Source: Natronorubrum tibetense GA33
GTDB lineage: Archaea > Halobacteriota > Halobacteria > Halobacteriales > Natrialbaceae
Assembly (NCBI RefSeq): GCF_000383975.1
Contig: NZ_KB913017.1
Span: 1,841,105 to 1,905,104, forward strand
Direction of reading: 5' to 3'
Length of the DNA: 64,000 bases
The position numbers and the translations under genes were made by a program. Below are positions 1-64,000 of the stretch, piece by piece (the first letter of the stretch is position 1; each line of letters opens with the position of its first letter). The notes beneath the pieces were generated by a model. It saw only the letters and a list, made by a program, of their open reading frames with translations, made no database searches and was not told the DNA's origin.

Positions 1-105
1 TAAATCGCGGGACGCTGAACGTGAGTGGGGAGTACGTTCCCCCTGCCTCTACCGAGGCATAGAACGGGAGTCCACGCGAAAGCCTCGGGCTTGACCCCGA
101 GGCAA
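1..105 (+). mobile_element. Right end of an IS1341-type tnpB element (partial)
   Basis: The window opens inside what looks like the 3' end of a tnpB-only insertion sequence. A short open frame ends at a TAG at 60-62. It is followed by a hairpin with an 8-bp stem (GCCTCGGG at 82-89, CCCGAGGC at 96-103, 6-base loop). Similar hairpins close the two complete tnpB elements elsewhere in this window. The sequence then reads CAA and runs straight into the stop codon of the convergent secretion gene at 107-109. The exact boundary is inferred by analogy, and the rest of the element lies outside the window. Confidence 0.45.
3..62 (+). CDS. C-terminal tail of a TnpB-like protein (partial)
   Basis: This frame is open from the window edge and encodes a tail reading NVSGEYVPPASTEA before TAG. 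From memory that ending resembles C-termini of haloarchaeal TnpB (OrfB, IS1341 group) proteins, and the downstream hairpin fits a transposon right end. No catalytic motif lies inside the window, so the call rests on the tail and on context. It could be an unrelated short frame. Confidence 0.35.
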   Translation, partial: NRGTLNVSGEYVPPASTEA

Positions 106-106
106 T

Positions 107-1822
107 TTACAGCGCCATCTCGATGACGGTGACGGAAAACCCGTACAGGACCATCGAGGCGACGAGCGCTCGGCCGATGTGATAGCCGAAGAGGGCGCGA
201 TCTAACCCGTACCGAAGGGCGATCGAGAGCGGAACCAGGATGAAACACAGCGTGAGGAGATAGACGCCGACGACGATGGCGAGCGATTCGGCGGGAAAGG
301 CGGCCGCGTCGAGATCCGCCGTCCCGACCATGTCCTCACTGGACATCATGGCAGCCATCGCGACCGTCGCGCCGGCCACCAGCGGTCCGAAATAGGCCGC
401 CGTGTTGTCGAGCGTCCCCGTCACTTGCTCGAGACTCCGCTTCGTCTTGGCCTCGACCTCGTCGAGTTCCTCCAGATGGTCGGCCATCGAGACGATCGCC
501 CGACCCGCGGGCTTTCCCTCGTCGGCGGCGATCGCGAGCAGCGCGGCCGTCCCGCGGGCTCGCGGGCTCGGGACGTCTCTGAGCGCCCCGTACTCGCCGA
601 GGAAGGCGGCTTCGACGCCCGTGTGCAGGCGTCGCTGGACGCCCGAAGCATGCTCGAAGACCTCGCCCGTTTCGGCGGGGACTCGCTCCGCCGCGAGTTC
701 GACCGCCGACTCGACGGACTCCCCTTCGGCGACCTGGCGGCCGACGATGTAGAGCGCGTCGGTGAGGTGTTCCTCAACGTCGCGGACGTAGTTTCGCACC
801 TCGAGGATCGGCCCGAAGATCGCGAGCAGGCCGGCACCGAGACCGAGACCGAGCCCGATGACCGGCGCCAGATGGGCGGGACCGAACGTCACGGTGATCG
901 CGTACCCGCTCGCGCCCGCGATGACGCCCCACAGCCCCCGCAGCCAGAGCCGGTCGGGAACGTCGGGGTGGTCGTGGCTGACTTTCGGCGGCGGGAACGC
1001 GACCGGGCGGCGGACGAGCAGCCAGAGACTCGCCGCGACGAGACACGCGGGGAGGACGACGTTGTACAGCAACACGATGATCCAGATGTTGACCGAGAAG
1101 CCGACCATCGGCACGGCCGGGACGAGCGCGATCAGCGCCAGCGGGATCATGATCCCGAAGGCGAACAGCGCGGTCGTCGGCGCGCGAATCGAGGCGGTGA
1201 AATCCGCCATCTGGTTCCGGGTACCGGTGAGCACTGCCGAGAGCGCTCGGTCGAGCGTTCGCGCTCGCTCGCCCTCCGGCGCGTCCTGGGCGGTCGCAAG
1301 CAGGTGTGAAGAGCGGCGTAACGCGGGGAACCACTCGGCCCACTCCTCCGCGAACGACAGCAGTCCCGTGTCCGCGGTCCCCATCGAGCGGTCGACGTGG
1401 CCGTTGAGACTGGCCGCCAGCGGCCCTCGCCCGGTCTCTGCGGCGAATCGGACGGCGCTCTCGAGTGCCGGCTGAACCTGCATTCGTAACACGGCGCGGC
1501 CGACGAGGTTCGGCGTGTCGCCGAGCGCTTCGGTCCGTCGGAACGCCGCCTGCAGATGCGGCAACGAGTGGATCGCGTGGATCGCCGCGACGGGCGTTAC
1601 GAGGACGAAAAAGAGGACGAACGTGAGCGGTGCTGAGGTTACTAACAGCGGTAACGGGATGAGCGCGCCGACGATGCCGGCTCCGTATCCAGCGCGAATG
1701 ACCGTTTCGTCGTCGTGTGGCGCGTCGATGAACGAGAGCGAGTCGACAAGATCGTCGCTCCCATCGACGTCGTAGGGGTACAGCGCGGCCAGGTTCCGAA
1801 TGAGCGTCGCCGACAGCGTCAT
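107..1822 (-). CDS. Type II/IV secretion system F (TadC/PilC-like) membrane platform protein
   Basis: This 571-residue polytopic protein has two similar halves, each with hydrophobic segments flanking a cytoplasmic helical region. That is the layout of archaeal TadC/ArlJ/PilC pilus platform proteins. Hydrophobic stretches lie near residues 45-80, 215-270, 295-340 and at the C-terminus. It should sit in the membrane and couple the ATPase encoded just upstream to pilin or substrate movement. The gene begins 3 bases after the ATPase stop codon, so the two are almost certainly cotranscribed. Its TAA stop is directly at the end of a tnpB element. The family is clear; the specific pilus or secreted substrate is unknown. 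Confidence 0.85.
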   Translation of the reverse strand: MTLSATLIRNLAALYPYDVDGSDDLVDSLSFIDAPHDDETVIRAGYGAGIVGALIPLPLLVTSAPLTFVLFFVLVTPVAAIHAIHSLPHLQAAFRRTEALGDTPNLVGRAVLRMQVQPALESAVRFAAETGRGPLAASLNGHVDRSMGTADTGLLSFAEEWAEWFPALRRSSHLLATAQDAPEGERARTLDRALSAVLTGTRNQMADFTASIRAPTTALFAFGIMIPLALIALVPAVPMVGFSVNIWIIVLLYNVVLPACLVAASLWLLVRRPVAFPPPKVSHDHPDVPDRLWLRGLWGVIAGASGYAITVTFGPAHLAPVIGLGLGLGAGLLAIFGPILEVRNYVRDVEEHLTDALYIVGRQVAEGESVESAVELAAERVPAETGEVFEHASGVQRRLHTGVEAAFLGEYGALRDVPSPRARGTAALLAIAADEGKPAGRAIVSMADHLEELDEVEAKTKRSLEQVTGTLDNTAAYFGPLVAGATVAMAAMMSSEDMVGTADLDAAAFPAESLAIVVGVYLLTLCFILVPLSIALRYGLDRALFGYHIGRALVASMVLYGFSVTVIEMAL

Positions 1823-1825
1823 CGA

Positions 1826-3754
1826 TCACTCCCTCCCCCGGTCGGCGTACGCTGCGGCTACTTCGCGCGGACTCGTCCGTCCGTCGGCGGCGAGTCGGTC
1901 GAGTAACTCCGTCCGCTCCGAAATCGCCTGCCGAACCGATGCGTACTCCTCGGCCGGACCAGTGAGTCGATCGACAATTCGGCTCTCACCGCGGTCGATC
2001 CGCCCGCTCGAGACGGTTCGTCCGTCGTCGTCGAGTTCGTACAGCGGCTCGAACCAGATGTCGTCGCCGCTGGTGATGACCTCCTCGATTCTGGCGACGC
2101 GACGGTCGCGGCCGTTCGGCGTCCGGTACGCCTGGACGGTCACGACGAGATCCGTCGCGCCGAACGAGGAGGGTTCGACCTTGAGGTCGGAGACAACGCG
2201 TTCGTAGACGTCATCGGCCCCGTCGCCGTGGATCGTCCCGAGCACGGCGTTCGCGTTCGCACCGACCCGCATCGCCTCGTAGAGCACGCGGGCCTCCTCG
2301 CCCCGGATCTCACCGACGACGAGGGCACCGTCTCCGAGTCGGAGTGCCGTCTTGAGCGCCTGCTCGGGCGATATTTCGGGCCCATCACCGGTGCCCGTCC
2401 GGAGGGCCTGGACGTCTCGATCGACCGACTGGAGCGGATCGACCGGGAGTTCGGGCGTGTCTTCGATCAGCACGGTTCGGGTGTCCGGCGTCAGTTCGTA
2501 CAGCAAGGTTCCGAGAAGGGTCGTCTTCCCCGACCCTCGGGTACCGGCGATCAGTGCGGCCGCGTTGCGTTCGATGGCGACCGAGAGAAAGGCGGCAACC
2601 TCGGCCGGCATCGTGCCGTTTGCGACGAGACCGGGGAGCGTGAACTTGTCATCGGCCCCCTCGCGGAAGGCGAAGGCGACTCCCTCCGCAACCGGGTCGG
2701 TGACGCCGGCGACGCGGACGCTGGTTCCGTTCTCGAGGGCGGCCATCGCGTCAACCGTCGGGTTCGCTCGCGAGAACGCCCGTCCGCTGGTTCGACGGAC
2801 GCGTGACGCGAGTGCCCGCGCGCCGTCGACCGTCAGGTGGACATTCGTCGTCATCGACTCTCCGTCGACGACCAGTCGAATGGGGTTCTGGGCGACCGGC
2901 GATGTCACGTAGATATCCGTCACCCGCTCGTCCGCGAACAGGTCCTCGAGGATGCCGTAGCCGCTCGTGTGTTTCGAGAGCACCCTCGTCAGCAACGGAT
3001 CGGCCGGCTCGTCGGTCGCGTACTCGATCGCACGCGAGGCTGCCCGATCGCCCTCGACGTACCCCTCAGCGATGGCCTCGTAGCCCTCGATGAGGTGCTC
3101 TCGTTCCGTTTCGGAGAGCGTTCTGTCGACGACGTCGAGGACGTACAGCGGGACGCCGTCCGACCGCGTGTAGACCCGCGCTTCGCTCCCGGTCTCGAGT
3201 GTCTTGACGTCCTCGAGACGCGCGCCGTCGTCGATCCGCTGGTCGACGAAATAGTGTCCGATGGTGAGTCCGACGGTCGAGGTCAGCACCGAGTCGTAGC
3301 CGTCGATTCCGATTGCGGCGTCGGTGAGTCCGGACTCGACGGCGATGTCCGCGACCGGTCCGATCTGGGTCTCGAGTTCCGCAGCGACCTCGAGCGGGTT
3401 GCGCGCGGCGGCCTCGGCGAGTCGCTCGTCCCGCTCGCCGAGCAGTTCGACGAAGCGACCGGCCGCGCCGAGCAGTTCGACGCCCCGATCACCGTACTGT
3501 CGTTCGATCCCGCTCGATCTGGTGAGGATGCCCGTCGCCTCACGGCCGGTGAGCGCGTCGACGACCGTCCGTCGACACGCCGGTGCGCTCGCGAGGTCGC
3601 CGTCGCAGTCGCTCGCGTCGACCACCAACAACTCGTTTTCGAAGGAGGTACTGCACGTACACGCCCCCGTCGGCTCGCCACCTCCGAGCAGCGATCCGAG
3701 CCCGAGTTCGTCGAGCACGGATCGAAGGGCGTTCGCGAACCCATCCTGTGACAT
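1826..3754 (-). CDS. Type II/IV secretion system ATPase (PilB/TadA-like)
   Basis: This 642-residue secretion/pilus assembly ATPase has Walker A GTRGSGKTT at about 404-412, an Asp box EDTPELP near 431, Walker B GALVVGEIRGEEA near 475-487 and a His-box region GTIHGDGADD near 506. The N-terminal region holds four cysteines (CTC near 32-34, then two more before residue 65) that could bind metal. I chose the ATG at 3754, giving MSQDGFANALRSV, because a TTTTAAAC box lies about 27 bases upstream and fits a leaderless transcript. An in-frame ATG at 3793, overlapping the upstream gene, is the alternative. It powers the membrane protein encoded next. Confidence 0.88.
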   Translation of the reverse strand: MSQDGFANALRSVLDELGLGSLLGGGEPTGACTCSTSFENELLVVDASDCDGDLASAPACRRTVVDALTGREATGILTRSSGIERQYGDRGVELLGAAGRFVELLGERDERLAEAAARNPLEVAAELETQIGPVADIAVESGLTDAAIGIDGYDSVLTSTVGLTIGHYFVDQRIDDGARLEDVKTLETGSEARVYTRSDGVPLYVLDVVDRTLSETEREHLIEGYEAIAEGYVEGDRAASRAIEYATDEPADPLLTRVLSKHTSGYGILEDLFADERVTDIYVTSPVAQNPIRLVVDGESMTTNVHLTVDGARALASRVRRTSGRAFSRANPTVDAMAALENGTSVRVAGVTDPVAEGVAFAFREGADDKFTLPGLVANGTMPAEVAAFLSVAIERNAAALIAGTRGSGKTTLLGTLLYELTPDTRTVLIEDTPELPVDPLQSVDRDVQALRTGTGDGPEISPEQALKTALRLGDGALVVGEIRGEEARVLYEAMRVGANANAVLGTIHGDGADDVYERVVSDLKVEPSSFGATDLVVTVQAYRTPNGRDRRVARIEEVITSGDDIWFEPLYELDDDGRTVSSGRIDRGESRIVDRLTGPAEEYASVRQAISERTELLDRLAADGRTSPREVAAAYADRGRE

Positions 3755-3776
3755 GTCGATACTGGCAGCCTGTTCT

Positions 3777-3787
3777 GGTTTAAAATT
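3777..3787 (-). promoter_or_regulatory. TATA box for the secretion ATPase gene
   Basis: The minus strand reads TATAATTTTAAACC here. Its centre is about 27 bases before the ATG at 3754, the spacing expected for haloarchaeal leaderless promoters. This supports the downstream start codon and suggests the ATPase and platform genes have their own promoter inside the cluster. Confidence 0.5.
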
Positions 3788-4250
3788 ATACATGCCGGGA
3801 GACGATTGTCGCCTCTCCGTTCTCGTCTTCCAGCAACACGAGCGCGAGGCGTTGGTCGCCGGTCCCACCCAACTCGGTCGGTTCGGTCCCGTCGGGATCG
3901 TTCCAGACGATTTTCTCGCTGATGACCTCCTCTCGCGTGGTGCCGTCCTCGAGAACGTATCGGGCGTGGGTGTAGCTCCCGTTCTCGTGGGGTACCAGTT
4001 CGAAGTGGTCGACTCCCTCGCTGGTCAGCGTGCTCCGCGGGAGCGTCACCTCGACGACGCGCTGGGGATCGGGGTGGCCGTCGGGGGTCGTCTCCTCGTT
4101 TTCGATCAGCGAGGTCGCCTCGTCGTCGATCTCTGCCAGACTCGCATCGACCTGTCGCTCGCTGTTCATCGTCGCTCCCTTGTCGATAGCGGGGATCGAA
4201 ATGGCGAGGAGTGCGATCGCCAGTATGACGGCGAGAACGTATCGGATCAC
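3786..4250 (-). CDS. Membrane-anchored protein of the secretion cluster (DUF7311-like)
   Basis: This 154-residue protein has a single N-terminal hydrophobic segment (residues 3-22, YVLAVILAIALLAISIPA) and a polar, acidic exported domain. The pattern suits a pseudopilin-like or minor accessory component. Translation starts at a GTG whose last bases form the TGA stop of the upstream coiled-coil gene (GTGA overlap), so coupling is likely. I associate it from memory with the haloarchaeal DUF7311 family found next to PilB-like ATPases. No enzymatic motif is visible. Its probable role is in pilus or secretion-machine assembly at the membrane. Confidence 0.65.
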   Translation of the reverse strand: MIRYVLAVILAIALLAISIPAIDKGATMNSERQVDASLAEIDDEATSLIENEETTPDGHPDPQRVVEVTLPRSTLTSEGVDHFELVPHENGSYTHARYVLEDGTTREEVISEKIVWNDPDGTEPTELGGTGDQRLALVLLEDENGEATIVSRHV

Positions 4251-5041
4251 GAGAGTTTAGCGCGGAGTGAGGTGAATAGACCGCTCGATTCGTCGCCTTC
4301 GTCGTCCGACGACTCAGCCGATTGGTCGTCGTCCGAGCCGAATGCGCTATCCGAACTGGACGCTCCAACTGAACCGGACCCATCGGCCGCGTCGTCCGAT
4401 CCGGACAGCCGCCGCTCGATCGCCTCTTGGACGGCGAGTCCGCCGGACGAAGCGCCGTCACCGTCGTCCGCTTCCACCTCGTCCGCCGGTGGCTCGAGGA
4501 GCGTTTCAGCCGTCGCTTCCACGTTGCTGGACTCTCCCAACGGAGCGTCGGTCGCCGACCGCTCCCTCGCCACGAGACCTGTCGAGCCGGACTCGTTCGC
4601 GCTGGTTCCCGACATGTGTCCCGATCTGGACGGCTGCTCGTCGCCACCAGCGGTCTCCAGCGCAGGTGCCACCGTTCCCGCCTGGCCACCGGTACCGTCG
4701 TCGAGCTCTCGACCGTCACCCTGTCGCTCCCGCTTCGCGAGTGACCGCTCGAGTTCGTCGATTCGATACTCGAGCCGATCGACGGCGGCGATAGCCGCGT
4801 CGGCCTGGCGCTCGACGTCCTCGTTGACCGTCTCGACGTTTCCGACGAGACCGTGGACCGCGTCGACGGTGCCCTCCAGCTCCGCGAGTCGCCGCTCGTG
4901 TTCCTCGAGTCTGGTCTCGAGGCGTTCGACGTCCTCGATGACCGCGGCGAGATCGGCGACCCGGTCGAGTTCGACATCGCCGTCGACGACCGCGCGCTCG
5001 ACCGCGGACAGTCGCTGATCGATACGATCGATATCGCTCAT
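4247..5041 (-). CDS. Coiled-coil protein of the secretion cluster (DUF7310-like)
   Basis: This is a 264-residue protein. Residues 1-105 form long heptad-rich helices (repeated ERLETRLEEHERRLAELE-type runs). The remainder is a disordered, strongly acidic Ser/Asp-rich tail. I start at the ATG at 5041 (MSDIDRIDQRLSAVE) because a TATA box lies 27 bases upstream; an ATG 36 bases further up would fall inside that box. It overlaps the next gene by four bases. The family appears conserved in the haloarchaeal ATPase/platform gene neighbourhood. A scaffold or regulator role for the pilus machine is inferred. Confidence 0.65.
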   Translation of the reverse strand: MSDIDRIDQRLSAVERAVVDGDVELDRVADLAAVIEDVERLETRLEEHERRLAELEGTVDAVHGLVGNVETVNEDVERQADAAIAAVDRLEYRIDELERSLAKRERQGDGRELDDGTGGQAGTVAPALETAGGDEQPSRSGHMSGTSANESGSTGLVARERSATDAPLGESSNVEATAETLLEPPADEVEADDGDGASSGGLAVQEAIERRLSGSDDAADGSGSVGASSSDSAFGSDDDQSAESSDDEGDESSGLFTSLRAKLS

Positions 5042-5062
5042 GTCGCTCTTGGCCGACTCATG

Positions 5063-5073
5063 GTATTTAAACA
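5063..5073 (-). promoter_or_regulatory. TATA box for the coiled-coil gene
   Basis: The minus strand reads GTTTAAATACC, centred about 27 bases upstream of the ATG at 5041. It is a near-ideal archaeal TATA element for a leaderless mRNA and would drive the coiled-coil, DUF7311-like, ATPase and platform genes. Confidence 0.6.
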
Positions 5074-5121
5074 TCAACTTCGATTGAAGTATTCGGTCTC
5101 CGTGCTGATCGTCGACTCGCG

Positions 5122-6228
5122 TCAGTTGTCCGCGACGACGTCACTCGCTCGCGGACTGTCACCGCCGTGTGGGGTGTCGCGCGGACGGACCTGCGCCGAG
5201 TGGATCGTCTCCGTCGCGTCGTCGACGATGACGACCTCGCCAGGGGCCTCCGGGAGTCGGTCCGCGTCCGACAGCGAGAAGTTCATGTACGTCGGCTGGG
5301 CGGCCTGGAGGGCGTCGAGGTCCGCCTGGGAGGTCAGCCGGTGGGAGATCAGGACGTCCGACTGGGAGATCCCGACTTCGGGGACGGCACTCGGCCGCTG
5401 GGTCGCCGAGACGAGACTCACGCCGGGGGCGCGCCCGCGAGTCAGAATCGTCCGGAGGGCCGGTTCCGCCACGCCGTCAAAAAACGTGTGGGCCTCGTCG
5501 AGGAGCAGCCACGGGAGCCGATCGATCGTCTCGGTAACGCGCGCACGATACAGCGCTTCCGCGACACCGCGGCAGACGGCGTTCATCGGCGCGGACTCGA
5601 GTCCCGAGACGTCGACGATCGTCGCCTCGGAACTGCCGAGTTCGTCGGCATCGATCCCGTCGGGGTCGAAGACCTCCCACGCGTCGGCGAGTCGGAGGTG
5701 GTTGCTCGCCGCTCGTTTGTCGGCGACCGGCGCGTCGGTCGCTTCGACGTGGGCTTTCATCTCCTCGAGCGTCGACGCCGCCTGTGCGGCCTGCCAGACG
5801 AGTCCACCCGCACCACTCTCCGGTGAGAGTCCAAGCAGTACACACCACGAACTGGGATCGAGCGAGGTCGGCGTGACGGCCGGCTCGTCGATTACCGTCG
5901 CGGGGACGCCCGCACCGGGGGTCGACTCCGCGAGCGTGTCGAAGACGCCCATGGGATCGACGATCACCGGTGCGACGCCGTCGGCTCGAGCGAGCCCTTC
6001 CGCGAGGACGCCCATCGTGTAGGACTTCCCGTAGCCGCGCTTGCCCACGATCAACATCGCGTGCGGGCCGTCGAAGTCGAGATGCAGCGTCGCCCCCTCG
6101 CTTCCGTCTCGAGCCCGGTAGGCACCCAACCGTCCGACGGGCCCGTCCTCGAGGTCGTTATCGCGTCCGATTACGAAACTCACAGCGGGCTTTGTTCCCT
6201 CTTCTCTTTTGAACTTTCGGTCCAACAT
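5122..6228 (-). CDS. HerA-like P-loop ATPase of the secretion cluster
   Basis: This 368-residue ATPase has Walker A GKRGYGKS at 62-69, a Walker B LLLDEAH around 245-251 and an arginine/sensor region SATQRPSAVPE. It resembles the HerA/VirD4 (DUF87) class of hexameric motor ATPases. Its place at the head of the pilus cluster suggests a coupling or recruitment ATPase, not DNA resection, but that is inference. It is transcribed divergently from the pilin-like gene at 6259. The ATG at 6228 lies within an AT-rich box, so a GTG at 6183 (VSFVIGRDND) is a possible alternative start. Confidence 0.75.
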   Translation of the reverse strand: MLDRKFKREEGTKPAVSFVIGRDNDLEDGPVGRLGAYRARDGSEGATLHLDFDGPHAMLIVGKRGYGKSYTMGVLAEGLARADGVAPVIVDPMGVFDTLAESTPGAGVPATVIDEPAVTPTSLDPSSWCVLLGLSPESGAGGLVWQAAQAASTLEEMKAHVEATDAPVADKRAASNHLRLADAWEVFDPDGIDADELGSSEATIVDVSGLESAPMNAVCRGVAEALYRARVTETIDRLPWLLLDEAHTFFDGVAEPALRTILTRGRAPGVSLVSATQRPSAVPEVGISQSDVLISHRLTSQADLDALQAAQPTYMNFSLSDADRLPEAPGEVVIVDDATETIHSAQVRPRDTPHGGDSPRASDVVADN

Positions 6229-6234
6229 TTAAGT
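6224..6234 (+). promoter_or_regulatory. TATA box for the pilin-like gene
   Basis: The plus strand reads ACATTTAAGTC, centred about 29 bases before the ATG at 6259. The same AT-rich block overlaps the start of the divergent HerA-like gene, so the two promoters are back to back. Confidence 0.55.
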
Positions 6235-6258
6235 CGGAAGGCGCGACCAAGAGAGGGT

Positions 6259-6804
6259 ATGCTACCGGACACCCTGTTGTCGGACCGCTCCGACGGGTTG
6301 GATCGGTCCGACCGGTCGAACCGTTCTCGCTCGTCGTTCGCTCGAGACGACCGGGCAATCGAGGGCCTGCCGATCCGACTCGTGATCGCGCTGGTCGTCG
6401 GTGTGGCGGCGCTCGCGTTGATGTTGAATATGCTCGGTGGGATTGGTGACGTTGGGGATACTGAGGTGACCGTTGATATCCCTGATTCGGATCATCAAAT
6501 GATTCCACCAGAAACAGACGGTGAAATTGAGGTTCACGTTATTGATGAGGACGGTGGTACCGTTGAAGATGCAACTGTAATCGTGACGGCAGGCTCAGCC
6601 CAGCTATCTGAGCCGGTGGATGCTGAAACTAATAGTGGCACAAATGTTGCGGAAATAGACTTTGATGAGGAACCAGATCTTCGCTCAGATCAAGACATCG
6701 GGACGTTGGAACTTGATGTAATCCCTCCGGCAGATAGTAACTACATCGACGAACAGCCGAACCCTGAAATTCGTGTTGCACAGGGTGCTGACGATCCTAG
6801 CTAA
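6259..6804 (+). CDS. Pilin-like membrane-anchored surface protein (DUF7382-like)
   Basis: This 181-residue protein has a charged N-terminus, then GLPIRLVIALVVGVAALAL (about residues 37-55), a hydrophobic stretch like that of archaeal type IV pilins. An Ig-like extracellular domain follows. The start is set by a TATA box 29 bases upstream. Placed divergently from the pilus ATPase cluster, it is a plausible substrate of that machine. Codon use changes abruptly at about residue 58: the first part is GC-rich like the host, while the extracellular domain uses AT-rich codons. This suggests the exposed domain was replaced by recombination. A sortase or signal-peptidase site was not identified with confidence. 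Confidence 0.65.
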   Translation: MLPDTLLSDRSDGLDRSDRSNRSRSSFARDDRAIEGLPIRLVIALVVGVAALALMLNMLGGIGDVGDTEVTVDIPDSDHQMIPPETDGEIEVHVIDEDGGTVEDATVIVTAGSAQLSEPVDAETNSGTNVAEIDFDEEPDLRSDQDIGTLELDVIPPADSNYIDEQPNPEIRVAQGADDPS

Positions 6805-6821
6805 TATCTTAGAAATAGACA

Positions 6822-9095
6822 ATGATACATAAACAGAAAATGTCGCTTATATTTGTTGTACTCGCCGTTAGCGTGTTTTTTGTTGGTTCTGCAGTTGCTG
6901 ACGAGTCTATTCTGAACGATATGGATGGTGATGGGACGGAGGACAATCCGTACGTTATCACAAACGCTGAGGAGTTGCAGGCAATGGATGAAGACCTCGG
7001 GGCACACTATATTCTCGAGAACGATATCGACGCGAGTGAAACAGCAACGTGGAATGGGGGTGCTGGATTTGAGCCGGTCGGTGATCAGAAGATCTCGTAC
7101 ACTGCTGAGGAACCTTTCACAGGGTCACTTGATGGGCAAGGACACACAGTTGAGGGACTCACAATTGATCGGCCAAATGATGGATATGTTGCACTCTTCG
7201 ACAGCCTTCACGGTTCGGTTGAATCCGTTTCTTTTGAAAATGCAGATATTAGTGGTGATAGAGCCGCAACGCTGGCCGGATACCTAGAAGGTGATGTTTC
7301 CTCCGTATACGCAAGCGGTGAAGTCAAGGGGGACCGAGACGCTGGCGGCTTAGTTGCAAGTAATGGCCGTGATTCTGGTGCAACACTGGATCAATCTGGT
7401 TCTACCGTTGAGGTTACGGGCGGAGATGGATCGACTGGTGGTTTAATCGGATATGGTGGAGGGATTCAGATCACCTCATCCTATGTGACTGGCGATGTAG
7501 AGGGTACTGATGGAGACACAGGTAATATAGCAGGTCGCCTGCTTAGGTTCTCTGAAATTCGGAATTCATACGCTACTGGAGATATTGAGGGTGAAGATGT
7601 TCTTGGAGGACTTGTCGGCCATAACAGTGGATCTATTGTTGAATCGTATTCGACAGGTGGGTTATCTGGCGGTGAGTCAGTTGATGGAATTGCCTGGACC
7701 GACCGAGGTAGCGTGAGTGCTGGCTACTGGAATGTCCAAGTAAGCAGCTATTCAGATGGAGAAGGTACCAGTCTTCGGTCTACAGATATGACTGGTGAAT
7801 CTGCTGAAACAGGTATGGCTGAACTTGACTTCGACAACTTCTGGACGCTCACCGACGACTACCCAGTCCTCGAGTGGCAAGTCCAAGACCTCTCTACCGC
7901 CCTCGACGACTCAACGGTCGGCGAAGGCCAGCAGACCGACGTAACGGTCACACTCACGCTCGACGACGGCTCGACGGTCACCGCCTCCGAAGTCGCCGAC
8001 TACGACGCTGGCGGTATCGTCGACGTCGATAGCGGCGTCGTCGACGCCAATCAGCAGGGTACGACCGAGATCGCGGCCACCGTTGCCGACCAGAGCGACA
8101 GTGTCGAACTCGAGGTCGTCGAACCACCGAACATCGAACTCGAGGAGAGCGACCTCGATGCGAACGCCGTCGTCGAAGGAAGCCCGCTCACCGCCACGGC
8201 CACCTACGAGAACGACGGCGGACCGGGCAGCCACACCGCCGAGCTGACGGCCGACGGCGAGGTCGTCGATACGCAAACCGTCTCGCTCGAGGCCGACGAC
8301 GAGACCGAGGTCGACTTCGAGTGGACACCAGATGGTCCCGTCGGAACCGAGGACGACGTCTCGGTCGACGGGACTGACCTCGGTTCGGTCGCGGTCGTCG
8401 AATCCGGCACGGTTTCGCTCGCGGATATTTCGGTCCCCGAGGAGGTCGGCTCCGGGGCACCCTACGAGTTCACGGTCGAGCTCGAGAACGCGGACGACGA
8501 GACGGTGGTCGATACGGTCGCGTACGAACTCGAGGGCCAGACCGTCATCACGGAACCGGTCGCCGTCGACCCGGACGGCTCGACTGCGACCCTCCGCTAC
8601 GAGACGGATGTCGATAGCGGACTCACCGTCGTACACGGGTTGACGGTGGACGACGAGTCGCTCGAAGAGACGAGCCAGGTCACCGAACCGCCGTCGTTCG
8701 ATGTCACTGACCTCGAGACGCCCGAGGATGTCGAACCCGGCGACGAGTTCGATGTTTCGGTGACCGTCGAGAACACCGGCGGCGTCGAGGGGACGCAGTC
8801 GGTCACCGTCTCGGACAACGACAGCGAAGTCGCGACCGAAGAACTGACGCTCGAGGCAGACTCGAGCGAGACCGTCTCACTGCCTGTCTCTGAGGACGCA
8901 GCGGGCGAGTACGAGTACACGGTCGCGACCGACGACGACGAGACGGCCGCCACGGTCACGGTCTCGGCGGAGGCCGGTGACGACGGTGCTGACGACTCGG
9001 ACGGTTCGGACGGGCTGCCCGGATTCGGGGCGGCCGTCGCGGCTGGTGCACTCGCGGTTGCGATGACAGTTGCGGCACTGCGACGCCGAAACTAG
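6822..9095 (+). CDS. Secreted GLUG-repeat / CARDB-like surface protein with PGF-CTERM anchor
   Basis: This 757-residue exported protein has a Sec signal peptide (residues 1-26), then GLUG-type beta-helix repeats (segments such as GGLIGYGGG and GGLVGHNSGS, about 90-310). Several Ig/CARDB-like domains follow (about 340-720). A C-terminal tripartite signal has a PGF motif (GLPGFGAAVAA), a hydrophobic helix and a basic end, marking a substrate of archaeosortase A that would be lipid-anchored to the S-layer surface. It starts 17 bases after the pilin-like gene. The first third is AT-rich and the rest GC-rich, so the gene looks like a mosaic. Adhesion is the likely role. Confidence 0.8.
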   Translation: MIHKQKMSLIFVVLAVSVFFVGSAVADESILNDMDGDGTEDNPYVITNAEELQAMDEDLGAHYILENDIDASETATWNGGAGFEPVGDQKISYTAEEPFTGSLDGQGHTVEGLTIDRPNDGYVALFDSLHGSVESVSFENADISGDRAATLAGYLEGDVSSVYASGEVKGDRDAGGLVASNGRDSGATLDQSGSTVEVTGGDGSTGGLIGYGGGIQITSSYVTGDVEGTDGDTGNIAGRLLRFSEIRNSYATGDIEGEDVLGGLVGHNSGSIVESYSTGGLSGGESVDGIAWTDRGSVSAGYWNVQVSSYSDGEGTSLRSTDMTGESAETGMAELDFDNFWTLTDDYPVLEWQVQDLSTALDDSTVGEGQQTDVTVTLTLDDGSTVTASEVADYDAGGIVDVDSGVVDANQQGTTEIAATVADQSDSVELEVVEPPNIELEESDLDANAVVEGSPLTATATYENDGGPGSHTAELTADGEVVDTQTVSLEADDETEVDFEWTPDGPVGTEDDVSVDGTDLGSVAVVESGTVSLADISVPEEVGSGAPYEFTVELENADDETVVDTVAYELEGQTVITEPVAVDPDGSTATLRYETDVDSGLTVVHGLTVDDESLEETSQVTEPPSFDVTDLETPEDVEPGDEFDVSVTVENTGGVEGTQSVTVSDNDSEVATEELTLEADSSETVSLPVSEDAAGEYEYTVATDDDETAATVTVSAEAGDDGADDSDGSDGLPGFGAAVAAGALAVAMTVAALRRRN

Positions 9096-9275
9096 GGCTG
9101 CCGAGACGGCTATTGGGACGATTGCAACGAGACATTCACGATCAGCTATGAACGACAGACGCACGATTCAGTGGTATCTGGGTAACGGGAGTGAGACGGC
9201 TCCGAGCGGACGGAGAGCTTCGCGAATAACGCCCTCGAGAGCGGGCGAACACCGATCTCGAGACCGACGTACAGG

Positions 9276-10583
9276 GTGTCGATGATCCCGCTGTTCGTGA
9301 CGCCCGTCGAGATTCTCACGGGCGTCTCCGTCGCTCTCCTGTTCGGCACCGTTTGTGCCGCAGTCGTCGGCTGTGCAACCGTCGTGATCGGCTACGTCGC
9401 AGACGAGACGGTCCCGTCAGTCGTGGGCGGTGTGGCGACCGTCGCGATCACTGGCGCGGGCCTGTACGCCGCGGCCGTCTTCGACGGGAGTACGATCCAG
9501 CCCGGCCTGCTTCTCGGCGTCGGACTGTGCTTCGTCCTCGGGCTGTACGGGACGAGCTGGGGATCTCAACTCGCTGCCGACCTGCCGCGGACTACCGCCG
9601 GCTCGACCGAACGAACGCAACCGCTCGCAGCGGATGCGGTCGACGCGGTCGACGCGATGGGTCAGGTGACGATTCGCTCGAGCGGCGGCGTCGGCGAGTT
9701 CGAGGGGTACCCGCCGCTGGGTCCGGGGCTCCGAGCGACACTCGAGGACGGTGCCTGGCGACTTCCTGCAGACTGCCCGATCGCTGAACTCGAGACGCGC
9801 CTCGAGGATCGGCTGCGGACGAGCTACGACCTCGAAGCAGTGTCCGTCTCCGTTGACGGCCGCGGCCGGGCGACGATCACTGCGGCGCCGCCCGCCAACG
9901 GCGTCGCGAAGCGAGTGCCGGAGGGGTGGCGCGCCGTGTCGACTCGAGCGCTCCTTCCGACGGGACTGGCGCCGGGCGACGACATCCTGGTCGCCACCGA
10001 GTCGACGACCGTCTCCGGAACGGTGCTCAGCGCGACCGTCACCCCGGTTGCGGATGGTGGTTACACCAGTCCGAACACGGCTCCAACCGTCGATACCTCG
10101 AGCGACAACCGATCCAAGCGGGACGGTAGTTCACTCTTGTCCGAGGCCGAAGCGTGCGGGGGCGACGGATACGTGACCGTCGCCGTTCCGACGACTGATG
10201 CGGATGTAGTTCTGGAGACCGAACGGGTCAGAATCGTCGTCAGGCCGTCTGGCTCCACCCACGAATTCGACGCGGTTTCGTTGCTCGAGCGGGGTGGAAC
10301 GTCGATTCGACGGGTGACGGTCACCGACGCGGTGCTGGACGCCGTCTCCGACGACGAGACCGAACTCGACGTGTTCGCAATCCGAAACGGTGAGGCGAGC
10401 ACCGGCGGGCCGGCGGTCGAGTACGAGTGGCGGTTCGAACCCGATTCGGGCGCACTGGAGGTCGGCACTGAGGCGTTCCTCCTCGGTCCCGGTGCGGCCG
10501 CCTTCGGATCCGAATCGGCCGAACGGGACGAATCGAACGCGTTGGGCGAACAGGAACCGGCGGCTCCCGGGGTGAGTCACTGA
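9276..10583 (+). CDS. Membrane protein with TrkA C-terminal (RCK_C-like) domain, first of pair
   Basis: This 435-residue protein has two or three N-terminal transmembrane segments (about residues 10-90) and a soluble region with repeated beta-alpha units like TrkA-C/RCK_C ligand-binding domains. It starts with GTG at 9276; an ATG two codons later is equally possible. It overlaps functionally with the next gene: only one base separates stop and start, and both share the order TM segments, a GYPP motif and RCK_C-like domains. There is no RCK_N Rossmann motif and no channel pore. The pair probably regulates or forms a cation (K+) transport complex. Substrate and direction of transport are unknown. 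Confidence 0.6.
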   Translation: MSMIPLFVTPVEILTGVSVALLFGTVCAAVVGCATVVIGYVADETVPSVVGGVATVAITGAGLYAAAVFDGSTIQPGLLLGVGLCFVLGLYGTSWGSQLAADLPRTTAGSTERTQPLAADAVDAVDAMGQVTIRSSGGVGEFEGYPPLGPGLRATLEDGAWRLPADCPIAELETRLEDRLRTSYDLEAVSVSVDGRGRATITAAPPANGVAKRVPEGWRAVSTRALLPTGLAPGDDILVATESTTVSGTVLSATVTPVADGGYTSPNTAPTVDTSSDNRSKRDGSSLLSEAEACGGDGYVTVAVPTTDADVVLETERVRIVVRPSGSTHEFDAVSLLERGGTSIRRVTVTDAVLDAVSDDETELDVFAIRNGEASTGGPAVEYEWRFEPDSGALEVGTEAFLLGPGAAAFGSESAERDESNALGEQEPAAPGVSH

Positions 10584-10584
10584 G

Positions 10585-11826
10585 ATGACGATCGTACTCG
10601 GACTTGAGGCGGTTACTGCGGTGTACCCGCTGCAGACCGGTGGGGAGTTCGGCGGAGGCACAACGCTCGAGTGGACGCAAACCGCACTGCTCGGCATACT
10701 CGGCTACGGACTGCTGGCGGGCGTCGGAGCGCTCGTGGTCGCGTTTGGCTATCGAGCCCTGACCGTTCGCGAACTCCCGATCGGACCGGCAGTCCTCGTC
10801 GGGACCGCCCTGCCGGCGGGCTGGTTGACGGTGGAGGCGATTCGCCACGGCGAGGTCGTCGCTGACTCGCCGCTGGTTCACTACACCTCCGGAACGTTCC
10901 TTCTCGGCGTGTTGTTCGTCGGCTGTGTCACCGCGTTCGGGGGTCATCGGCTCGGTGATCACCTCGCCTGTGGCGTCTACGGGATTACGCCGATCGAGAC
11001 TAGCGGTCCGGTCGCCACGCTCGTCCAGTCGGCCGGCCTCGCGAGCGTCGTGCAGTTGCCTGCCTCGATCGACGACGCCGAAGGCTACCCACCCGTCGAC
11101 GACGACCGCAAGCGAGCGCTCGCGGATCGGGAGTTCCTGTTCCCGAGCGGACTATCGATCCCGGAGCGTCGGTCCCGACTGGAATCTCGTATCGAGTCGG
11201 ATTTCGGCGTCGGCTACGTTCGCGCCGACCTCACCGATGCAGGTGCCGTGACATCGATCGCCGTCGGCGACCGACGAGTTGGGGTGAGTTCGACGCTGGG
11301 GCCGGACCGGTTCGCCGTCGCGATCGCAGGCGACCCGTCACCGCGAGCGAGTGCCGGCGATCCGATCGAGGTATGGACGGCCGGTGAGGACTCGAGCCGG
11401 CTCGTCACGACCGGAACGCTACGGGCGAGTGCCGGATCGGTCACGACCGTGATCGTCGACGCGGACGACGCGGACGCGTTCGAACCGGATGGCCGCTACC
11501 AGCTCACGACGCGACCGGAGACGCCGAGTGACGGACGTGCGCTCGTCTCCGCGATCCGGGCTGGTGACGAGACAGTCACGGCGATCACTATCGAGGATGA
11601 CGGCCCGCTCGCGAGCGAGTTCGCCGGCTGGATTCCTGGGACCGTCCTCGCGGTCGACCGGGGCGAAGAGATCCTCTCGCTGCCGGCTGACAAGGAGCCG
11701 CTGCAGCCCGACGACACGGTGTACGTCTTCGGGACGCCGACGGAACTCAAGGCGCTTGCAACCGAACTCGAGCCATCCCCGGCACCGGAGACGCGGACCG
11801 AACGGACCCACGCTGCGGAGTCATAG
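10585..11826 (+). CDS. Membrane protein with TrkA C-terminal (RCK_C) domain, second of pair
   Basis: This 413-residue protein has three predicted transmembrane segments (about 30-60, 68-90, 98-120), a conserved GYPPVDDD segment near residue 170 and a C-terminal RCK_C domain. Its sequence VLAVDRGEEILSLPADKEPL followed by DDTVYVFGT is characteristic of TrkA-C. It is cotranscribed with the paralogous gene immediately upstream, and the two probably form a heteromer. A role in potassium or other cation transport regulation is inferred from the domain. There is no catalytic motif. Confidence 0.65.
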   Translation: MTIVLGLEAVTAVYPLQTGGEFGGGTTLEWTQTALLGILGYGLLAGVGALVVAFGYRALTVRELPIGPAVLVGTALPAGWLTVEAIRHGEVVADSPLVHYTSGTFLLGVLFVGCVTAFGGHRLGDHLACGVYGITPIETSGPVATLVQSAGLASVVQLPASIDDAEGYPPVDDDRKRALADREFLFPSGLSIPERRSRLESRIESDFGVGYVRADLTDAGAVTSIAVGDRRVGVSSTLGPDRFAVAIAGDPSPRASAGDPIEVWTAGEDSSRLVTTGTLRASAGSVTTVIVDADDADAFEPDGRYQLTTRPETPSDGRALVSAIRAGDETVTAITIEDDGPLASEFAGWIPGTVLAVDRGEEILSLPADKEPLQPDDTVYVFGTPTELKALATELEPSPAPETRTERTHAAES

Positions 11827-11904
11827 ACACGGTTCGTCAGCGGGTTACCGGCCGGATATGCGCTCGCTTCCGTATGAATAACCGTCTCGATCGATGCTCC
11901 GCGC

Positions 11905-12834
11905 TCAGTCTTCCGATGCGAACGGTGCGTGATTGAAATCGATCGTTCGGCCGCTGAACGGCAACCGTTGCTGGAGCCACTCGACGGGTGGCCACTCGTT
12001 CATCCGCTCGGCAACGATCGGGACGACCAATATCGAGCCGGTCACGGCCGCGTAGCCGACAATTTCGACAGCGTCGAGGAGCGCGTGATCCGGCCAAAAA
12101 ACGGGTAGCGCACGAACGGCAAGAATCACCGGGATACAGAGATACGCTAACAGCAAGATTGCCGCACCACGAGGCTGTGCTGGCCGCGATTTAACGTACT
12201 GCCAGGAGACGGTCGCGCCGAGTGCGGCACCGATCGTCATCGTCGTGAACTCCCGTGAACCCAGGCCGAACGCCAGGATCGCGATGATGCCCGAAAGGAC
12301 GAATATTGAGCCCGGTTCGGCGGTTTTGCCGCGGAACACGATTGCGACGAAGACGAGCCCGATACCGACGCCCACGAGCACGTCGCCGACGAAATGAACG
12401 CCGATGACGATCCGCGAGAGCGCGATCAGGAAGATGATCGAGCCAGCGGCAACGTACCGTTGGAGTCGCGTGCCGGTGTCTGCGACCACTGCGAGCGCGC
12501 CGTAGAAGGTGGCCGCCCCCATCGCGTGTGCGCTCGGAAAGCTGTACCCACCGTAGCCACCCGACAGTTCCGGACGAGGACGGACGAATATCCCCTTCAT
12601 CCCGGCGCTGATCGCGAGCGCACCGAGTCCGATCGCGATTACGAGCGTGCGTTGCTCACGGCGAGATTCGGTGCCGAACCAGTAGAGCAGCGTCGCGAGG
12701 ACGATCAACACCGCGCCGTCGCCGAGGTGTGTGATGTACTCGAAAAACGTAATCGCGGTTTCCGGGAGTGCGCTCCTGATCGTTTCGTTCGTCGATTCGT
12801 CGAAGAAGACGCCCTCGAGCGTCGTCGTCACCAT
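11905..12834 (-). CDS. PAP2-family membrane phosphatase
   Basis: This 309-residue integral membrane protein carries the three phosphatidic-acid-phosphatase motifs: KGIFVRPRP (about 81-89), PSAHA (about 100-104) and SRIVIGVHFVGD (about 140-151). Together they give the catalytic Arg, His and Asp of the family. It likely dephosphorylates isoprenoid or phospholipid diphosphates at the outer membrane face. The length beyond the PAP2 core comes from additional C-terminal membrane helices. It is convergent with the RCK_C pair (78-base gap) and divergent from the aminopeptidase. The actual substrate cannot be read from sequence. Confidence 0.85.
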   Translation of the reverse strand: MVTTTLEGVFFDESTNETIRSALPETAITFFEYITHLGDGAVLIVLATLLYWFGTESRREQRTLVIAIGLGALAISAGMKGIFVRPRPELSGGYGGYSFPSAHAMGAATFYGALAVVADTGTRLQRYVAAGSIIFLIALSRIVIGVHFVGDVLVGVGIGLVFVAIVFRGKTAEPGSIFVLSGIIAILAFGLGSREFTTMTIGAALGATVSWQYVKSRPAQPRGAAILLLAYLCIPVILAVRALPVFWPDHALLDAVEIVGYAAVTGSILVVPIVAERMNEWPPVEWLQQRLPFSGRTIDFNHAPFASED

Positions 12835-12934
12835 GCGTTCGGTAAACAGTCGTATGCCTATCTCAAAACGGTATCGCCCGAGGGGGCGGCCGGTAAAGCC
12901 AACAGCTTTCGGGGTCGTTGCGTAGATATACGTT

Positions 12935-13888
12935 ATGTCCGAACTCCGTGCAGCCGCCGAGACTGCTGTTCATCAGTGTTTGGCCCTCGAGAGCGACGAA
13001 TCGTGTGCGATCGTTACCGACGACAAACGCGAGCCGATCGGGAACGTACTGTACGAGGTCGCCAGCGAGGTGACCGACGAGACGGTGATCGTTCGCTATC
13101 CGCCGGGAGAGACACACGGCAGTGAGCCGCCTGCACCCGTCGCAGCGGCGATGGCCGGCGCGGATGTCGTGCTCGCACCGACGACGAAGAGTCTGAGCCA
13201 TACCCGCGCTCGCACCGAGGCCAACGACGCTGGCGCTCGAGTCGCGACGCTTCCGGGGATCACCGAGGACGTTTTCACGACGGGGCTGGACGCCGACTAC
13301 GAGTCCATCGCGGCTCACTGCGATGACGTGCTCGAGCAGGTCGCCGGCGCGGACGAGATTCGGGTCACGACGCCGGCCGGTACCGACATCAGCTTCGGGA
13401 TCGGTGACCGGGAGTGGCTCGCAGACACCGGTATCGTCCACGAGCCCGGCATCATGTCGAACCTGCCGGCGGGCGAGGTGTTCGTCAGTCCCGAAACGGC
13501 GACCGGGACGTTCGTCGTCGACGGGACGATGCGCCCACACGGGCTGCTCGAGGCGGACCGCCAGCTGACGTTCGAGGTCGAAGACGGTCTCGTCACGCAT
13601 ATTTCGGACGACGAGATTCATGGAACGGTCGAGGGCGCGGCCGAAGCGGTCGGAGATGCGGCGTACAACCTCGCGGAGCTGGGGATCGGGACGAACGTGG
13701 CGGTTACCGAACTCGTCGGCTCCGTCTTGCTGGACGAAAAGGCCGCTGGAACCGTCCACATCGCGATCGGTGACAACGCGGGAATCGGCGGCGAGACTGA
13801 AGCACCGATCCACCTCGACGGGATCTTGCGGGAGCCGACAGTGTATGCGGATGGGGAGGTCGTAGACCTCCCGAAAAGCGAGCGGTGA
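12935..13888 (+). CDS. Aminopeptidase (M29 / aminopeptidase T-like)
   Basis: This 317-residue cytosolic protein of the short archaeal aminopeptidase group is related to family M29. Supporting features are NLPAGEVFVSP (metal-site Glu) near residues 180-190, a GTVHIAIGDNAGIGG segment near 270-285 and HLDG near 292, which provide the His and Asp ligands seen in M29 enzymes. The predicted role is removal of N-terminal residues from peptides. The ATG follows closely after an AT-rich stretch in the 100-base divergent spacer with the PAP2 gene. The peptide specificity and the metal are not determinable here. Confidence 0.75.
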   Translation: MSELRAAAETAVHQCLALESDESCAIVTDDKREPIGNVLYEVASEVTDETVIVRYPPGETHGSEPPAPVAAAMAGADVVLAPTTKSLSHTRARTEANDAGARVATLPGITEDVFTTGLDADYESIAAHCDDVLEQVAGADEIRVTTPAGTDISFGIGDREWLADTGIVHEPGIMSNLPAGEVFVSPETATGTFVVDGTMRPHGLLEADRQLTFEVEDGLVTHISDDEIHGTVEGAAEAVGDAAYNLAELGIGTNVAVTELVGSVLLDEKAAGTVHIAIGDNAGIGGETEAPIHLDGILREPTVYADGEVVDLPKSER

Positions 13889-13902
13889 AACCGCGAGCAG
13901 GC

Positions 13903-13921
13903 GCGGAAGTTTCACTTCCGC
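13903..13921. terminator. Hairpin downstream of the aminopeptidase gene
   Basis: A perfect inverted repeat, GCGGAAGT then TTC then ACTTCCGC, lies 15 bases after the stop codon at 13888. It could end or stabilise the mRNA. There is no strong T-tract, so a structural 3'-end role is as likely as termination. Confidence 0.4.
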
Positions 13922-14002
13922 GGGCAGAGTGAGCGGCGCGAGCCGCGAACAGGCGAACTCGAACGGTAAAGATACTCGAGCCGGTCTACTACCCTAGACC
14001 GA

Positions 14003-14917
14003 ATGGACGACGCCGAGATCCCACCCGACGGAGACGAAGCCCGTGCCGTCGAGGACGTCGATCCCGCAGACGCCTTCGCCGCGCTCGGAAACTCGACACG
14101 CGTCGAAATTCTCCAGGCGTTCCGCGAGCACCATCTGGCGAACCCGACGGTGTCAGCAGCCGCGTTTTCGACGCTCCGAAAGGCCGTCGGAATGAAGGAT
14201 TCGGGTCAGTTCCGGTACCACCTCGAGCAGCTTCGGGGGACGTTCGTCGAGAAGTGCGACGAGGGCTATCGGCTCACCTACGCCGGCTCGAAGGTGATCG
14301 ACGCGATTATTGCGGGTACATACACCGGTCGGACGCGACTCGGCCCGGTCGCCCTCGACAGCAGCTGTAGTCGTTGCGGGACGGCTGCTCGTGCGCACTA
14401 CCGGGACGGCGTTCTCGAGGTGACCTGCGAGCACGATCATCCCCTATTTTATTGGTCGGTACCGCCGAACGCTGCGGTCGAGCCTTCGCTCGAGGAATTG
14501 GTCGAACTGGCGACGACGCTGGCCGTGCAGTCCTACGAACTGGTCGCCAACGGCACCTGTTCGGAGTGTTACTCCGGCGTCGAGCCGACGGTCCGAACGG
14601 TCGAAACCGACGATGGCGACCGATCGGTTCGGTTTCACGCCCGATGTGGTGCCTGTGCCGCTGGCTGGGATGCGCCGGTCGGTTTTGTCTTGCTCGGCCA
14701 TCCTGAAGTTGAGTCGCTCTATCAGCGGCAGGGGCGACCGATCAGCGACCGGTACTGGTGGGAGCTTGAGGTCGTTGATCGAACCGAAATCGAGATTCTC
14801 GAGGAGGACCCGCTTCGCGTTCGACTCTCGGTTACGGTCGGCGAGACGCCCGTCCGGGCGATGGTCGACGAGTCGGCCCGGGTCCTCGATATCGACTGCC
14901 CGGCGAACGTGGGCTGA
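14003..14917 (+). CDS. Winged-helix (ArsR-like) transcriptional regulator with zinc-ribbon-like C-terminal domain
   Basis: This 304-residue regulator has an N-terminal winged helix (about 20-95: AFAALGNSTRVEILQAF, then a recognition-helix region ending in FRYHLEQL). A middle segment has paired cysteines (CSRCG near 120; CSEC near 185; CGAC near 215) that probably bind zinc. This matches a haloarchaeal ArsR-type family (DUF7351-like, from memory). It stands alone on the plus strand with no obvious partner gene. The ligand and target promoters are unknown. Confidence 0.7.
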   Translation: MDDAEIPPDGDEARAVEDVDPADAFAALGNSTRVEILQAFREHHLANPTVSAAAFSTLRKAVGMKDSGQFRYHLEQLRGTFVEKCDEGYRLTYAGSKVIDAIIAGTYTGRTRLGPVALDSSCSRCGTAARAHYRDGVLEVTCEHDHPLFYWSVPPNAAVEPSLEELVELATTLAVQSYELVANGTCSECYSGVEPTVRTVETDDGDRSVRFHARCGACAAGWDAPVGFVLLGHPEVESLYQRQGRPISDRYWWELEVVDRTEIEILEEDPLRVRLSVTVGETPVRAMVDESARVLDIDCPANVG

Positions 14918-15115
14918 GCTGCGAAAACGTGACAGAGCTGTCCGTTCGTCGTTGTTTCGATGGCCTATCGATTGGTGGTACATCGGCTCGGTACGTACCG
15001 ACTGGACTGACGACGGACGAACGCGAGCGGCCTCGAATCGCCTCGAATCGCCCGCCCGTCGGGTACTGATAGATTGTTTATAGAAAATGCCTTCGCCAAA
15101 CGTTGATCCGTTCCA

Positions 15116-16267
15116 ATGCGCATTCGAGAGAGTATGACAGTCCACCATCCGATCGATCCGGAGACCGAATCCGAGGCCGAATCGGGGTATCTGGCGGCGA
15201 TCCGTCACCGGTTTCCCGATCCGATGTACGTATTCCTGCTGGGATTTCTCTCGATCCCCGGCTATTTGTTCGACTCGCTCGCGAGCCTCCGACTGTTCGC
15301 GCTGTGCTTTCTCGCTGGTCTGTGGCCGTTGGTCGTCGCCATCGTCGGAACGGTTCTCGGATTGGGGACCGACGACGATGCGGACGAGATCGTGCCGACG
15401 GATTGGATCGACATGGGTGACCGGGCCACCAACGTCCGCGCGCTCGTCGCAATGCTTGCCCTCCAGTTTCAGCCGGTCATCTTCGTCACGGGGGTGTTCC
15501 AGATGGGCGGCCACATTCCCATCCTCGCGCGCCACCGCGGGAGTCCGCCTTCGCCGGCGAACTTCGAAAGCCACGTTGACTATCGGCTACCCTTTGAGGG
15601 GACCTGGACCGTCGTCAACGGTAGTCCGGATCGCGACTACTCCCACTCGTGGGGAATACTCACCCAGCGATACGCCTACGACTTCGTCATCACCGACGAC
15701 GACGGGCGGACCCACGAGGGCGAGCGCGGGCCGCCCGAGGGCTACTACTGCTTCGGCGAACCGATCCTCGCGCCCGCGGACGGCGTCGTCGTGAGCGTTC
15801 GAAACGACCATCGCGACTACCACCGGACCGACGGCCGAATGGATCCGCTCCAGCGGAGCATCCTCGGAAACAATGTGATCATCAAACACGCCGACGACGA
15901 GTACAGCGTGCTGGCTCATCTCGAGCGAGGCAGCGTTGCCGTCGACCCAGGCGACCGAGTCGAACGCGGCCAGCAGATCGCCCGCTGTGGTAACTCCGGG
16001 AACACGACGGAACCCCACCTCCACTTCCACGTCCAGGATCGCCCGAACTTCTTCCTCGGGGCCGGAGTCCCGGTTCGGTTCGAACGGCTCGAGACCGACC
16101 ATCCGCGGACCGGGCCGGAACGACACGACGAGACGTACGTCCACGCGGGTCAGCGCGGGAGACACGTCGGCGGTCGTGAAATCGTTTCCAACGATGGTGC
16201 CGCCACCGAAACCGCCCCCAACGCGGGCGGACGCTCCGACGCGGAATCCGAGCGCACTGACTGCTGA
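15116..16267 (+). CDS. Membrane-anchored M23-type (lysostaphin-fold) peptidase-like protein
   Basis: This 383-residue protein has two or three N-terminal membrane segments (about 35-85 and 108-130), then a LytM/M23 domain (about 165-320). The C-terminal metal motif is complete: HLHFHV after GNSGNTTEP. The first metal site is unusual: where M23 enzymes have HxxxD the sequence reads QRYAYDF, so the canonical His is Arg; an SHSWG motif lies just before. Haloarchaea lack peptidoglycan, so a glycyl-glycine endopeptidase role is doubtful. It may act on S-layer protein or be non-catalytic. An ATG at 15134 is an alternative start. Confidence 0.7.
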   Translation: MRIRESMTVHHPIDPETESEAESGYLAAIRHRFPDPMYVFLLGFLSIPGYLFDSLASLRLFALCFLAGLWPLVVAIVGTVLGLGTDDDADEIVPTDWIDMGDRATNVRALVAMLALQFQPVIFVTGVFQMGGHIPILARHRGSPPSPANFESHVDYRLPFEGTWTVVNGSPDRDYSHSWGILTQRYAYDFVITDDDGRTHEGERGPPEGYYCFGEPILAPADGVVVSVRNDHRDYHRTDGRMDPLQRSILGNNVIIKHADDEYSVLAHLERGSVAVDPGDRVERGQQIARCGNSGNTTEPHLHFHVQDRPNFFLGAGVPVRFERLETDHPRTGPERHDETYVHAGQRGRHVGGREIVSNDGAATETAPNAGGRSDAESERTDC

Positions 16268-16335
16268 TTCGATCGCTTCGACTCGCGTCTCGAGCGAACC
16301 GACGTGCGACTCGAGATCACTCCGCTGGACTCCGA

Positions 16336-16380
16336 CCCGCAGTTCAGTAGACCCAGCCCGCAGTTCAGTTCGCTTTTAGG
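16336..16380 (+). promoter_or_regulatory. Tandem 13-bp repeats next to the TATA box of the zinc-finger gene
   Basis: CCCGCAGTTCAGT occurs exactly at 16336-16348 and again at 16357-16369, 21 bp apart (two helical turns). It is immediately followed by a TATA-like CGCTTTTAGG at 16371-16380, about 27 bases before the ATG at 16402. The spacing places both repeats on one DNA face, as expected for an operator or an upstream activator site. Confidence 0.5.
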
Positions 16381-16401
16381 TGCGCGGCGTCTACGACGGT
16401 T

Positions 16402-17061
16402 ATGAACGATATTCCGGACCGGGTTCCGACGAACTGCCCGTCCTGTTCGCCGGACCTCGAGACGGTCCACGAAGTCCTGACGGTGACGGAAGGCGGCGGG
16501 ACCGTGACCGTCCGCTGTAGCGAGTGCGCTCATGTCCACAAGATTCAGCCCGAACAGGAGAGCGAAGTGACCCTCGACGTCGTCGTCTCCCAAGAGGGCG
16601 AGTCCTTCACGGCGAACGTGACAACACCAGAAGGCGAGACCATCGAGACGGGCGACGAGTTCATCCTCGAGACGGACGAAGTGCTCTCGACGGTTCGCGT
16701 CACGAGCCTCGAACTCGACGGCCAGAAGCGCCGCGAGGAGGCCGTCGTCGACGACGTCGAAACCGTCTGGACCCGCGAGGTCGACAACGTCGCCGTCAAC
16801 GTCACCGTCCATCCCCAGGACGGGTCGCGAAACGACAGTCGGTCCATTACGGTCCACGTCCCCGGCGACTACGAGTTCACCGTCGGCGAGACGGAGGAGT
16901 TCGGCGACGACGAGTTCGAGATCGACGCCTTCGTCGTCCGCAAGGACTCCTCGGGCTACCACCGAGATCGGTACGAGGAGCGCGGCGATACCATCCTCGC
17001 GAAGGACGCGAAACGAGTCTACGCCTACGATGAGCAGACCAGCGCCTGGTCTGCCTGGTAG
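16402..17061 (+). CDS. HVO_0476-family zinc-finger protein
   Basis: This 219-residue soluble protein begins with a zinc finger (CPSC near residues 12-15 and CSEC near 40-43), followed by acidic beta-rich domains of unknown function. It matches my recollection of the haloarchaeal HVO_0476 family. The family is conserved across halophiles next to PIMT genes, as here (pcm at 17229). A nucleic-acid or RNA-binding role is plausible from the finger but unproven. The promoter carries tandem operator-like repeats. Confidence 0.8.
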   Translation: MNDIPDRVPTNCPSCSPDLETVHEVLTVTEGGGTVTVRCSECAHVHKIQPEQESEVTLDVVVSQEGESFTANVTTPEGETIETGDEFILETDEVLSTVRVTSLELDGQKRREEAVVDDVETVWTREVDNVAVNVTVHPQDGSRNDSRSITVHVPGDYEFTVGETEEFGDDEFEIDAFVVRKDSSGYHRDRYEERGDTILAKDAKRVYAYDEQTSAWSAW

Positions 17062-17228
17062 TCGACTCCACTCTCGATTCCATTTCTGACCGTCGGTCCG
17101 GGCGCCGGGCCGACCGAGAGTCCCGCAAAACCCCTTCTTTCAGTCTCTCGACGGCATTTCGCACTACGCACACGTCCGAGGTGTACTGGCGCCCCACAGC
17201 CTATTGACGGCGAGCGTGTAGTCTCGAT

Positions 17229-17879
17229 ATGTTCGATCGATTCAGCTCTGACGACCCTGGCGACGACGCCCGCGAGCGAATGGTTCGAACCGTGGCCTCG
17301 CGCGTCGACGACGAGCGCGTTCTCGAGGCGCTCGAATCCGTTCCCCGGCACGCTTTCGTCCCGCCGAATCGCCGGGACAGCGCCTACGAGGACCGACCGC
17401 TGCCGATTGGCGACGGCCAGACGATCAGCGCGCCGCACATGGTCGCGATCATGGCCGATCGGCTCGACCTCGAGTCGGGAACGGAGATCCTCGAGATCGG
17501 GACCGGCTGTGGCTACCACGCCGCGGTGACGGCCGAAATCGTCGGCGAAGAGCACGTCTACAGTGTCGAGTACGGCGACGAACTGGCCGAACAGGCTCGC
17601 GACCAGCTCGCGCAGGTCGGCTACGGAGGTGTCTCCGTCCGAACCGGCGACGGCCGCGAAGGGTGGCCCGAGCACGCGCCGTTCGACGCGGCGTACTTCA
17701 CGTGTGCGGCCCCGTCGTTCCCCGATCCGGTCGTCGCACAGGTCCGTCCCGGAGGACAACTCCTCGCACCGATCGGCACCCGGTTCCAGTCGCTTGTCGA
17801 AGCGACGAAACGCGAGGACGGACGCCTCGAGCGCACCGAACACGGCGGCGTTCGATTCGTCGAGATGCGCGGCGGGTAA
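17229..17879 (+). CDS. pcm: Protein-L-isoaspartate O-methyltransferase
   Basis: This 216-residue SAM-dependent methyltransferase methylates L-isoaspartyl residues in age-damaged proteins to start their repair. Present are the PIMT entry motif VPRHAFVPP, the active-site loop GQTISAPHM (about 66-74), SAM motif I EILEIGTGCGYHAA (about 88-101) and the post motif GGQLLAPIG. The length is typical. It lies 64 bases ahead of a divergent paralog, and both could be read from one promoter region. Confidence 0.9.
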   Translation: MFDRFSSDDPGDDARERMVRTVASRVDDERVLEALESVPRHAFVPPNRRDSAYEDRPLPIGDGQTISAPHMVAIMADRLDLESGTEILEIGTGCGYHAAVTAEIVGEEHVYSVEYGDELAEQARDQLAQVGYGGVSVRTGDGREGWPEHAPFDAAYFTCAAPSFPDPVVAQVRPGGQLLAPIGTRFQSLVEATKREDGRLERTEHGGVRFVEMRGG

Positions 17880-17943
17880 CACCGCCTTACTCGCCCAGTC
17901 GCGCAAGCGCGTCTTTGATTACTGACCGAGCGATACTCCCAGT

Positions 17944-18693
17944 ATGGACCCCGCGGTACTGCGAGAGGATATGGTCGATGGTCTCGAGTCCGACGCCAAG
18001 GGCGTCCTCCACGACGAGACCGTCGCCGTCGCGATGCGCGACGTTCCCCGCCACGAGTTTCTCGAGGACGATCGGACGGCCTACGCGGACCGAGAACTCG
18101 AGGTTCTCGGCACTCGCGTTCTCGCACCGAGTACGGTCGCCCGACTGTTGCAACCGCTCGATCTCGAGGACGGTCACGACGTGTTGCTCGTCGGGGCCGG
18201 CGTCGGCTACACGGCCGCCGTCGTGGCCGAAATCGTCGGCGAGACGAACGTCCACGCGGTCGACATCTCCCGGCCGCTCGTCATCGAGGCCCGACAGAAC
18301 CTCGCTCGAGCGGGCTACGGCGGCGTGCTCGTCGACTGTCGCGACGGGGCGAACGGGTTCCCCGAGTACGCGCCGTTCGATCGCATTCTGCTCGAGGCTG
18401 CCGCCGTCGACCCGCCGCGAGCGTTGCTCGAACAACTGACCGACAGCGGCCGAATCGTCTTTCCATGCGGGACGCAGCGACAGCGTCTCGAGGCCGTCTC
18501 CGCCGACAGTGAGCGAGAGGCGTTTGCGGCCGTTTCGTTCGATCCGCTGCTGGTCGAGGGCGAACAGTCGGGTGCCGTCGAACGGAATCGAATGACTCGC
18601 GAGGACCGCGAGCACGCGACGCGTCGAGCCGAATCGCGCCGCGGCTGGGAACAGGAGTGGATCGAGTGGGAGGAATCGGTCGGCCCGCAGTGA
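17944..18693 (+). CDS. PIMT-like methyltransferase paralog with altered active-site loop
   Basis: This 249-residue paralog of the upstream pcm gene keeps the fold markers VPRHEFLEDD and a SAM-motif equivalent DVLLVGAGVGYTAA. The PIMT catalytic loop GQTISAPHM is replaced by GTRVLAPSTVA. The loss of the conserved Thr/Ser in that loop suggests it does not act as a classical isoaspartyl methyltransferase. It has a longer C-terminal tail ending in charged, Trp-containing sequence. It may use another substrate or serve as a partner of Pcm. Confidence 0.75.
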   Translation: MDPAVLREDMVDGLESDAKGVLHDETVAVAMRDVPRHEFLEDDRTAYADRELEVLGTRVLAPSTVARLLQPLDLEDGHDVLLVGAGVGYTAAVVAEIVGETNVHAVDISRPLVIEARQNLARAGYGGVLVDCRDGANGFPEYAPFDRILLEAAAVDPPRALLEQLTDSGRIVFPCGTQRQRLEAVSADSEREAFAAVSFDPLLVEGEQSGAVERNRMTREDREHATRRAESRRGWEQEWIEWEESVGPQ

Positions 18694-18891
18694 CGACGAT
18701 CCTGCACCGTGACCCCACGATAGATGCGGACGACTGATCTCGTCCGTGAGTGTTCTGCTGGCCCGGCGAAGAGCCGACGCAGTAGTCAGTCGCTACGTCG
18801 GGTACGGCTTCCCTTTCGTCTCAAGAGTGATTCGGCTGCGGACGAATCGAGAGGATACAACGAGCGCTCGTCGTCCGATATCCGGTCTGGC

Positions 18892-18943
18892 AAAAGTGGG
18901 GGGTGGGGGGATTGGGGGTGGCGACAGATACCGCAGATCGCCA
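18892..18943 (+). repeat. G-rich direct repeat, copy A
   Basis: The core is AAAAGTGGGGGGTGGGGGG, then ATTGGGGGTGGCGA and a CGCAGATCGCCA end. It matches copy B at 19232-19284 nearly base for base over about 50 bp. Runs of five and six G make G-quadruplex formation plausible. The GGCGA...TCGCC ends are an inverted repeat. Confidence 0.7.
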
Positions 18944-18979
18944 GTAACTGGTACGGTCGGCCGAGGGTTAACTATGATT

Positions 18980-18993
18980 CCTAATTAATTAGT
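18980..18993. promoter_or_regulatory. Dyad site 1, CCTAA-TTAA-TTAGT
   Basis: This is one of four 14-bp sites with (A)CTAA, four free bases and TTAGT at constant spacing. It looks like a binding site for a dimeric regulator. It lies between G-rich repeat A and dyad site 2. Confidence 0.5.
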
Positions 18994-19011
18994 ACAGCAC
19001 AGTGGTAAGCC

Positions 19012-19025
19012 ACTAATAGATTAGT
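19012..19025. promoter_or_regulatory. Dyad site 2, ACTAA-TAGA-TTAGT
   Basis: Perfect ACTAA/TTAGT half sites have the same four-base spacer as the other copies. It lies 32 bp (about three helical turns) downstream of site 1. Confidence 0.55.
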
Positions 19026-19231
19026 ATGACAACGGACCGGACTGATCTAGCAGCCGATCGTCTGCTCCCACTCGATTTGCCCGACGCGGGTAAATTTCAC
19101 GCTGTGTCGGTCTAGTAAACGAGCGACCGGCAACGACGATCTCGACGTGACGCCGAATCCCTCGGTAAGTCGGGTCGAAATTACCGGGGACGAGCACGCT
19201 GTGGACGTCTCTCAGGAGCAGTAGTTCGGGG

Positions 19232-19284
19232 GAAAGTTGGGGGGTGGGGGATTGGGGGTGGCGATAGACTATCGCAGATCGCCA
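19232..19284 (+). repeat. G-rich direct repeat, copy B
   Basis: This is the second copy of the unit at 18892, about 340 bp downstream in the same orientation. Its end contains GCGATA-GAC-TATCGC, a 6-bp hairpin, inside GGCGAT...ATCGCC. Both copies are followed within 50-100 bases by a CTAA-N4-TTAG dyad, so the repeat and dyad may form one functional unit. Confidence 0.7.
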
Positions 19285-19320
19285 ACGTAACGTATGAACT
19301 GATGGAAAGTAAGTATACTT

Positions 19321-19334
19321 TCTAATCAGTTAGT
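19321..19334. promoter_or_regulatory. Dyad site 3, TCTAA-TCAG-TTAGT
   Basis: This is a nine-of-ten match to the dyad, 23 bases beyond the 3' end of the regulator gene. A weaker relative, ACTAA-TCAC-CTAGA, follows at 19352-19365 and overlaps that gene's stop codon. Confidence 0.5.
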
Positions 19335-19356
19335 GGGAAGCGAATACTGATACTAA

Positions 19357-21462
19357 TCACCTAGATTTCCCGTCGAGTGCCAGCGTGACGAGCTTTCGCT
19401 CGGCCGCTCGCAAGTGGTAATGGTACGTTGGCGGTGACACGTCGAGAGCGTCTGCGAGCTCTTCGCCGGTGCTCTCGCGCGGCCACTCGAAGAACCCGCT
19501 GTAGTGAGCCGCCTGTAGCGCCTCGAGCTGTTTGGCCGTGAGCCGTTCCTCGAGATGCGTATCGAGCTGGCGCGCCGAGCGCATACTGGTCGTCTCGCGT
19601 CGGGCCTCGAGTTCCGTCTCCGGATACCCCTCCCTGATCGCCTCGACCAGCGACCGAGGCTCGACCTGTTGTGGCACGTCGAGGACGAGGGTCGTCGTGC
19701 CGTTTTTGGCTATCGCGGTCTGCAGGTGGACGTCGTAGGTGCGTAGGATGTCCAGAATCGGAGAGGAGGTGACTCGCAGTTCGAACAGCGTCTCGTCGTC
19801 GCCGTCGGAGACGACCGAGAGGGTGTCGATCGACGCCCACTGATCCAGCGGTTCGAGGTCCGCCGATGTCGGGGTGCTGACGAACACGACGGTCTCGTCG
19901 TCCCGGTAAATCACCCCCTCGATGGCGACTGTTCCGTCGACTCGCTCGGCGACGCGATTCAACAGCAGTCGTGAGTCGTGAATCGCGAGTTCGAGTTCGA
20001 TCCGGCTATCGGTTAACATCGCGCGCGTGCGCTCGACTGATCGAATCGCGTGGCTGATCGTCTCGCCGAGTTCGCCAAGCACCTCCCGCTCGCTGTCGCC
20101 GAGCGAGTCGACGCCCGCAACGTGGACGAGTAACACGCCGTACTGACGCTCGGTGTCGGCGAGCGGAACCGCGAGAATCGTCTGATAGCCGTACGTTAGC
20201 GCCTCCTTCCGACGTCGATCCCAGCCGTCGGCCTCGAGAACGTTTCGGACGAGTTGCACGCGCTCGGTCTCGAGGCTCTCCCTGACCAGATCGAGTTCCG
20301 GGGCTCGATCGCCGTCGTCACGGACCCGATCGACGAAGGCCGCATCGACGCCGGCCCAGGCGGTCGGCTCGGGGGGGTCGTCGTCGGCCGAGGCGATCCA
20401 GGCGAAACAGTAGCGTTCGGTGTCGGCCAGTCGATCACACACCGTCGTCTCGATCTCCGTTCGCGTCGAAGCCTGCGCGACGCCGTGGTTGATTTCTCTG
20501 ACGATCTCGTTCGTGTGATTGAGTCGCGTCAGTTCCTCGTTCTGTCTGGTGAGCGTTCGATCGTGCTCCCGAAGCAGTTGCTCGCGTTCCGCACGGTCCA
20601 GCGCCGCTTCGGTGTTCGCCGCCAGAATGTGCAGCAGCTCTGTCATCGTTTCGTCGAACCCGTCGATGTCCTCGGTCCCCGCAACCAACACACCGTGGGT
20701 TCCGAGCGGAACGATCAGTTCGCTTCGACTCAGCGCCTTGGCGTTTGCACCCTCTCGCGTCGCATCCTCGTAGTAGGTGCTCTCTCCCTCCGAAAACACA
20801 TCCCAGACGTGGCCCTCGCCTTGTTCGAACTGCATCTCCGGATCGACGAGTTCTCGCGACTCTCGGGTCGATGCCGCGTGCTCGAGGAGTCCCGCCGTCG
20901 GTTCGAACGTGTACGCCGCGGCGACGGGCACGTCAAGGATCTCCCGCGCGGTGTCGACTGCTGACTGATAGATCTCGCGTTTCGTCCCCGCTCGCATCAG
21001 ATCCCGGGTCGTCTCGTGAAGTGTCGTCAACGTCCGTTCGTATCGGCGCTCGCTCTCGCGCAACTCCGTTTCGGTCCGATACTGGGAGACGGCGTTCGTG
21101 ATCTGGTTCGCGAGCAGCGCGTACTGCTCCTTGCCGGACTCCTTCTGGAGGTACTGCGTCACACCCGCGGCGATCGCCTCGCTGGCGATCTCCTCCGAGC
21201 CGCGACCGGTAAAGAGGATAAACGGAAGATCAGGATCGTCTTCGCGCACGCGCTCGAGCAACTCGAGTCCTGTCAGCGTCGGCATCTCGTAGTCGCTGAC
21301 GATACAATCGATCGAGCGTTCCTCGAGGATCTCGAGTGCCTCCTCGGCGTTCGTCGCCGCTTCGGCGACGATCGCATCGCGTTCGCGTTCGACCATTTCG
21401 CCGGCCAAGTTGGCGAATCCCGGTTCGTTGTCGACGATGAGGACGGTGATCGGGTTCGTCAT
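19357..21462 (-). CDS. Response regulator with receiver, GAF and Bat-type HTH-10 domains
   Basis: This 701-residue regulator has a receiver domain at 1-125 (acidic residues in VLIVDNEP, phosphoacceptor Asp in DCIVSDYEMP, Lys in LQKESGK). Two GAF-like sensory domains follow (about 150-300 and 320-480), then a bacterio-opsin-activator (Bat) beta domain. The C-terminal HTH_10 contains LTAKQLEALQAAHYSGFFEW and ends at LVTLALDGKSR. The design is that of haloarchaeal Bat-like regulators that turn redox, light or small-molecule input into transcription control. A copy of the dyad sits 58 bases upstream of its ATG and more lie beyond its stop, so autoregulation is plausible. Confidence 0.85.
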   Translation of the reverse strand: MTNPITVLIVDNEPGFANLAGEMVERERDAIVAEAATNAEEALEILEERSIDCIVSDYEMPTLTGLELLERVREDDPDLPFILFTGRGSEEIASEAIAAGVTQYLQKESGKEQYALLANQITNAVSQYRTETELRESERRYERTLTTLHETTRDLMRAGTKREIYQSAVDTAREILDVPVAAAYTFEPTAGLLEHAASTRESRELVDPEMQFEQGEGHVWDVFSEGESTYYEDATREGANAKALSRSELIVPLGTHGVLVAGTEDIDGFDETMTELLHILAANTEAALDRAEREQLLREHDRTLTRQNEELTRLNHTNEIVREINHGVAQASTRTEIETTVCDRLADTERYCFAWIASADDDPPEPTAWAGVDAAFVDRVRDDGDRAPELDLVRESLETERVQLVRNVLEADGWDRRRKEALTYGYQTILAVPLADTERQYGVLLVHVAGVDSLGDSEREVLGELGETISHAIRSVERTRAMLTDSRIELELAIHDSRLLLNRVAERVDGTVAIEGVIYRDDETVVFVSTPTSADLEPLDQWASIDTLSVVSDGDDETLFELRVTSSPILDILRTYDVHLQTAIAKNGTTTLVLDVPQQVEPRSLVEAIREGYPETELEARRETTSMRSARQLDTHLEERLTAKQLEALQAAHYSGFFEWPRESTGEELADALDVSPPTYHYHLRAAERKLVTLALDGKSR

Positions 21463-21519
21463 TGGTGAGCGTCGACGGGCATCGCTGCAGCCGTCATAGG
21501 GTGGAAAGATGGCGCGGAT

Positions 21520-21533
21520 ACTAAATGATTAGT
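21520..21533. promoter_or_regulatory. Dyad site 4, ACTAA-ATGA-TTAGT
   Basis: Perfect half sites with a four-base spacer lie 58-71 bases upstream of the regulator start at 21462 and between it and the stop of the nuclease gene. The position fits an operator or activator site of the regulator's own promoter. Confidence 0.55.
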
Positions 21534-21566
21534 GTTCCACACGGTATCGGTCCCGTTATCCCTCGA

Positions 21567-21980
21567 TCAGGAAAGTCGCTGGTCAAAGCGGTACGTTTCG
21601 GCCATCTTGACGTCAGGGTGATCGATTTTTGGTTCCGTTATCCGCAAGTACGTGCTTTTCTTTCCCGCATCCTCGATCGGAACCCAGTAGAGTGCGTCTG
21701 TATCTTTGCATCTTACTGCGAAGGCATCGATAGTACCGTCGTAATCATTCATCGTTGCTACGCCGTCGACAGTGGTCTTGCTGGCAGTTTTGAATCGGAT
21801 GACCCCGTCTTCGATCCAGCCCGTTTTGCACTGGACACGGAGTAACTCATCACCGGTGTCCAATACGAGATCGTATCTGTCGTTGTCACCAAACGGAACG
21901 GCAGTAGAGTATCCTGCTTCGATTAGCGCGGCGATTATTCGTGCCTCGGTTTCGTCACCTGTCTGTTTCGTGTTCGTCAC
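21567..21980 (-). CDS. Small PD-(D/E)XK endonuclease-like protein
   Basis: This 137-residue protein has a nuclease core: an N-terminal Glu helix (GDETEARIIAALIEAG), the Asp of NDRYDLVLD and the VQCKTG motif. These give the D...QxK pattern of the PDDEXK_5 family, known from group I intron-associated endonucleases. The start is GTG, with a TTTATATAGG box about 37 bases upstream. It lies between the Bat-type regulator and the duplicated tRNA-Asp region, consistent with a leftover of an integrated element. Whether it cuts DNA specifically is unknown. Confidence 0.65.
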   Translation of the reverse strand: MTNTKQTGDETEARIIAALIEAGYSTAVPFGDNDRYDLVLDTGDELLRVQCKTGWIEDGVIRFKTASKTTVDGVATMNDYDGTIDAFAVRCKDTDALYWVPIEDAGKKSTYLRITEPKIDHPDVKMAETYRFDQRLS

Positions 21981-22174
21981 AGTCTTGACACATCCAGGCT
22001 ATCGCTCGGATTCCTATATAAATTCGAGTGCAACTCGGAGGAAATCGCATTCCATGTCTCTGCACTCGCTCGAAAGGATGGCTCTCCGTTGTGTCTGTTG
22101 TCTCGATTATCAACTAGTCAATTGTTTATAACGCGAAGAGCTAGCTGCTCGCGAGTGTAAATTTCGAGAGAAGC

Positions 22175-22198
22175 GCCCGGAGCGGGATTTGAACCGCG
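22175..22198 (-). pseudogene. tRNA-Asp 3'-end fragment, copy 1
   Basis: The acceptor and T-arm end of tRNA-Asp is repeated here, with one C missing relative to the intact gene at 22321. GGGATTTGAA in the fragment pairs with an inverted TTCAAATCCC at 22234-22243. Such 3' tRNA copies are typical footprints of integrase attachment sites. Confidence 0.6.
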
Positions 22199-22320
22199 GT
22201 CGTTTCGCTCACTTCGTTCGCTTCACTCCCTAATTCAAATCCCTAGTGACCGTCTTTTCCGCTCACGGATGACGAGCACACGCTACGCGATGCTCGTCGA
22301 AATAGTTCGCGGAAGAAGAC

Positions 22321-22392
22321 GCCCGGAGCGGGATTTGAACCCGCGTCACGACCGTGACAGGGTCGTATGATGGGCCACTACACCATCCGGGC
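22321..22392 (-). tRNA. tRNA-Asp (GTC), copy 1
   Basis: On the minus strand the gene starts GCCCGGA, has the D-arm region GGTGTAGTGG, anticodon loop CCTGTCACG (anticodon GTC), T loop GGTTCAAATCC and ends TCCGGGC. It has no encoded CCA and no intron. A CTTAAGAG TATA-like box lies about 30 bases upstream. It is identical to copy 2. Confidence 0.95.
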
Positions 22393-22630
22393 AACCTGCA
22401 TCCCTTGATTTCCCGGTGAAACTCTTAAGGGTTGTGTTCCGAAGATCACTCAATCAGATTACCACACAGGGTTGGCATACTATCGACGGTATCTGTCTCG
22501 ATACACTCTGCTCAGTAGAGCTAGTTCAGGGGGTAGACTACCGACTTCAAGTTCCGGATCAGTGTTTCGTTGACGCCGCTGTTCGTCCGTTTCTACACTC
22601 CTCGTTCACGAATTAGCGTCAGCAGAAAGC

Positions 22631-22654
22631 GCCCGGAGCGGGATTTGAACCGCG
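22631..22654 (-). pseudogene. tRNA-Asp 3'-end fragment, copy 2
   Basis: It is identical to the fragment at 22175, including the missing C in the T-arm. It sits in the same position relative to the intact gene. Confidence 0.6.
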
Positions 22655-22776
22655 GTCGTTTCGCTCACTTCGTTCGCTTCACTCCCTGATTCAAATCCCT
22701 AGTGATCGTCTTTTCCGTTCACGGATGACGAACACACGCTACGCGGTGCTCGTCGAAATAGTTCGCGGAAGAAGAC

Positions 22777-22848
22777 GCCCGGAGCGGGATTTGAACCCGC
22801 GTCACGACCGTGACAGGGTCGTATGATGGGCCACTACACCATCCGGGC
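22777..22848 (-). tRNA. tRNA-Asp (GTC), copy 2
   Basis: It is the same 72-base sequence as copy 1 with anticodon GTC. It has its own upstream TATA-like CTTAATACC and shares a TTTCCCGGTGA segment with the copy 1 promoter, so both genes look transcribable. Confidence 0.95.
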
Positions 22849-23160
22849 TTACAACACATCATTTCCCGGTGACGGTATTAAGACTTTCCAATCGATCACC
22901 GTGTGGTACGTGGAATCGAGCCACGGGAGTGGCCTCGAGTCCGCTCTTTGCTACACAGTTCCATGCTCCACAAGGAATTTAACTGATACTGGGGTACTGT
23001 CGCATGTGATCGGCTCCTCCGATCAGGGCTGCCGCGGTCGGATAGCTGTTGCTCCCGGTCGAGTTAGTAACCGTTAAATGCGTCCCGCCGGTACTTGCCT
23101 GTAGTATCTCGTGACAGCCGCTTCTCTCCCGATAGCCGACACGCACATCAATCCCAACAC
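22849..23160 (+). promoter_or_regulatory. Leader region of the RNA polymerase operon
   Basis: This 312-base gene-free region lies between the divergent tRNA-Asp and rpoH. A TATA-like CCGTTAAATGC at 23071-23081 would give a 5' leader of about 55 bases before the rpoH ATG. Other AT-rich spots (GAATTTAACTG near 22977) could be secondary promoters. I see no riboswitch or attenuator structure. Confidence 0.4.
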
Positions 23161-23388
23161 ATGGTAGACGTAAGCCAACACGAACTCGTACCGGAGCACA
23201 CCGTTCTCGAGGAGGATGTCCTCGAGGAGGTCCTCACCGAGTACAACATCGATCGTACAGACCTGCCGAAAATCAAACGCAACGATTCCGCCCTGCCCGA
23301 CGAGGCGGAGATCGGCGATGTCATCAAAATCGTTCGGGACTCACGGACAACCGACCAGGCAGTCGTATACCGACTCGTGGTGGAATAA
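23161..23388 (+). CDS. rpoH: DNA-directed RNA polymerase subunit H
   Basis: This 75-residue subunit H (Rpb5 C-terminal homolog) begins [13 protein letters not shown] and contains [11 protein letters not shown], both family hallmarks. The upstream ATG at 23095 would add 22 residues not found in the family, so I start at 23161. It opens the polymerase operon; its stop TAA is directly followed by the ATG of rpoB''. Confidence 0.95.
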
Positions 23389-24963
23389 ATGGCAACAGAA
23401 CTGAACAGATCCAAACGACGCGACATTTCGCGCGAATACTTCTCGAAGGAACGACTCGCCGAACACCACTACCGCTCGTTCAACGCCTTCCTCGGCCGAG
23501 GGATGCAGGAGGTCGTCGACGAGAAGGCGACGATCGATACGGACATCGGCGACAAGGAAGGCGAGGAGCCGGTCCACGTCGAACTCGGCGACGTGCGCGT
23601 CGTCACACCCCGCGTTCGGGAGGCCGACGGTTCCGAAGAACTGCTGTACCCACAGGAGGCCCGCCTCCGAAACATCACCTACTCCGCACCCGTCTTCATG
23701 GAGATGTCGATCGTCAAGGGCGAGGAGGGCGACGAGCGCGTCGTCGATTCGACCGAGACGAAGATTGGTCGGATGCCGATCATGGTCGGCTCCGAGAAGT
23801 GTAACATCGCCGGCTTCTCCGACCAGGAGCTGATCGAGATCGGTGAGGATCCGGCCGACCCCGGCGGCTACTTCATCGTCAACGGCTCCGAGCGCGTGCT
23901 GATGACAAGCGAGGACCTCGCGCCGAACAAGATCCTCGCGGAGTACGATACCAAGTACGGCGACGAGATTCAGGTCGCCAAGACGTTCTCCCAGCGCCGT
24001 GGTTACCGCGCCCTCGTGCTCTGTGAACGAACCCGTGACGGCCTGCTCGAGGTATCCTTCCCCTCGGTGTCGGGTTCGATCAACTTCGTCACGCTCGTCC
24101 GCGCACTGGGACTCGAATCGGACGAGGAGATCGTCCACAAAGTCTCGAACGACCCCGAGGTCGTCAAGTACATGCTCGAAAATCTGGAGGAAGCGGACGT
24201 CCAGACCGAGGAAGAGGCGATCGAGACTCTCGGGAAACGCGTCGCCTCCGGTCAGGGCAAGAACTACCAGCTCAAGCGGGCCAACTACGTCATCGACCGC
24301 TACCTTCTGCCACACCTTCACGAGGAGGGCGTCGAGGAGGAGGACGTTCGGATCAACAAGGCCCACTACCTCTGTCGGATGGCCGAAGCCTGTTTCGAAC
24401 TCGCATTGGGCCGACGCGACTCCGACGACAAGGACCACTACGCGAATAAGCGCCTGAAGGTCAGCGGCGACCTGATGAAAGATCTGTTCCGGACCGCGTT
24501 GAATAAACTGGCCCGGGACGTCAAATACCAGCTCGAGCGCGCCAACATGCGGAATCGGAACCTCTCCGTGTCGACGGTCGTGCGCTCCGACGTGCTCACC
24601 GAGCGCCTCGAGCACCCGATCGCCACGGGGAACTGGGTCGGCGGCCGTTCCGGGGTCTCCCAACTGGTGGACCGAACGGACTTCATGGGCGTTCTCTCTC
24701 ACCTGCGCAGACTCCGCTCGCCCCTCAGCCGCTCGCAGCCTCATTTCGAGGCGCGGGACTTACACGCGACCCAGTGGGGTCGAATCTGTCCCTCCGAGAC
24801 GCCGGAGGGACCGAACTGTGGGCTGGTGAAGAACTTCGCGCAGGCGATGGAGCTCTCCCAGAACGTCGAGGACGAACAGGGACTCAAACGTGAACTTGCA
24901 TCGATGGGTGTCGAGGGGATTCCGGGCCTCGAGGGCATCGAACGATCGACTGCGGACGACTAA
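23389..24963 (+). CDS. rpoB2: DNA-directed RNA polymerase subunit B''
   Basis: This 524-residue N-terminal half of the archaeal beta-like subunit is split as usual in haloarchaea. It includes YFIVNGSERV near residue 160, the fork region SVSTVVRSDVLTE and, near the end, ATQWGRICPSETPEGPNCGL. It forms one side of the polymerase cleft and pairs with B' encoded 6 bases downstream. The sequence looks intact and of typical length. Confidence 0.97.
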   Translation: MATELNRSKRRDISREYFSKERLAEHHYRSFNAFLGRGMQEVVDEKATIDTDIGDKEGEEPVHVELGDVRVVTPRVREADGSEELLYPQEARLRNITYSAPVFMEMSIVKGEEGDERVVDSTETKIGRMPIMVGSEKCNIAGFSDQELIEIGEDPADPGGYFIVNGSERVLMTSEDLAPNKILAEYDTKYGDEIQVAKTFSQRRGYRALVLCERTRDGLLEVSFPSVSGSINFVTLVRALGLESDEEIVHKVSNDPEVVKYMLENLEEADVQTEEEAIETLGKRVASGQGKNYQLKRANYVIDRYLLPHLHEEGVEEEDVRINKAHYLCRMAEACFELALGRRDSDDKDHYANKRLKVSGDLMKDLFRTALNKLARDVKYQLERANMRNRNLSVSTVVRSDVLTERLEHPIATGNWVGGRSGVSQLVDRTDFMGVLSHLRRLRSPLSRSQPHFEARDLHATQWGRICPSETPEGPNCGLVKNFAQAMELSQNVEDEQGLKRELASMGVEGIPGLEGIERSTADD

Positions 24964-24969
24964 TCAACA

Positions 24970-26799
24970 ATGAGCAGCCAAGAGCGAGAAGCGAAAGTCT
25001 ACGTCAACGGGTCGCTGGTGGGGACACACCCCGATCCGCACGAGTTAGCCGCACAGATCCGCGAAGCGCGTCGTATCGGCGACGTCAGCGAGATGGTCAA
25101 CGTCTCGGTCAAAGAGCGCACCCGCGAAGTAATCGTCAACGCCGACGCCGGCCGGGCGCGACGCCCGCTCCTGGTCGTCGAAGGCGGCGAACCCCGCATC
25201 TCCGATCAGGAGATCGAGGCGCTGCAGGACGGCGACCTCGAGTTCGAGGATCTCGTCGAGCACGGCTACATCGAGTTCATCGACGCCGAGGAGGAAGAGG
25301 ACATCCTCGTCGCCGTCGACGAGGACGATCTGAGCGAAAAACATACCCATCTCGAGATCGATCCGTCGCTGATCTTCGGGATCGGTGCGGGGATGATTCC
25401 CTATCCCGAGCACAACGCCTCTCCGCGTATTACGATGGGGGCGGGGATGGTCAAGCAGTCGCTCGGACTGCCGAGCGCGAACTACCGGATTCGCCCGGAC
25501 ACGCGCCAGCACCTGCTGCACTACCCGCAGCTGTCGATGGTCAAGACCCAGACGACCGAGCAGATCGGCTTCGACGATCGGCCGGCCGCACAGAACTTCG
25601 TCGTCGCCGTGATGAGCTACGAGGGGTTCAACATCGAGGACGCGCTGGTCATGAACAAGGCCAGCGTCGAGCGCGCGCTCGCGCGCTCGCACTTCTTCCG
25701 GACCTACGAGGGCGAGGAACGCCGCTACCCCGGCGGTCAGGAAGATCGTTTCGAGATCCCGTCTCAGGACGTCCGCGGCGCACGCGGCGAGGAAGCGTAC
25801 GCACACCTCGACGAGGACGGCCTCGTCAATCCGGAGACGACGGTCGACGAGAACAGCGTCCTGCTCGGGAAGACGAGCCCGCCGCGCTTCTTAGAGGAGC
25901 CCGACGACATGGGCGGTCTCTCGCCCCAGAAACGCCGCGAAACGTCCGTCACCATGCGTTCGGGCGAGTCCGGTGTCGTCGACACCGTCACGCTCATGGA
26001 GGGTGAGGACGGCTCGAAGCTCTCGAAGGTCTCCGTGCGCGACGAGCGAATCCCCGAACTCGGGGACAAGTTCGCCAGCCGGCACGGCCAGAAGGGGGTC
26101 GTCGGCCACCTCGCACCCCAGGAGGACATGCCGTTCACCGAGGAGGGGGTCGTTCCCGACCTCGTCCTCAACCCGCACGCGCTGCCCTCCCGGATGACCG
26201 TCGGCCACATCCTCGAGATGATCGGCGGCAAACTCGGCGCGATGGAGGGACGCCGCGTCGACGGGACGCCGTTCCTCGGCGAGGACGAGGACGAACTTCG
26301 CGGCGGCCTCGAGGACGCCGGCTTCAACTCCGCGGGCAAGGAGACGATGTACTCCGGCGTCACCGGGGAGAAGATCGAGGCCGAGATCTTCGTGGGGATC
26401 ATCTTTTATCAGAAGCTCTACCACATGGTCTCGAACAAGCTGCACGCCCGTTCGCGCGGACCGGTGCAGGTTCTCACCCGCCAGCCGACCGAGGGACGGG
26501 CTCGCGAAGGTGGGCTCCGTATCGGGGAGATGGAACGGGACGTGTTCATCGGCCACGGGGCGGCGATGACGCTGAAAGAACGACTGCTCGACGAGTCCGA
26601 CCGCGAGTTCATCCACATCTGCGGCCAGTGTGGAATGAGTGCGGTCGAAAACGTCGAACAACGGCGTGTCTACTGCCCGAACTGCGACGAGGAGACCGAT
26701 ATCCACGAGATCGAGATGAGCTACGCGTTCAAGCTCCTCCTGGACGAGATGAAGGCGCTGGGTATCGCGCCGCGACTCGAACTGGCAGACGCCGTCTAA
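24970..26799 (+). CDS. rpoB1: DNA-directed RNA polymerase subunit B'
   Basis: This 609-residue C-terminal half of the beta-like subunit contains [26 protein letters not shown] and the C-terminal zinc site CGQCG...CPNCDEE. It contributes catalytic-centre lysines and the switch regions of the polymerase. It follows rpoB'' by 6 bases and precedes rpoA' by 9. No anomaly is seen. Confidence 0.97.
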
Positions 26800-26808
26800 G
26801 CAACCACC

Positions 26809-29736
26809 ATGCAACACAGCACACCAAAAGACATCGGATCGATCAACTTCGGGCTCATGGAGCCCGAGGAGTATCGGGAGATGAGCGCGACGAAGATCAT
26901 CACCGCCGACACGTACGACGACGACGGCTTCCCCATCGACATGGGGCTGATGGACCCCCGACTGGGCGTCATCGACCCCGGCCTCGAGTGCAAGACCTGC
27001 GGGAAGCACTCGGGTTCGTGTAACGGCCACTTCGGCCACATCGAACTCGCCGCCCCCGTCATCCACGTCGGCTTTACGAAGCTCATTCGGCGACTCCTGC
27101 GCGGGACCTGCCGGGAGTGTTCGCGACTCCTCCTGACAGAGGACGAGCGCGACGAGTTCCGCGCCGACATCACGGAATCCCGAAAGCTTGGTCGGGACCT
27201 CAACGACGTGACCAAGGCGGCGATCCGCCAGGCGCGAAAGAAAGATCGATGTCCACACTGTGGCGAGATTCAGTACGACATCGACCACGAGAAGCCGACC
27301 ACCTACTACGAGGTCCAGCAGGTCCTCACCAGCGAGTACTCCCAGCGCATCGCGGCCGCGATGCAGGGCGACGAGGAGGAAGGCATCGAGCGAACCTCTC
27401 CGGACGAACTCGCCGGAGAGACGGAGATTGAACTCACTCGAGTCAACGAGATCCTCTCGGGTTCGTTCCGCCCGCGCGAGAGCCAGCGCAAGGCCATCGA
27501 GAAGGCCTTAGATATCGACCTCACCGAGGAGGACACGAACAAGCTGATGCCGAGTGACATCCGGGACTGGTTCGAGAACATCCCGGACGAGGACATCGAA
27601 GTGCTCGGGATCGACTCCGACCGCTCCCGGCCGGAGTGGATGATCCTAACCGTCCTTCCAGTACCGCCGGTCACCGCACGACCGTCGATCACCCTCGACA
27701 ACGGCCAACGCTCCGAGGACGACCTCACGCACAAGCTGGTCGACATCATCCGGATCAATCAGCGGTTCATGGAGAACCGAGAGGCAGGAGCACCGCAGCT
27801 GATCATCGAGGACCTCTGGGAACTGCTCCAGTACCACGTCACCACCTTCATGGACAACGAGATCTCGGGGACACCGCCGGCCCGACACCGTTCGGGACGG
27901 CCGCTCAAGACCCTCTCTCAGCGGCTGAAGGGCAAGGAAGGGCGTTTCCGTGGCTCCCTATCCGGGAAGCGTGTGAACTTCTCCGCCCGGACCGTCATCT
28001 CGCCGGACCCGACGCTCTCGCTCAACGAGGTCGGCGTTCCGGACCGGGTCGCAAAGGAGATGACCCAGACGATGAACGTCACCGAGCGAAACCTCGAGGA
28101 CGCCCGACGGTTCGTGTCCAACGGACCGGAAGGCCACCCCGGTGCGAACTACGTCCGACGACCGGACGGCCGCCGGCTGAAGGTGACCGAGAAGAACTGC
28201 GAACAGCTCGCGGAGAAGGTCGAGGCCGGTTGGGAGGTCAACCGACATCTCATCGACGGCGACATCGTTATTTTCAACCGCCAGCCGTCGCTCCACCGGA
28301 TGTCGATCATGGCCCACGAGGTCGTGGTCATGCCGTACAAGACGTTCCGACTCAACACCGTCGTCTGTCCGCCGTACAACGCCGACTTCGACGGCGACGA
28401 GATGAACATGCACGCCCTCCAGAACGAGGAGGCCCGTGCCGAGGCCCGCGTCCTCATGCGCGTCCAGGAGCAGATCCTCTCCCCGCGCTTCGGTGAGAAC
28501 ATCATCGGGGCCATTCAGGACCACATCTCGGGCACCTACCTGCTCACCCACGACAACCCGCGGTTCAACGAGACCCAGGCGCTCGACCTGCTTCGGGCGA
28601 CCCGGATCGACGAACTGCCCGAACCCAGCGGGATCGACGACGAGGACGAGCCGTTCTGGACCGGCCACGACGTCTTTTCCGAACTCCTGCCGGACGACCT
28701 CAACCTCGAGTTCACCGGCACCGTCGGCGACCAGGTTGTCGTCGAGGACGGCCAACTCCTCGAGGGAACCATCGCCGAGGACGAGGTTGGCGAGTTCGGC
28801 GGCGAGATCGTCGACACCATCACGAAGGTCTACGGCAACACACGCTCGCGGATCTTCATCAACGAGGTCTCGACGCTTGCGATGCGTGCGATCATGCACT
28901 TCGGGTTCTCGATCGGGATCGACGACGAGACGATTCCCGGCGAAGCTCAGGACCGCATCGACGAGACCATCACCGACGCCAACGACCGCGTCGAGGAACT
29001 CATCGAAGCCTACGAGAACGGCGAACTCGAGAGTCTCCCGGGTCGAACGATCGACGAGACGCTCGAGATGAAGATCATGCAAACGCTCTCGCGTGCGCGT
29101 GACAACGCGGGGACCATCGCGGACGAGCACTTCCAGGACGACAACCCGGCCGTGGTCATGGCCAACTCCGGTGCGCGTGGTTCGATGCTGAACCTCACGC
29201 AGATGGCCGGCGCCGTCGGCCAGCAGGCAGTTCGAGGGGAGCGAATCAATCGCGGCTACGAGGACCGCACCCTCAGCCACTACGAGCCCAACGACCTCTC
29301 GGCGGAGGCCCACGGTTTCGTCGAGAACTCCTACACGAGCGGGCTGACCCCGCGGGAGTTCTTCTTCCACGCGATGGGTGGTCGCGAAGGGCTGGTCGAC
29401 ACGGCAGTCCGGACCTCGAAGTCCGGTTACCTCCAGCGCCGACTGATCAACGCGCTTTCGGAACTCGAGAGCCAGTACGACGGCACCGTCCGGGACACCT
29501 CGGACACCATCGTCCAGTTCGAGTTCGGTGAGGACGGCACCTCGCCGGTCAAGGTGTCCTCGGGCGACGAAAACGACGTTGACGTCGAGGCGATTGCGGA
29601 CCGCGTACTCGACTCGGAATTCGAGTCCGAAGCCGACCGAGAGGAGTTCTTCGGCACGAAACGAGAGGTGACGAACCTTTCCGAACACGCCGACGAGCGC
29701 CTCGCCGAGGGAACGGAGGTGACCTCCGATGACTGA
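26809..29736 (+). CDS. rpoA1: DNA-directed RNA polymerase subunit A'
   Basis: This 975-residue largest-subunit N-terminal part has the invariant catalytic motif [12 protein letters not shown], which holds the Mg2+ of the active site. It also has the clamp zinc motif ([17 protein letters not shown]) and a second zinc site (CRECSR...CPHCGE). The protein ends before the A'' portion, as in other archaea. Its last 8 bases overlap rpoA''. Confidence 0.97.
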
Positions 29737-30922
29737 AGTCCACTACGAGGTCGACGACGATACGATCGCCGTCGTCGAGGACACCAACCTTCCGCGACGA
29801 CTCAAAGACGAGGTCTACGAGACCCTCGAAGACCGCGGTGACGCGACCGTCGAGGACGCCGACGAACTCTCGAAGGCGGTCGAGGCCCGTTACATGGACA
29901 CGCGCGTCGATCCGCTCGACCCCGTCGGCACCGTCAGCGCACAATCGATCGGCGAACCCGGAACGCAGCTGACGATGAACACGTTCCACTACGCCGGTGT
30001 CGCAGAGATCGACGTGACCCAGGGGTTGCCCCGACTCATCGAACTCGTCGACGCCCGGAAGACCCCCGACACGCCGATGATGACGGTCTACCTCGAGGAC
30101 GAGTACGCCACCGAACGCGAGAAAGCCCACGAGGTCGTCTGGAACCTCGAGGCGACGAAGATTCTCGCACTCGGTGACGTCTCGACGAACGTCGCGGACA
30201 TGCGCGTCCAGATCTCGCTCAACAAGGATACCCTAGAAGAGCGGATGATCACGGCCGAGGAAGTCGCCGAGATCATCGAGGACAACCTCGGCGTGAGCAC
30301 GGTTCAACAGGGCACCGAAATCCAGTTCGGTCCTGAGGAACCGTCCTACCGCGACCTGCTCCAACTGGTCGAGGAACTCCGCGATATCACGTTCAAGGGA
30401 ATCGAGGAGGTCTCTCGAGTCGTCATCCGCCGCGAGGAACTCGACGAGGGCGAGCAGTTCGTCCTCTACACCGAGGGATCTGCCTTCGGTGACGCGCTCG
30501 AGATCGACGGCGTCGACGCCTCGCGAACGACGTGTAACAACCTTCACGAGATCCACCGTAACCTCGGCATCGAGGCTGCACGCGAAACGATCATCGAGGA
30601 GACGCACAACACGCTTGCCGAGCAGGGGTTGGACGACGTGAACGTCCGCCACCTGATGCTGGTCTCGGACATGATGACGAACCGCGGCGAGATCGAGTCG
30701 ATCGGTCGCCACGGCATCTCGGGCTCGAAGCAGTCCGTCCTCGCCCGCGCGGCGTTCGAGGTGACGGTCAACCACCTGCTCAACGCCGCGATCCACGGCG
30801 AGATCGACGATCTCGACGGTGTCACGGAGAACGTCATCGTCGGCAAACCGATCAAGCTCGGGACCGGCGACGTCGACCTCCGGATGGGATCGACCGACTC
30901 CGGCGGCAGCCAAGCCGACTGA
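29729..30922 (+). CDS. rpoA2: DNA-directed RNA polymerase subunit A''
   Basis: This 397-residue C-terminal part of the largest subunit carries the trigger-loop region [20 protein letters not shown] and the conserved [13 protein letters not shown] segment near the end. Translation starts within the end of rpoA' (8-base overlap), which suggests coupling. It has no intein and a normal length. Confidence 0.97.
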
Positions 30923-30925
30923 TCG

Positions 30926-31369
30926 ATGGGTGTTACCCTCGACGACGACGCCCGTCAGTACCTCGCCGCATTCGAAGAGGTCACGGGTGTGAGCGGACAG
31001 GACTGCCTGGTCACCGACGCGATCGATACCGAGTCCGCTGACGACCGACTCGTCGTCGTCGTCTCGAGCGGCCGAATGAGCGAGGCGATCGGTCCCGGCG
31101 GCCGAACCGTTAGGAAGTACGAAGAGCGCGTCGGGAAGCCGGTACGACTCGTCGAAGACGCCGACGATCCCGAGGCGTTCGTCGCGAACACGCTCGCCCC
31201 GGCGGCGGTATACAACGTCACGATCAGCGAGAACGAGGATACCGTCGCCTACGTCGAGGTCGCAAACGACGACCGCGGCGTCGCCATCGGCACCGGTGGC
31301 CAAACGATCGAGGCTGCGCGGGAACTCGCCGATCGGCACTTCGGGATCGACGACGTACAACTGATCTAA
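30926..31369 (+). CDS. nusA: NusA-like transcription factor
   Basis: This 147-residue archaeal NusA is made of two KH domains only, with GPGGRTVRKYEE and GTGGQTIEAARE as the GxxG loops. It lacks the N-terminal and S1 domains of bacterial NusA, as is usual in archaea. It is encoded 3 bases after rpoA'' and probably binds RNA during elongation or termination. Confidence 0.92.
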   Translation: MGVTLDDDARQYLAAFEEVTGVSGQDCLVTDAIDTESADDRLVVVVSSGRMSEAIGPGGRTVRKYEERVGKPVRLVEDADDPEAFVANTLAPAAVYNVTISENEDTVAYVEVANDDRGVAIGTGGQTIEAARELADRHFGIDDVQLI

Positions 31370-31522
31370 CGTTCGCTCCGATTTTCCGTTCGGCGACCTC
31401 ACGCCCGCCGAGGCACGCTACGCCATTCTCCGTCCGTAACTCGACTCAACGAAACGCGCTCAGATTCGACGAGCGGGGTACCTCGAGCGTTCTCGAGCCG
31501 TAACGGCGCCTTCGAAACGGGT

Positions 31523-31532
31523 CGCTTAAGTG
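31523..31532 (+). promoter_or_regulatory. TATA box of the rps12-rps7 unit
   Basis: CGCTTAAGTG is centred 27 bases before the rps12 ATG at 31555. In the 185-base gap after nusA it allows the ribosomal pair to be transcribed separately and leaderless. Confidence 0.6.
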
Positions 31533-31554
31533 CCTTCAACGGATATCGCTTCCC

Positions 31555-31983
31555 ATGGCAAACGGCAAGTACGCCGCGCGCAAGCTCAAGAAGGACCGCC
31601 AGAACCAGCGGTGGTCCGACTCTGACTACGCGCGCCGCGCCCGTGGACTTCGCGAGAAGTCCGACCCGCTCGAGGGCGCTCCACAGGCTCGAGGTATCGT
31701 ACTCGAAAAGGTCGGCATCGAAGCAAAACAGCCCAACTCGGCAATTCGAAAGTGTGTCCGAGTCCAGCTGATCAAAAACGGCAAGCAGGTCACCGCGTTC
31801 TGTCCCGGTGACGGTGCCATCTCGTTCATCGACGAACACGACGAAGTCACCATCGCCGGTATCGGTGGGGCGAAGGGTCGTGCGATGGGTGACCTTTCCG
31901 GTGTCAACTACAAGGTCGACAAGGTCAACGGCGTCGCCCTGAAGGAACTGGTTCGCGGAAACGCAGAGAAACCGGTGCGATAA
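31555..31983 (+). CDS. rps12: 30S ribosomal protein S12
   Basis: This 142-residue uS12 of the decoding centre has the conserved [15 protein letters not shown] segment and ends KPVR. It is preceded by its own promoter and followed by rps7 after two bases. Length and sequence are typical of haloarchaea. Confidence 0.97.
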
Positions 31984-31985
31984 TC

Positions 31986-32594
31986 ATGGCGGCAGAAGAC
32001 CAACCCGACCCGGACGCCCCTGCAGGTGGCGCAGACGTCGGCGCGAAGCTGTTCGGCACGTGGGAGATCGACGAAATCGCGTACAACGATCCGTCCACCG
32101 AACGCTACATTACGGTGACGCCGGTCGCACACACCGCCGGCCGTCACGCCGGCAAGCAGTTCAAGAAGTCCCAGATCTCGATCGTCGAGCGGTTCATCAA
32201 CCGCCTCATGCAAACCGAGGAGAACACGGGCAAGAAACAGCAGTCGCTCAACCACGTCCGTGACGCGTTCGAACTCATCCACGAGCGCACCGAGGAGAAC
32301 CCGATCCAGGTGCTCGTGACGGCAGTCGAGAACGCGGCGCCGCGCGAGGAGACCGTCCGCCTGAAGTACGGTGGCATTTCGGTCCCCAAGGCCGTTGACG
32401 TCGCGCCTCAGCGTCGTGTCGACCAGTCTCTAAAGTTCCTCGCCGAAGGTGTCTACAACGAGTCGTTCAAGACGCCGACGCCTGTTTCGGAGGCTATCGC
32501 ACGGCAGCTGATCGGTGCGTCGAACTACGACGTCCAGACGTACGCGGTTAGCCAGAAAGAAGAGAAAGAGCGCGTCGCAGCAGCTGCACGTTAA
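31986..32594 (+). CDS. rps7: 30S ribosomal protein S7
   Basis: This 202-residue uS7 binds the 3' major domain of 16S rRNA. Marker regions are KLFGTWEIDEI, FINRLMQTEENTGKK and RRVDQSLKFLAEG. It is the last gene of the conserved block before the accessory island. The sequence ends AAAR and is followed by a T-rich terminator. Confidence 0.97.
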   Translation: MAAEDQPDPDAPAGGADVGAKLFGTWEIDEIAYNDPSTERYITVTPVAHTAGRHAGKQFKKSQISIVERFINRLMQTEENTGKKQQSLNHVRDAFELIHERTEENPIQVLVTAVENAAPREETVRLKYGGISVPKAVDVAPQRRVDQSLKFLAEGVYNESFKTPTPVSEAIARQLIGASNYDVQTYAVSQKEEKERVAAAAR

Positions 32595-32605
32595 GCGTCT
32601 CGCTC

Positions 32606-32622
32606 GTTTTTGATTGTTTTGC
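32606..32622 (+). terminator. T-rich terminator after rps7
   Basis: CGTTTTTGATTGTTTT begins about 12 bases after the rps7 stop. Runs of T without a hairpin are the usual archaeal termination signal. The island begins immediately beyond. Confidence 0.55.
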
Positions 32623-32667
32623 TTGAGGAGTGGAACAGATAGTGTTTAATGTATTTACACTGCTCAA

Positions 32668-34626
32668 TCATAGCTCATTCACTGAAATTTCGTCGCTCCA
32701 CCGCAATTCATCATTTAGCAGAACGGGGATATTTTCTAGTTCGAGAAATTCTAGTAGCTCTGGTTTCGTCACTGAAAGTGGCCCGAACTTTTTTGGAACC
32801 AGATGGTGTGTATCTATTGACTGGATATAAGGATAAAAAATCCCTCCTATATCCATGTTGGGGATAGATAAGTATTCATACAACTCTAAAGTTAGATTTC
32901 CGCGTGGTTTGCTAATCGAACACATATTGGGGGCCCCATTGTTTGTTTGTGCTATTACTGACAATCCATCTCCAACAACATGGTATTGATGTCCAATATC
33001 GGTTACTTTTCGTAGGATGTCGATAGCCCCATATAGTGGGAACCCCTGATTCAGCAATCGAGCAATCACGCTTCCTGCGTGAACAGCATCGCTGTTTTGG
33101 ACATCGCTTGATGTAACAACCCCACCAACACTTCCCGATTCTATTAACTGAATTCCTTGGTTATTTGACTGACACGCATTGAGGAAAAACGATTTTGCAT
33201 TTACTGAATTGAGAGTTGCCACGTCAAGTCGTCCATCTGAACAGCGAACACCATTGCTGTCAATATGCCCAATATAGTGAATGAAATCACTCTCCTGTAC
33301 CAAAACCTTCCCAAGTTCTGCTTTGGTAAGTCTGTGATGTATTGTCACATCAATTGGGAAATCATCACGGTCGCTGTAGGTGCTGTAAACACTTGTGAGC
33401 TCGCTATTCATGCTGGAGTCATTACATATAACTTCAATCCTGATCGATTCCTCTGTTGGTGTTTGAGTAATACTGTTGGTGTACGCTGATATCGGGGTGG
33501 GACTTTCGAATTTTGATCCTTCTCTGGAGGACCAAAACTGCTTGATTGTTGGATTCGGTAACTGACTAGTTTTCTCCCGAACCTCAACGATAGCGAGATT
33601 ATTAGCAATGAAGGGCAGAAACGGAATGTGCTCTGGAGTCTTCTCCAGTTGTACCTTGAGTCGCCACTCAGGGAGAAATGGTTCAGTGAGAGAAAATGAA
33701 CTTTCAAGATATGTCTCAAGTTGCTTGGAAAGCGATTGTTCGTATAATACTGAAGGATCGAATCGGAGATTCGATTCAATCATTTCTCGCTCGTGAAGGG
33801 GGAGTGGTGTTATCCCCTCGGTCCGTACAATACAATCCAAAAAAAACACATGCTTCAATACCCGTTCAACTGTTGTCTCAAATTCTTCTCTTAAATCGAG
33901 TGAATAGGAGAAACCACTACCAGTGATCAACTGAGGCTTCGCTTTAGGAATGATTTTAGCACCGAGGTAGTATGCTAGTGGTGTAATAGTGAATACATGC
34001 TTGAGTGTTGGAGGTACCGCGAGTTTGATATCCGTCTTTGGTTGTTTAATCTCTTTCGGGATGCTTAGTTTGTCATTTATTTCAATTGCCGGAGGGTGTC
34101 CACGTGCTGTCGGAAAAGAACGTTCCGCTGTCGTTGTTTTTAAAGCAGACCCAAACGCTGATACCGCTTTCATTAGATCAGATGGGGCAGCTGTGGTTTC
34201 AATTGTTCTTGCTGGGCGTGTGTGATATGATCGTGCCCCAATAACTATTCGCCTGTGTTTATCTAGCTTAATATGAGTTCTATCTCTGTCAGAGTATATT
34301 TCGACATTACTATCCAGAATAAGGTATACTTTAATAGAAGATGATATATCGAGTGCATGTTTATTTTGCGACAAAATCACCCGCTCGTCTGGCTGGACCT
34401 CAGTTGTTATTGATTTATCCTTCCCACGGACATAGACGGAATTGACCTCTGGCAATGAAATCCGGTCCGTTGTGATCTCTACTGCTGTGCCAATTGGGTA
34501 GGGAACTTGATTTTCATCAACAGACTGTGGTGTAACTGGTTCGTGTGTAATAAGACGGTCCCGGTGCCTCTCGATTGGATCAATGATCTCTAGACCGTCT
34601 TGTGTCGATTCGAATTTGGGTTTCAT
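32668..34626 (-). CDS. CHAT-domain (caspase-like) protein 1
   Basis: This 652-residue protein has a beta-rich N-terminal region (1-130, opening MKPKFESTQDGLEIIDP), a conserved central region (IGARSYHTRPA then AVSAFGSALKTTTAERS) and a C-terminal CHAT peptidase domain (about 400-600). The predicted catalytic dyad is His454 in DFIHYIGHID and Cys485 in FFLNACQS, so it may cleave a protein target. It is strongly AT-rich with non-host codon use. It is transcribed away from the HalX gene and shares its layout with CHAT protein 2. Substrate and trigger are unknown; cytosolic location is inferred from the absence of a signal or membrane segment. Confidence 0.75.
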   Translation of the reverse strand: MKPKFESTQDGLEIIDPIERHRDRLITHEPVTPQSVDENQVPYPIGTAVEITTDRISLPEVNSVYVRGKDKSITTEVQPDERVILSQNKHALDISSSIKVYLILDSNVEIYSDRDRTHIKLDKHRRIVIGARSYHTRPARTIETTAAPSDLMKAVSAFGSALKTTTAERSFPTARGHPPAIEINDKLSIPKEIKQPKTDIKLAVPPTLKHVFTITPLAYYLGAKIIPKAKPQLITGSGFSYSLDLREEFETTVERVLKHVFFLDCIVRTEGITPLPLHEREMIESNLRFDPSVLYEQSLSKQLETYLESSFSLTEPFLPEWRLKVQLEKTPEHIPFLPFIANNLAIVEVREKTSQLPNPTIKQFWSSREGSKFESPTPISAYTNSITQTPTEESIRIEVICNDSSMNSELTSVYSTYSDRDDFPIDVTIHHRLTKAELGKVLVQESDFIHYIGHIDSNGVRCSDGRLDVATLNSVNAKSFFLNACQSNNQGIQLIESGSVGGVVTSSDVQNSDAVHAGSVIARLLNQGFPLYGAIDILRKVTDIGHQYHVVGDGLSVIAQTNNGAPNMCSISKPRGNLTLELYEYLSIPNMDIGGIFYPYIQSIDTHHLVPKKFGPLSVTKPELLEFLELENIPVLLNDELRWSDEISVNEL

Positions 34627-34817
34627 CGGCAGCGAAGGTTGGGTAAGACGTTGCTCATAACCACAACTTCCCTTATCAAAATGAATGGCTATCTATGGAA
34701 TATACGTTATGGCCCTTCAATATGTCTTGGCAGGGACATTGCTAACAAACTAACCAATACTCGATTCTTTCCGGACCATATTTAATAGTATCTGCTCAAG
34801 CAGTATTAGTAGAAGCT

Positions 34818-35387
34818 GTGTTGCTGAAATCTACATCTCAGTTGTTCATAGTTCACCACACCCTTCTTCTCACTGATATGGACGCAGAGCGGACTCGAGT
34901 CGCTGCTGAAGTCAGCAGAGCTGACTTCAACCATTCGATTCTTGAGCAAATCGATGAACGCTACGATCTGCTCGTTCTGGACTGGGGTCTGCAGACACCA
35001 GATGCCCGCGGCGTCCTTGATGCGTTTCGACAGATTTCTCCAAAGACCCAGATTCTTGTACTCGCTAGTGACGTACCCTCGGCTGACCCAGTTGACCGCG
35101 GCGCCGACGAACTTCTCATTGATCCTGTTTCAGACGAGGAGTTGCAGTTGACGGTTGAACGATTGCTTCTGCAGAAGGAATATGAGGCGGCGATGGACGA
35201 GTTCTTCAGGTTATCAACCGAGCGTGCATTGCTCGAAAGCGAACTGCAGTCTGGTCTTGATGTCGTCGACCGGTACCAATCTGTTGTCTCTAATCTTTAC
35301 GATTATCGCAAGTGGGCAGCTACGATTCGAGACGAATTTTCAAATGATGAGTTCAATTATGTCCTTCGGAAGTTACTTGATGAGTAA
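34818..35387 (+). CDS. HalX-domain protein with degenerate receiver
   Basis: This 189-residue protein has an N-terminal receiver-like domain (about 9-115) whose phosphoacceptor region reads LLVLDWGLQTPDARG (Asp55). The first strand reads FIVHHTLLL in place of the acidic pair of normal receivers. A HalX helical domain follows (about 118-185; EAAMDEFFRLSTERALLESEL). HalX proteins are haloarchaeal signalling outputs without a known DNA-binding motif. The start is a GTG; ATG at 34878 would remove strand one. It shares the island with two CHAT proteins and the 40-residue peptide, and may sense the trigger. Confidence 0.7.
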   Translation: MLLKSTSQLFIVHHTLLLTDMDAERTRVAAEVSRADFNHSILEQIDERYDLLVLDWGLQTPDARGVLDAFRQISPKTQILVLASDVPSADPVDRGADELLIDPVSDEELQLTVERLLLQKEYEAAMDEFFRLSTERALLESELQSGLDVVDRYQSVVSNLYDYRKWAATIRDEFSNDEFNYVLRKLLDE

Positions 35388-35516
35388 AACAGTTCTTGAG
35401 TCCTCCTTTTGCGCCGGTTATCGATTCCCTATATAGTAGATCAGATGGGCGTTACCTTTTCACACAGTTGGTCTATGCGATAACACTACCATTTATTTAT
35501 ATGATTTATTAAGATA

Positions 35517-35526
35517 AATTTATATC
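35517..35526 (+). promoter_or_regulatory. TATA box for the 40-residue membrane peptide
   Basis: AATTTATATC lies about 30 bases before the ATG at 35554, within a very AT-rich stretch. It is one of the strongest-looking promoters in the window and supports the peptide being truly expressed from a leaderless transcript. Confidence 0.6.
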
Positions 35527-35553
35527 TGGCTGACCCATCATCTAAGATGTACC

Positions 35554-35676
35554 ATGGAAGACCTAACCCAATACCTAAAGAATCACCCACGAATGATCGG
35601 CGTCCTGTTCACAATCTCACTAATTCTGTCTCAGGCAGGTACCGTCGCAGCTGGCGGAGTTTACACCGGCCCTTAG
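35554..35676 (+). CDS. 40-residue single-pass membrane peptide (DUF7503-like)
   Basis: The peptide has a polar N-terminus (MEDLTQYLKNHPR), one hydrophobic segment (about residues 14-34, MIGVLFTISLILSQAG...) and a GGVYTGP tail. I recall similar short proteins, annotated as DUF7503, next to CHAT and HalX genes in other haloarchaea (not checked). A strong TATA box stands 30 bases upstream. Its stop codon is only 3 bases from that of the convergent CHAT protein 2, so their 3' ends meet. It could insert in the membrane as effector, anchor or peptide signal. An SQAG/TVAAGG signal-peptidase-like cleavage is also possible. Confidence 0.65.
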   Translation: MEDLTQYLKNHPRMIGVLFTISLILSQAGTVAAGGVYTGP

Positions 35677-35679
35677 AGA

Positions 35680-37740
35680 CTATAAATCGTCAATATTGAT
35701 GCCTCTGCTCCATTGAACAGATCCGTCTATTATCACGGGAATATCCTCTAGATCAAAGAACTCCTCAATTTGACTTTTCGTAACCACTATTTTCCCGGTC
35801 TTTCCTGGTGTTAAATAATACTCGTCTGCTGGTTCCACATATGGTGTAAATAAACTCCCTTTTCTCACAGATGATGATTCATATATGTGAACTTCGATAA
35901 TAAAATCATCATTTTTCTGTGATAGCATGCAAACACTTGGTACGCCATTTTTTGACTGTGCAATTGTTGTTACTCCATCTCCAACTACCCGATATTGTTC
36001 CCCAACGACACTTTCACCTCTTGCGATGTCTAATGCAGCGTAAAGTGGGAAGCCCTGGTTCAATAAACCAGCAATGGTACTACCTACACTAATTGCGCCT
36101 TTATTGACTATCTCGTTTAGAGTGACTATGCCACCAATGCTTCCAGCTTCTACCAAATGTAGTCCTTGGTTATATGACTGGCATGCATTGAGTAAGAACG
36201 CTTTCACTCCTACTTTGGTTATTTTTGACGCGTCTAATTTCCCATCCAAGCATTGAAAGCCATCGCTATCAATATGTCCAATATAATGGAGAAAGTCACT
36301 TTCGCTAGTTAGAACCTCTTGAAGCTTTCCTGTTCTAATGTTGTGGTATAATGTAACGTCAAATGGGAAGTCTTCTTGTGAATTATACACTTCATTCACT
36401 GTCTCTAGTTCTTCTTGCATATTCGGGTCATTGCAAATAACATCTATCTCGATAGGGTCTTCTTTTGGAGATCTGCCAATGTTGTTATAAAATGCAGACA
36501 AGGGTGTTGTGCTTACTATTGTAGATGAATCCTCGCTCTCCCACGATTGTTGCACTATTGACTCATCTGTTGGGATACCATCATTCTGATTGCTCTTCTC
36601 TACTTTTCCACGAACTATACTCATACTGCCTCGTGAAAACTCTTTGATAGCGCTTGTTTGTGCCTTTGATGATGTTTTCTCAACAGTGTCGTGTATGCTA
36701 ACTGGCGATAATCTATTTGCAATAAAAGGGAGGAACTCTATACTCTCTTCATTCGGTCTGAGCTGTGTTGTGAGCCGCCATTCTGGAAGATAGGGACTAA
36801 CCTTATGAAACGGAATATCGAGGTATGATTTGATCTGGCTTGCAAGTGGCTGGTGATACATTTTCCCAATATCAAAACCGATATCTGATTCAGACAACCC
36901 CCGTTGATGAAGTGGTAATGGTGTGAGTCCTTCTGTTCGGACCACACAATCTAGGAAGAATATTTTCTTTAGTAGCCGTCTCACTCTCGTGTCAAAATGA
37001 AATTCATTCCCCATGTCATATGAGTATCCATCCACGGTTGTTATTTTGGCGTCCTCATTAGGGGCTATGTCTGCACCTAAATAATAAGCGAGAGGCGTAA
37101 TGGTGAATATGTGATGGAAGTCTGCAGGAATCTCTATTCGGATGCCTGTTTCTGGCTTCTCAAACGAATTTGGTATTTCTAACTCATCGCAGAGTTTGAT
37201 AGCTGGCGGATGACCCCGTAGTGTTGGATAGGATCGTTCAGCAGTTGTTGTTTTTAGTGCCGATCCGAAAGCGGATACTGCCCGCATTATATCTAGCGGA
37301 TCTTTTGTGGTTTTAATTGTGTCTGCTGGACGCGTATGATATGATCGAGCACCAATTGTGAGAGGTATTGTATCCCCAAAAATTACGTGTGTCTGATCGT
37401 TATCCGCATAAATACTGACCTCCCCATCGAATTTGATGTATATTTTAAGCGGGACCGATATGTCAAGAGTGTATTTTCCCTTTGGCAAGGATATTGGTTG
37501 ACTTGGACTAGCTTCTGCAACCATAGAGCCGTCCCGATTGCGAATATAGATGGTTGCATTTGCTGGAAGTGAAATCATTTCAGCCGTAAACTCAACCGCT
37601 TTATCTACCGGATACTGTAGCTGAGTCGATCCTACTTCTTTAAGTGAAATTGGCTTGTGCGTAACGACCCGATGCCGGTGTCTTTCGATTGGATCAATAA
37701 TTTCAAAGCCATTTTTTGTCGGCTCAAATTTCGGTTTCAT
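35680..37740 (-). CDS. CHAT-domain (caspase-like) protein 2
   Basis: This 686-residue paralog of CHAT protein 1 has the same N-terminus (MKPKFEPTKNGFEIIDP) and central motifs (IGARSYHTRPAD, ALKTTTAERSYPTLRGHPP). Its C-terminal peptidase domain has His489 (FLHYIGHID) and Cys520 (FLLNACQS). The extra length is an insertion around residues 345-400, before the CHAT domain, rich in Ser, Glu and Lys. Codon use is AT-rich like its neighbour. It ends 3 bases from the stop of the 40-residue peptide and lies downstream of the DUF7504-like gene on the same strand (about 80 bases). The duplication suggests two different targets or triggers. Confidence 0.75.
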   Translation of the reverse strand: MKPKFEPTKNGFEIIDPIERHRHRVVTHKPISLKEVGSTQLQYPVDKAVEFTAEMISLPANATIYIRNRDGSMVAEASPSQPISLPKGKYTLDISVPLKIYIKFDGEVSIYADNDQTHVIFGDTIPLTIGARSYHTRPADTIKTTKDPLDIMRAVSAFGSALKTTTAERSYPTLRGHPPAIKLCDELEIPNSFEKPETGIRIEIPADFHHIFTITPLAYYLGADIAPNEDAKITTVDGYSYDMGNEFHFDTRVRRLLKKIFFLDCVVRTEGLTPLPLHQRGLSESDIGFDIGKMYHQPLASQIKSYLDIPFHKVSPYLPEWRLTTQLRPNEESIEFLPFIANRLSPVSIHDTVEKTSSKAQTSAIKEFSRGSMSIVRGKVEKSNQNDGIPTDESIVQQSWESEDSSTIVSTTPLSAFYNNIGRSPKEDPIEIDVICNDPNMQEELETVNEVYNSQEDFPFDVTLYHNIRTGKLQEVLTSESDFLHYIGHIDSDGFQCLDGKLDASKITKVGVKAFLLNACQSYNQGLHLVEAGSIGGIVTLNEIVNKGAISVGSTIAGLLNQGFPLYAALDIARGESVVGEQYRVVGDGVTTIAQSKNGVPSVCMLSQKNDDFIIEVHIYESSSVRKGSLFTPYVEPADEYYLTPGKTGKIVVTKSQIEEFFDLEDIPVIIDGSVQWSRGINIDDL

Positions 37741-37822
37741 GGGGACAAGGGATGAACGAGGTAGCTGTTAACAACTAGTCGTCGGGCAAGGCAATAGATA
37801 TAATTCTCGAGCAAGCATAGCC

Positions 37823-38548
37823 CTACGACTGATCGATCGAGATCCAGCCGGAACTCTGATCGCCGTCGTTGATCGACCATCGTTCCTGAAAGTCGCCGCT
37901 CTGTTCCCGCAACTCGACAACGATGTCGAACAACGGTTCCAAGACGGAGACGACGTCCGAATTACGGTCCATCGGGAGGTGGTAGTGGATCATGCCATCG
38001 GCGTCTCGAGTCCGACCGTTCGTCAGATGAACGAATTTGAAGACGCGTTCGACACCGTACTCCTCGAGGAGTGGTACCAGCGAGTTGATGCCGACGCGGA
38101 GTTCTGCGGGGGCGAAACCGTTCGCTTCGGACTCGAGTTCTTCGATGGCGCTTGAGATAGCGATACCGAGATCGGCAAGGGCAGTGGTCGTCGTCGGTGA
38201 CGCCTCGAGCGATGGTGCGTCGGCTTCGATCGTGTCCGAACTAGTGTCGCTTGCGGCGGTGCTGCGGGCCTGTGTGGCGTAGCTAACGAGCTTGAGCGTA
38301 TCGGAGGTGTTGATGTCCGCGTCGACCAGGTGTGAGACGTCGTGCAAATCGCCGGTGGTCGAAACCAGCACGCGACGACGTGGCTGGACGGTTGCCTGTC
38401 CCAGCAGTCGTCGACAGACGTTCCGCCGTTGATCAGCTCGAACGGAGCCGACGACCAGAACGCTTGCGCCCTCACGTTTCAGTCGGGATAGCGTTTTGGT
38501 AAACTGCTCGCCGTCCGACCCGCTCCCCCAGTCCTTGCGCGAAAACAT
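37823..38548 (-). CDS. DUF7504-like (degenerate KaiC/RecA-type) haloarchaeal protein
   Basis: This 241-residue protein begins MFSRKDWGSGSDGEQF and has a compact alpha/beta core (SVLVVGSVRADQRRNVCRRLL, then VLVSTTGDLHDVSHL). The Walker A motif is not recognisable, so nucleotide binding is doubtful. A low-complexity Thr/Ser/Ala linker lies around 85-115. From memory it belongs with the DUF7504 family seen beside HalX genes. The start is the ATG at 38548; a TTG one codon earlier is possible. It is GC-rich like the host, unlike the CHAT genes, and may regulate the island. Confidence 0.6.
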   Translation of the reverse strand: MFSRKDWGSGSDGEQFTKTLSRLKREGASVLVVGSVRADQRRNVCRRLLGQATVQPRRRVLVSTTGDLHDVSHLVDADINTSDTLKLVSYATQARSTAASDTSSDTIEADAPSLEASPTTTTALADLGIAISSAIEELESEANGFAPAELRVGINSLVPLLEEYGVERVFKFVHLTNGRTRDADGMIHYHLPMDRNSDVVSVLEPLFDIVVELREQSGDFQERWSINDGDQSSGWISIDQS

Positions 38549-38722
38549 CAATATATGTTAGGCTATTTGTCGGATCAAACATTAAATGTTCGGGTTGAAG
38601 CGAAGCCGTATACTTGGGTCTTATGGCTAACGCGCTAGAATCGGCGTTCTAGACTTATCTCTGTACGCGATCTCGCGACGTCCGTTCAGCGAAGAGACGG
38701 CTGCTGTTTCGACTCGATTCAC

Positions 38723-38743
38723 ACCGGGTTCTCACGACCCGGT
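38723..38743. terminator. Hairpin between the DUF7504-like gene and the small acidic protein gene
   Basis: ACCGGGT at 38723-38729 pairs perfectly with ACCCGGT at 38737-38743 across a seven-base loop. It lies just downstream of the stop of the minus-strand gene at 38754 and could end its transcript. Confidence 0.4.
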
Positions 38744-38753
38744 TCGGTGGGTG

Positions 38754-39017
38754 TCACTCGCCGTTTACGGTGTCGTCAGTTTTGTTGTCATCGGTATCCA
38801 CGCTGTCGTCGTCCGAGATTGCTTCGGTGCCGTCAGCGGCGGCCTCGAGGATGGACGTCCCAGCGTTGACCTGCTCGACGGGTCGAGCGGCCGCAACGAA
38901 GGTGGTTTCTCCGCCGTCGTAAACCTCGACTCGTTCGTCGAACTGGAGGGGATACAGCGTCTCCAGAAATCTGTGATTTCTGGTTTGCGAACGGGACACC
39001 TTGTTGTCGCCGGTCAC
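38754..39017 (-). CDS. Small acidic protein of unknown function
   Basis: This 87-residue frame starts at GTG. It has a basic N-terminal segment (NKVSRSQTRNHRF), a short beta-like part (ERVEVYDGGETTFVAA) and a very acidic C-terminus. Base composition and acidity are host-like and a hairpin follows the stop, but I do not recognise the family. No partner gene is evident; DUF5781 lies 110 bases upstream on the same strand. The frame stays open for some codons before the GTG, so the true start may be earlier. Confidence 0.4.
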   Translation of the reverse strand: MTGDNKVSRSQTRNHRFLETLYPLQFDERVEVYDGGETTFVAAARPVEQVNAGTSILEAAADGTEAISDDDSVDTDDNKTDDTVNGE

Positions 39018-39127
39018 TATCGCTGGAGGAATTCGAACTCGGTGACCGAAAGGTCGCGTTCGGGTAGCTCCCGCTCTTCTTGGCGAACGTACGAGCGTCG
39101 ACTCAGTCCGATAGCAGTCAGCAACGG

Positions 39128-39892
39128 TCAGTCCGCCGCGGGCCTCTCACGTCCGTCCGCACCGACGTACGCACGGGTCGCGTCGACAAGCACCTGGCGA
39201 TACGTACTCGAGTCGGGATCGCAAGCGAGTTCGCGAAAGCGGCGTTTGAATCCCTCGAAGTCGACGTGCGGGGCGTCCATCGCGGCCGCGTACGCGAGAT
39301 CGTACAGCCGGTGGTCGTCGTCGACGAGGTCGTGGCGTTCGGCGAGTGCGAGCGCGAACGCAGCGTTGACCGCCGTGATATCCGGATCGGAACTCGCCGA
39401 GAGGCGCTCGAATCCCGGACGGGACGGTGTTTCGGGGCGGTCGGCGATCGCCATCGCGAGACTCGACTCGAGGAAGGAGAGCAGTTTCTCGCCGGGACCG
39501 ACGGCGAGTGTGATGTCATCGGCGTAGATGTCTTTCATGTGGTTGGCGATCTGGTAGCAGTGGGCCAGCTTGCGCCGTTCGACGCTCTTGCCGGCGAGCG
39601 CGAGGTAGAGCACTTCTTCCGTCGACTGTGTGTGTGAGGGATGTTCCTGTTCGTGTCTGGCCATGTGGGCGAACTCGTGGAGGGCCAGTTCGCGAGCCAT
39701 GGCACTCGAGGCGGCCTGCCTGGAGATGTTCAGCACGTGGCGGTCGTCGTGGTGGCCAGCCCAGGTCCGTTCGTCGGGGTCGTCTCGGAGTTGGACGTGG
39801 ACCGGTAACGAGAGGTCGTGTTCGGTCTCGAACAGATCTCGAGCACCGAGGAACGGAGAGGTGGGACCGGCACCCTGCACGCGGAGATCCAT
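39128..39892 (-). CDS. DUF5781 family protein, zinc-metallopeptidase-like
   Basis: This 254-residue soluble protein has a zincin-type motif LHEFAHMARHEQEH (residues about 75-90, HExxH-like with a Phe in the second core position). The conserved halophile-specific family is called DUF5781 from memory. I start at the ATG at 39892 (MDLRVQGAGPTSPF); the longer frame upstream has no family-like sequence. In Haloferax this family sits between rps7 and EF-2, so its location here marks the edge of the accessory island. The HEFAH sequence keeps both His ligands and the Glu, so activity is possible. Confidence 0.75.
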   Translation of the reverse strand: MDLRVQGAGPTSPFLGARDLFETEHDLSLPVHVQLRDDPDERTWAGHHDDRHVLNISRQAASSAMARELALHEFAHMARHEQEHPSHTQSTEEVLYLALAGKSVERRKLAHCYQIANHMKDIYADDITLAVGPGEKLLSFLESSLAMAIADRPETPSRPGFERLSASSDPDITAVNAAFALALAERHDLVDDDHRLYDLAYAAAMDAPHVDFEGFKRRFRELACDPDSSTYRQVLVDATRAYVGADGRERPAAD

Positions 39893-40250
39893 GTGTATCA
39901 GTACCAAGTTCCGGCGGCCTATGTCTCTTGCGCCCGATTTCGATGGACGAAGGTCGCCGCGGTTCGCGACAACCGACGGTTGCCGAGCAGGATTCGGCTG
40001 TTGGATTCTCGTTCTATCGAGTTCGTAACCGGTTGTCGCGCCGGACGTGACAGCCGACCGCTTTCGTCGACATCGCGCTCTCACTCAGCGTCCGCTTCGA
40101 CGGCGAGTTCGGCGCTGGATCCGCCGCGTTGGTTGTGTGGTATTCACTCACCTAAACTGGAAATTTCGGCGCGAAAACCGGGAAATTCGACGGATTCCGA
40201 CGGCGACGAAACACTACCCTTTTGACCCCGCTACCGGTAACAGGGTGTAT
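39893..40250. other. Divergent promoter region of DUF5781 and EF-2
   Basis: These 358 bases have no convincing gene. A TATA-like CCCTTTTGAC near 40218-40227 fits the EF-2 start at 40251. A weak CATAGG-type box near 39918 fits the divergent DUF5781 gene. Nothing else is recognisable. Confidence 0.4.
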
Positions 40251-42437
40251 ATGGGCCGACGCAAGAAGATCGTCCAAGAGTGTGAACGGCTGATGGACGA
40301 ACCGGAGAACATCCGGAACATCGCCATCGCCGCTCACGTCGACCACGGAAAAACGACCCTTTCTGACAACCTCCTCGCGGGTGCGGGCATGATCTCTGAC
40401 GAGACTGCCGGCGAACAGCTCGCGATGGACACGGAGGAAGACGAGCAGGAACGCGGGATCACCATCGACGCGGCGAACGTTTCGATGACCCACGAGTACG
40501 AGGATACCAACCACCTCATCAACCTCATCGACACGCCGGGCCACGTCGACTTCGGTGGCGACGTCACCCGTGCGATGCGCGCCGTCGACGGTGCGCTCGT
40601 CGTCGTCGACGCCGTCGAAGGGGCCATGCCCCAGACGGAGACGGTGCTACGACAGGCGCTCCGCGAGGGCGTCAAGCCGACCCTGTTCATCAATAAGGTC
40701 GACCGTCTCATCTCGGAGCTACAGGAAGGTCCTGAAGAGATGCAACAGCGTCTCGTCTCGGTCATCCACGACGTCAACGAACTCATCCGTGGCATGACCC
40801 AGGATATGGACGACATCGAGGACTGGACCGTCTCCGTCGAAGAGGGGACCGTCGGCTTCGGATCCGCCCTCTACAAATGGGGTGTTTCGATGCCGTCGAT
40901 GCAGCGCACCGGGATGGACTTCGGCGAGATCATGGAACTCGAGCGCAACGACAACCGTCAGGAACTCCACGAGCGGACGCCGCTGTCGGACGTCGTGCTC
41001 GACATGGTCTGTGAGCACTTCCCGAACCCCGTCGACGCCCAGCCGATGCGCATCCCGCGCATCTGGCGCGGTGACGACGAGTCCGACCTCGCGGACACGA
41101 TGCGCCTCGTCGATGAGGATGGCGAGGTCGTTTTCATGGTTACCGACATCGCAATGGACCCACACGCAGGCGAAGTCGCCTCCGGTCGCGTTTTCTCGGG
41201 TAGCCTCGAGAAGGGTCAGGAGCTGTACGTCTCCGGGACTGCGGGCAAAAACCGCGTTCAGTCCGTCGGGATCTACATGGGTGGCGAACGTGAGGAAGTG
41301 GACCACGTTCCAGCAGGGAACATCGCCGCCGTCACCGGTCTCCGAGACGCCATCGCCGGTTCGACCGTCTCCTCTATCGAGATGACGCCGTTCGAGTCGA
41401 TCGAGCACATCTCGGAGCCGGTCATTACGAAGAGCGTCGAGGCCCAGACTATGGACGACCTGCCGAAGCTCATCGAGACGCTGCGCCAGGTCTCCAAGGA
41501 GGACCCGACGATCCAGATTACGATCAACGAGGACACCGGCGAGCACCTGATCTCCGGGCAGGGTGAGCTTCACCTCGAGGTTATCACTCAGCGTATCGAG
41601 AAGAACCAGGGCATTCCGGTCAACACCGGTGAGCCGATCGTCGTCTACCGCGAGCAGCCCCAGCAGCCGAGCGACGAGATCGAGGGTATCTCGCCAAACC
41701 GTCACAACCGCTTCTACGTCTCGATCGAGCCGATGCCGGACGAACTGGTCGACGTGATCAAGATGGGCGAGGCCTCGATGGACATGCCAGAGCAGGAACG
41801 TCGTGAGGCCCTGCAGGAGGCCGGCATGGACAAAGACGACTCCCAGGAAGTCGAACACATCCACGGGACGAATATCCTCGTCGACGATACCAAGGGGATT
41901 CAGCACCTGAACGAGACGATGGAACTCGTGATCGAAGGATTCGAGGACGCCCTCGACAACGGCCCGCTCGCGAACGAGCCGGTCCAGGGGACGCTCATCC
42001 GATTGCACGACGCCCGACTCCACGAGGACACCATCCACCGCGGCCCAGCACAGGTCATCCCGGCAACCCGAAACGCGCTCCACAAGGCGCTGATCGACGG
42101 GAAGATCAAGCTGCTCGAGCCGATGCAGGACGCTCGGATCGACGTGCCAAACGACCACATGGGTGCCGCCTCCGGCGAGATTCAGGGTCGTCGCGGCCGC
42201 GTCGACGACATGTACCAGGAGGGTGACCTCATGGTCGTCGAGGGTATCGCGCCCGTCGACGAGATGATCGGCTTCGCAAGCGACATCCGCTCCGCGACCG
42301 AGGGTCGCGCCGCCTGGAACACCGAGAACGCCGGCTTCGAGGTCATGTCCGACTCCCTCCAGCGCGAGAAGATTATGGAGATTCGCGAGCGCAAGGGCAT
42401 GAAGCTCGAGCTGCCGCCGAGCATCGACTACATCTAA
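40251..42437 (+). CDS. aef2: Translation elongation factor EF-2
   Basis: This 728-residue GTPase catalyses ribosomal translocation. G motifs are [17 protein letters not shown] and NKVDR. The diphthamide acceptor His is in the [11 protein letters not shown] segment near residue 600. I start at [14 protein letters not shown] (40251); the frame extends 68 codons further up but that part is not family-like. EF-2 normally follows rps7 closely in haloarchaea. Here the two are about 7.6 kb apart because of the island. It is followed by a T-rich stretch (GTTCTTTTTCCCGTTT) likely to terminate transcription. Confidence 0.97.
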
Positions 42438-42918
42438 GCCACCACGGTTCCGTTTCCTCGATTCCGTTCTTTTTCCCGTTTCACTGTTCCCACGCGCCGC
42501 TGGCTGCTTGTCCTCGAGTCGTTTCGCCCGCCACAGATGGGGGCGTTCGCGTCTCGTCGGACAACCGGACAGCAATACACCGCACGGTCCTCGAACGGGT
42601 TGGGTCGTACGGATTGATCCCTCTCGCGCCTGAAGACGCGGGAATCAGTCCCGACGCGAGCCAGAACGGTGGAATCGAACCATCGTGGCGAGACACTGAC
42701 GACGTACTTGAAGACCGTTCGTCGCCCGACGAATAGTTTCTAGAAACTCCTCTAAAATTTACTCTGCAATCTTATTGATTACCTCCTAGTAGCTGCACTG
42801 AGATTCGCATGCATGAGTGACTATGACAACATATCGAAATTGATATCTTAGTATTTTATTAAAATTCGATTAGTTTGGAAAGTTTTTAAGTACGGAAGGT
42901 AATGGTATCTGCCGGAGT
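42438..42918. other. Gene-free stretch between EF-2 and halolysin
   Basis: These 481 bases have no confident gene. The first part holds the EF-2 terminator (T-tract near 42467). A GCGCCTGAAGACGCG motif near 42627 resembles the tnpB right-end hairpin and may be a decayed transposon end. From 42740 the DNA is AT-rich and carries the halolysin promoter (GTTTTTAAGTA at 42882-42892, about 31 bases before the ATG). A short frame across 42520-42739 lacks family features. Confidence 0.45.
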
Positions 42919-44586
42919 ATGACAGAAGAAAACACACACAAGCTCGACAGACGGTCAGTGTTACAAGCAGCCGGAGCACTCGGTGCCCTGTTCGGCATCA
43001 GTGGCGTCGCATCGGCTACGCCGGGACGCGAACCGGGGCCGAAAAAGAACGAGATCGTCGTCGGTGTCGGGCCGTCGGTTTCGAGTCCGAAGCAAGCTGT
43101 CGACCCCCAGATACCGAACTCTGCGGAGATCGTCCACACCAACGAAACGCTCGGTTACGTGGCCGTCGAGTTCCCCGACAGTGCCGCGGAAACGGCGAAA
43201 ACGAACTTCAAAAAGAACGTTCTCGAGGGCGAGGGCATCGAGTACGCCGAAGACAACGTCACCTTCGAGACGCTCGAGATGGAGGCTCTCGAGAGCGACG
43301 ACGACGCTGCAGGAACGGAAGACGTCGACGCGAGCGTCGTCGACGACCCGCTGTACGACAGCCAGTACGCGCCACAGCAGGTCAACTGTCCCGAAGCCTG
43401 GGAGGAGACGCTGGGTGACTCGGACGTGACGATCTCGATCGTCGACCAGGGGATCCAGTACGATCACGAGAACCTCGCGGAGAACATGGACGACAGCGTC
43501 TCGAACTACGGCTACGACTTCGTCGATGGGAACGACGATCCCTACCCCGTTAGCGCCGGCGAGGACCACGGGACGCACGTGGGCGGTATCGCAGCCGGCG
43601 GTACCGACAACGGCGAGGGACACGCCGGCATCTCGAACTGTTCGATGCTGTCGGCTCGAGCACTGGGCGACGGCGGCGGCGGGTCCCTGACGGATATCGC
43701 CGACGCGATCCAGTGGTCTGCCGACCAGGGTGCCGACGTCATCAACATGTCGCTGGGAGGCGGCGGATACACGGAACTGATGGACGACGCGTGTGCCTAC
43801 GCCCAGAACGAGGGATCGCTGCTCGTCGCTGCGGCTGGCAACGACTCCGGTGGGAGCGTCTCGTACCCGGCCGCCTACGACGCGGTCGTGGCCGTGTCGT
43901 CGCTGGACGAAGGCGAAACCCTGTCGTCGTTCTCGAACGTCGGGCCGGAGATCGAACTGGCCGCTCCCGGGGGCGACGTTCTGTCGACGGTCAACTGGGA
44001 CGATTACGACTCGTATTCGGGGACGTCGATGGCGTCACCCGTCGCCGCGGGCGTTGCGGGCCTCGCACTCTCGGCGTGGCCGTCGCTCTCGAACGAGGAA
44101 CTTCGAAGTCACCTCCACGAAACGGCCGTCGACATCGGTCTCTCGGGCGATGAACAGGGATACGGCCGCGTGGATGCGGGCAACGCAGTAACGACGGAGC
44201 CGGGAACAGATCCGGATCCTGATCCTGATCCAGATCCCGACCCGGGCGAGTGCGGCGACGAAGAAAACACTGTCAGCGCCGAGGGATCACTCAGCGACGG
44301 CTGGTGGGGCAACCCGAGCGACAGCTACAGCTACGAACTCGAGACGGAGAACCCGTGTAGCGCTACCGTGACGCTGGAGGGGCCCTCGGACGCGACGTTC
44401 GATCTGTACCTGACCCTCGATGGGCGCCAGCCATCGACCAGCGACTACGACGAGGCGTCGGCCGACTGGGGCGCCGACGAGGAGATCGAAGTCGACCTCG
44501 ACGGCGACGAGGAGTTCGGCATCCTGGTCGATCGGTACAGTGGGAGCGGATCCTACACGATCACGGTCGAAGAACTCGGAAATTGA
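42919..44586 (+). CDS. Halolysin-type subtilisin-like serine protease (S8), Tat-exported
   Basis: This 555-residue secreted protease has a Tat signal ([19 protein letters not shown]), an I9-type prodomain (to about residue 135) and an S8 catalytic domain. The catalytic Asp is in [13 protein letters not shown], His in [13 protein letters not shown] and Ser in [11 protein letters not shown]; the oxyanion Asn is in AAAGND. A linker with repeated Asp-Pro (about 430-442) leads to a C-terminal PPC-like beta domain. The protein should act outside the cell. A tnpB element abuts its 3' end and supplies the TGA stop, so the original C-terminus may have been a few residues different. Confidence 0.92.
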
Positions 44587-44720
44587 CATCCTCACCCGCC
44601 TGAAGACGGGTGAATCCCAAGCGTTGGGATATTAGGGTTTGCAGTCTCCCTGCTCTCTCGGTGTGAACCGTCCGCTCTCGCGGTCGAACAGGAACACTCT
44701 GGGCTGTGCCAACCAGCCGT
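44583..44720 (-). ncRNA. Predicted omega-RNA of tnpB element 1
   Basis: In TnpB systems the guide RNA is made from the end of tnpB plus the right end, with the guide taken from flanking DNA. Here the scaffold would cover the conserved CCCAACGCTTGGG and CACCCG hairpins. The guide would begin at 44582 and read TTTCCGAGTTCTTCGACCGT, antisense to the halolysin 3' end. The 5' limit is not visible in sequence. Confidence 0.5.
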
Positions 44721-45888
44721 TACTCATATCCCCCGTCGGGGGACTCTGGGTTATCTTTCTGCGAATATTCACTGCACCATTCACGTCTGCGTTCATCGTC
44801 GTTCCGCACGACTCACAGACGTACAGCCCGCGCTCCACACGGTTGCTGTCCCGAATCTGCCCACAACACGAACACGTCTTACTCGTGTTCGCTTCGTCAA
44901 CGCGATCGACGAGGATGCCGTGTTCCTCGGCTTTGTATTCGAGCAGGTTCGTGAACCGGTCGAACTCCCATCCGTGCAACTTCTTGTTGCCAGATTGCCC
45001 CCAGTTCCGCGAGTCGGCGTTCTCGTCTTCGCGGATCTCGCTGAGGTCGCCAACCGCTATTTTCTCCACGCCTTCTTCGACACACCGTTGGACGATGTGT
45101 TTTGAGAGCGTGTGGAGAAAGTGGTCTTTGCGCCGGGAAAGTTTCTGCCGGGCCTTCAACGCACGCTTCGACGGGCCGTTCTCGCCTTCAGTCTGATACT
45201 CGTCGCGGGTGAAGTAGTGTTTGTCTTCTTTCAGCGTGTTCCCCGGATACAACTCTGAAGACCCGTCCTCGTAGTCGATTGCGAGGTAGTTACTAATTCC
45301 GAGGTCGATGCCCGCCGTGTTGTTGCCGGGGGCGTCTTCGACTGCAATCTGTTTCTTGCAGACGAGGTGAAGTTCCCACTCGTCTCCGTTCCAGACGGCA
45401 CGCACTTGCTGGATGTTCTCGACTTCTACATCGGGCCGAGTTTCGTATTCGGCAAGGATGAAGTCCGACCGTCCGTCTTTCAGATTCCAGCCTTTCGAAA
45501 GGCGAAGCTGACCGTGTTTGTCGTCGTGTTTGATACCCTTCTGTTTCCACGTCACGGTGGAGCGTGGGTGTCGGTCGCCACGTTTCCGGTAGCCCGGTGG
45601 GTTGTTACCATCGTCGGAGTTGTACCAGCCAGTGAACGCCTCAGCAAGTTCTTCAAGAACTCGCTGACTTGACTGAGAATGCAGGTCACTGTAGCGCTCG
45701 TGGTCTTTCAACTCAGATTTCATCTCGGCTTCGTCGGGTATCTCACCGTCCTCATCCCACCGGCCTTGGATGTAGTAGCGTCCAACATTCCACAGTTTGG
45801 ATGCTGCGAACCCGCACTGGTCGAGGTCGTCACGAACTTGACTGTAGTTCGTGATGCGTGCGACGTAGGTGCGGGTTGTCTCCAACAT
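44632..45888 (-). CDS. tnpB: RNA-guided endonuclease TnpB 1
   Basis: This 418-residue TnpB has a RuvC-like nuclease: Asp195 in GIDLGISN, a RuvC-II motif VGDLSEIRED near 280-288, Asp368 in MNADVNGAVNI and a zinc ribbon CSCC...CESC (339-342, 358-361). The RuvC-II Glu that usually precedes the Asp-Leu is Gly here, so a shifted Glu (Glu284, or one in IRED) may take its place. TnpB cuts DNA matching the omega-RNA guide and helps the element persist. The gene looks full length and intact. Confidence 0.85.
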   Translation of the reverse strand: MLETTRTYVARITNYSQVRDDLDQCGFAASKLWNVGRYYIQGRWDEDGEIPDEAEMKSELKDHERYSDLHSQSSQRVLEELAEAFTGWYNSDDGNNPPGYRKRGDRHPRSTVTWKQKGIKHDDKHGQLRLSKGWNLKDGRSDFILAEYETRPDVEVENIQQVRAVWNGDEWELHLVCKKQIAVEDAPGNNTAGIDLGISNYLAIDYEDGSSELYPGNTLKEDKHYFTRDEYQTEGENGPSKRALKARQKLSRRKDHFLHTLSKHIVQRCVEEGVEKIAVGDLSEIREDENADSRNWGQSGNKKLHGWEFDRFTNLLEYKAEEHGILVDRVDEANTSKTCSCCGQIRDSNRVERGLYVCESCGTTMNADVNGAVNIRRKITQSPPTGDMSNGWLAQPRVFLFDRESGRFTPREQGDCKP

Positions 45889-46120
45889 CGTACTGTCTTC
45901 ATAACCAGTTATGGAATAAAGTATATTAAAGAATATGTTTGACGTGGAATATTCCAGCCTTGTCTGAGTCGGTGGAACGTATCACTGAGTGACGGCGCGT
46001 ATCCACGGCCTGAAGACCGAGGTATTGCGCCTGTTCAGCGTATAACCCGAACAGCCACAGGATCAAATCGCTTTTTTCGCCGGTAGGAACGGCCGAAACG
46101 ACGCACGAGGGACGTGGCTG

Positions 46121-47500
46121 TTACTCTCGTTCGCCCGCACCCAACGCCGACTCGCCGACCTTCTCGTGGCCCTTGATGACCTCTTGGCCGCCCATGTACG
46201 GCTGCAGAGCCTCGGGAATCTCGACCGTACCGTCCTCGTTCTGATAGTACTCGAGGATCGCCACCATCACGCGCGGAATCGCGAGCCCCGAGGCGTTCAG
46301 GGTGTGGAGGTACTCGGCCGACTCGTGGCGTTCGGGTCGGTAGCGCAGGCCGGCGCGTCGGGCCTGGAACTCCTCGAAGTTCGAGGCCGATGAGACCTCG
46401 AGCCAGCGGCCGCCGTCCTCGGGACCGTCGTCCATGTCGTCGCCGGGCGCCCAGACCTCGATATCGTAGGTCTTCGCGCTCGCGAAGGTCAGATCGCCGG
46501 TACAGAGCTCGAGGATACGGTAGGGAAGGCCGAGCTGGCGGAGCACTTCCTCGGCTTCGTCGAGCAGGGCCTCGAGGCGGTCGTAGCTCTCCTCGGGTTC
46601 GACGAAGTTGACGAGTTCGACCTTGTTGAACTGGTGGACGCGGACGATCCCGCGGGTTTCGGTGCCGTGCTCGCCGGCTTCACGACGGAAGTTCGGGGTG
46701 TAGGCCTGGTGTTTGAGCGGGAGGTCGTCCTTAAGCAGGATCTCGTCGGCGTACATGTTGGTGACCGGCACCTCTGCAGTGGGACAGAGCCAGAGGTCGT
46801 CATCGTCGTACTCCTCCTCGTTGCTCCCGCCGAGTCGGTACGCGTCGTCGGCGAACTTGGGAAGTTGGCCGGTGCCTCGCATCGACTCGCTCGTGACGGG
46901 AACCGGCGGGAAGACGTCGACGTACTCCTGCTCGCGGTGGAGATCCAGCATGAACTGAATCAGCGCGTGCTCGAGTCGCGCGCCGTCGCCTTTGAGGAAA
47001 TAAAAGCCCGAGCCGGTGGTCTTGGCCCCGCGGGCCTCGTCGATGATGTCCAGGTCCTCGCCGAGGTCGTAGTGTGGCGTGATCTCGTCGGCGTCGACGC
47101 GGAGGTCGTCGAACCCCCAGCGCCGGTCCTCGACGTTGTGGCGTTCATCGACGCCCTTCGGAACGCTCTCGTGAGGGAGCTGTGGCACCTCGAGCAGGCG
47201 CTCCTCGAGTTCGTCCTGCAGTTCGGTGGCCTCGCTCTCTACCTCTTCGATATCGGCTTTGAGCTCCTTCGACTGGGCGATCGCCTCGTCCTTTTCCTCC
47301 TGTTTGCCCTCGGCGACCAGTTCGCCGATCTGCTGGGTGACCTGGTTGCGCTCGTGACGGAGTTCGTCGCCGCGAGCTTTCAGTTCCCGCCAGCGTTCGT
47401 CGATCTCGAGGAGTTCGTCGAGATCGATGTCGGCACCTCGAGCCTCGAGGCCGTCGCGCACCGCCTCGGGGTTGTCGCGTAGATAGGTCCGGTCGAGCAT
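46121..47500 (-). CDS. serS: Seryl-tRNA synthetase
   Basis: This 459-residue class II aminoacyl-tRNA synthetase charges tRNA-Ser. It begins MLDRTYLRDNPEAV, with a long antiparallel coiled coil (about 30-105) that reads the tRNA-Ser variable arm. The catalytic core has motif 2 FRREAGEHGTETRG and motif 3 GLAIPRVMVAILE. An upstream ATG at 47560 would add 20 residues not part of the family. It is divergent from the PhoU/RCK_C gene at 47644. Confidence 0.96.
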   Translation of the reverse strand: MLDRTYLRDNPEAVRDGLEARGADIDLDELLEIDERWRELKARGDELRHERNQVTQQIGELVAEGKQEEKDEAIAQSKELKADIEEVESEATELQDELEERLLEVPQLPHESVPKGVDERHNVEDRRWGFDDLRVDADEITPHYDLGEDLDIIDEARGAKTTGSGFYFLKGDGARLEHALIQFMLDLHREQEYVDVFPPVPVTSESMRGTGQLPKFADDAYRLGGSNEEEYDDDDLWLCPTAEVPVTNMYADEILLKDDLPLKHQAYTPNFRREAGEHGTETRGIVRVHQFNKVELVNFVEPEESYDRLEALLDEAEEVLRQLGLPYRILELCTGDLTFASAKTYDIEVWAPGDDMDDGPEDGGRWLEVSSASNFEEFQARRAGLRYRPERHESAEYLHTLNASGLAIPRVMVAILEYYQNEDGTVEIPEALQPYMGGQEVIKGHEKVGESALGAGERE

Positions 47501-47643
47501 TGCTCGTGCGTTCTTTGCGCCCGGGCAAAACCGTGTCGGAAGCCAGCGTCGGGCGATCACCGGGATCAGCGGGGCTAACCAACGGCTCGTTGGCCCGGTC
47601 CTCGCGGGAAACGCTTTTTTCGACGGGCGACCGAGTTCGACCT

Positions 47644-48852
47644 ATGGACCCGCTCGAGGGCGAAGCGTCGTCGGTATCGGTGGAGTACGAACCGGTCAGC
47701 GTCAAGGACGTGCTCATCGAGATGAAAGACACCGCGGAGTTGCTCATCGACCTCTCGTACTCGGCGGTCCTCCACCGCAACGTGGATCTCGCACAGGAAG
47801 TACTTCGGCTCGAAGAGCGGATGAACGTCCTCGAGCTCCGCGCGCGGATGAGTCTCATGATGGCCGTCCGCAAGCCGGCCGACGCGGAGGAGCTCGCGCC
47901 CGTGCTGGGCATCGTCGCCGCCGCCGATGCGATCAGCGATGCGGCGGGCGACATCGCGAAGATCGTTCTCGAGGAGATGGGGCTTCCGGAAGCCATGCGC
48001 GCCGCCCTGCCCGAAGCCGCCGAGGTGCTCGTTCGGGGCGTCGTCGATTCCGACTCCGAGTACGCCGATCGCACGCTGGAGGATATCGACCTCGAGTCCG
48101 AGACCGGCGTGCGCGTGATCGCGCTCCGACGCGGTGAGGACTGGCTGTTGAATCCCGGGCCGACGACGACCGTCTCGAGCGGCGACGTCGCGCTCCTTCG
48201 CGGTCCCGATACGGCCATCGGCGACGTCTGCGAGGTGTTGACCGGCGACGTTTACGAGACGCCGACCGTCGACGATCCGGGCATTCCAGATCTCGAGCGG
48301 GCCGTGGACACGATCATCCACATGAAGAACCTCTCGGAGCTGGCGGTCGATCTGGCCTACAGCAGCGTGCTGTTCGACAGCGCGGAGCTGGCCGAGGAGG
48401 TCCGAAATTTGGAGGTCGAGGTCGACGCCATGCAGTCGCGCTTCGAGGCCTGGACGCTCCGGGCGGCCGCCGACGCGGAGGATCCGGTCGTACTGCGGGG
48501 ACTCATCAGGCTGGGAACTAGCACGGAGGTCATCAGCGACGCGGCGATCGACATCAGCGAGGGCGTGCTCCGGGATATCGACGTCCACCCGGTGGTTCAG
48601 CTGGCGGTTCAGGAGAGCGACGAGATCATCACCCGCGTCGAGGTCGAACCGGGCAGCGACCTCGACGGCACGACGGTCACCTCGGGGGTCCCCGAGGTCG
48701 AGTCGACGATGTCGGTGATCGCCATCCGTCGGCCGGGAGACGGCTGGCTGCTGGTGACTGACGCCGACGCAGAACTCCGGGGCGGCGACGTCTTGATTTC
48801 GAAGGGAACCCGAACAGCCGCGGAGGCGTTCGAGGAACTCGCTCGAGCCTGA
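47644..48852 (+). CDS. PhoU / TrkA-C (RCK_C) regulatory protein
   Basis: This 402-residue soluble protein is built from two similar modules. Each has a PhoU-like helical part (KDTAELLIDLSYSAVLHR; KNLSELAVDLAYSSVLFD) followed by an RCK_C domain (ETGVRVIALRRG; STMSVIAIRRPGDG). RCK_C domains bind small ligands and gate transporters. The start at 47644 gives MDPLEGE; longer frames are not conserved-looking. It lies convergent to a small membrane gene and a split MgtE pair. A second gene of the same type starts at 63522, again beside MgtE genes. Regulation of cation transport is the likely role. Confidence 0.75.
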   Translation: MDPLEGEASSVSVEYEPVSVKDVLIEMKDTAELLIDLSYSAVLHRNVDLAQEVLRLEERMNVLELRARMSLMMAVRKPADAEELAPVLGIVAAADAISDAAGDIAKIVLEEMGLPEAMRAALPEAAEVLVRGVVDSDSEYADRTLEDIDLESETGVRVIALRRGEDWLLNPGPTTTVSSGDVALLRGPDTAIGDVCEVLTGDVYETPTVDDPGIPDLERAVDTIIHMKNLSELAVDLAYSSVLFDSAELAEEVRNLEVEVDAMQSRFEAWTLRAAADAEDPVVLRGLIRLGTSTEVISDAAIDISEGVLRDIDVHPVVQLAVQESDEIITRVEVEPGSDLDGTTVTSGVPEVESTMSVIAIRRPGDGWLLVTDADAELRGGDVLISKGTRTAAEAFEELARA

Positions 48853-48885
48853 TCGAGTCGTCGATTTTCCGTCCCGGTTCGGCTT

Positions 48886-48906
48886 CGCCGTCTCGCGTAG
48901 ACGGCG
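48886..48906. terminator. Hairpin between convergent genes
   Basis: CGCCGTCT at 48886-48893 pairs perfectly with AGACGGCG at 48899-48906, with a five-base loop. It fills the gap between the PhoU/RCK_C stop (48852) and the stop of the small membrane gene (48907), so it may serve both transcripts. Confidence 0.5.
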
Positions 48907-49047
48907 CTATCCGGCGTACGCGATCAGCATCGAGACCAACTCGAGGTAGACGAGCGCGCCGAGGACGGCGACGACGACGGCGAGGGTAAGCGGCACGAGT
49001 GTCGGCGGCTGTTTCTGAAACCGGATCGTTCGAAGCAGCCCCATCAT
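48907..49047 (-). CDS. Small membrane protein (46 residues)
   Basis: MMGLLRTIRFQKQPP is followed by one transmembrane helix (LVPLTLAVVVAVLGALVYL) and a short hydrophobic tail. The start may be either of two adjacent ATGs (49047 or 49044). A hairpin lies at its 3' end. No family is recognised. It sits near the PhoU/RCK_C and MgtE genes and could be a small partner of a transporter. Confidence 0.5.
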   Translation of the reverse strand: MMGLLRTIRFQKQPPTLVPLTLAVVVAVLGALVYLELVSMLIAYAG

Positions 49048-49316
49048 TGGTCGGCTCGCCTCCGGTCTGCGGGCTCTCGGTGAGGGGAGTGTCGAGTTCG
49101 GCCGCGTCGGATCGGGTGGGTGACCATACAGATGAGCCCACATCGTCACACTTGAAACTCAGTCAGACGCCCGACGGACGGGCAGCGGACAGCAGTTTCA
49201 CGAGTTCGCGGGCACCTTCCCGTAGCGCCTCTCTACGCCCCGATGGCCCGCGATTCGGTCGTTTCTCGCTACCGGTGTACTCGTCGAAATCGGTGGACGG
49301 CTCGAATGGATCGCCG

Positions 49317-49595
49317 TTACTCGTCTCGAAGCGCGCTCGCGACCGCCTCGAGTTCCGACTTTCGCAGTGGACGCTCGGCACGCTCCGGATCGTCGTCCTC
49401 GAGGATGCCGTTTTTCCAGAGAATCCCCGCACGCATCTGGGGTTTCGAGGGGAGGCCGTTCGTCCCGATATCGTAGTCGACGGCGTCGCAGATCGCAGCG
49501 AGCGCTTCTTTGGTAAAGGCGGTCGACTCCATGCGCTCGTACCGACCCACGGCCTGTCGGATTTCGTTTCGGAGGTCGTCGACAGTTGGAGACAC
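49317..49595 (-). CDS. Small helical protein of unknown function
   Basis: This protein of about 92 residues begins VSPTVDDLRNEIRQAVGRYE at a GTG. It is predominantly helical, with a conserved-looking core (AFTKEALAAICDAVDYDIG, then LPSKPQMRAGILWKNG). A GTG 14 codons earlier (49637) is an alternative. The gene lies downstream of the split MgtE pair on the same strand (at least 20 bases), so cotranscription is possible. No function can be assigned. The mixed polar helices look like a small DNA- or protein-binding domain. Confidence 0.5.
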   Translation of the reverse strand: MSPTVDDLRNEIRQAVGRYERMESTAFTKEALAAICDAVDYDIGTNGLPSKPQMRAGILWKNGILEDDDPERAERPLRKSELEAVASALRDE

Positions 49596-49657
49596 GCGTC
49601 TCCAAACGGACGGATCGCCCGTGTAGATTCCGGTCACGTCCCGAAGCGCTCAGCGGG

Positions 49658-50242
49658 TCAGAAACCGAGGACCAGCGCCGAGACGCCGATGAAAATGACC
49701 ATTCCGAAGACGTCGACGACGTTCGTGACGATCGGGATCGTCGTGTCGTCGGGGTCGATTCCCAGCCGGTAGGAGCCGTAGGTCGCCGCGAAGCTGAAGA
49801 CGATCGCGATGACGGCCACCGACATCCCACTGACGAGCGAGATCAGAAGCAGCGTGCCGAAGCCGATGACTCCGCCGAAGACGATCACATCGATCGCCGC
49901 GGCACCGATCGCCAGTGCCGTGAAAATCGTCGCCGCGAGCGCGAGAATAGCCGCCACGTCCGCCCAGAGCTCCCGATCGCGCGGGTCGAGTTCGGTCGTC
50001 CCCAGGTGAAAGCGCGTCGACAGCCGCGAGCTCAAGATTGCGCCGAGGTTGCCGCCCATGTCGACCATCGTCGGCACCATCACCGCGAGGACGGCGAACT
50101 CCTCTAACATCTCCTCGGCACCCTCGAGCGTGATCCCGGCCCAGAGGACGATGATCGAGAGCACGACGAGCAGCGGGAACATGTTGCTCACGATGCGCTT
50201 CCAGTTCCACGTGCCGAGCGAGCCGCCGGCGGGGACGACCAT
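49658..50242 (-). CDS. MgtE-like transporter half, second of pair 1
   Basis: This 194-residue membrane protein consists of one MgtE integral-membrane domain (five predicted helices). It has the signature LGIDPDDTTIPIVTNVVDVFG near the end and VPTMVDMGGNLGAIL in the middle. It lacks the N-terminal and CBS domains of full MgtE. The ATG overlaps the TGA of the partner gene (TGATG), so the two are translated together. As in eukaryotic SLC41 proteins, two MgtE halves probably form one divalent-cation pathway. Confidence 0.8.
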   Translation of the reverse strand: MVVPAGGSLGTWNWKRIVSNMFPLLVVLSIIVLWAGITLEGAEEMLEEFAVLAVMVPTMVDMGGNLGAILSSRLSTRFHLGTTELDPRDRELWADVAAILALAATIFTALAIGAAAIDVIVFGGVIGFGTLLLISLVSGMSVAVIAIVFSFAATYGSYRLGIDPDDTTIPIVTNVVDVFGMVIFIGVSALVLGF

Positions 50243-50811
50243 CAGACGAGCACCTCCACGAGGCCGATCGCGAACAGCATGAACAGCATGCCGAAGATGT
50301 CACCGAGGGTCGTCACGATCGGGCCAACGAGGTTGTCGGGATCGTAGCCGTGTTTGTACCCCAAAAAAATCAGCGCGAGCAGGCCGAAGATGAGGACGAT
50401 CGAGGTCAGGACGCCGGCGACGAGCATGATGCCGACGAGTTCGTACAGCGCGGCGACCTCCCAGCCGATCACCAGCAGCGCTCCCCACGTGACCACGCCG
50501 ATAACGATCGAGATCCCGATTCCGTTGACGAACGAGGCGATGACGGCGTTGACCAGTCGATCGTTCCACTCGAACCGCGGTTCGATGAGCCCCTGGTGGA
50601 GCCCGCTCGAGATGCGCCCACCCAGCGCGCCGTAGACGTTCCCTCGCGTCGCCAGAAAGACGGGCACCATCACGAGCAGCCCCGGAAAGCGGTCGACGCT
50701 CTCGAGGATCCCCTCGAGCACCAATCCGGCGAAGAGCCCACCGCCCAGTGCGATCAACAGGATAGGGAGCGCCTCCCGGTAGATGGACCAGAAGTCGCCG
50801 CGAACGCTCAT
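50242..50811 (-). CDS. MgtE-like transporter half, first of pair 1
   Basis: This 189-residue partner of the gene above has one MgtE membrane domain. It has LVMVPVFLATRGNVYGALG and, near the end, GYDPDNLVGPIVTTLGDIFG. The paired conserved Asp and Pro residues match the metal pore motif. It likely transports Mg2+ or a similar cation as a heterodimer with the second half. It starts at 50811 (MSVRGDFWSIYREALP), which matches the start of the paralogous protein at 61769. Confidence 0.8.
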   Translation of the reverse strand: MSVRGDFWSIYREALPILLIALGGGLFAGLVLEGILESVDRFPGLLVMVPVFLATRGNVYGALGGRISSGLHQGLIEPRFEWNDRLVNAVIASFVNGIGISIVIGVVTWGALLVIGWEVAALYELVGIMLVAGVLTSIVLIFGLLALIFLGYKHGYDPDNLVGPIVTTLGDIFGMLFMLFAIGLVEVLV

Positions 50812-50906
50812 ATCAGCAAATCACTGAGTCCGATGTTAAACGTACCGGGACGGGAGCGCCGGTAGCCGCGGTGGCGGTCCGTCGTCGGCTACAGCATCCC
50901 CGAAAT

Positions 50907-51038
50907 ATGAACAGGCTCGGCTTCGATCCGGCAGCCGCGTCGGAGCCGCTGATCACGACGGTCACGGACGCGAGGGCACTATTGCGCTCCTTCGGAGCGG
51001 CAGCCTCTGTTCCGGGAACTGTCGTGACTCGCCGATAA
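50907..51038 (+). pseudogene. Fragment of an MgtE C-terminus
   Basis: A 43-residue frame on the plus strand reads RLGFDPAAASEPLITTVTDA, very close to the C-terminal pore signature of full-length MgtE. No membrane domain precedes it, and what follows is not hydrophobic as in MgtE. It looks like the debris of a lost mgtE gene next to the split pair on the other strand. A chance resemblance is possible. Confidence 0.45.
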
Positions 51039-51103
51039 CGCGGCTCGGGGGATATTTTCGGTTCCCTTTTTACGCACGAAAGCGTGGTACCACGACCCTC
51101 ACA

Positions 51104-51113
51104 AGGGTTATCC
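51104..51113 (+). promoter_or_regulatory. TATA box of the cold-shock gene
   Basis: AGGGTTATCC lies about 30 bases before the ATG at 51140, giving a very short or absent 5' leader. A second AT-rich spot, CTTTTTACGC near 51066, is a possible upstream element. Confidence 0.5.
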
Positions 51114-51139
51114 GTGGCCCGGCACTACATTTGTTCGTA

Positions 51140-51334
51140 ATGGCAAACGGTAACGTTGATTTCTTCAACGACACAGGCGGCTACGGTTTCATTTCGACGG
51201 ACGACGCGGACGATGACGTATTCTTCCACATGGAAGACGTCGGCGGCCCGGACCTCGAAGAAGGCACCGAGATCGAATTCGACATCGAACAGGCCCCCAA
51301 GGGTCCCCGCGCGACGAACGTCGTCCGCAACTAA
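51140..51334 (+). CDS. cspA: Cold-shock domain protein
   Basis: This 64-residue CspA-type OB-fold protein starts MANGNVDFFNDTGGYGFI, with RNP1-like GYGFIST and RNP2-like DVFFHM motifs for single-stranded nucleic acid binding. It would act as an RNA chaperone. The frame extends three codons upstream, but MANG is the usual haloarchaeal start. It is monocistronic. Confidence 0.93.
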   Translation: MANGNVDFFNDTGGYGFISTDDADDDVFFHMEDVGGPDLEEGTEIEFDIEQAPKGPRATNVVRN

Positions 51335-51599
51335 TTTCTGCGTTCACCGTCGCCTGACGGCGATATTGAACGACGATTTCACATTTCGCACAGTTATCGT
51401 AGCCACTGCAACGGTTTACGCACAAATCGCCGACCCGACTGGCGATCAGGTGTGCACTGACTTGCAGTGGCTACTATACATCTCGAGCCACCGCCGACGG
51501 GACTGAGTGCGCTCGGTCAGCGGACGATGCTCCACGGCTCGAATCACGACCCGATCCGCGACCGGTATTTCTTTTTGAACACTCCTCCGTTACAATGGT

Positions 51600-52040
51600 A
51601 TGGACCACCACGTTCTCGTCCCCGTGGACGGCTCGAGACCCGCGCGTTCGGCCATCGAGTACGCCCTCGAGACGTTCCCGGACGCTCGACTGACGCTGCT
51701 GTACGTCGTCGACCCCGCGGTCGACTACAGCCGCCGCCAGTCGTATCCGGGCTACACGGCCGACGACGAACACGGGACCGAACGCCAGAAGGGGGAGGCC
51801 GTCCTCGAGTCGCTCCGCGAGGGCGTCCCGAACGACCGGACCGTCGAGACGACACTCGAGGTCGGCCGGCCGGCGAGAACGATCGTCGACCACGCCGACG
51901 AGCACGGTTTCGACGGAATCGTCCTCGGCAGCCACGGACGGGAGGGGACGGCGCGCTATCTGCTCGGAAGTGTCGCAGAACAGGTCGTTCGACGTGCCGG
52001 CGTCCCCGTCACGGTCATCCGCGACACGAGTAACGACTAG
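51600..52040 (+). CDS. Universal stress protein (UspA family)
   Basis: This 146-residue single Usp domain begins MDHHVLVPVDGS and ends VPVTVIRDT. The ATP-binding motif GSHGREGTARYLLGS near 118-132 matches the G-2x-G-9x-G(S/T) pattern, so nucleotide binding is likely. It probably works as a stress-responsive dimer. It is convergent with the FluC pair, and the stop codons overlap by four bases. Confidence 0.88.
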   Translation: MDHHVLVPVDGSRPARSAIEYALETFPDARLTLLYVVDPAVDYSRRQSYPGYTADDEHGTERQKGEAVLESLREGVPNDRTVETTLEVGRPARTIVDHADEHGFDGIVLGSHGREGTARYLLGSVAEQVVRRAGVPVTVIRDTSND

Positions 52041-52432
52041 AACAGCCCCAGCGCGACGAGTCCCCACGCGAGTCCGATCGCCAGAAGCGAGAGCGCGAGG
52101 TTCCCGCCGGCGTTGACGACGGCGAGCAGTCGGTCGCCCCGTTCGTACAGTTGGACGGTCTCGACGGAGAACGAGGAGAACGTCGTGAACGCGCCGCAGA
52201 TACCGATTCCGACGAACTGGAGCGTCGACTCGCCCGCGCCGGCGAACATCGCGAGTCCGAAGACGAAACTGCCGATCACGTTTACCGCGAGCGTCGGCCA
52301 CGGGAACCGATCGCTCGAGAACTCCAGGTAGACCCAGTGGCGCAACACGGCCCCGATTGCACCGCCGGTGCCGACGACGTGTGCGGGTTCGGGGTCGAAG
52401 GTAACGAACCCGGGAACTGTGCTTTCGATCAC
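52037..52432 (-). CDS. crcB: Fluoride ion channel subunit FluC/CrcB (second of pair)
   Basis: This 131-residue four-helix protein has the GGAIGAVLRHW segment and the pore motif CGAFTTFSSFSVE of Fluc channels that export fluoride. It starts at GTG and overlaps its partner gene by four bases. In organisms with paired crcB genes the two form an antiparallel heterodimer. No fluoride riboswitch is visible upstream of the operon. Confidence 0.88.
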   Translation of the reverse strand: MIESTVPGFVTFDPEPAHVVGTGGAIGAVLRHWVYLEFSSDRFPWPTLAVNVIGSFVFGLAMFAGAGESTLQFVGIGICGAFTTFSSFSVETVQLYERGDRLLAVVNAGGNLALSLLAIGLAWGLVALGLF

Positions 52433-52839
52433 GCTGTCTCACCTCCGGCGGAGGGAGTGGCGTCGTCGCGAAGCCGGCGTGCAAGTACCCGACTCGCGAG
52501 GACGGCGGTAAAGCCGAGTCCGTAGTTGCCGGCGACGATGGCGACGAGCAGGAGGGGGTCGGCCGAAAGCGCCGATTGAATCGCAAACGTGCTGTAGGTC
52601 GTCAACGACGAGAGAAAGCCGGTGGTGAAGACGGTTCGCGATCTCCTGGCGACGAGTCCCGAGTACTCAGCCTCGTAGACCAGGAATCCGAGCGCGAAAC
52701 AGCCCAGCACGTTGACCAGCAACACGGCCTGGACGTCCGAGAACAGGCCGAGTGCGAAGTACCGGAGGTTCGAACCGGCGAAGCCGCCGATACCGATCAG
52801 TGCGAGCGTCTCGAGTCGAACGATGGGGTGGTCTGCCAT
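52429..52839 (-). CDS. crcB: Fluoride ion channel subunit FluC/CrcB (first of pair)
   Basis: This 136-residue partner has GIGGFAGSNLRYFALG and the pore motif FLSSLTTYSTFAIQ. The start at MADHPIVRLET (52839) is chosen because the longer frame adds 38 Arg-rich residues not found in Fluc proteins. Two crcB genes in one operon are common in haloarchaea. Confidence 0.88.
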   Translation of the reverse strand: MADHPIVRLETLALIGIGGFAGSNLRYFALGLFSDVQAVLLVNVLGCFALGFLVYEAEYSGLVARRSRTVFTTGFLSSLTTYSTFAIQSALSADPLLLVAIVAGNYGLGFTAVLASRVLARRLRDDATPSAGGETA

Positions 52840-53106
52840 GGCTGATACGTTGACAGGGACCGTCAGCCGCCCTCGCGGCCGGACGCGACCGTCGATTTCA
52901 CAACGGCGGACGCCGCCTGCGAGCGTTCGGCAGTTGGGTCGGGCGGGCCCCATCGCCCGGATACGGCGGTGTACTCACAGGGTCGTCTTGAGAATTGCGG
53001 AACATCGGCTCGAGGATCGACGTCGATCCCGACCGCCGTGCGATACGGTCACAGCGTCGACCGCAGAAGGAAAAGACCCAAGTTTAGACTCCTTCTAATC
53101 CCTGCA

Positions 53107-54012
53107 ATGACCGACGCCGAGGCGGACCGACGCGGGTTCACGCGAGCCTCGTGGGCGAACGTCCTCGGCAACGCGGCGAAGATCATCGTCGAAGGGGCAG
53201 CGGGGCTTGCGTTCGGCAGCGTCGCGCTGGTCGCCGACGCAGCCCACTCGGTCGCGGATCTGGTCGCGAGCATCGTAGTGCTGATCTGGGGCCGGAGTTC
53301 CTACGACGAACCCGACGACACGCATCCGCACGGACACGACCGGATCGAACCGCTGACGGCGCTGTTCGTCGGCGCGATCATCGCCGTGCTCGGACTGTTG
53401 TTGCTCTCGGAGTCTATCCAGGGGCTCCTCGAGCAGGACCCGCCGGACGCGAACCTGCTGTTGCTCGCCGCGCTGGCCTTTGCGATCGTCGATATGTATC
53501 TCGTCTACTGGTACACGACGCGAGTCAACGAGGACCTCGACTCGACCGCGCTGAAGGCGCTCGCGACGGACTGTCTGAACGATATTTACACCACCTTCGC
53601 GGCCGTCGTCGGGGTCCTCGGCGTTCTGCTCGGATTTCCGCTGCTCGATCCCATCGCCGGCGGTCTCGTCAGCCTGCTCGTCGTCTACCAGGGCGTCGAG
53701 ATCGGCCGCGAGAACGTCGATTACCTCATCGGAGCCGCACCGGACCCCGAAAAGCGCGCGGAGATCACCGAGAGTCTGCACAGTCACCCCAACGTTCGGG
53801 GCGTCCACGATCTGACCGTCTTCTACGACGGCACCGTCCTCGAGGTCGAGGTCCACGTCGAGGTCGACGGCAACATGCCGTTCCGACAGGCCCACGACAT
53901 CGAGTCGGAGCTGGTTGATCGGCTCCGGGGGCTCGAGGACGTCGGTGACGCACACGTCCACCTCGATCCGTCGGGGATCGGCGAGTGGAAAGACTGCCTC
54001 GAAGAGCGCTAA
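53107..54012 (+). CDS. Cation diffusion facilitator (CDF) transporter
   Basis: This 301-residue CDF protein has six transmembrane helices. The metal site in helix 2 is ADAAHSVADLVAS (HxxxD) and helix 5 has TDCLNDIYTT (DxxxD). A C-terminal cytoplasmic ferredoxin-like domain follows (HPNVRGVHDLTVFYDG). It exports divalent metals such as Zn, Mn or Fe in exchange for protons. The metal cannot be told from motifs. The start at MTDAEADRRGFTRASW is preferred over an upstream in-frame ATG with an Arg-rich extension. Confidence 0.88.
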   Translation: MTDAEADRRGFTRASWANVLGNAAKIIVEGAAGLAFGSVALVADAAHSVADLVASIVVLIWGRSSYDEPDDTHPHGHDRIEPLTALFVGAIIAVLGLLLLSESIQGLLEQDPPDANLLLLAALAFAIVDMYLVYWYTTRVNEDLDSTALKALATDCLNDIYTTFAAVVGVLGVLLGFPLLDPIAGGLVSLLVVYQGVEIGRENVDYLIGAAPDPEKRAEITESLHSHPNVRGVHDLTVFYDGTVLEVEVHVEVDGNMPFRQAHDIESELVDRLRGLEDVGDAHVHLDPSGIGEWKDCLEER

Positions 54013-54342
54013 GCTGCCGTCGGTGGGCGGTCGACGATCTCCTCGGTCGCGACCGATCGTGACCGCTTCGGTCGGAAACGAGCGACGACCGATTCGCGGC
54101 CGGCATCTCGAGACGCCAGTTTAGGGACGTCCCGTCCCCGTTTCCCCGTCGTTCGACCCCGAACCCGTGCTCGAGACCGGTTCGGTCTCCGCGTGTTACG
54201 GAGAATCAAGGAGAAAGCCCCGCCCTTTAGGGCGGGGATGAATCCGACATAACCCTTCACAACCTACTGACGATAGTGTGACTGGATATTCCACGCTGCG
54301 TCAATACACACCTTCAAGTAGGTTTGTCTACATAGGTTATGT
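54013..54342. other. CDF 3' flank and left end of tnpB element 2
   Basis: These 330 bases without a gene hold the CDF 3' flank (54013-54212) and the left end of element 2. The latter has a perfect hairpin CCCCGCCC/GGGCGGGG at 54218-54237, a shared CTGGATATTCCACG segment near 54281 and a TATA-like element before tnpB. Confidence 0.55.
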
Positions 54343-55623
54343 ATGGCGAAAAAGGTCGTCACCCGCACTTACACTGCTTCCATTCGGAATCAGTCACGGG
54401 TGTCTGATGACCTCGATTCGCTCGGGTTCGCAGCCTCGAAGCTGTGGAACGTCGGACGGTGGACGTGTGGCCGTGTGTGGTCGGAAATCGGCCATATACC
54501 CGGTCACGCCGAACTCACCGCGTACCTGAAGTCGCACGAACGCTACGATGACCTGCATTCTCAGTCAAGTCAGCGAGTCCTCCAAGAACTCGCTGAGGCG
54601 TTCAACGGCTGGTACGGCAAACGACGCAACGGAGACACGAGAGCGAACCCGCCCGGCTACCGCAAACACGGCGACGAACACCCGCGTTCGACGGTCACCT
54701 TCAAAGCTGCTGGCTTCAAACTCGACACCCAGTACAACCGTGTCCGACTCTCCAAAGGGTCGAATCTCAAGGGGTATTGGTCGGATTTCATCCTCTGTGA
54801 GTACCAGACTCGACCCGACGTTGACCTCTCCACCGTGGAGAACGTCCAACAAGTACGGGCCGTCTGGACAGGTGAGGAGTGGGAACTACAGTTCGTCTGT
54901 AAAGTCGAGATCGACGTGGCTGAAACGCCCGGTGAGAAAACCGTGGGTGTTGATCTCGGTATCAACAACTTCGCCGCGCTCGCCTACGAAGATGGCCACA
55001 GCGAGTTGTACCCGCTCAACTGCTTGAAGCAGGACGACTACTACTTCAGCAAACGACTCGCCCAGTGTGACGACTCGGATTCCGAGCAGGCCACGCGACT
55101 GAACCAAAAGAAGTCTGCTCGCCGCACTCACTACTTCCATGTACTCTCCAAGCACATCGTCCGGCGGTGTGTTGATGAAGGCGTTGGAACCATCGTAGTT
55201 GGTGACCTCTCCGGCATCCGTGAGGACGAGGAGAACGATGAGTCAAAAAACTGGGGGAAACACGGTAATCTCGACTTGCATTCGTGGGCGTTCGACCGCT
55301 TCACTGACCTGCTCGAATACAAAGCCGAGATGGGAGGAATCGCCGTCGAAGAAGTGTCCGAGCGAGACACGTCGAAGTCGTGTTCGTGTTGTGACCGCAA
55401 GCGGGATGCAAACCGTGTCGAACGTGGGTTGTACGTGTGCGACAGCTGTGGGACGGTAGCGAACGCGGACGTGAACGGTGCTGAGAACATTCGGCAAAAA
55501 GTATCTCCGAGTTCACCGACTCTCTCGGTGAATAGGAGTAACGGCTGGTTGGCACAGCCATCGACGTACCTGTTTGACAAGGAAACTGGCGCATTCGCGC
55601 CTCAAGAACGGGCCATGTCGTAA
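54343..55623 (+). CDS. tnpB: RNA-guided endonuclease TnpB 2
   Basis: This 426-residue TnpB is closely similar to TnpB 1: Asp204 in GVDLGINN, RuvC-II region VVGDLSGIREDEE, a zinc ribbon CSCC...CDSC and ANADVNGAENI near the end. The RuvC-II motif has Gly before Asp-Leu and no Glu at the DLSEI position, so the second metal ligand must come from the IREDEE run if the nuclease is active. The start fits ATG with a TATA-like region upstream. It is full length. Confidence 0.85.
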   Translation: MAKKVVTRTYTASIRNQSRVSDDLDSLGFAASKLWNVGRWTCGRVWSEIGHIPGHAELTAYLKSHERYDDLHSQSSQRVLQELAEAFNGWYGKRRNGDTRANPPGYRKHGDEHPRSTVTFKAAGFKLDTQYNRVRLSKGSNLKGYWSDFILCEYQTRPDVDLSTVENVQQVRAVWTGEEWELQFVCKVEIDVAETPGEKTVGVDLGINNFAALAYEDGHSELYPLNCLKQDDYYFSKRLAQCDDSDSEQATRLNQKKSARRTHYFHVLSKHIVRRCVDEGVGTIVVGDLSGIREDEENDESKNWGKHGNLDLHSWAFDRFTDLLEYKAEMGGIAVEEVSERDTSKSCSCCDRKRDANRVERGLYVCDSCGTVANADVNGAENIRQKVSPSSPTLSVNRSNGWLAQPSTYLFDKETGAFAPQERAMS

Positions 55624-55681
55624 ACCACAATATCCCAACGCGGTCGGGAATCCTCGCCCTTCAGGGCGGGGAGGATGTCAA
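55560..55681 (+). ncRNA. Predicted omega-RNA of tnpB element 2
   Basis: The tnpB 3' end plus right end should form the scaffold, including the CCTCGCCC/GGGCGGGG hairpin. The predicted guide starts at 55682, GCTGTTGCCGTCTCCGACAC, which is antisense to the 3' end of the kinase coding strand. The 5' end is not defined by sequence alone. Confidence 0.5.
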
Positions 55682-56847
55682 GCTGTTGCCGTCTCCGACA
55701 CGTCTTCGTCCGTACCCGGAGTGCGTGCCGCTTCTCGATCGGTATCGTCCGGATCGTGCGCTCGAGGCAGTGTGACGGTGAACACGCTCCCGTCGGGTCC
55801 GGTCTCCGTCAGTTCGACGGCTCCGCCGTATCGGTGCACCAGGATCCGGACGAGATACAGCCCCAACCCGTGGTTCTCCGACTTTCGCTCGAACAGCGTC
55901 TCGCGCGTTTCGGGCGGAATACCCGGCCCATCGTCCGCGATTTCGACGGCCACCGTCTCGGGCCGTGTTGCGACGGTTGCCGCGACCCGCGGCGGCTCGC
56001 TGTCGTTGTGCTCGACGGCGTTCTCGAGTACGTTCGCGAAGACCCATCTGACCCCCTCGTTTCCCTCGACGAACACGTCGTCAGGGATGTCGGCGTCGAT
56101 CTCGAGTTCCTCGGCCCGATCGTCGAGCGCCGTCAGTTCGGACTCCAGCAGGTCGCCGAGATCGATCGTCCCGGTTACCACCGGCTTCCGACTCGCGTTC
56201 AACATCGCCCGGACGTCGTCGATCACGTCGGTGAGCGCATCGCTTTCGCGATCGATCGTCTCGAGGTGGGTTCGCGATCGGTCGTCGGCGTCCTCGAGGA
56301 GCAACGAGGCGTGGCCGCCGATGATCTGGGCGCTGTTCAGCACCTCGTGTCGCAGGAGGTCGTTCAGGTAGGTGAGAACCTCCCGTTCCTCCGCCAGTCG
56401 CTCGGCGCGAACGGTGGCCGCCGTCGCCTCGACCTCGCGCTGGATCGCTCGGGCTTCGACGTAGCCGACGGTGAGTCCGGCCACGGCGCCCACGTTCAGC
56501 GAGAACTGCGCCCAGGAGACGTTACCGGAGGTCGAGTGCCAGGGAAAGAAGATCATTATGAGGCCGTTGACTGCCAGAAAGCCGACTCCGCAGCCGAAAC
56601 ACCACTGGGCGAGACGACGGTAGCGGTCGACGCCGATCGTGCTCCGCTCGAGTCGATAGCCGCCCCAGACCAGGCCGAGCGCGGGGATGCCGACCGTCGT
56701 GAACCCGAGGACGACGGCCGTCGCGTCGAGCACTGACGCGAACCAGAGACTCCACCCGAGAAAGAAAGCGAACGAGAGCGCGCCGAGGCCGCCGACGAGC
56801 CAGGGAACTGTCGCGTCGGTCGGTCGCCGAACAGCGGCGCGGCTCAT
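55678..56847 (-). CDS. Membrane-bound sensor histidine kinase
   Basis: This 389-residue kinase has five or six N-terminal membrane helices (about 15-150) and a short coiled coil. The phosphoacceptor region YLNDLLRHEVLNSAQIIGG has the H-box His. The HATPase domain has VLENAVEH (N box), IADDGPGIPP (G1) and ENHGLGLYLV (G2). It would autophosphorylate in response to a membrane or cytoplasmic signal and pass phosphate to an unlinked receiver. The start MSRAAVRRPTDATVP at 56847 is chosen over a longer frame. Its TGA stop lies inside the end of tnpB element 2. Confidence 0.88.
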   Translation of the reverse strand: MSRAAVRRPTDATVPWLVGGLGALSFAFFLGWSLWFASVLDATAVVLGFTTVGIPALGLVWGGYRLERSTIGVDRYRRLAQWCFGCGVGFLAVNGLIMIFFPWHSTSGNVSWAQFSLNVGAVAGLTVGYVEARAIQREVEATAATVRAERLAEEREVLTYLNDLLRHEVLNSAQIIGGHASLLLEDADDRSRTHLETIDRESDALTDVIDDVRAMLNASRKPVVTGTIDLGDLLESELTALDDRAEELEIDADIPDDVFVEGNEGVRWVFANVLENAVEHNDSEPPRVAATVATRPETVAVEIADDGPGIPPETRETLFERKSENHGLGLYLVRILVHRYGGAVELTETGPDGSVFTVTLPRAHDPDDTDREAARTPGTDEDVSETATA

Positions 56848-56973
56848 GGTAGTCTCGTCGATGCCGACGCGGTGTGCTCCCCCATACAGGGTAGCAACGG
56901 ACTCCCGTGGTAATGGGTGTAACGGCCACGGTCGACGCCGGGTCCGGCAGTCGTCCATTCGGCCGCGACGCCA

Positions 56974-56983
56974 GCTTTTATCC
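56974..56983 (+). promoter_or_regulatory. TATA box of the MBL-fold gene
   Basis: GCTTTTATCC is centred about 28 bases before the ATG at 57006, the leaderless spacing. It argues against the upstream ATG at 56907 as the start. Confidence 0.55.
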
Positions 56984-57005
56984 TGTACGGCGACAGGCTA
57001 CGGGT

Positions 57006-57932
57006 ATGGGACCGGATATCGGCGACGTTCACGAGGTGACGGCCGGCGACTGTACGGACTGTTACTACATCGACACCGGCATGTACGACACGCCCGAGTA
57101 CGGTGCGGCCTACATTCTCGACGATGAGCGACCCGCAGTCGTCGAGACGGGACTCGGCACCAACCACGAACTGATCCTCGAGGCGCTCGACGAACTCGGC
57201 ATCGAGCGCGAGGACCTCGAGGTCATTGCGGTGACGCACATTCACCTCGATCACGCCGGCGGGGCGGGTTTTCTCGCAGAGGCGTGCCCCAACGCGGATG
57301 TCTACGTCCCGGCCGCCGGTGCGGGGCTGCTTATCGATCCCGAGCGACTCGTCGCCGGAACGAAAGCCGCTGTCGGCGAGCAATGGGAGTACTACGTCGA
57401 GCCGCGGCCGCTCGACGAGGAGCGCGTCGTCGAGATCGAAGACGGCGACGTCGTCGACCTCGGCGACCACGAACTGCACGTCCACGCGACGCCGGGCCAC
57501 GCGTTCCACCAGGTCGTCTTCGAAGATCCGGCGAACGACGCCGTCTTCACCGGCGACGCGGCGGGGATCTGGGTGCCAAGCACCGAGGAGATCCGAGAGA
57601 CGTCGCCACCGTCGGACTTCCACCTCGAGCAGTGTCTCGAGGACTGTGAGACGCTGAAATCGATCGATCCGGACGTGCTTTGTTACACGCACTTCGGCCC
57701 GCGGGAGGTCGGCGACGACGTCGACCGGGCGCTCGAGGAGTACGCGACCGTCCTCGGCGAGTGGGTCGATGCCGTCGAGACGAAACGCGCGGAACTCGCG
57801 GACGACGACGCCGTGATCGAGCACTTCGCGACCTCGAGCGAGATGGTCGACGTCTGGGGCGAGGAGAAGGCCACCGCCGAGGCGGCGATGAACACGCGAG
57901 GGGTCCTCGGCTACCTCGACCAGCGCGACTGA
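57006..57932 (+). CDS. MBL-fold metallo-hydrolase
   Basis: This 308-residue metallo-beta-lactamase-fold enzyme has THIHLDHAGG (metal-binding HxHxDH), a third His in HATPGHAFHQ, the bridging Asp in VFTGDAAG and a last His in CYTHFGPRE. It binds two metals and hydrolyses an ester or thioester-type substrate (glyoxalase II-like or other), not decided by sequence. The start is set by the TATA box. It is divergent from the kinase and followed by a possible micro zinc protein. Confidence 0.85.
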   Translation: MGPDIGDVHEVTAGDCTDCYYIDTGMYDTPEYGAAYILDDERPAVVETGLGTNHELILEALDELGIEREDLEVIAVTHIHLDHAGGAGFLAEACPNADVYVPAAGAGLLIDPERLVAGTKAAVGEQWEYYVEPRPLDEERVVEIEDGDVVDLGDHELHVHATPGHAFHQVVFEDPANDAVFTGDAAGIWVPSTEEIRETSPPSDFHLEQCLEDCETLKSIDPDVLCYTHFGPREVGDDVDRALEEYATVLGEWVDAVETKRAELADDDAVIEHFATSSEMVDVWGEEKATAEAAMNTRGVLGYLDQRD

Positions 57933-58263
57933 GCGTCGGGACGAATTCGTCGAGAGTGAGTCGTGGCTCTGCCGTTCTCGAGTGCGGATCGACCGCGATG
58001 CTCCTGACGGAACTATACGGGCGTCCGCTTTGTCCGGACTGCTCGATCGAGTTCCGCTGTCAGCGTTGCTTCCCGGCGTAATTGTGCCTGTTGTTACCAT
58101 AAACCTCTGAACAGTGGGAAAATGGAACCGGTATTTCCTCCATATCGGCCGATTTCGACCGATATCGCCCCTCTGACTCGGCCTTCGGAACGCAAATAAA
58201 CGCGACCACAGATGAGTTCCGTTTCATCACGTTTTATCGCGCGGGAGGTACTGTCACACGTAT
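57933..58263. other. Spacer upstream of the acyl-CoA ligase
   Basis: These 331 bases hold the possible micro zinc protein (57998-58081) and an AT-rich promoter region. CAAATAAACGCG near 58192 and TTTTATCGCG near 58232 are TATA candidates; the latter is about 30 bases before the ATG. Confidence 0.45.
57998..58081 (+). CDS. Possible micro zinc-ribbon protein
   Basis: This 27-residue frame ends in RPLCPDCSIEFRCQRCFPA, with two CxxC pairs that could hold one zinc. Haloarchaea have many such very small zinc proteins. A GTG at 57956 would make 41 residues. There is no clear promoter, and conservation is unknown. Confidence 0.3.
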   Translation: MLLTELYGRPLCPDCSIEFRCQRCFPA

Positions 58264-60222
58264 ATGAACTGGCGGGATGCCGAACGAGAGTACGAGGACG
58301 AGGTAATCGGGGAGACGACGCTCGCACGAATGTTCGAGGAGTCCGCCGAACGGAACGCGAACCGTCCGGCACAGAAGTACAAGGGCGGGATCTACGATCG
58401 ATCGCTGACCGACTCGGTGCTTCCGGCCGCGACGCCCGGCGAGTTCCGGACCATCTCCTACACCGAGATGCGCGACATCGTCCGCAAGCTCTCGGCGGGC
58501 TTTCACGATCTCGGCGTCGAGCAGGGGGATCGCGTGGGAATCTTCGCCGACACACGAATGGAGTGGGCGCAGTCTGACTTCGCCCTGCTCGGTGCCGGAG
58601 CCGCCGTCACGACGGTCTACACGAGTTCCTCGCCGAATCAGGTCGAGTACCTGCTCGACGACCCCGGTGCGTCCGCCGTCGTCGTCGAGAACGAGGAGCT
58701 ACTGGCGAACGTCCTCGAGGTCGAGGACGAACTCGACCTCGAGTTCATCGTCTCGATGGACGAGATTTCCGGATACGACGACCGCGACGACATCTACACC
58801 TTAGACGAGGTCTACGACCGCGGCGAGGAGACGTTCGACCTCGAGGCCTACCAGAAGCGCGTCGACGCGCCGGACCTGGACGATCTGGCGAGTCTGATCT
58901 ACACGAGCGGGACGACGGGCCAGCCGAAGGGCGTCCAACTGACCCACTGGAACTTTCGATCGAACGTAAACGCGGTGCGAAAGCGGTTCGCGCCGCGGCC
59001 GGACAAACCCGACGACGTGCCGGCGCTCGACGAGGAGTCTCAAGCGGTCTCCTACCTGCCGCTGGCGCACGTCTTCGAGCGGACGGCGGGTCACTTCGTC
59101 CTCTTCGCAACGGGCGCGTGTGTGGCCTACGCGGAGAGTTCGGAGACGCTGCAGGAGGACTTCAGCCTCGTCCAGCCGACGACGGCGACGAGCGTCCCGC
59201 GGGTCTACGAGAAGATCTACGACGCGATCCGCGAGCAGGCCAGCGAGTCGTCGGTCAAAGAGCGGATCTTCGAGTGGGCGACCGACGTCGGCGTCGAGTA
59301 CCAGCGGGCCGACTCGCCCGGCCCGATCCTGAACGCCAAGCGGTCGCTGGCGGACAAACTGGTGTTCTCGACGGTCCGCGAGGCGCTTGGCGGCGAGATC
59401 GAACTGCTGATCAGCGGCGGCGGCAGCCTCTCGCCGGAGCTCTGCCAGCTCTACCACGCGATGGGGCTTCCCATCTACGAGGGGTACGGACTGACCGAGA
59501 CCTCGCCGGTCGTCACGACGAACCCGCCGGAGGCGGTGAAGATCGGAACGATCGGTCCGGCGCTTCCGGGGGTCGATCTGCGAATCGACGAGACCGTCGT
59601 CGATCAGGAGACGTTCACCGACGATCCCGGCGAAGTCGGCGAACTCCTCGTCAAGGGGCCGAACGTCACCCAGGGCTACTGGAACAAGCCCGGCGCGACC
59701 CGGAGCGCGTTTACCGAGGACGAAGACGGCGACCGGTGGTTCCGAACCGGCGATATCGTCCATCTGCGCCCCGACGGCTACCTCGAGTTCCGCGACCGTG
59801 CCAAACAGATCATCGTCCTTTCGACGGGGAAAAACGTCGCACCGGGGCCGCTCGAGGACGCGTTCGCCGCGAGCGAGATCATCGAGCAGGCGATGGTCGT
59901 CGGCGACGGCGAGAAGTTCATCGGTGCGCTGCTGGTGCCGAACACGGAGCACGTTCGTGACTGGGCCTCCGAGGAAGGGATCGACCTTCCCGACGACCCC
60001 GAAGCGATGTGTGACGACGAGCGCGTTCGGGAGTACATCCAGCAGGAGGTCGACCGGGTCAACGAGGACTTCGAGAAACACGAGACGATCAAGCAGTTCG
60101 AACTCGTGCCCCGGGAGTTCACCGAGGAGAACAAGATGCTGACGCCGTCGATGAAGAAGAAACGGCGCGTCATCTTGGACGAGTTCCAGGACCGCGTCGA
60201 TCGGATCTACGCGGACGACTAG
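58264..60222 (+). CDS. Long-chain fatty-acid--CoA ligase (AMP-forming)
   Basis: This 652-residue member of the acyl-adenylate (ANL) superfamily has the P-loop YTSGTTGQPKGVQLTH (A3), YGLTETSPVVT (A5), FRTGDIVHLRPDGYLEFRDR (A7/A8) and a C-terminal Lys segment near TEENKMLTPSMKKKRR. It activates a fatty acid to an acyl-AMP and then acyl-CoA, the first step of beta-oxidation. It has the long-chain type N-terminal extension. It is monocistronic with a 331-base upstream region. The chain-length preference cannot be told. Confidence 0.92.
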   Translation: MNWRDAEREYEDEVIGETTLARMFEESAERNANRPAQKYKGGIYDRSLTDSVLPAATPGEFRTISYTEMRDIVRKLSAGFHDLGVEQGDRVGIFADTRMEWAQSDFALLGAGAAVTTVYTSSSPNQVEYLLDDPGASAVVVENEELLANVLEVEDELDLEFIVSMDEISGYDDRDDIYTLDEVYDRGEETFDLEAYQKRVDAPDLDDLASLIYTSGTTGQPKGVQLTHWNFRSNVNAVRKRFAPRPDKPDDVPALDEESQAVSYLPLAHVFERTAGHFVLFATGACVAYAESSETLQEDFSLVQPTTATSVPRVYEKIYDAIREQASESSVKERIFEWATDVGVEYQRADSPGPILNAKRSLADKLVFSTVREALGGEIELLISGGGSLSPELCQLYHAMGLPIYEGYGLTETSPVVTTNPPEAVKIGTIGPALPGVDLRIDETVVDQETFTDDPGEVGELLVKGPNVTQGYWNKPGATRSAFTEDEDGDRWFRTGDIVHLRPDGYLEFRDRAKQIIVLSTGKNVAPGPLEDAFAASEIIEQAMVVGDGEKFIGALLVPNTEHVRDWASEEGIDLPDDPEAMCDDERVREYIQQEVDRVNEDFEKHETIKQFELVPREFTEENKMLTPSMKKKRRVILDEFQDRVDRIYADD

Positions 60223-60321
60223 GCGGTCGACTCTCCGACGTTTTCGGCTTCCTACCGGCACGGATGTCGCGTTCACGTCCGATCACGCTGTGATCAACGG
60301 GCCGCTCGAGACGGTCGATCG

Positions 60322-60471
60322 TTACCCGTGGTCCTCCCGCACGTCCCGATTATCGTCGTCGAAAAACCGTTTCAACGCTACCGTCGTTCCGACGTAGGAT
60401 GCGGCTACGACGCCGACAAGGAACAGGATGGCGACGAATACCGAGACACTCAGCAGTACTTGGACGACCAT
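60322..60471 (-). CDS. Small membrane protein (49 residues)
   Basis: MVVQVLLSVSVFVAILFLVG opens one long transmembrane segment (about 4-30), followed by ALKRFFDDDNRDVREDHG, a charged cytoplasmic tail. The frame has a normal ATG and stop, host-like codons and a clear membrane-protein pattern, but I do not recognise a family. It lies convergent with the acyl-CoA ligase and near a split MgtE pair on the same strand. Confidence 0.55.
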   Translation of the reverse strand: MVVQVLLSVSVFVAILFLVGVVAASYVGTTVALKRFFDDDNRDVREDHG

Positions 60472-60573
60472 AGTCCACGCTTACAGACCACTGTCAAAAA
60501 CGTGATGATCGTTCGACTCGTTCGTCGTGGCCGATCGACGAATCGGATGCAAAAACGGTGACTCTCGTGTGGC

Positions 60574-61200
60574 TTAGAGCACGATCCAGACCACGCCGAA
60601 GAGGATCAACACACCGGTGATGTCACAGACGTTCGTGACCACGGGAATCGTCGTGTCATCGGGATCGTAGCCGAGTTTGTAGGAGCCGTAGACCGAGAGG
60701 GTGCTAACGACGACGACCCAGCCCGCGAGCAACATCCCGCTGACGATCGTGATGAACAGGAGCGTGCCGAGACCGAGCGTCCCGCCGAGCGCGCGACCGA
60801 TCCCCCACGAGGCGATGCCGAGCAGGACGAAGACGGTCGCCGCCAGTCCGAAGACCGCCCCGATGTTCGCCCGAATGTCGGGATTGTCCCGCGAGAACTC
60901 GAGCGTTCCCAGGTGCAACTGCGTCGAGAGCCGCGAGCACATGATCGAGCCCAGGTTCCCCGCGGTCCCGATCATCACCGGCACCAACACGAGCAGGGAG
61001 GGGTTCTCGAGCAACTGGTCTTCGAACGTCTCGAGGACGGTGCCCGAGACCATCTGCAGGATCGAGAGCGCGATCAGGAGGGGGACGAGCGTCGAGACGA
61101 TGTTGCCGACGGTCCAGTCGGCCAGCAGGTCGTCTTCCAGATCCTCGCCCTGCAGGAGGTCGCTGCCGACGCTCAACGGATCTCGGTCACTGCTGCTCAC
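60574..61200 (-). CDS. MgtE-like transporter half, second of pair 2
   Basis: This 208-residue half-length MgtE domain protein has a 30-residue acidic N-terminus. It contains VLVPVMIGTAGNLGSIM and LGYDPDDTTIPVVTNVCDITG, the same paired motifs as the gene at 49658. It overlaps its partner by four bases (ATGA), so coupling is strong. It is likely part of a heterodimeric divalent-cation channel or transporter. It is a paralog of pair 1. Confidence 0.8.
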   Translation of the reverse strand: MSSSDRDPLSVGSDLLQGEDLEDDLLADWTVGNIVSTLVPLLIALSILQMVSGTVLETFEDQLLENPSLLVLVPVMIGTAGNLGSIMCSRLSTQLHLGTLEFSRDNPDIRANIGAVFGLAATVFVLLGIASWGIGRALGGTLGLGTLLFITIVSGMLLAGWVVVVSTLSVYGSYKLGYDPDDTTIPVVTNVCDITGVLILFGVVWIVL

Positions 61201-61769
61201 AGGATCACCCCGGCGACGGCGATACCGACGAGCAGGAAGGCGACGCCGAAGACGTCACCCACGGTCGTCACGACAGGGCCGATGACGTTGTCCGGGTCGA
61301 GTCCTCGACGGTAGCCCTTGAAGATCACGGTGAGCAACACCCCGAGCATCGCGAACGCGCTCAACAGTGCGGCGACGAACAGGATGATGACGAGTTCGAT
61401 CAGGCTGCCGCCTCGACCGAGCGCGAGCAAGATGGCCCACGCCAGCACCGCGATGAAGACGGAGACGATCAGCCCGTTCAGGAACGAGGCGACGACGGCG
61501 TTGCGCAGGCGGTCGTTCCACTCGAAGTGGGGATCGATCAGTCCCTGGTGGAGTCCGCTCGAGAGGCGCGCGCCGAGGGAGCCGTAGACGCCACCGCGCG
61601 TGGCGAGAAACGCAGGGAGCAAGAGCAAGATTCCGGGGACGCTCTCGATCCCGTCGCGCATGGTTTCGGTCCCGAGCAGCGTGCCAGCGAATAGTCCTGC
61701 CACGAGGCTAACGAGGATGACCGGCAACGCCTGTCTGTAGACGTCGGCGGCGGAGTCGTGGCCTACCAT
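61197..61769 (-). CDS. MgtE-like transporter half, first of pair 2
   Basis: This 190-residue half MgtE protein contains LLLPAFLATRGGVYGSLG and RRGLDPDNVIGPVVTTVGDVFG. I start at the ATG at 61769 (MVGHDSAADVYRQALP). A CGAAAACTAATGT box lies 29 bases upstream, and the paralog at 50811 starts at the same point. The longer frame to 61820 would begin inside the promoter. It is divergent in function from full MgtE by lacking cytosolic gating domains, so regulation may come from the PhoU/RCK_C protein. Confidence 0.8.
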   Translation of the reverse strand: MVGHDSAADVYRQALPVILVSLVAGLFAGTLLGTETMRDGIESVPGILLLLPAFLATRGGVYGSLGARLSSGLHQGLIDPHFEWNDRLRNAVVASFLNGLIVSVFIAVLAWAILLALGRGGSLIELVIILFVAALLSAFAMLGVLLTVIFKGYRRGLDPDNVIGPVVTTVGDVFGVAFLLVGIAVAGVIL

Positions 61770-62121
61770 CTGTCCGTACGTGACGCTGCGGTACATTAGT
61801 TTTCGCGATTGTATCTGCACGAGTGAGGAAGTATCGCTTTAGTCCGTACACTTGCCGTCGAGCGTCCGTCTCGGCGGTTTCCGAACTCGTTCGAATCGGT
61901 ACGGACGACCACGACGGACGTTCGTTTGTGGCTGTCCCGTCGACTGCCAACGTTGAACGTTCGATTCGGTTCCCCGGTCGTTCAGTTCGCCTGGCGTCTC
62001 GACAGCGAGGTATCCGTTTGAGTGGCTGTCAGCGATCGCCGATCACTCGATTGCGGAGCCGAACGACGATCGGAAGTTCACCGAAGCGAACGATGTACCG
62101 ACTCCCGCCGCGATACAGCGG
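61770..62121. other. Spacer between split MgtE pair 2 and full MgtE
   Basis: In these 352 bases I see only the promoter of the split pair at its left end. The rest has host-like composition with short frames that lack motifs. Confidence 0.4.
61793..61803 (-). promoter_or_regulatory. TATA box of split MgtE pair 2
   Basis: The minus strand reads AAAACTAATGTAC, centred about 29 bases before the ATG at 61769. It supports a leaderless start for the MgtE pair. Confidence 0.5.
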
Positions 62122-63381
62122 TTACAGGAGCACTGCCTGGGCCAGTCCGAGGAAGACAAAAAAGCCCAGCACGTCGGTCGCGGTGGTGATGAAAATCGTC
62201 GCGGAGGTGGCTGGATCGTAGCCGAGTCGATCGAGCAACAGCGGGGTAATCGCCCCGAAGAAGCCCGCGATCACTAGGTTTGCAACCATCGAGATACCGA
62301 TAACGGCGCCGAGCAGGACGCCGAACTCGCCGAAGGAGAACGCGATCGCGATGACGGCGACGAGCGCACCCGTAATGAGTCCGTTCGCGGCGCCGGCGAT
62401 GACTTCGTTGGCGACGACGCGCTTGCCAGTCTTGAGCGACACCTGGTCCAGAGAGATGCCCCGGACGGTGACCGCCATCGCCTGCGTTCCGGCGTTGCCT
62501 CCCATTCCGGCGACGACCGGCATGTAGGCGGCCAGAATCGCCACGGCGGCGATCGTCGACTCGAACAGCCCGACGACCGCGGCGGCCATAAACGCCGTTC
62601 CGAGGTTGAGGATCAGCCATTTGTATCGCCGCCGAACCTTTTTCCCCGGCCCGTCAAGGACGCTCTCCTCCTCGGCGACGCCGGTGAACTCGTAGAGGGT
62701 TTCGCCGGCGGCCTCCTCGATCATCATCAGCAGGTCGGCGGCGTGGATGACGCCGAGAATATCCTCGTCCTCGTCGAGCACTGCGACGTTCCGCTCGCGG
62801 TTCTGTCGGAACACCTCGAGGACGTCTTCGTCGTCTCGGTCGTACCGGATGTGTGGCGTCTCCTGGACGTAGTCTGCGATCGTCTCCGTCTCTCGGTCGG
62901 CCACCGAGAGCGCCGCCCCCGGGAGTTCACCCAGGAGTTCGTCTTCGTCGGTGACGAAGATCGTCGGCACCTGTCCCGTTCGATCCTCGAAGCGTCGAAT
63001 GCGCTCGACCACTGCGGCGAAATCCCGGGTTTTGTCGACGGTAACGTAATCGAGGCTCATCAGCCCGGCCGCGCTCTCGGGGTTGAACGACAGCAGAAAG
63101 TCAACCTTCTCGCGGCGCTCGCTATCGAGCGTCGCGAGGACGGCATCGCGGGTCTCTTTGTTGGCGTATCCGAGAACGTCGGTCACTTCGTCCGGATCGA
63201 GTCGATCGATGAAGTTCTCCAACTCCGAGCGGTTCAGCTCCGCAACGAGCGGTTCCCGCACGTTCTCCGGCAGCGCGAAGAACACATCGCGCCACTCGTC
63301 CCGCGGTAACGATGTAAACGGATCCGATGGATCGGGAGACATCGCGATCGTTTCCTGTACGTCCCGTAGCTGACTGCTCAT
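62122..63381 (-). CDS. mgtE: Magnesium transporter MgtE (full length)
   Basis: This 419-residue protein has an N-terminal MgtE_N helical domain (about 15-125), two CBS domains (about 130-250) and a five-helix membrane domain with GMGGNAGTQAMAVTVRG and LGYDPATSATIFITTATDV. In bacterial MgtE the cytosolic domains close the pore at high Mg2+. The same control is expected here. It is the only full-length family member in the window and stands alone on the minus strand. An alternative start at residue 14 (MSPDPSDPF) is possible. Confidence 0.9.
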   Translation of the reverse strand: MSSQLRDVQETIAMSPDPSDPFTSLPRDEWRDVFFALPENVREPLVAELNRSELENFIDRLDPDEVTDVLGYANKETRDAVLATLDSERREKVDFLLSFNPESAAGLMSLDYVTVDKTRDFAAVVERIRRFEDRTGQVPTIFVTDEDELLGELPGAALSVADRETETIADYVQETPHIRYDRDDEDVLEVFRQNRERNVAVLDEDEDILGVIHAADLLMMIEEAAGETLYEFTGVAEEESVLDGPGKKVRRRYKWLILNLGTAFMAAAVVGLFESTIAAVAILAAYMPVVAGMGGNAGTQAMAVTVRGISLDQVSLKTGKRVVANEVIAGAANGLITGALVAVIAIAFSFGEFGVLLGAVIGISMVANLVIAGFFGAITPLLLDRLGYDPATSATIFITTATDVLGFFVFLGLAQAVLL

Positions 63382-63521
63382 ACGCTGGGACTATAGAGTG
63401 GGTACTAAACGATACCGGAGCCGGTACTGGATTTTGCCCGCGCGCGTCGGCTCTCGGCTCCCGGCCGGTTCATCGAGTCCGTGTCCCAATCCTGATTAGT
63501 CAGCCCCCCAGATCAGGAGTC

Positions 63522-64000
63522 ATGCGCGAAATCTCCTACGAGCCCCGGAACGTCCGGGAGACGCTCGTCGAACTCAAAGACACCTCGGAGCTCGCGGTCG
63601 ATCTCGCCTACTCTGCCGTGCGCTATGACGACGCCGATCTCGCCGACGAAGTCGTCGAACTCGAGGCCCGGGTGAACTACCTACAGTACCACAGCCGGAT
63701 CGCCCTGATGCTCGCCGCGAAACGCGCCGAGGAGGCCGAGCGCCTCGTCGGGCTCTTTCAGGTGGCCTCGAGCGCCGTCCGGATCACCGAGGCCGCGGGC
63801 GACGTCGCCCGGATCGTCCTCGAGGAGGACGGCGTTCCGGCCGCGTTCGAACACGCCTTCCCGGACGCTGACGAGCGACTCGTTCGGGCGACCGTCGGCG
63901 AGGACTCCGACTTCGCCGGAAGCCGATTGCGGGAACTCGAACTCGACCTCAAGGAGGGCGTTCGACTCATCGCGATCCGACGCGCCGGCGAGTGGTCGTT
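63522..64000 (+). CDS. PhoU / RCK_C regulatory protein (partial, runs off the window)
   Basis: The ATG at 63522 opens a frame still running at the window end (159 codons). MREISYEPRNVRETLVELKD is followed by a PhoU-like segment (ELAVDLAYSAVRYDDADLAD) and the start of an RCK_C domain (KEGVRLIAIRRAGEW). It is a paralog of the protein at 47644 and would be expected to continue with more of the module. It is divergent from MgtE. The sequence is incomplete, so total length is unknown. Confidence 0.75.
   Translation, partial: MREISYEPRNVRETLVELKDTSELAVDLAYSAVRYDDADLADEVVELEARVNYLQYHSRIALMLAAKRAEEAERLVGLFQVASSAVRITEAAGDVARIVLEEDGVPAAFEHAFPDADERLVRATVGEDSDFAGSRLRELELDLKEGVRLIAIRRAGEWS

Follow-up and report, generated by a model that had tools for sequence, protein, structure and literature searches.

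The right end of a tnpB-only element of the IS200/IS605 family supplies the stop codon of a histidine kinase gene in Natronorubrum tibetense GA33, and the excess of haloarchaeal insertions of this kind at exact stop codons is about eightfold over the expectation from the target sequence alone (143 insertions). Read in antisense, the two cleavage sites of these elements probably serve as interchangeable stops, and insertions at stops, being harmless, probably survive preferentially. The window is the whole 64,000-nt stretch of DNA that was analysed. Its features at the two junctions between element and host gene are provided in Table 1.

Table 1. Features of the two elements and their host genes, in window coordinates.
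Feature	Position	Strand	Evidence or detail
Element 2	54200..55681	+	1482 bp, IS608-like, tnpB-only (IS1341-type), IS200/IS605 family
TTAC target 5' of element 2	54196..54199	+	Sequence; boundary from aligned copies; rebuilt empty site
Left-end guide AAAG (54214-54217) and hairpin CCCCGCCC-TTTA-GGGCGGGG	54214..54237	+	Sequence
tnpB of element 2, 426 aa	54343..55623	+	OrfB_IS605 1.8e-22, Cas12f1-like_TNB 6e-20
sot0042 / omega-RNA scaffold	55499..55672	+	Rfam RF02656, 187.1 bits, cut-off 88
Right-end guide GAAT (55648-55651) and hairpin CCTCGCCC-TTCA-GGGCGGGG	55648..55671	+	Sequence
Right cleavage site TCAA, final bases of element 2	55678..55681	+	Sequence; boundary conserved in dozens of copies
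Flank predicted to be copied as omega-RNA guide, antisense to last kinase codons	55682..55701	+	Inferred from TnpB biology (PMC8612924)
Host gene of element 2, archaeal 4TM histidine kinase	55678..56847	-	TGA from element 2; upstream start at 56958 possible
Element 1, related tnpB-only element	44583..46041	-	Target TTAT at 46045-46042
tnpB of element 1, 418 aa	44632..45888	-	Cas12f1-like_TNB 1.5e-24, OrfB_IS605 3.5e-20
Host gene of element 1, subtilase	42958..44586	+	Peptidase_S8 5.8e-59; TGA 44584-44586 from element 1

The 11-mer GAGGATGTCAA at 55671-55681 (+) overlaps the TGA of the kinase (55680-55678, minus strand), and the complement of the terminal TCAA reads as T, in the wobble position of the last codon, followed by that TGA. 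The pre-insertion TTAC is antisense to GTAA of the kinase gene, i.e., the wobble base of the last codon plus a TAA stop, and the end of the gene reads ...ACA GCG TAA in the rebuilt empty site and ...ACA GCT TGA at present. TTAC and TCAA have the complements G-TAA and T-TGA, so an insertion antisense to an in-frame TAA exchanges this stop for TGA without a shift of frame. The overlap and the rebuilt in-frame TAA both agree with the claim of the earlier note that the terminus of element 2 supplies the kinase TGA. The kinase was recognised by HATPase_c (9.7e-20) and HisKA_4TM (1.4e-8) domains; the tail varies too much among orthologs, even within the genus, for homology to confirm its native stop.

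At the subtilase gene, the 11-mer is found again at 44593-44583 (-), where it supplies the TGA, and the gene end is GGA AAA TAA when rebuilt and GGA AAT TGA as present. Two subtilase orthologs from the same genus (87% and 82% identical) carry no insertion there and show the native end, ELGK-TAA, while the window protein ends in ELGN-TGA.

Only two exact copies of GAGGATGTCAA occur in the window, both at stops, and four matches were found when up to one mismatch was allowed (0.92 expected by chance). The earlier note had placed all three element ends of the window at or within a few bases of host stop codons, which holds for the two right ends only. The left ends lie downstream of genes running in the same direction, about 80 nt (element 1) and 187 nt (element 2) beyond their stops. 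A right-end-like scrap (approximate coordinates 42614-42660, minus strand) is ~177 nt away from the closest facing stop. The scrap, GATTCCCGCGTCTTCAGGCGCGAGAGGGATCAA, has no attached element and adjoins the subtilase gene. Elsewhere in the window, two tRNA genes with equal Rfam scores are located ~380 bp apart at 22320-22392 and 22776-22848 (-).

Element 2 was compared with known systems. In IS608 (Helicobacter pylori, IS200/IS605), the cleavage sites CL and CR are TTAC and TCAA, the guides GL and GR are AAAG and GAAT, and the hairpins are subterminal (PMC5934647). The same cleavage sites (left flank and right tip), which dozens of aligned copies conserve, and the same guides, each 5' of a subterminal hairpin, are present in element 2. 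Neither terminal inverted repeats nor a target duplication were seen in element 2, and its joined flanks form an uninterrupted host gene end, in agreement with the subtilase orthologs. Unlike IS608, element 2 is haloarchaeal and has no tnpA within it (142 bp separate the left tip from tnpB), and replacement of a stop codon is not described in the sections consulted on IS608 (PMC5934647). At the sequence level, element 2 belongs with TnpB/OMEGA systems, having both TnpB domains and an RNA at the 3' end of tnpB; the RF02656 match spans the tnpB 3' end and the right end of the element. IS1341-type elements with sotRNA/omega-RNA have expanded in haloarchaea and, like element 2, are tnpB-only with sot0042 over the tnpB 3' end; their position relative to stop codons is not reported in the available sections of that study (PMC3119063).

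For TnpB of ISDra2, an RNA from the 3' end of the element carries a guide of about 16 nt from the adjoining DNA, and cutting of empty sites has been proposed to serve retention (PMC8612924). Element 2 shares the TnpB domains and, judged from its sequence, the 3'-end RNA with a guide from neighbouring DNA, whereas the target of ISDra2 is TTGAT, unlike the TTAC of element 2. IStrons, in which a group I intron is joined to an IS, likewise insert without harm to the host, and many begin with a stop codon; however, they become harmless through RNA splicing and lie mostly inside genes, whereas element 2 is intronless and the gene end is re-made (PMC4227781). An Rfam scan of the window at gathering thresholds matched no group I intron, the part that would make element 2 an IStron. 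End fragments of IS605B at Borrelia lipoprotein genes also place IS605-type ends at or over gene 3' ends, but they are tied to one gene group, and the portion of the report available describes neither in-frame stop replacement nor a survey (PMC2775950). A stop-codon preference of TnpB elements was not found in the open-access papers searched; subscription journals mostly fell outside this coverage, which makes the novelty provisional.

For the survey, the main set had two sources, 80 loci that encode close relatives of TnpB and 60 sot0042 loci within the family; insertions with both ends present were kept, and duplicates by identical right flank were dropped. The replication set was collected across the order with a right-end DNA pattern and comprised families other than that of the window; it omits 37 right ends for which no left end was recognised. 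In total, 143 unique intact haloarchaeal insertions were retained, with elements 1 and 2 of the window left out of the statistics. Insertions were counted as independent once identical right flanks had been removed; they come from many genera, and a few may share ancestry. Empty sites were rebuilt, and genes were called using a home-made codon-usage caller, applied equally to insertions and controls. All remaining TTAC (or TTAT) sites on either strand of the same flanks served as controls.

In this survey of stop position against expectation, which the earlier note had proposed as its test and which did not refute it, exact convergent in-frame TAA codons were enriched, being found at 39/143 insertions (27%) and 69/2016 control tetranucleotides (3.4%) of the combined set. 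At TTAC targets, exact stops were found in 27/81 insertions of the main set (47/1096 controls) and in 8/43 of the replication set (18/687 controls, p=5e-5, other families); for TTAT in the replication set, the counts were 2/13 and 3/156. When only non-disruptive sites were compared, the ratio was 39:82 for insertions and 69:1003 for controls (OR 6.9, p=8e-15), with the intergenic controls inflated because the gene caller misses some atypical genes, such as transposase-like ORFs in the window. Between convergent genes, the ratios were 21:9 and 28:120 (OR 10), and in convergent spacers of <=400 nt, the comparison least exposed to missed genes, they were 18:4 and 21:35 (OR 7.5). A per-locus test gave 39 observed exact stops vs 9.8 expected from all sites and 20.7 expected from non-disruptive sites. 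Avoidance of promoters was rejected as the whole cause since the effect is at least as large between convergent genes, where there is no promoter.

The change of the last codon at exact sites is synonymous in 23/39 cases, and one terminal residue is altered in the remainder. The host genes are unrelated, no homology having been found among 29 host proteins, and include core genes (serine hydroxymethyltransferase, DNA topoisomerase I, prephenate dehydratase, and ETF alpha). This lack of homology and the unconserved kinase tail led to the rejection of homing to a single conserved family. The stop overlaps would hardly be credible as coincidence or a gene-calling artefact. Within this genome, only 2 of the 13 sot0042-carrying copies overlap a stop, namely elements 1 and 2, as coincidence would allow, but their empty sites have an in-frame TAA at the same codon, the subtilase orthologs end there, and the enrichment was replicated across the surveyed insertions with controls passed through the same caller. 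Pfam matches in 18/20 tested host proteins also speak against an artefact.

Of the lone right ends of the replication set, 3/37 supply a stop, a lower share than the 39/143 of intact insertions (p=0.015), as if the stop-codon insertions were younger or better preserved than the others. At L104 and L145 (L112), tandem left ends, each with its own target tetranucleotide, lie beside tnpB, which suggests nested or repeated insertion.

Survival through harmlessness would operate as follows. The element inserts 3' of TTAC, sometimes TTAT, and where this sequence is complementary to an in-frame TAA after G (or A), the TAA is moved to the far side of the element. The last bases of the element, TCAA, then give a TGA in the identical frame, and the last codon changes at its wobble base only, to T. 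The host protein is retained, so that insertions at stops would survive while other insertions would be purged. The earlier note had offered a stop provided by the terminus as what makes such insertions harmless, and this is well supported by the same-frame change of TAA to TGA, the TAA of the orthologs of one host, the core genes among the hosts, and a replicated enrichment of ~7-fold over other non-disruptive target sites. In-gene insertions are depleted (22/143 vs 944/2016 controls), and sites directly past gene ends are mildly preferred, which fits the purging of harmful insertions with gene ends as safe sites. From the positions of the insertions, we infer that preferential survival of harmless insertions mainly accounts for the excess.

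At exact stops, 39 insertions compare with 69 control sites, and at convergent 3'-UTR sites 1-100 nt away, 9 compare with 79; harmlessness alone does not obviously explain this several-fold excess over nearby sites. The low share of stop overlaps in this genome (2/13 copies) and the variable kinase tail also weigh against the reading. A bias of targeting, in which the transposase would prefer TTAC in a gene-end context (GC-rich flanks or an exposed single-stranded state), is a doubtful cause. The left flanks of occupied sites are indeed richer in GC (coefficient 3.67, se 0.87), and IS608 is known to prefer C at +1 in addition to TTAC (PMC5934647), but the OR is still 4.9 after adjustment for GC, or 9.8 between convergent genes, no clear base preference was seen around exact sites, and 3'-UTR sites in the same orientation are less favoured than exact stops. 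A preference for GC-rich flanks was therefore rejected as the whole cause, as GC explains part of the effect and not most of it.

The earlier note had also raised antisense control of the host gene by the omega-RNA. Elements would then be kept facing gene tails because this RNA, or a read-through transcript, regulates the host gene. By geometry, an RNA leaving the right end would run antisense to the final host codons, yet antisense RNA does not require an exact in-frame overlap, and the hosts are functionally unrelated. Moreover, the right neighbour is convergent in 29/78 non-exact intergenic insertions and 363/876 controls, and this lack of a tail-to-tail excess outside the exact stop is evidence against antisense control, which was dropped as the main cause and appears very improbable.

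Relatives of ~370 bp that lack tnpB and keep both ends share the preference, with exact stops in 7/34 insertions vs 3/326 controls. An intact tnpB in cis is thus not needed, and dependence on it was rejected. This family (L343, with the element at about 1501-1867, L346, L348, L353, L357, L358, L371, and others) has IS608-like ends and occurs in many haloarchaeal genera. At L343, the one locus tested, a sot0042-like RNA scored 73.6 bits and so fell short of the curated cut-off (88), and none of seven tnpB-less loci had sot0042 above that cut-off (0/7). The family members resemble elements reduced to the omega-RNA, for which TnpB could be provided in trans. Because the sot0042-like RNA is kept, they cannot separate the action of TnpB in trans from targeting.

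A role of the guide itself is rather unlikely, if somewhat less so than a bias of targeting. A guide at an exact stop is, by geometry, antisense to the last codons of the gene; it would copy coding sequence while leaving the gene undisrupted, the empty site would be constrained, and cutting by TnpB would keep or spread the insertions. This would account for the preference for exact stops over 3'-UTR sites, and retention of a sot0042-like RNA by stop-preferring tnpB-less relatives is expected if TnpB acts in trans. Against it, no target recurs among the unrelated host genes, and the part of the kinase tail that the predicted guide copies is unconserved even within the genus. Active retention at, or drive to, stops of haloarchaeal TnpB elements and of their relatives that carry the RNA without tnpB is likewise unlikely. 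It would be a harmless form of homing in which stop replacement renders the insertion neutral, the guide copies coding sequence, and the empty site is a constrained gene end.

A transposon encodes the stop and last wobble base of various haloarchaeal genes, core genes among them, which is relevant to their annotation. The location of TnpB elements becomes a quantitative question that bears on guide choice and retention. Survival of harmless stop insertions would make the accumulation of TTAC/TCAA-type IS200/IS605 elements in gene-dense genomes explicable, both cleavage sites being antisense stops in the same frame.
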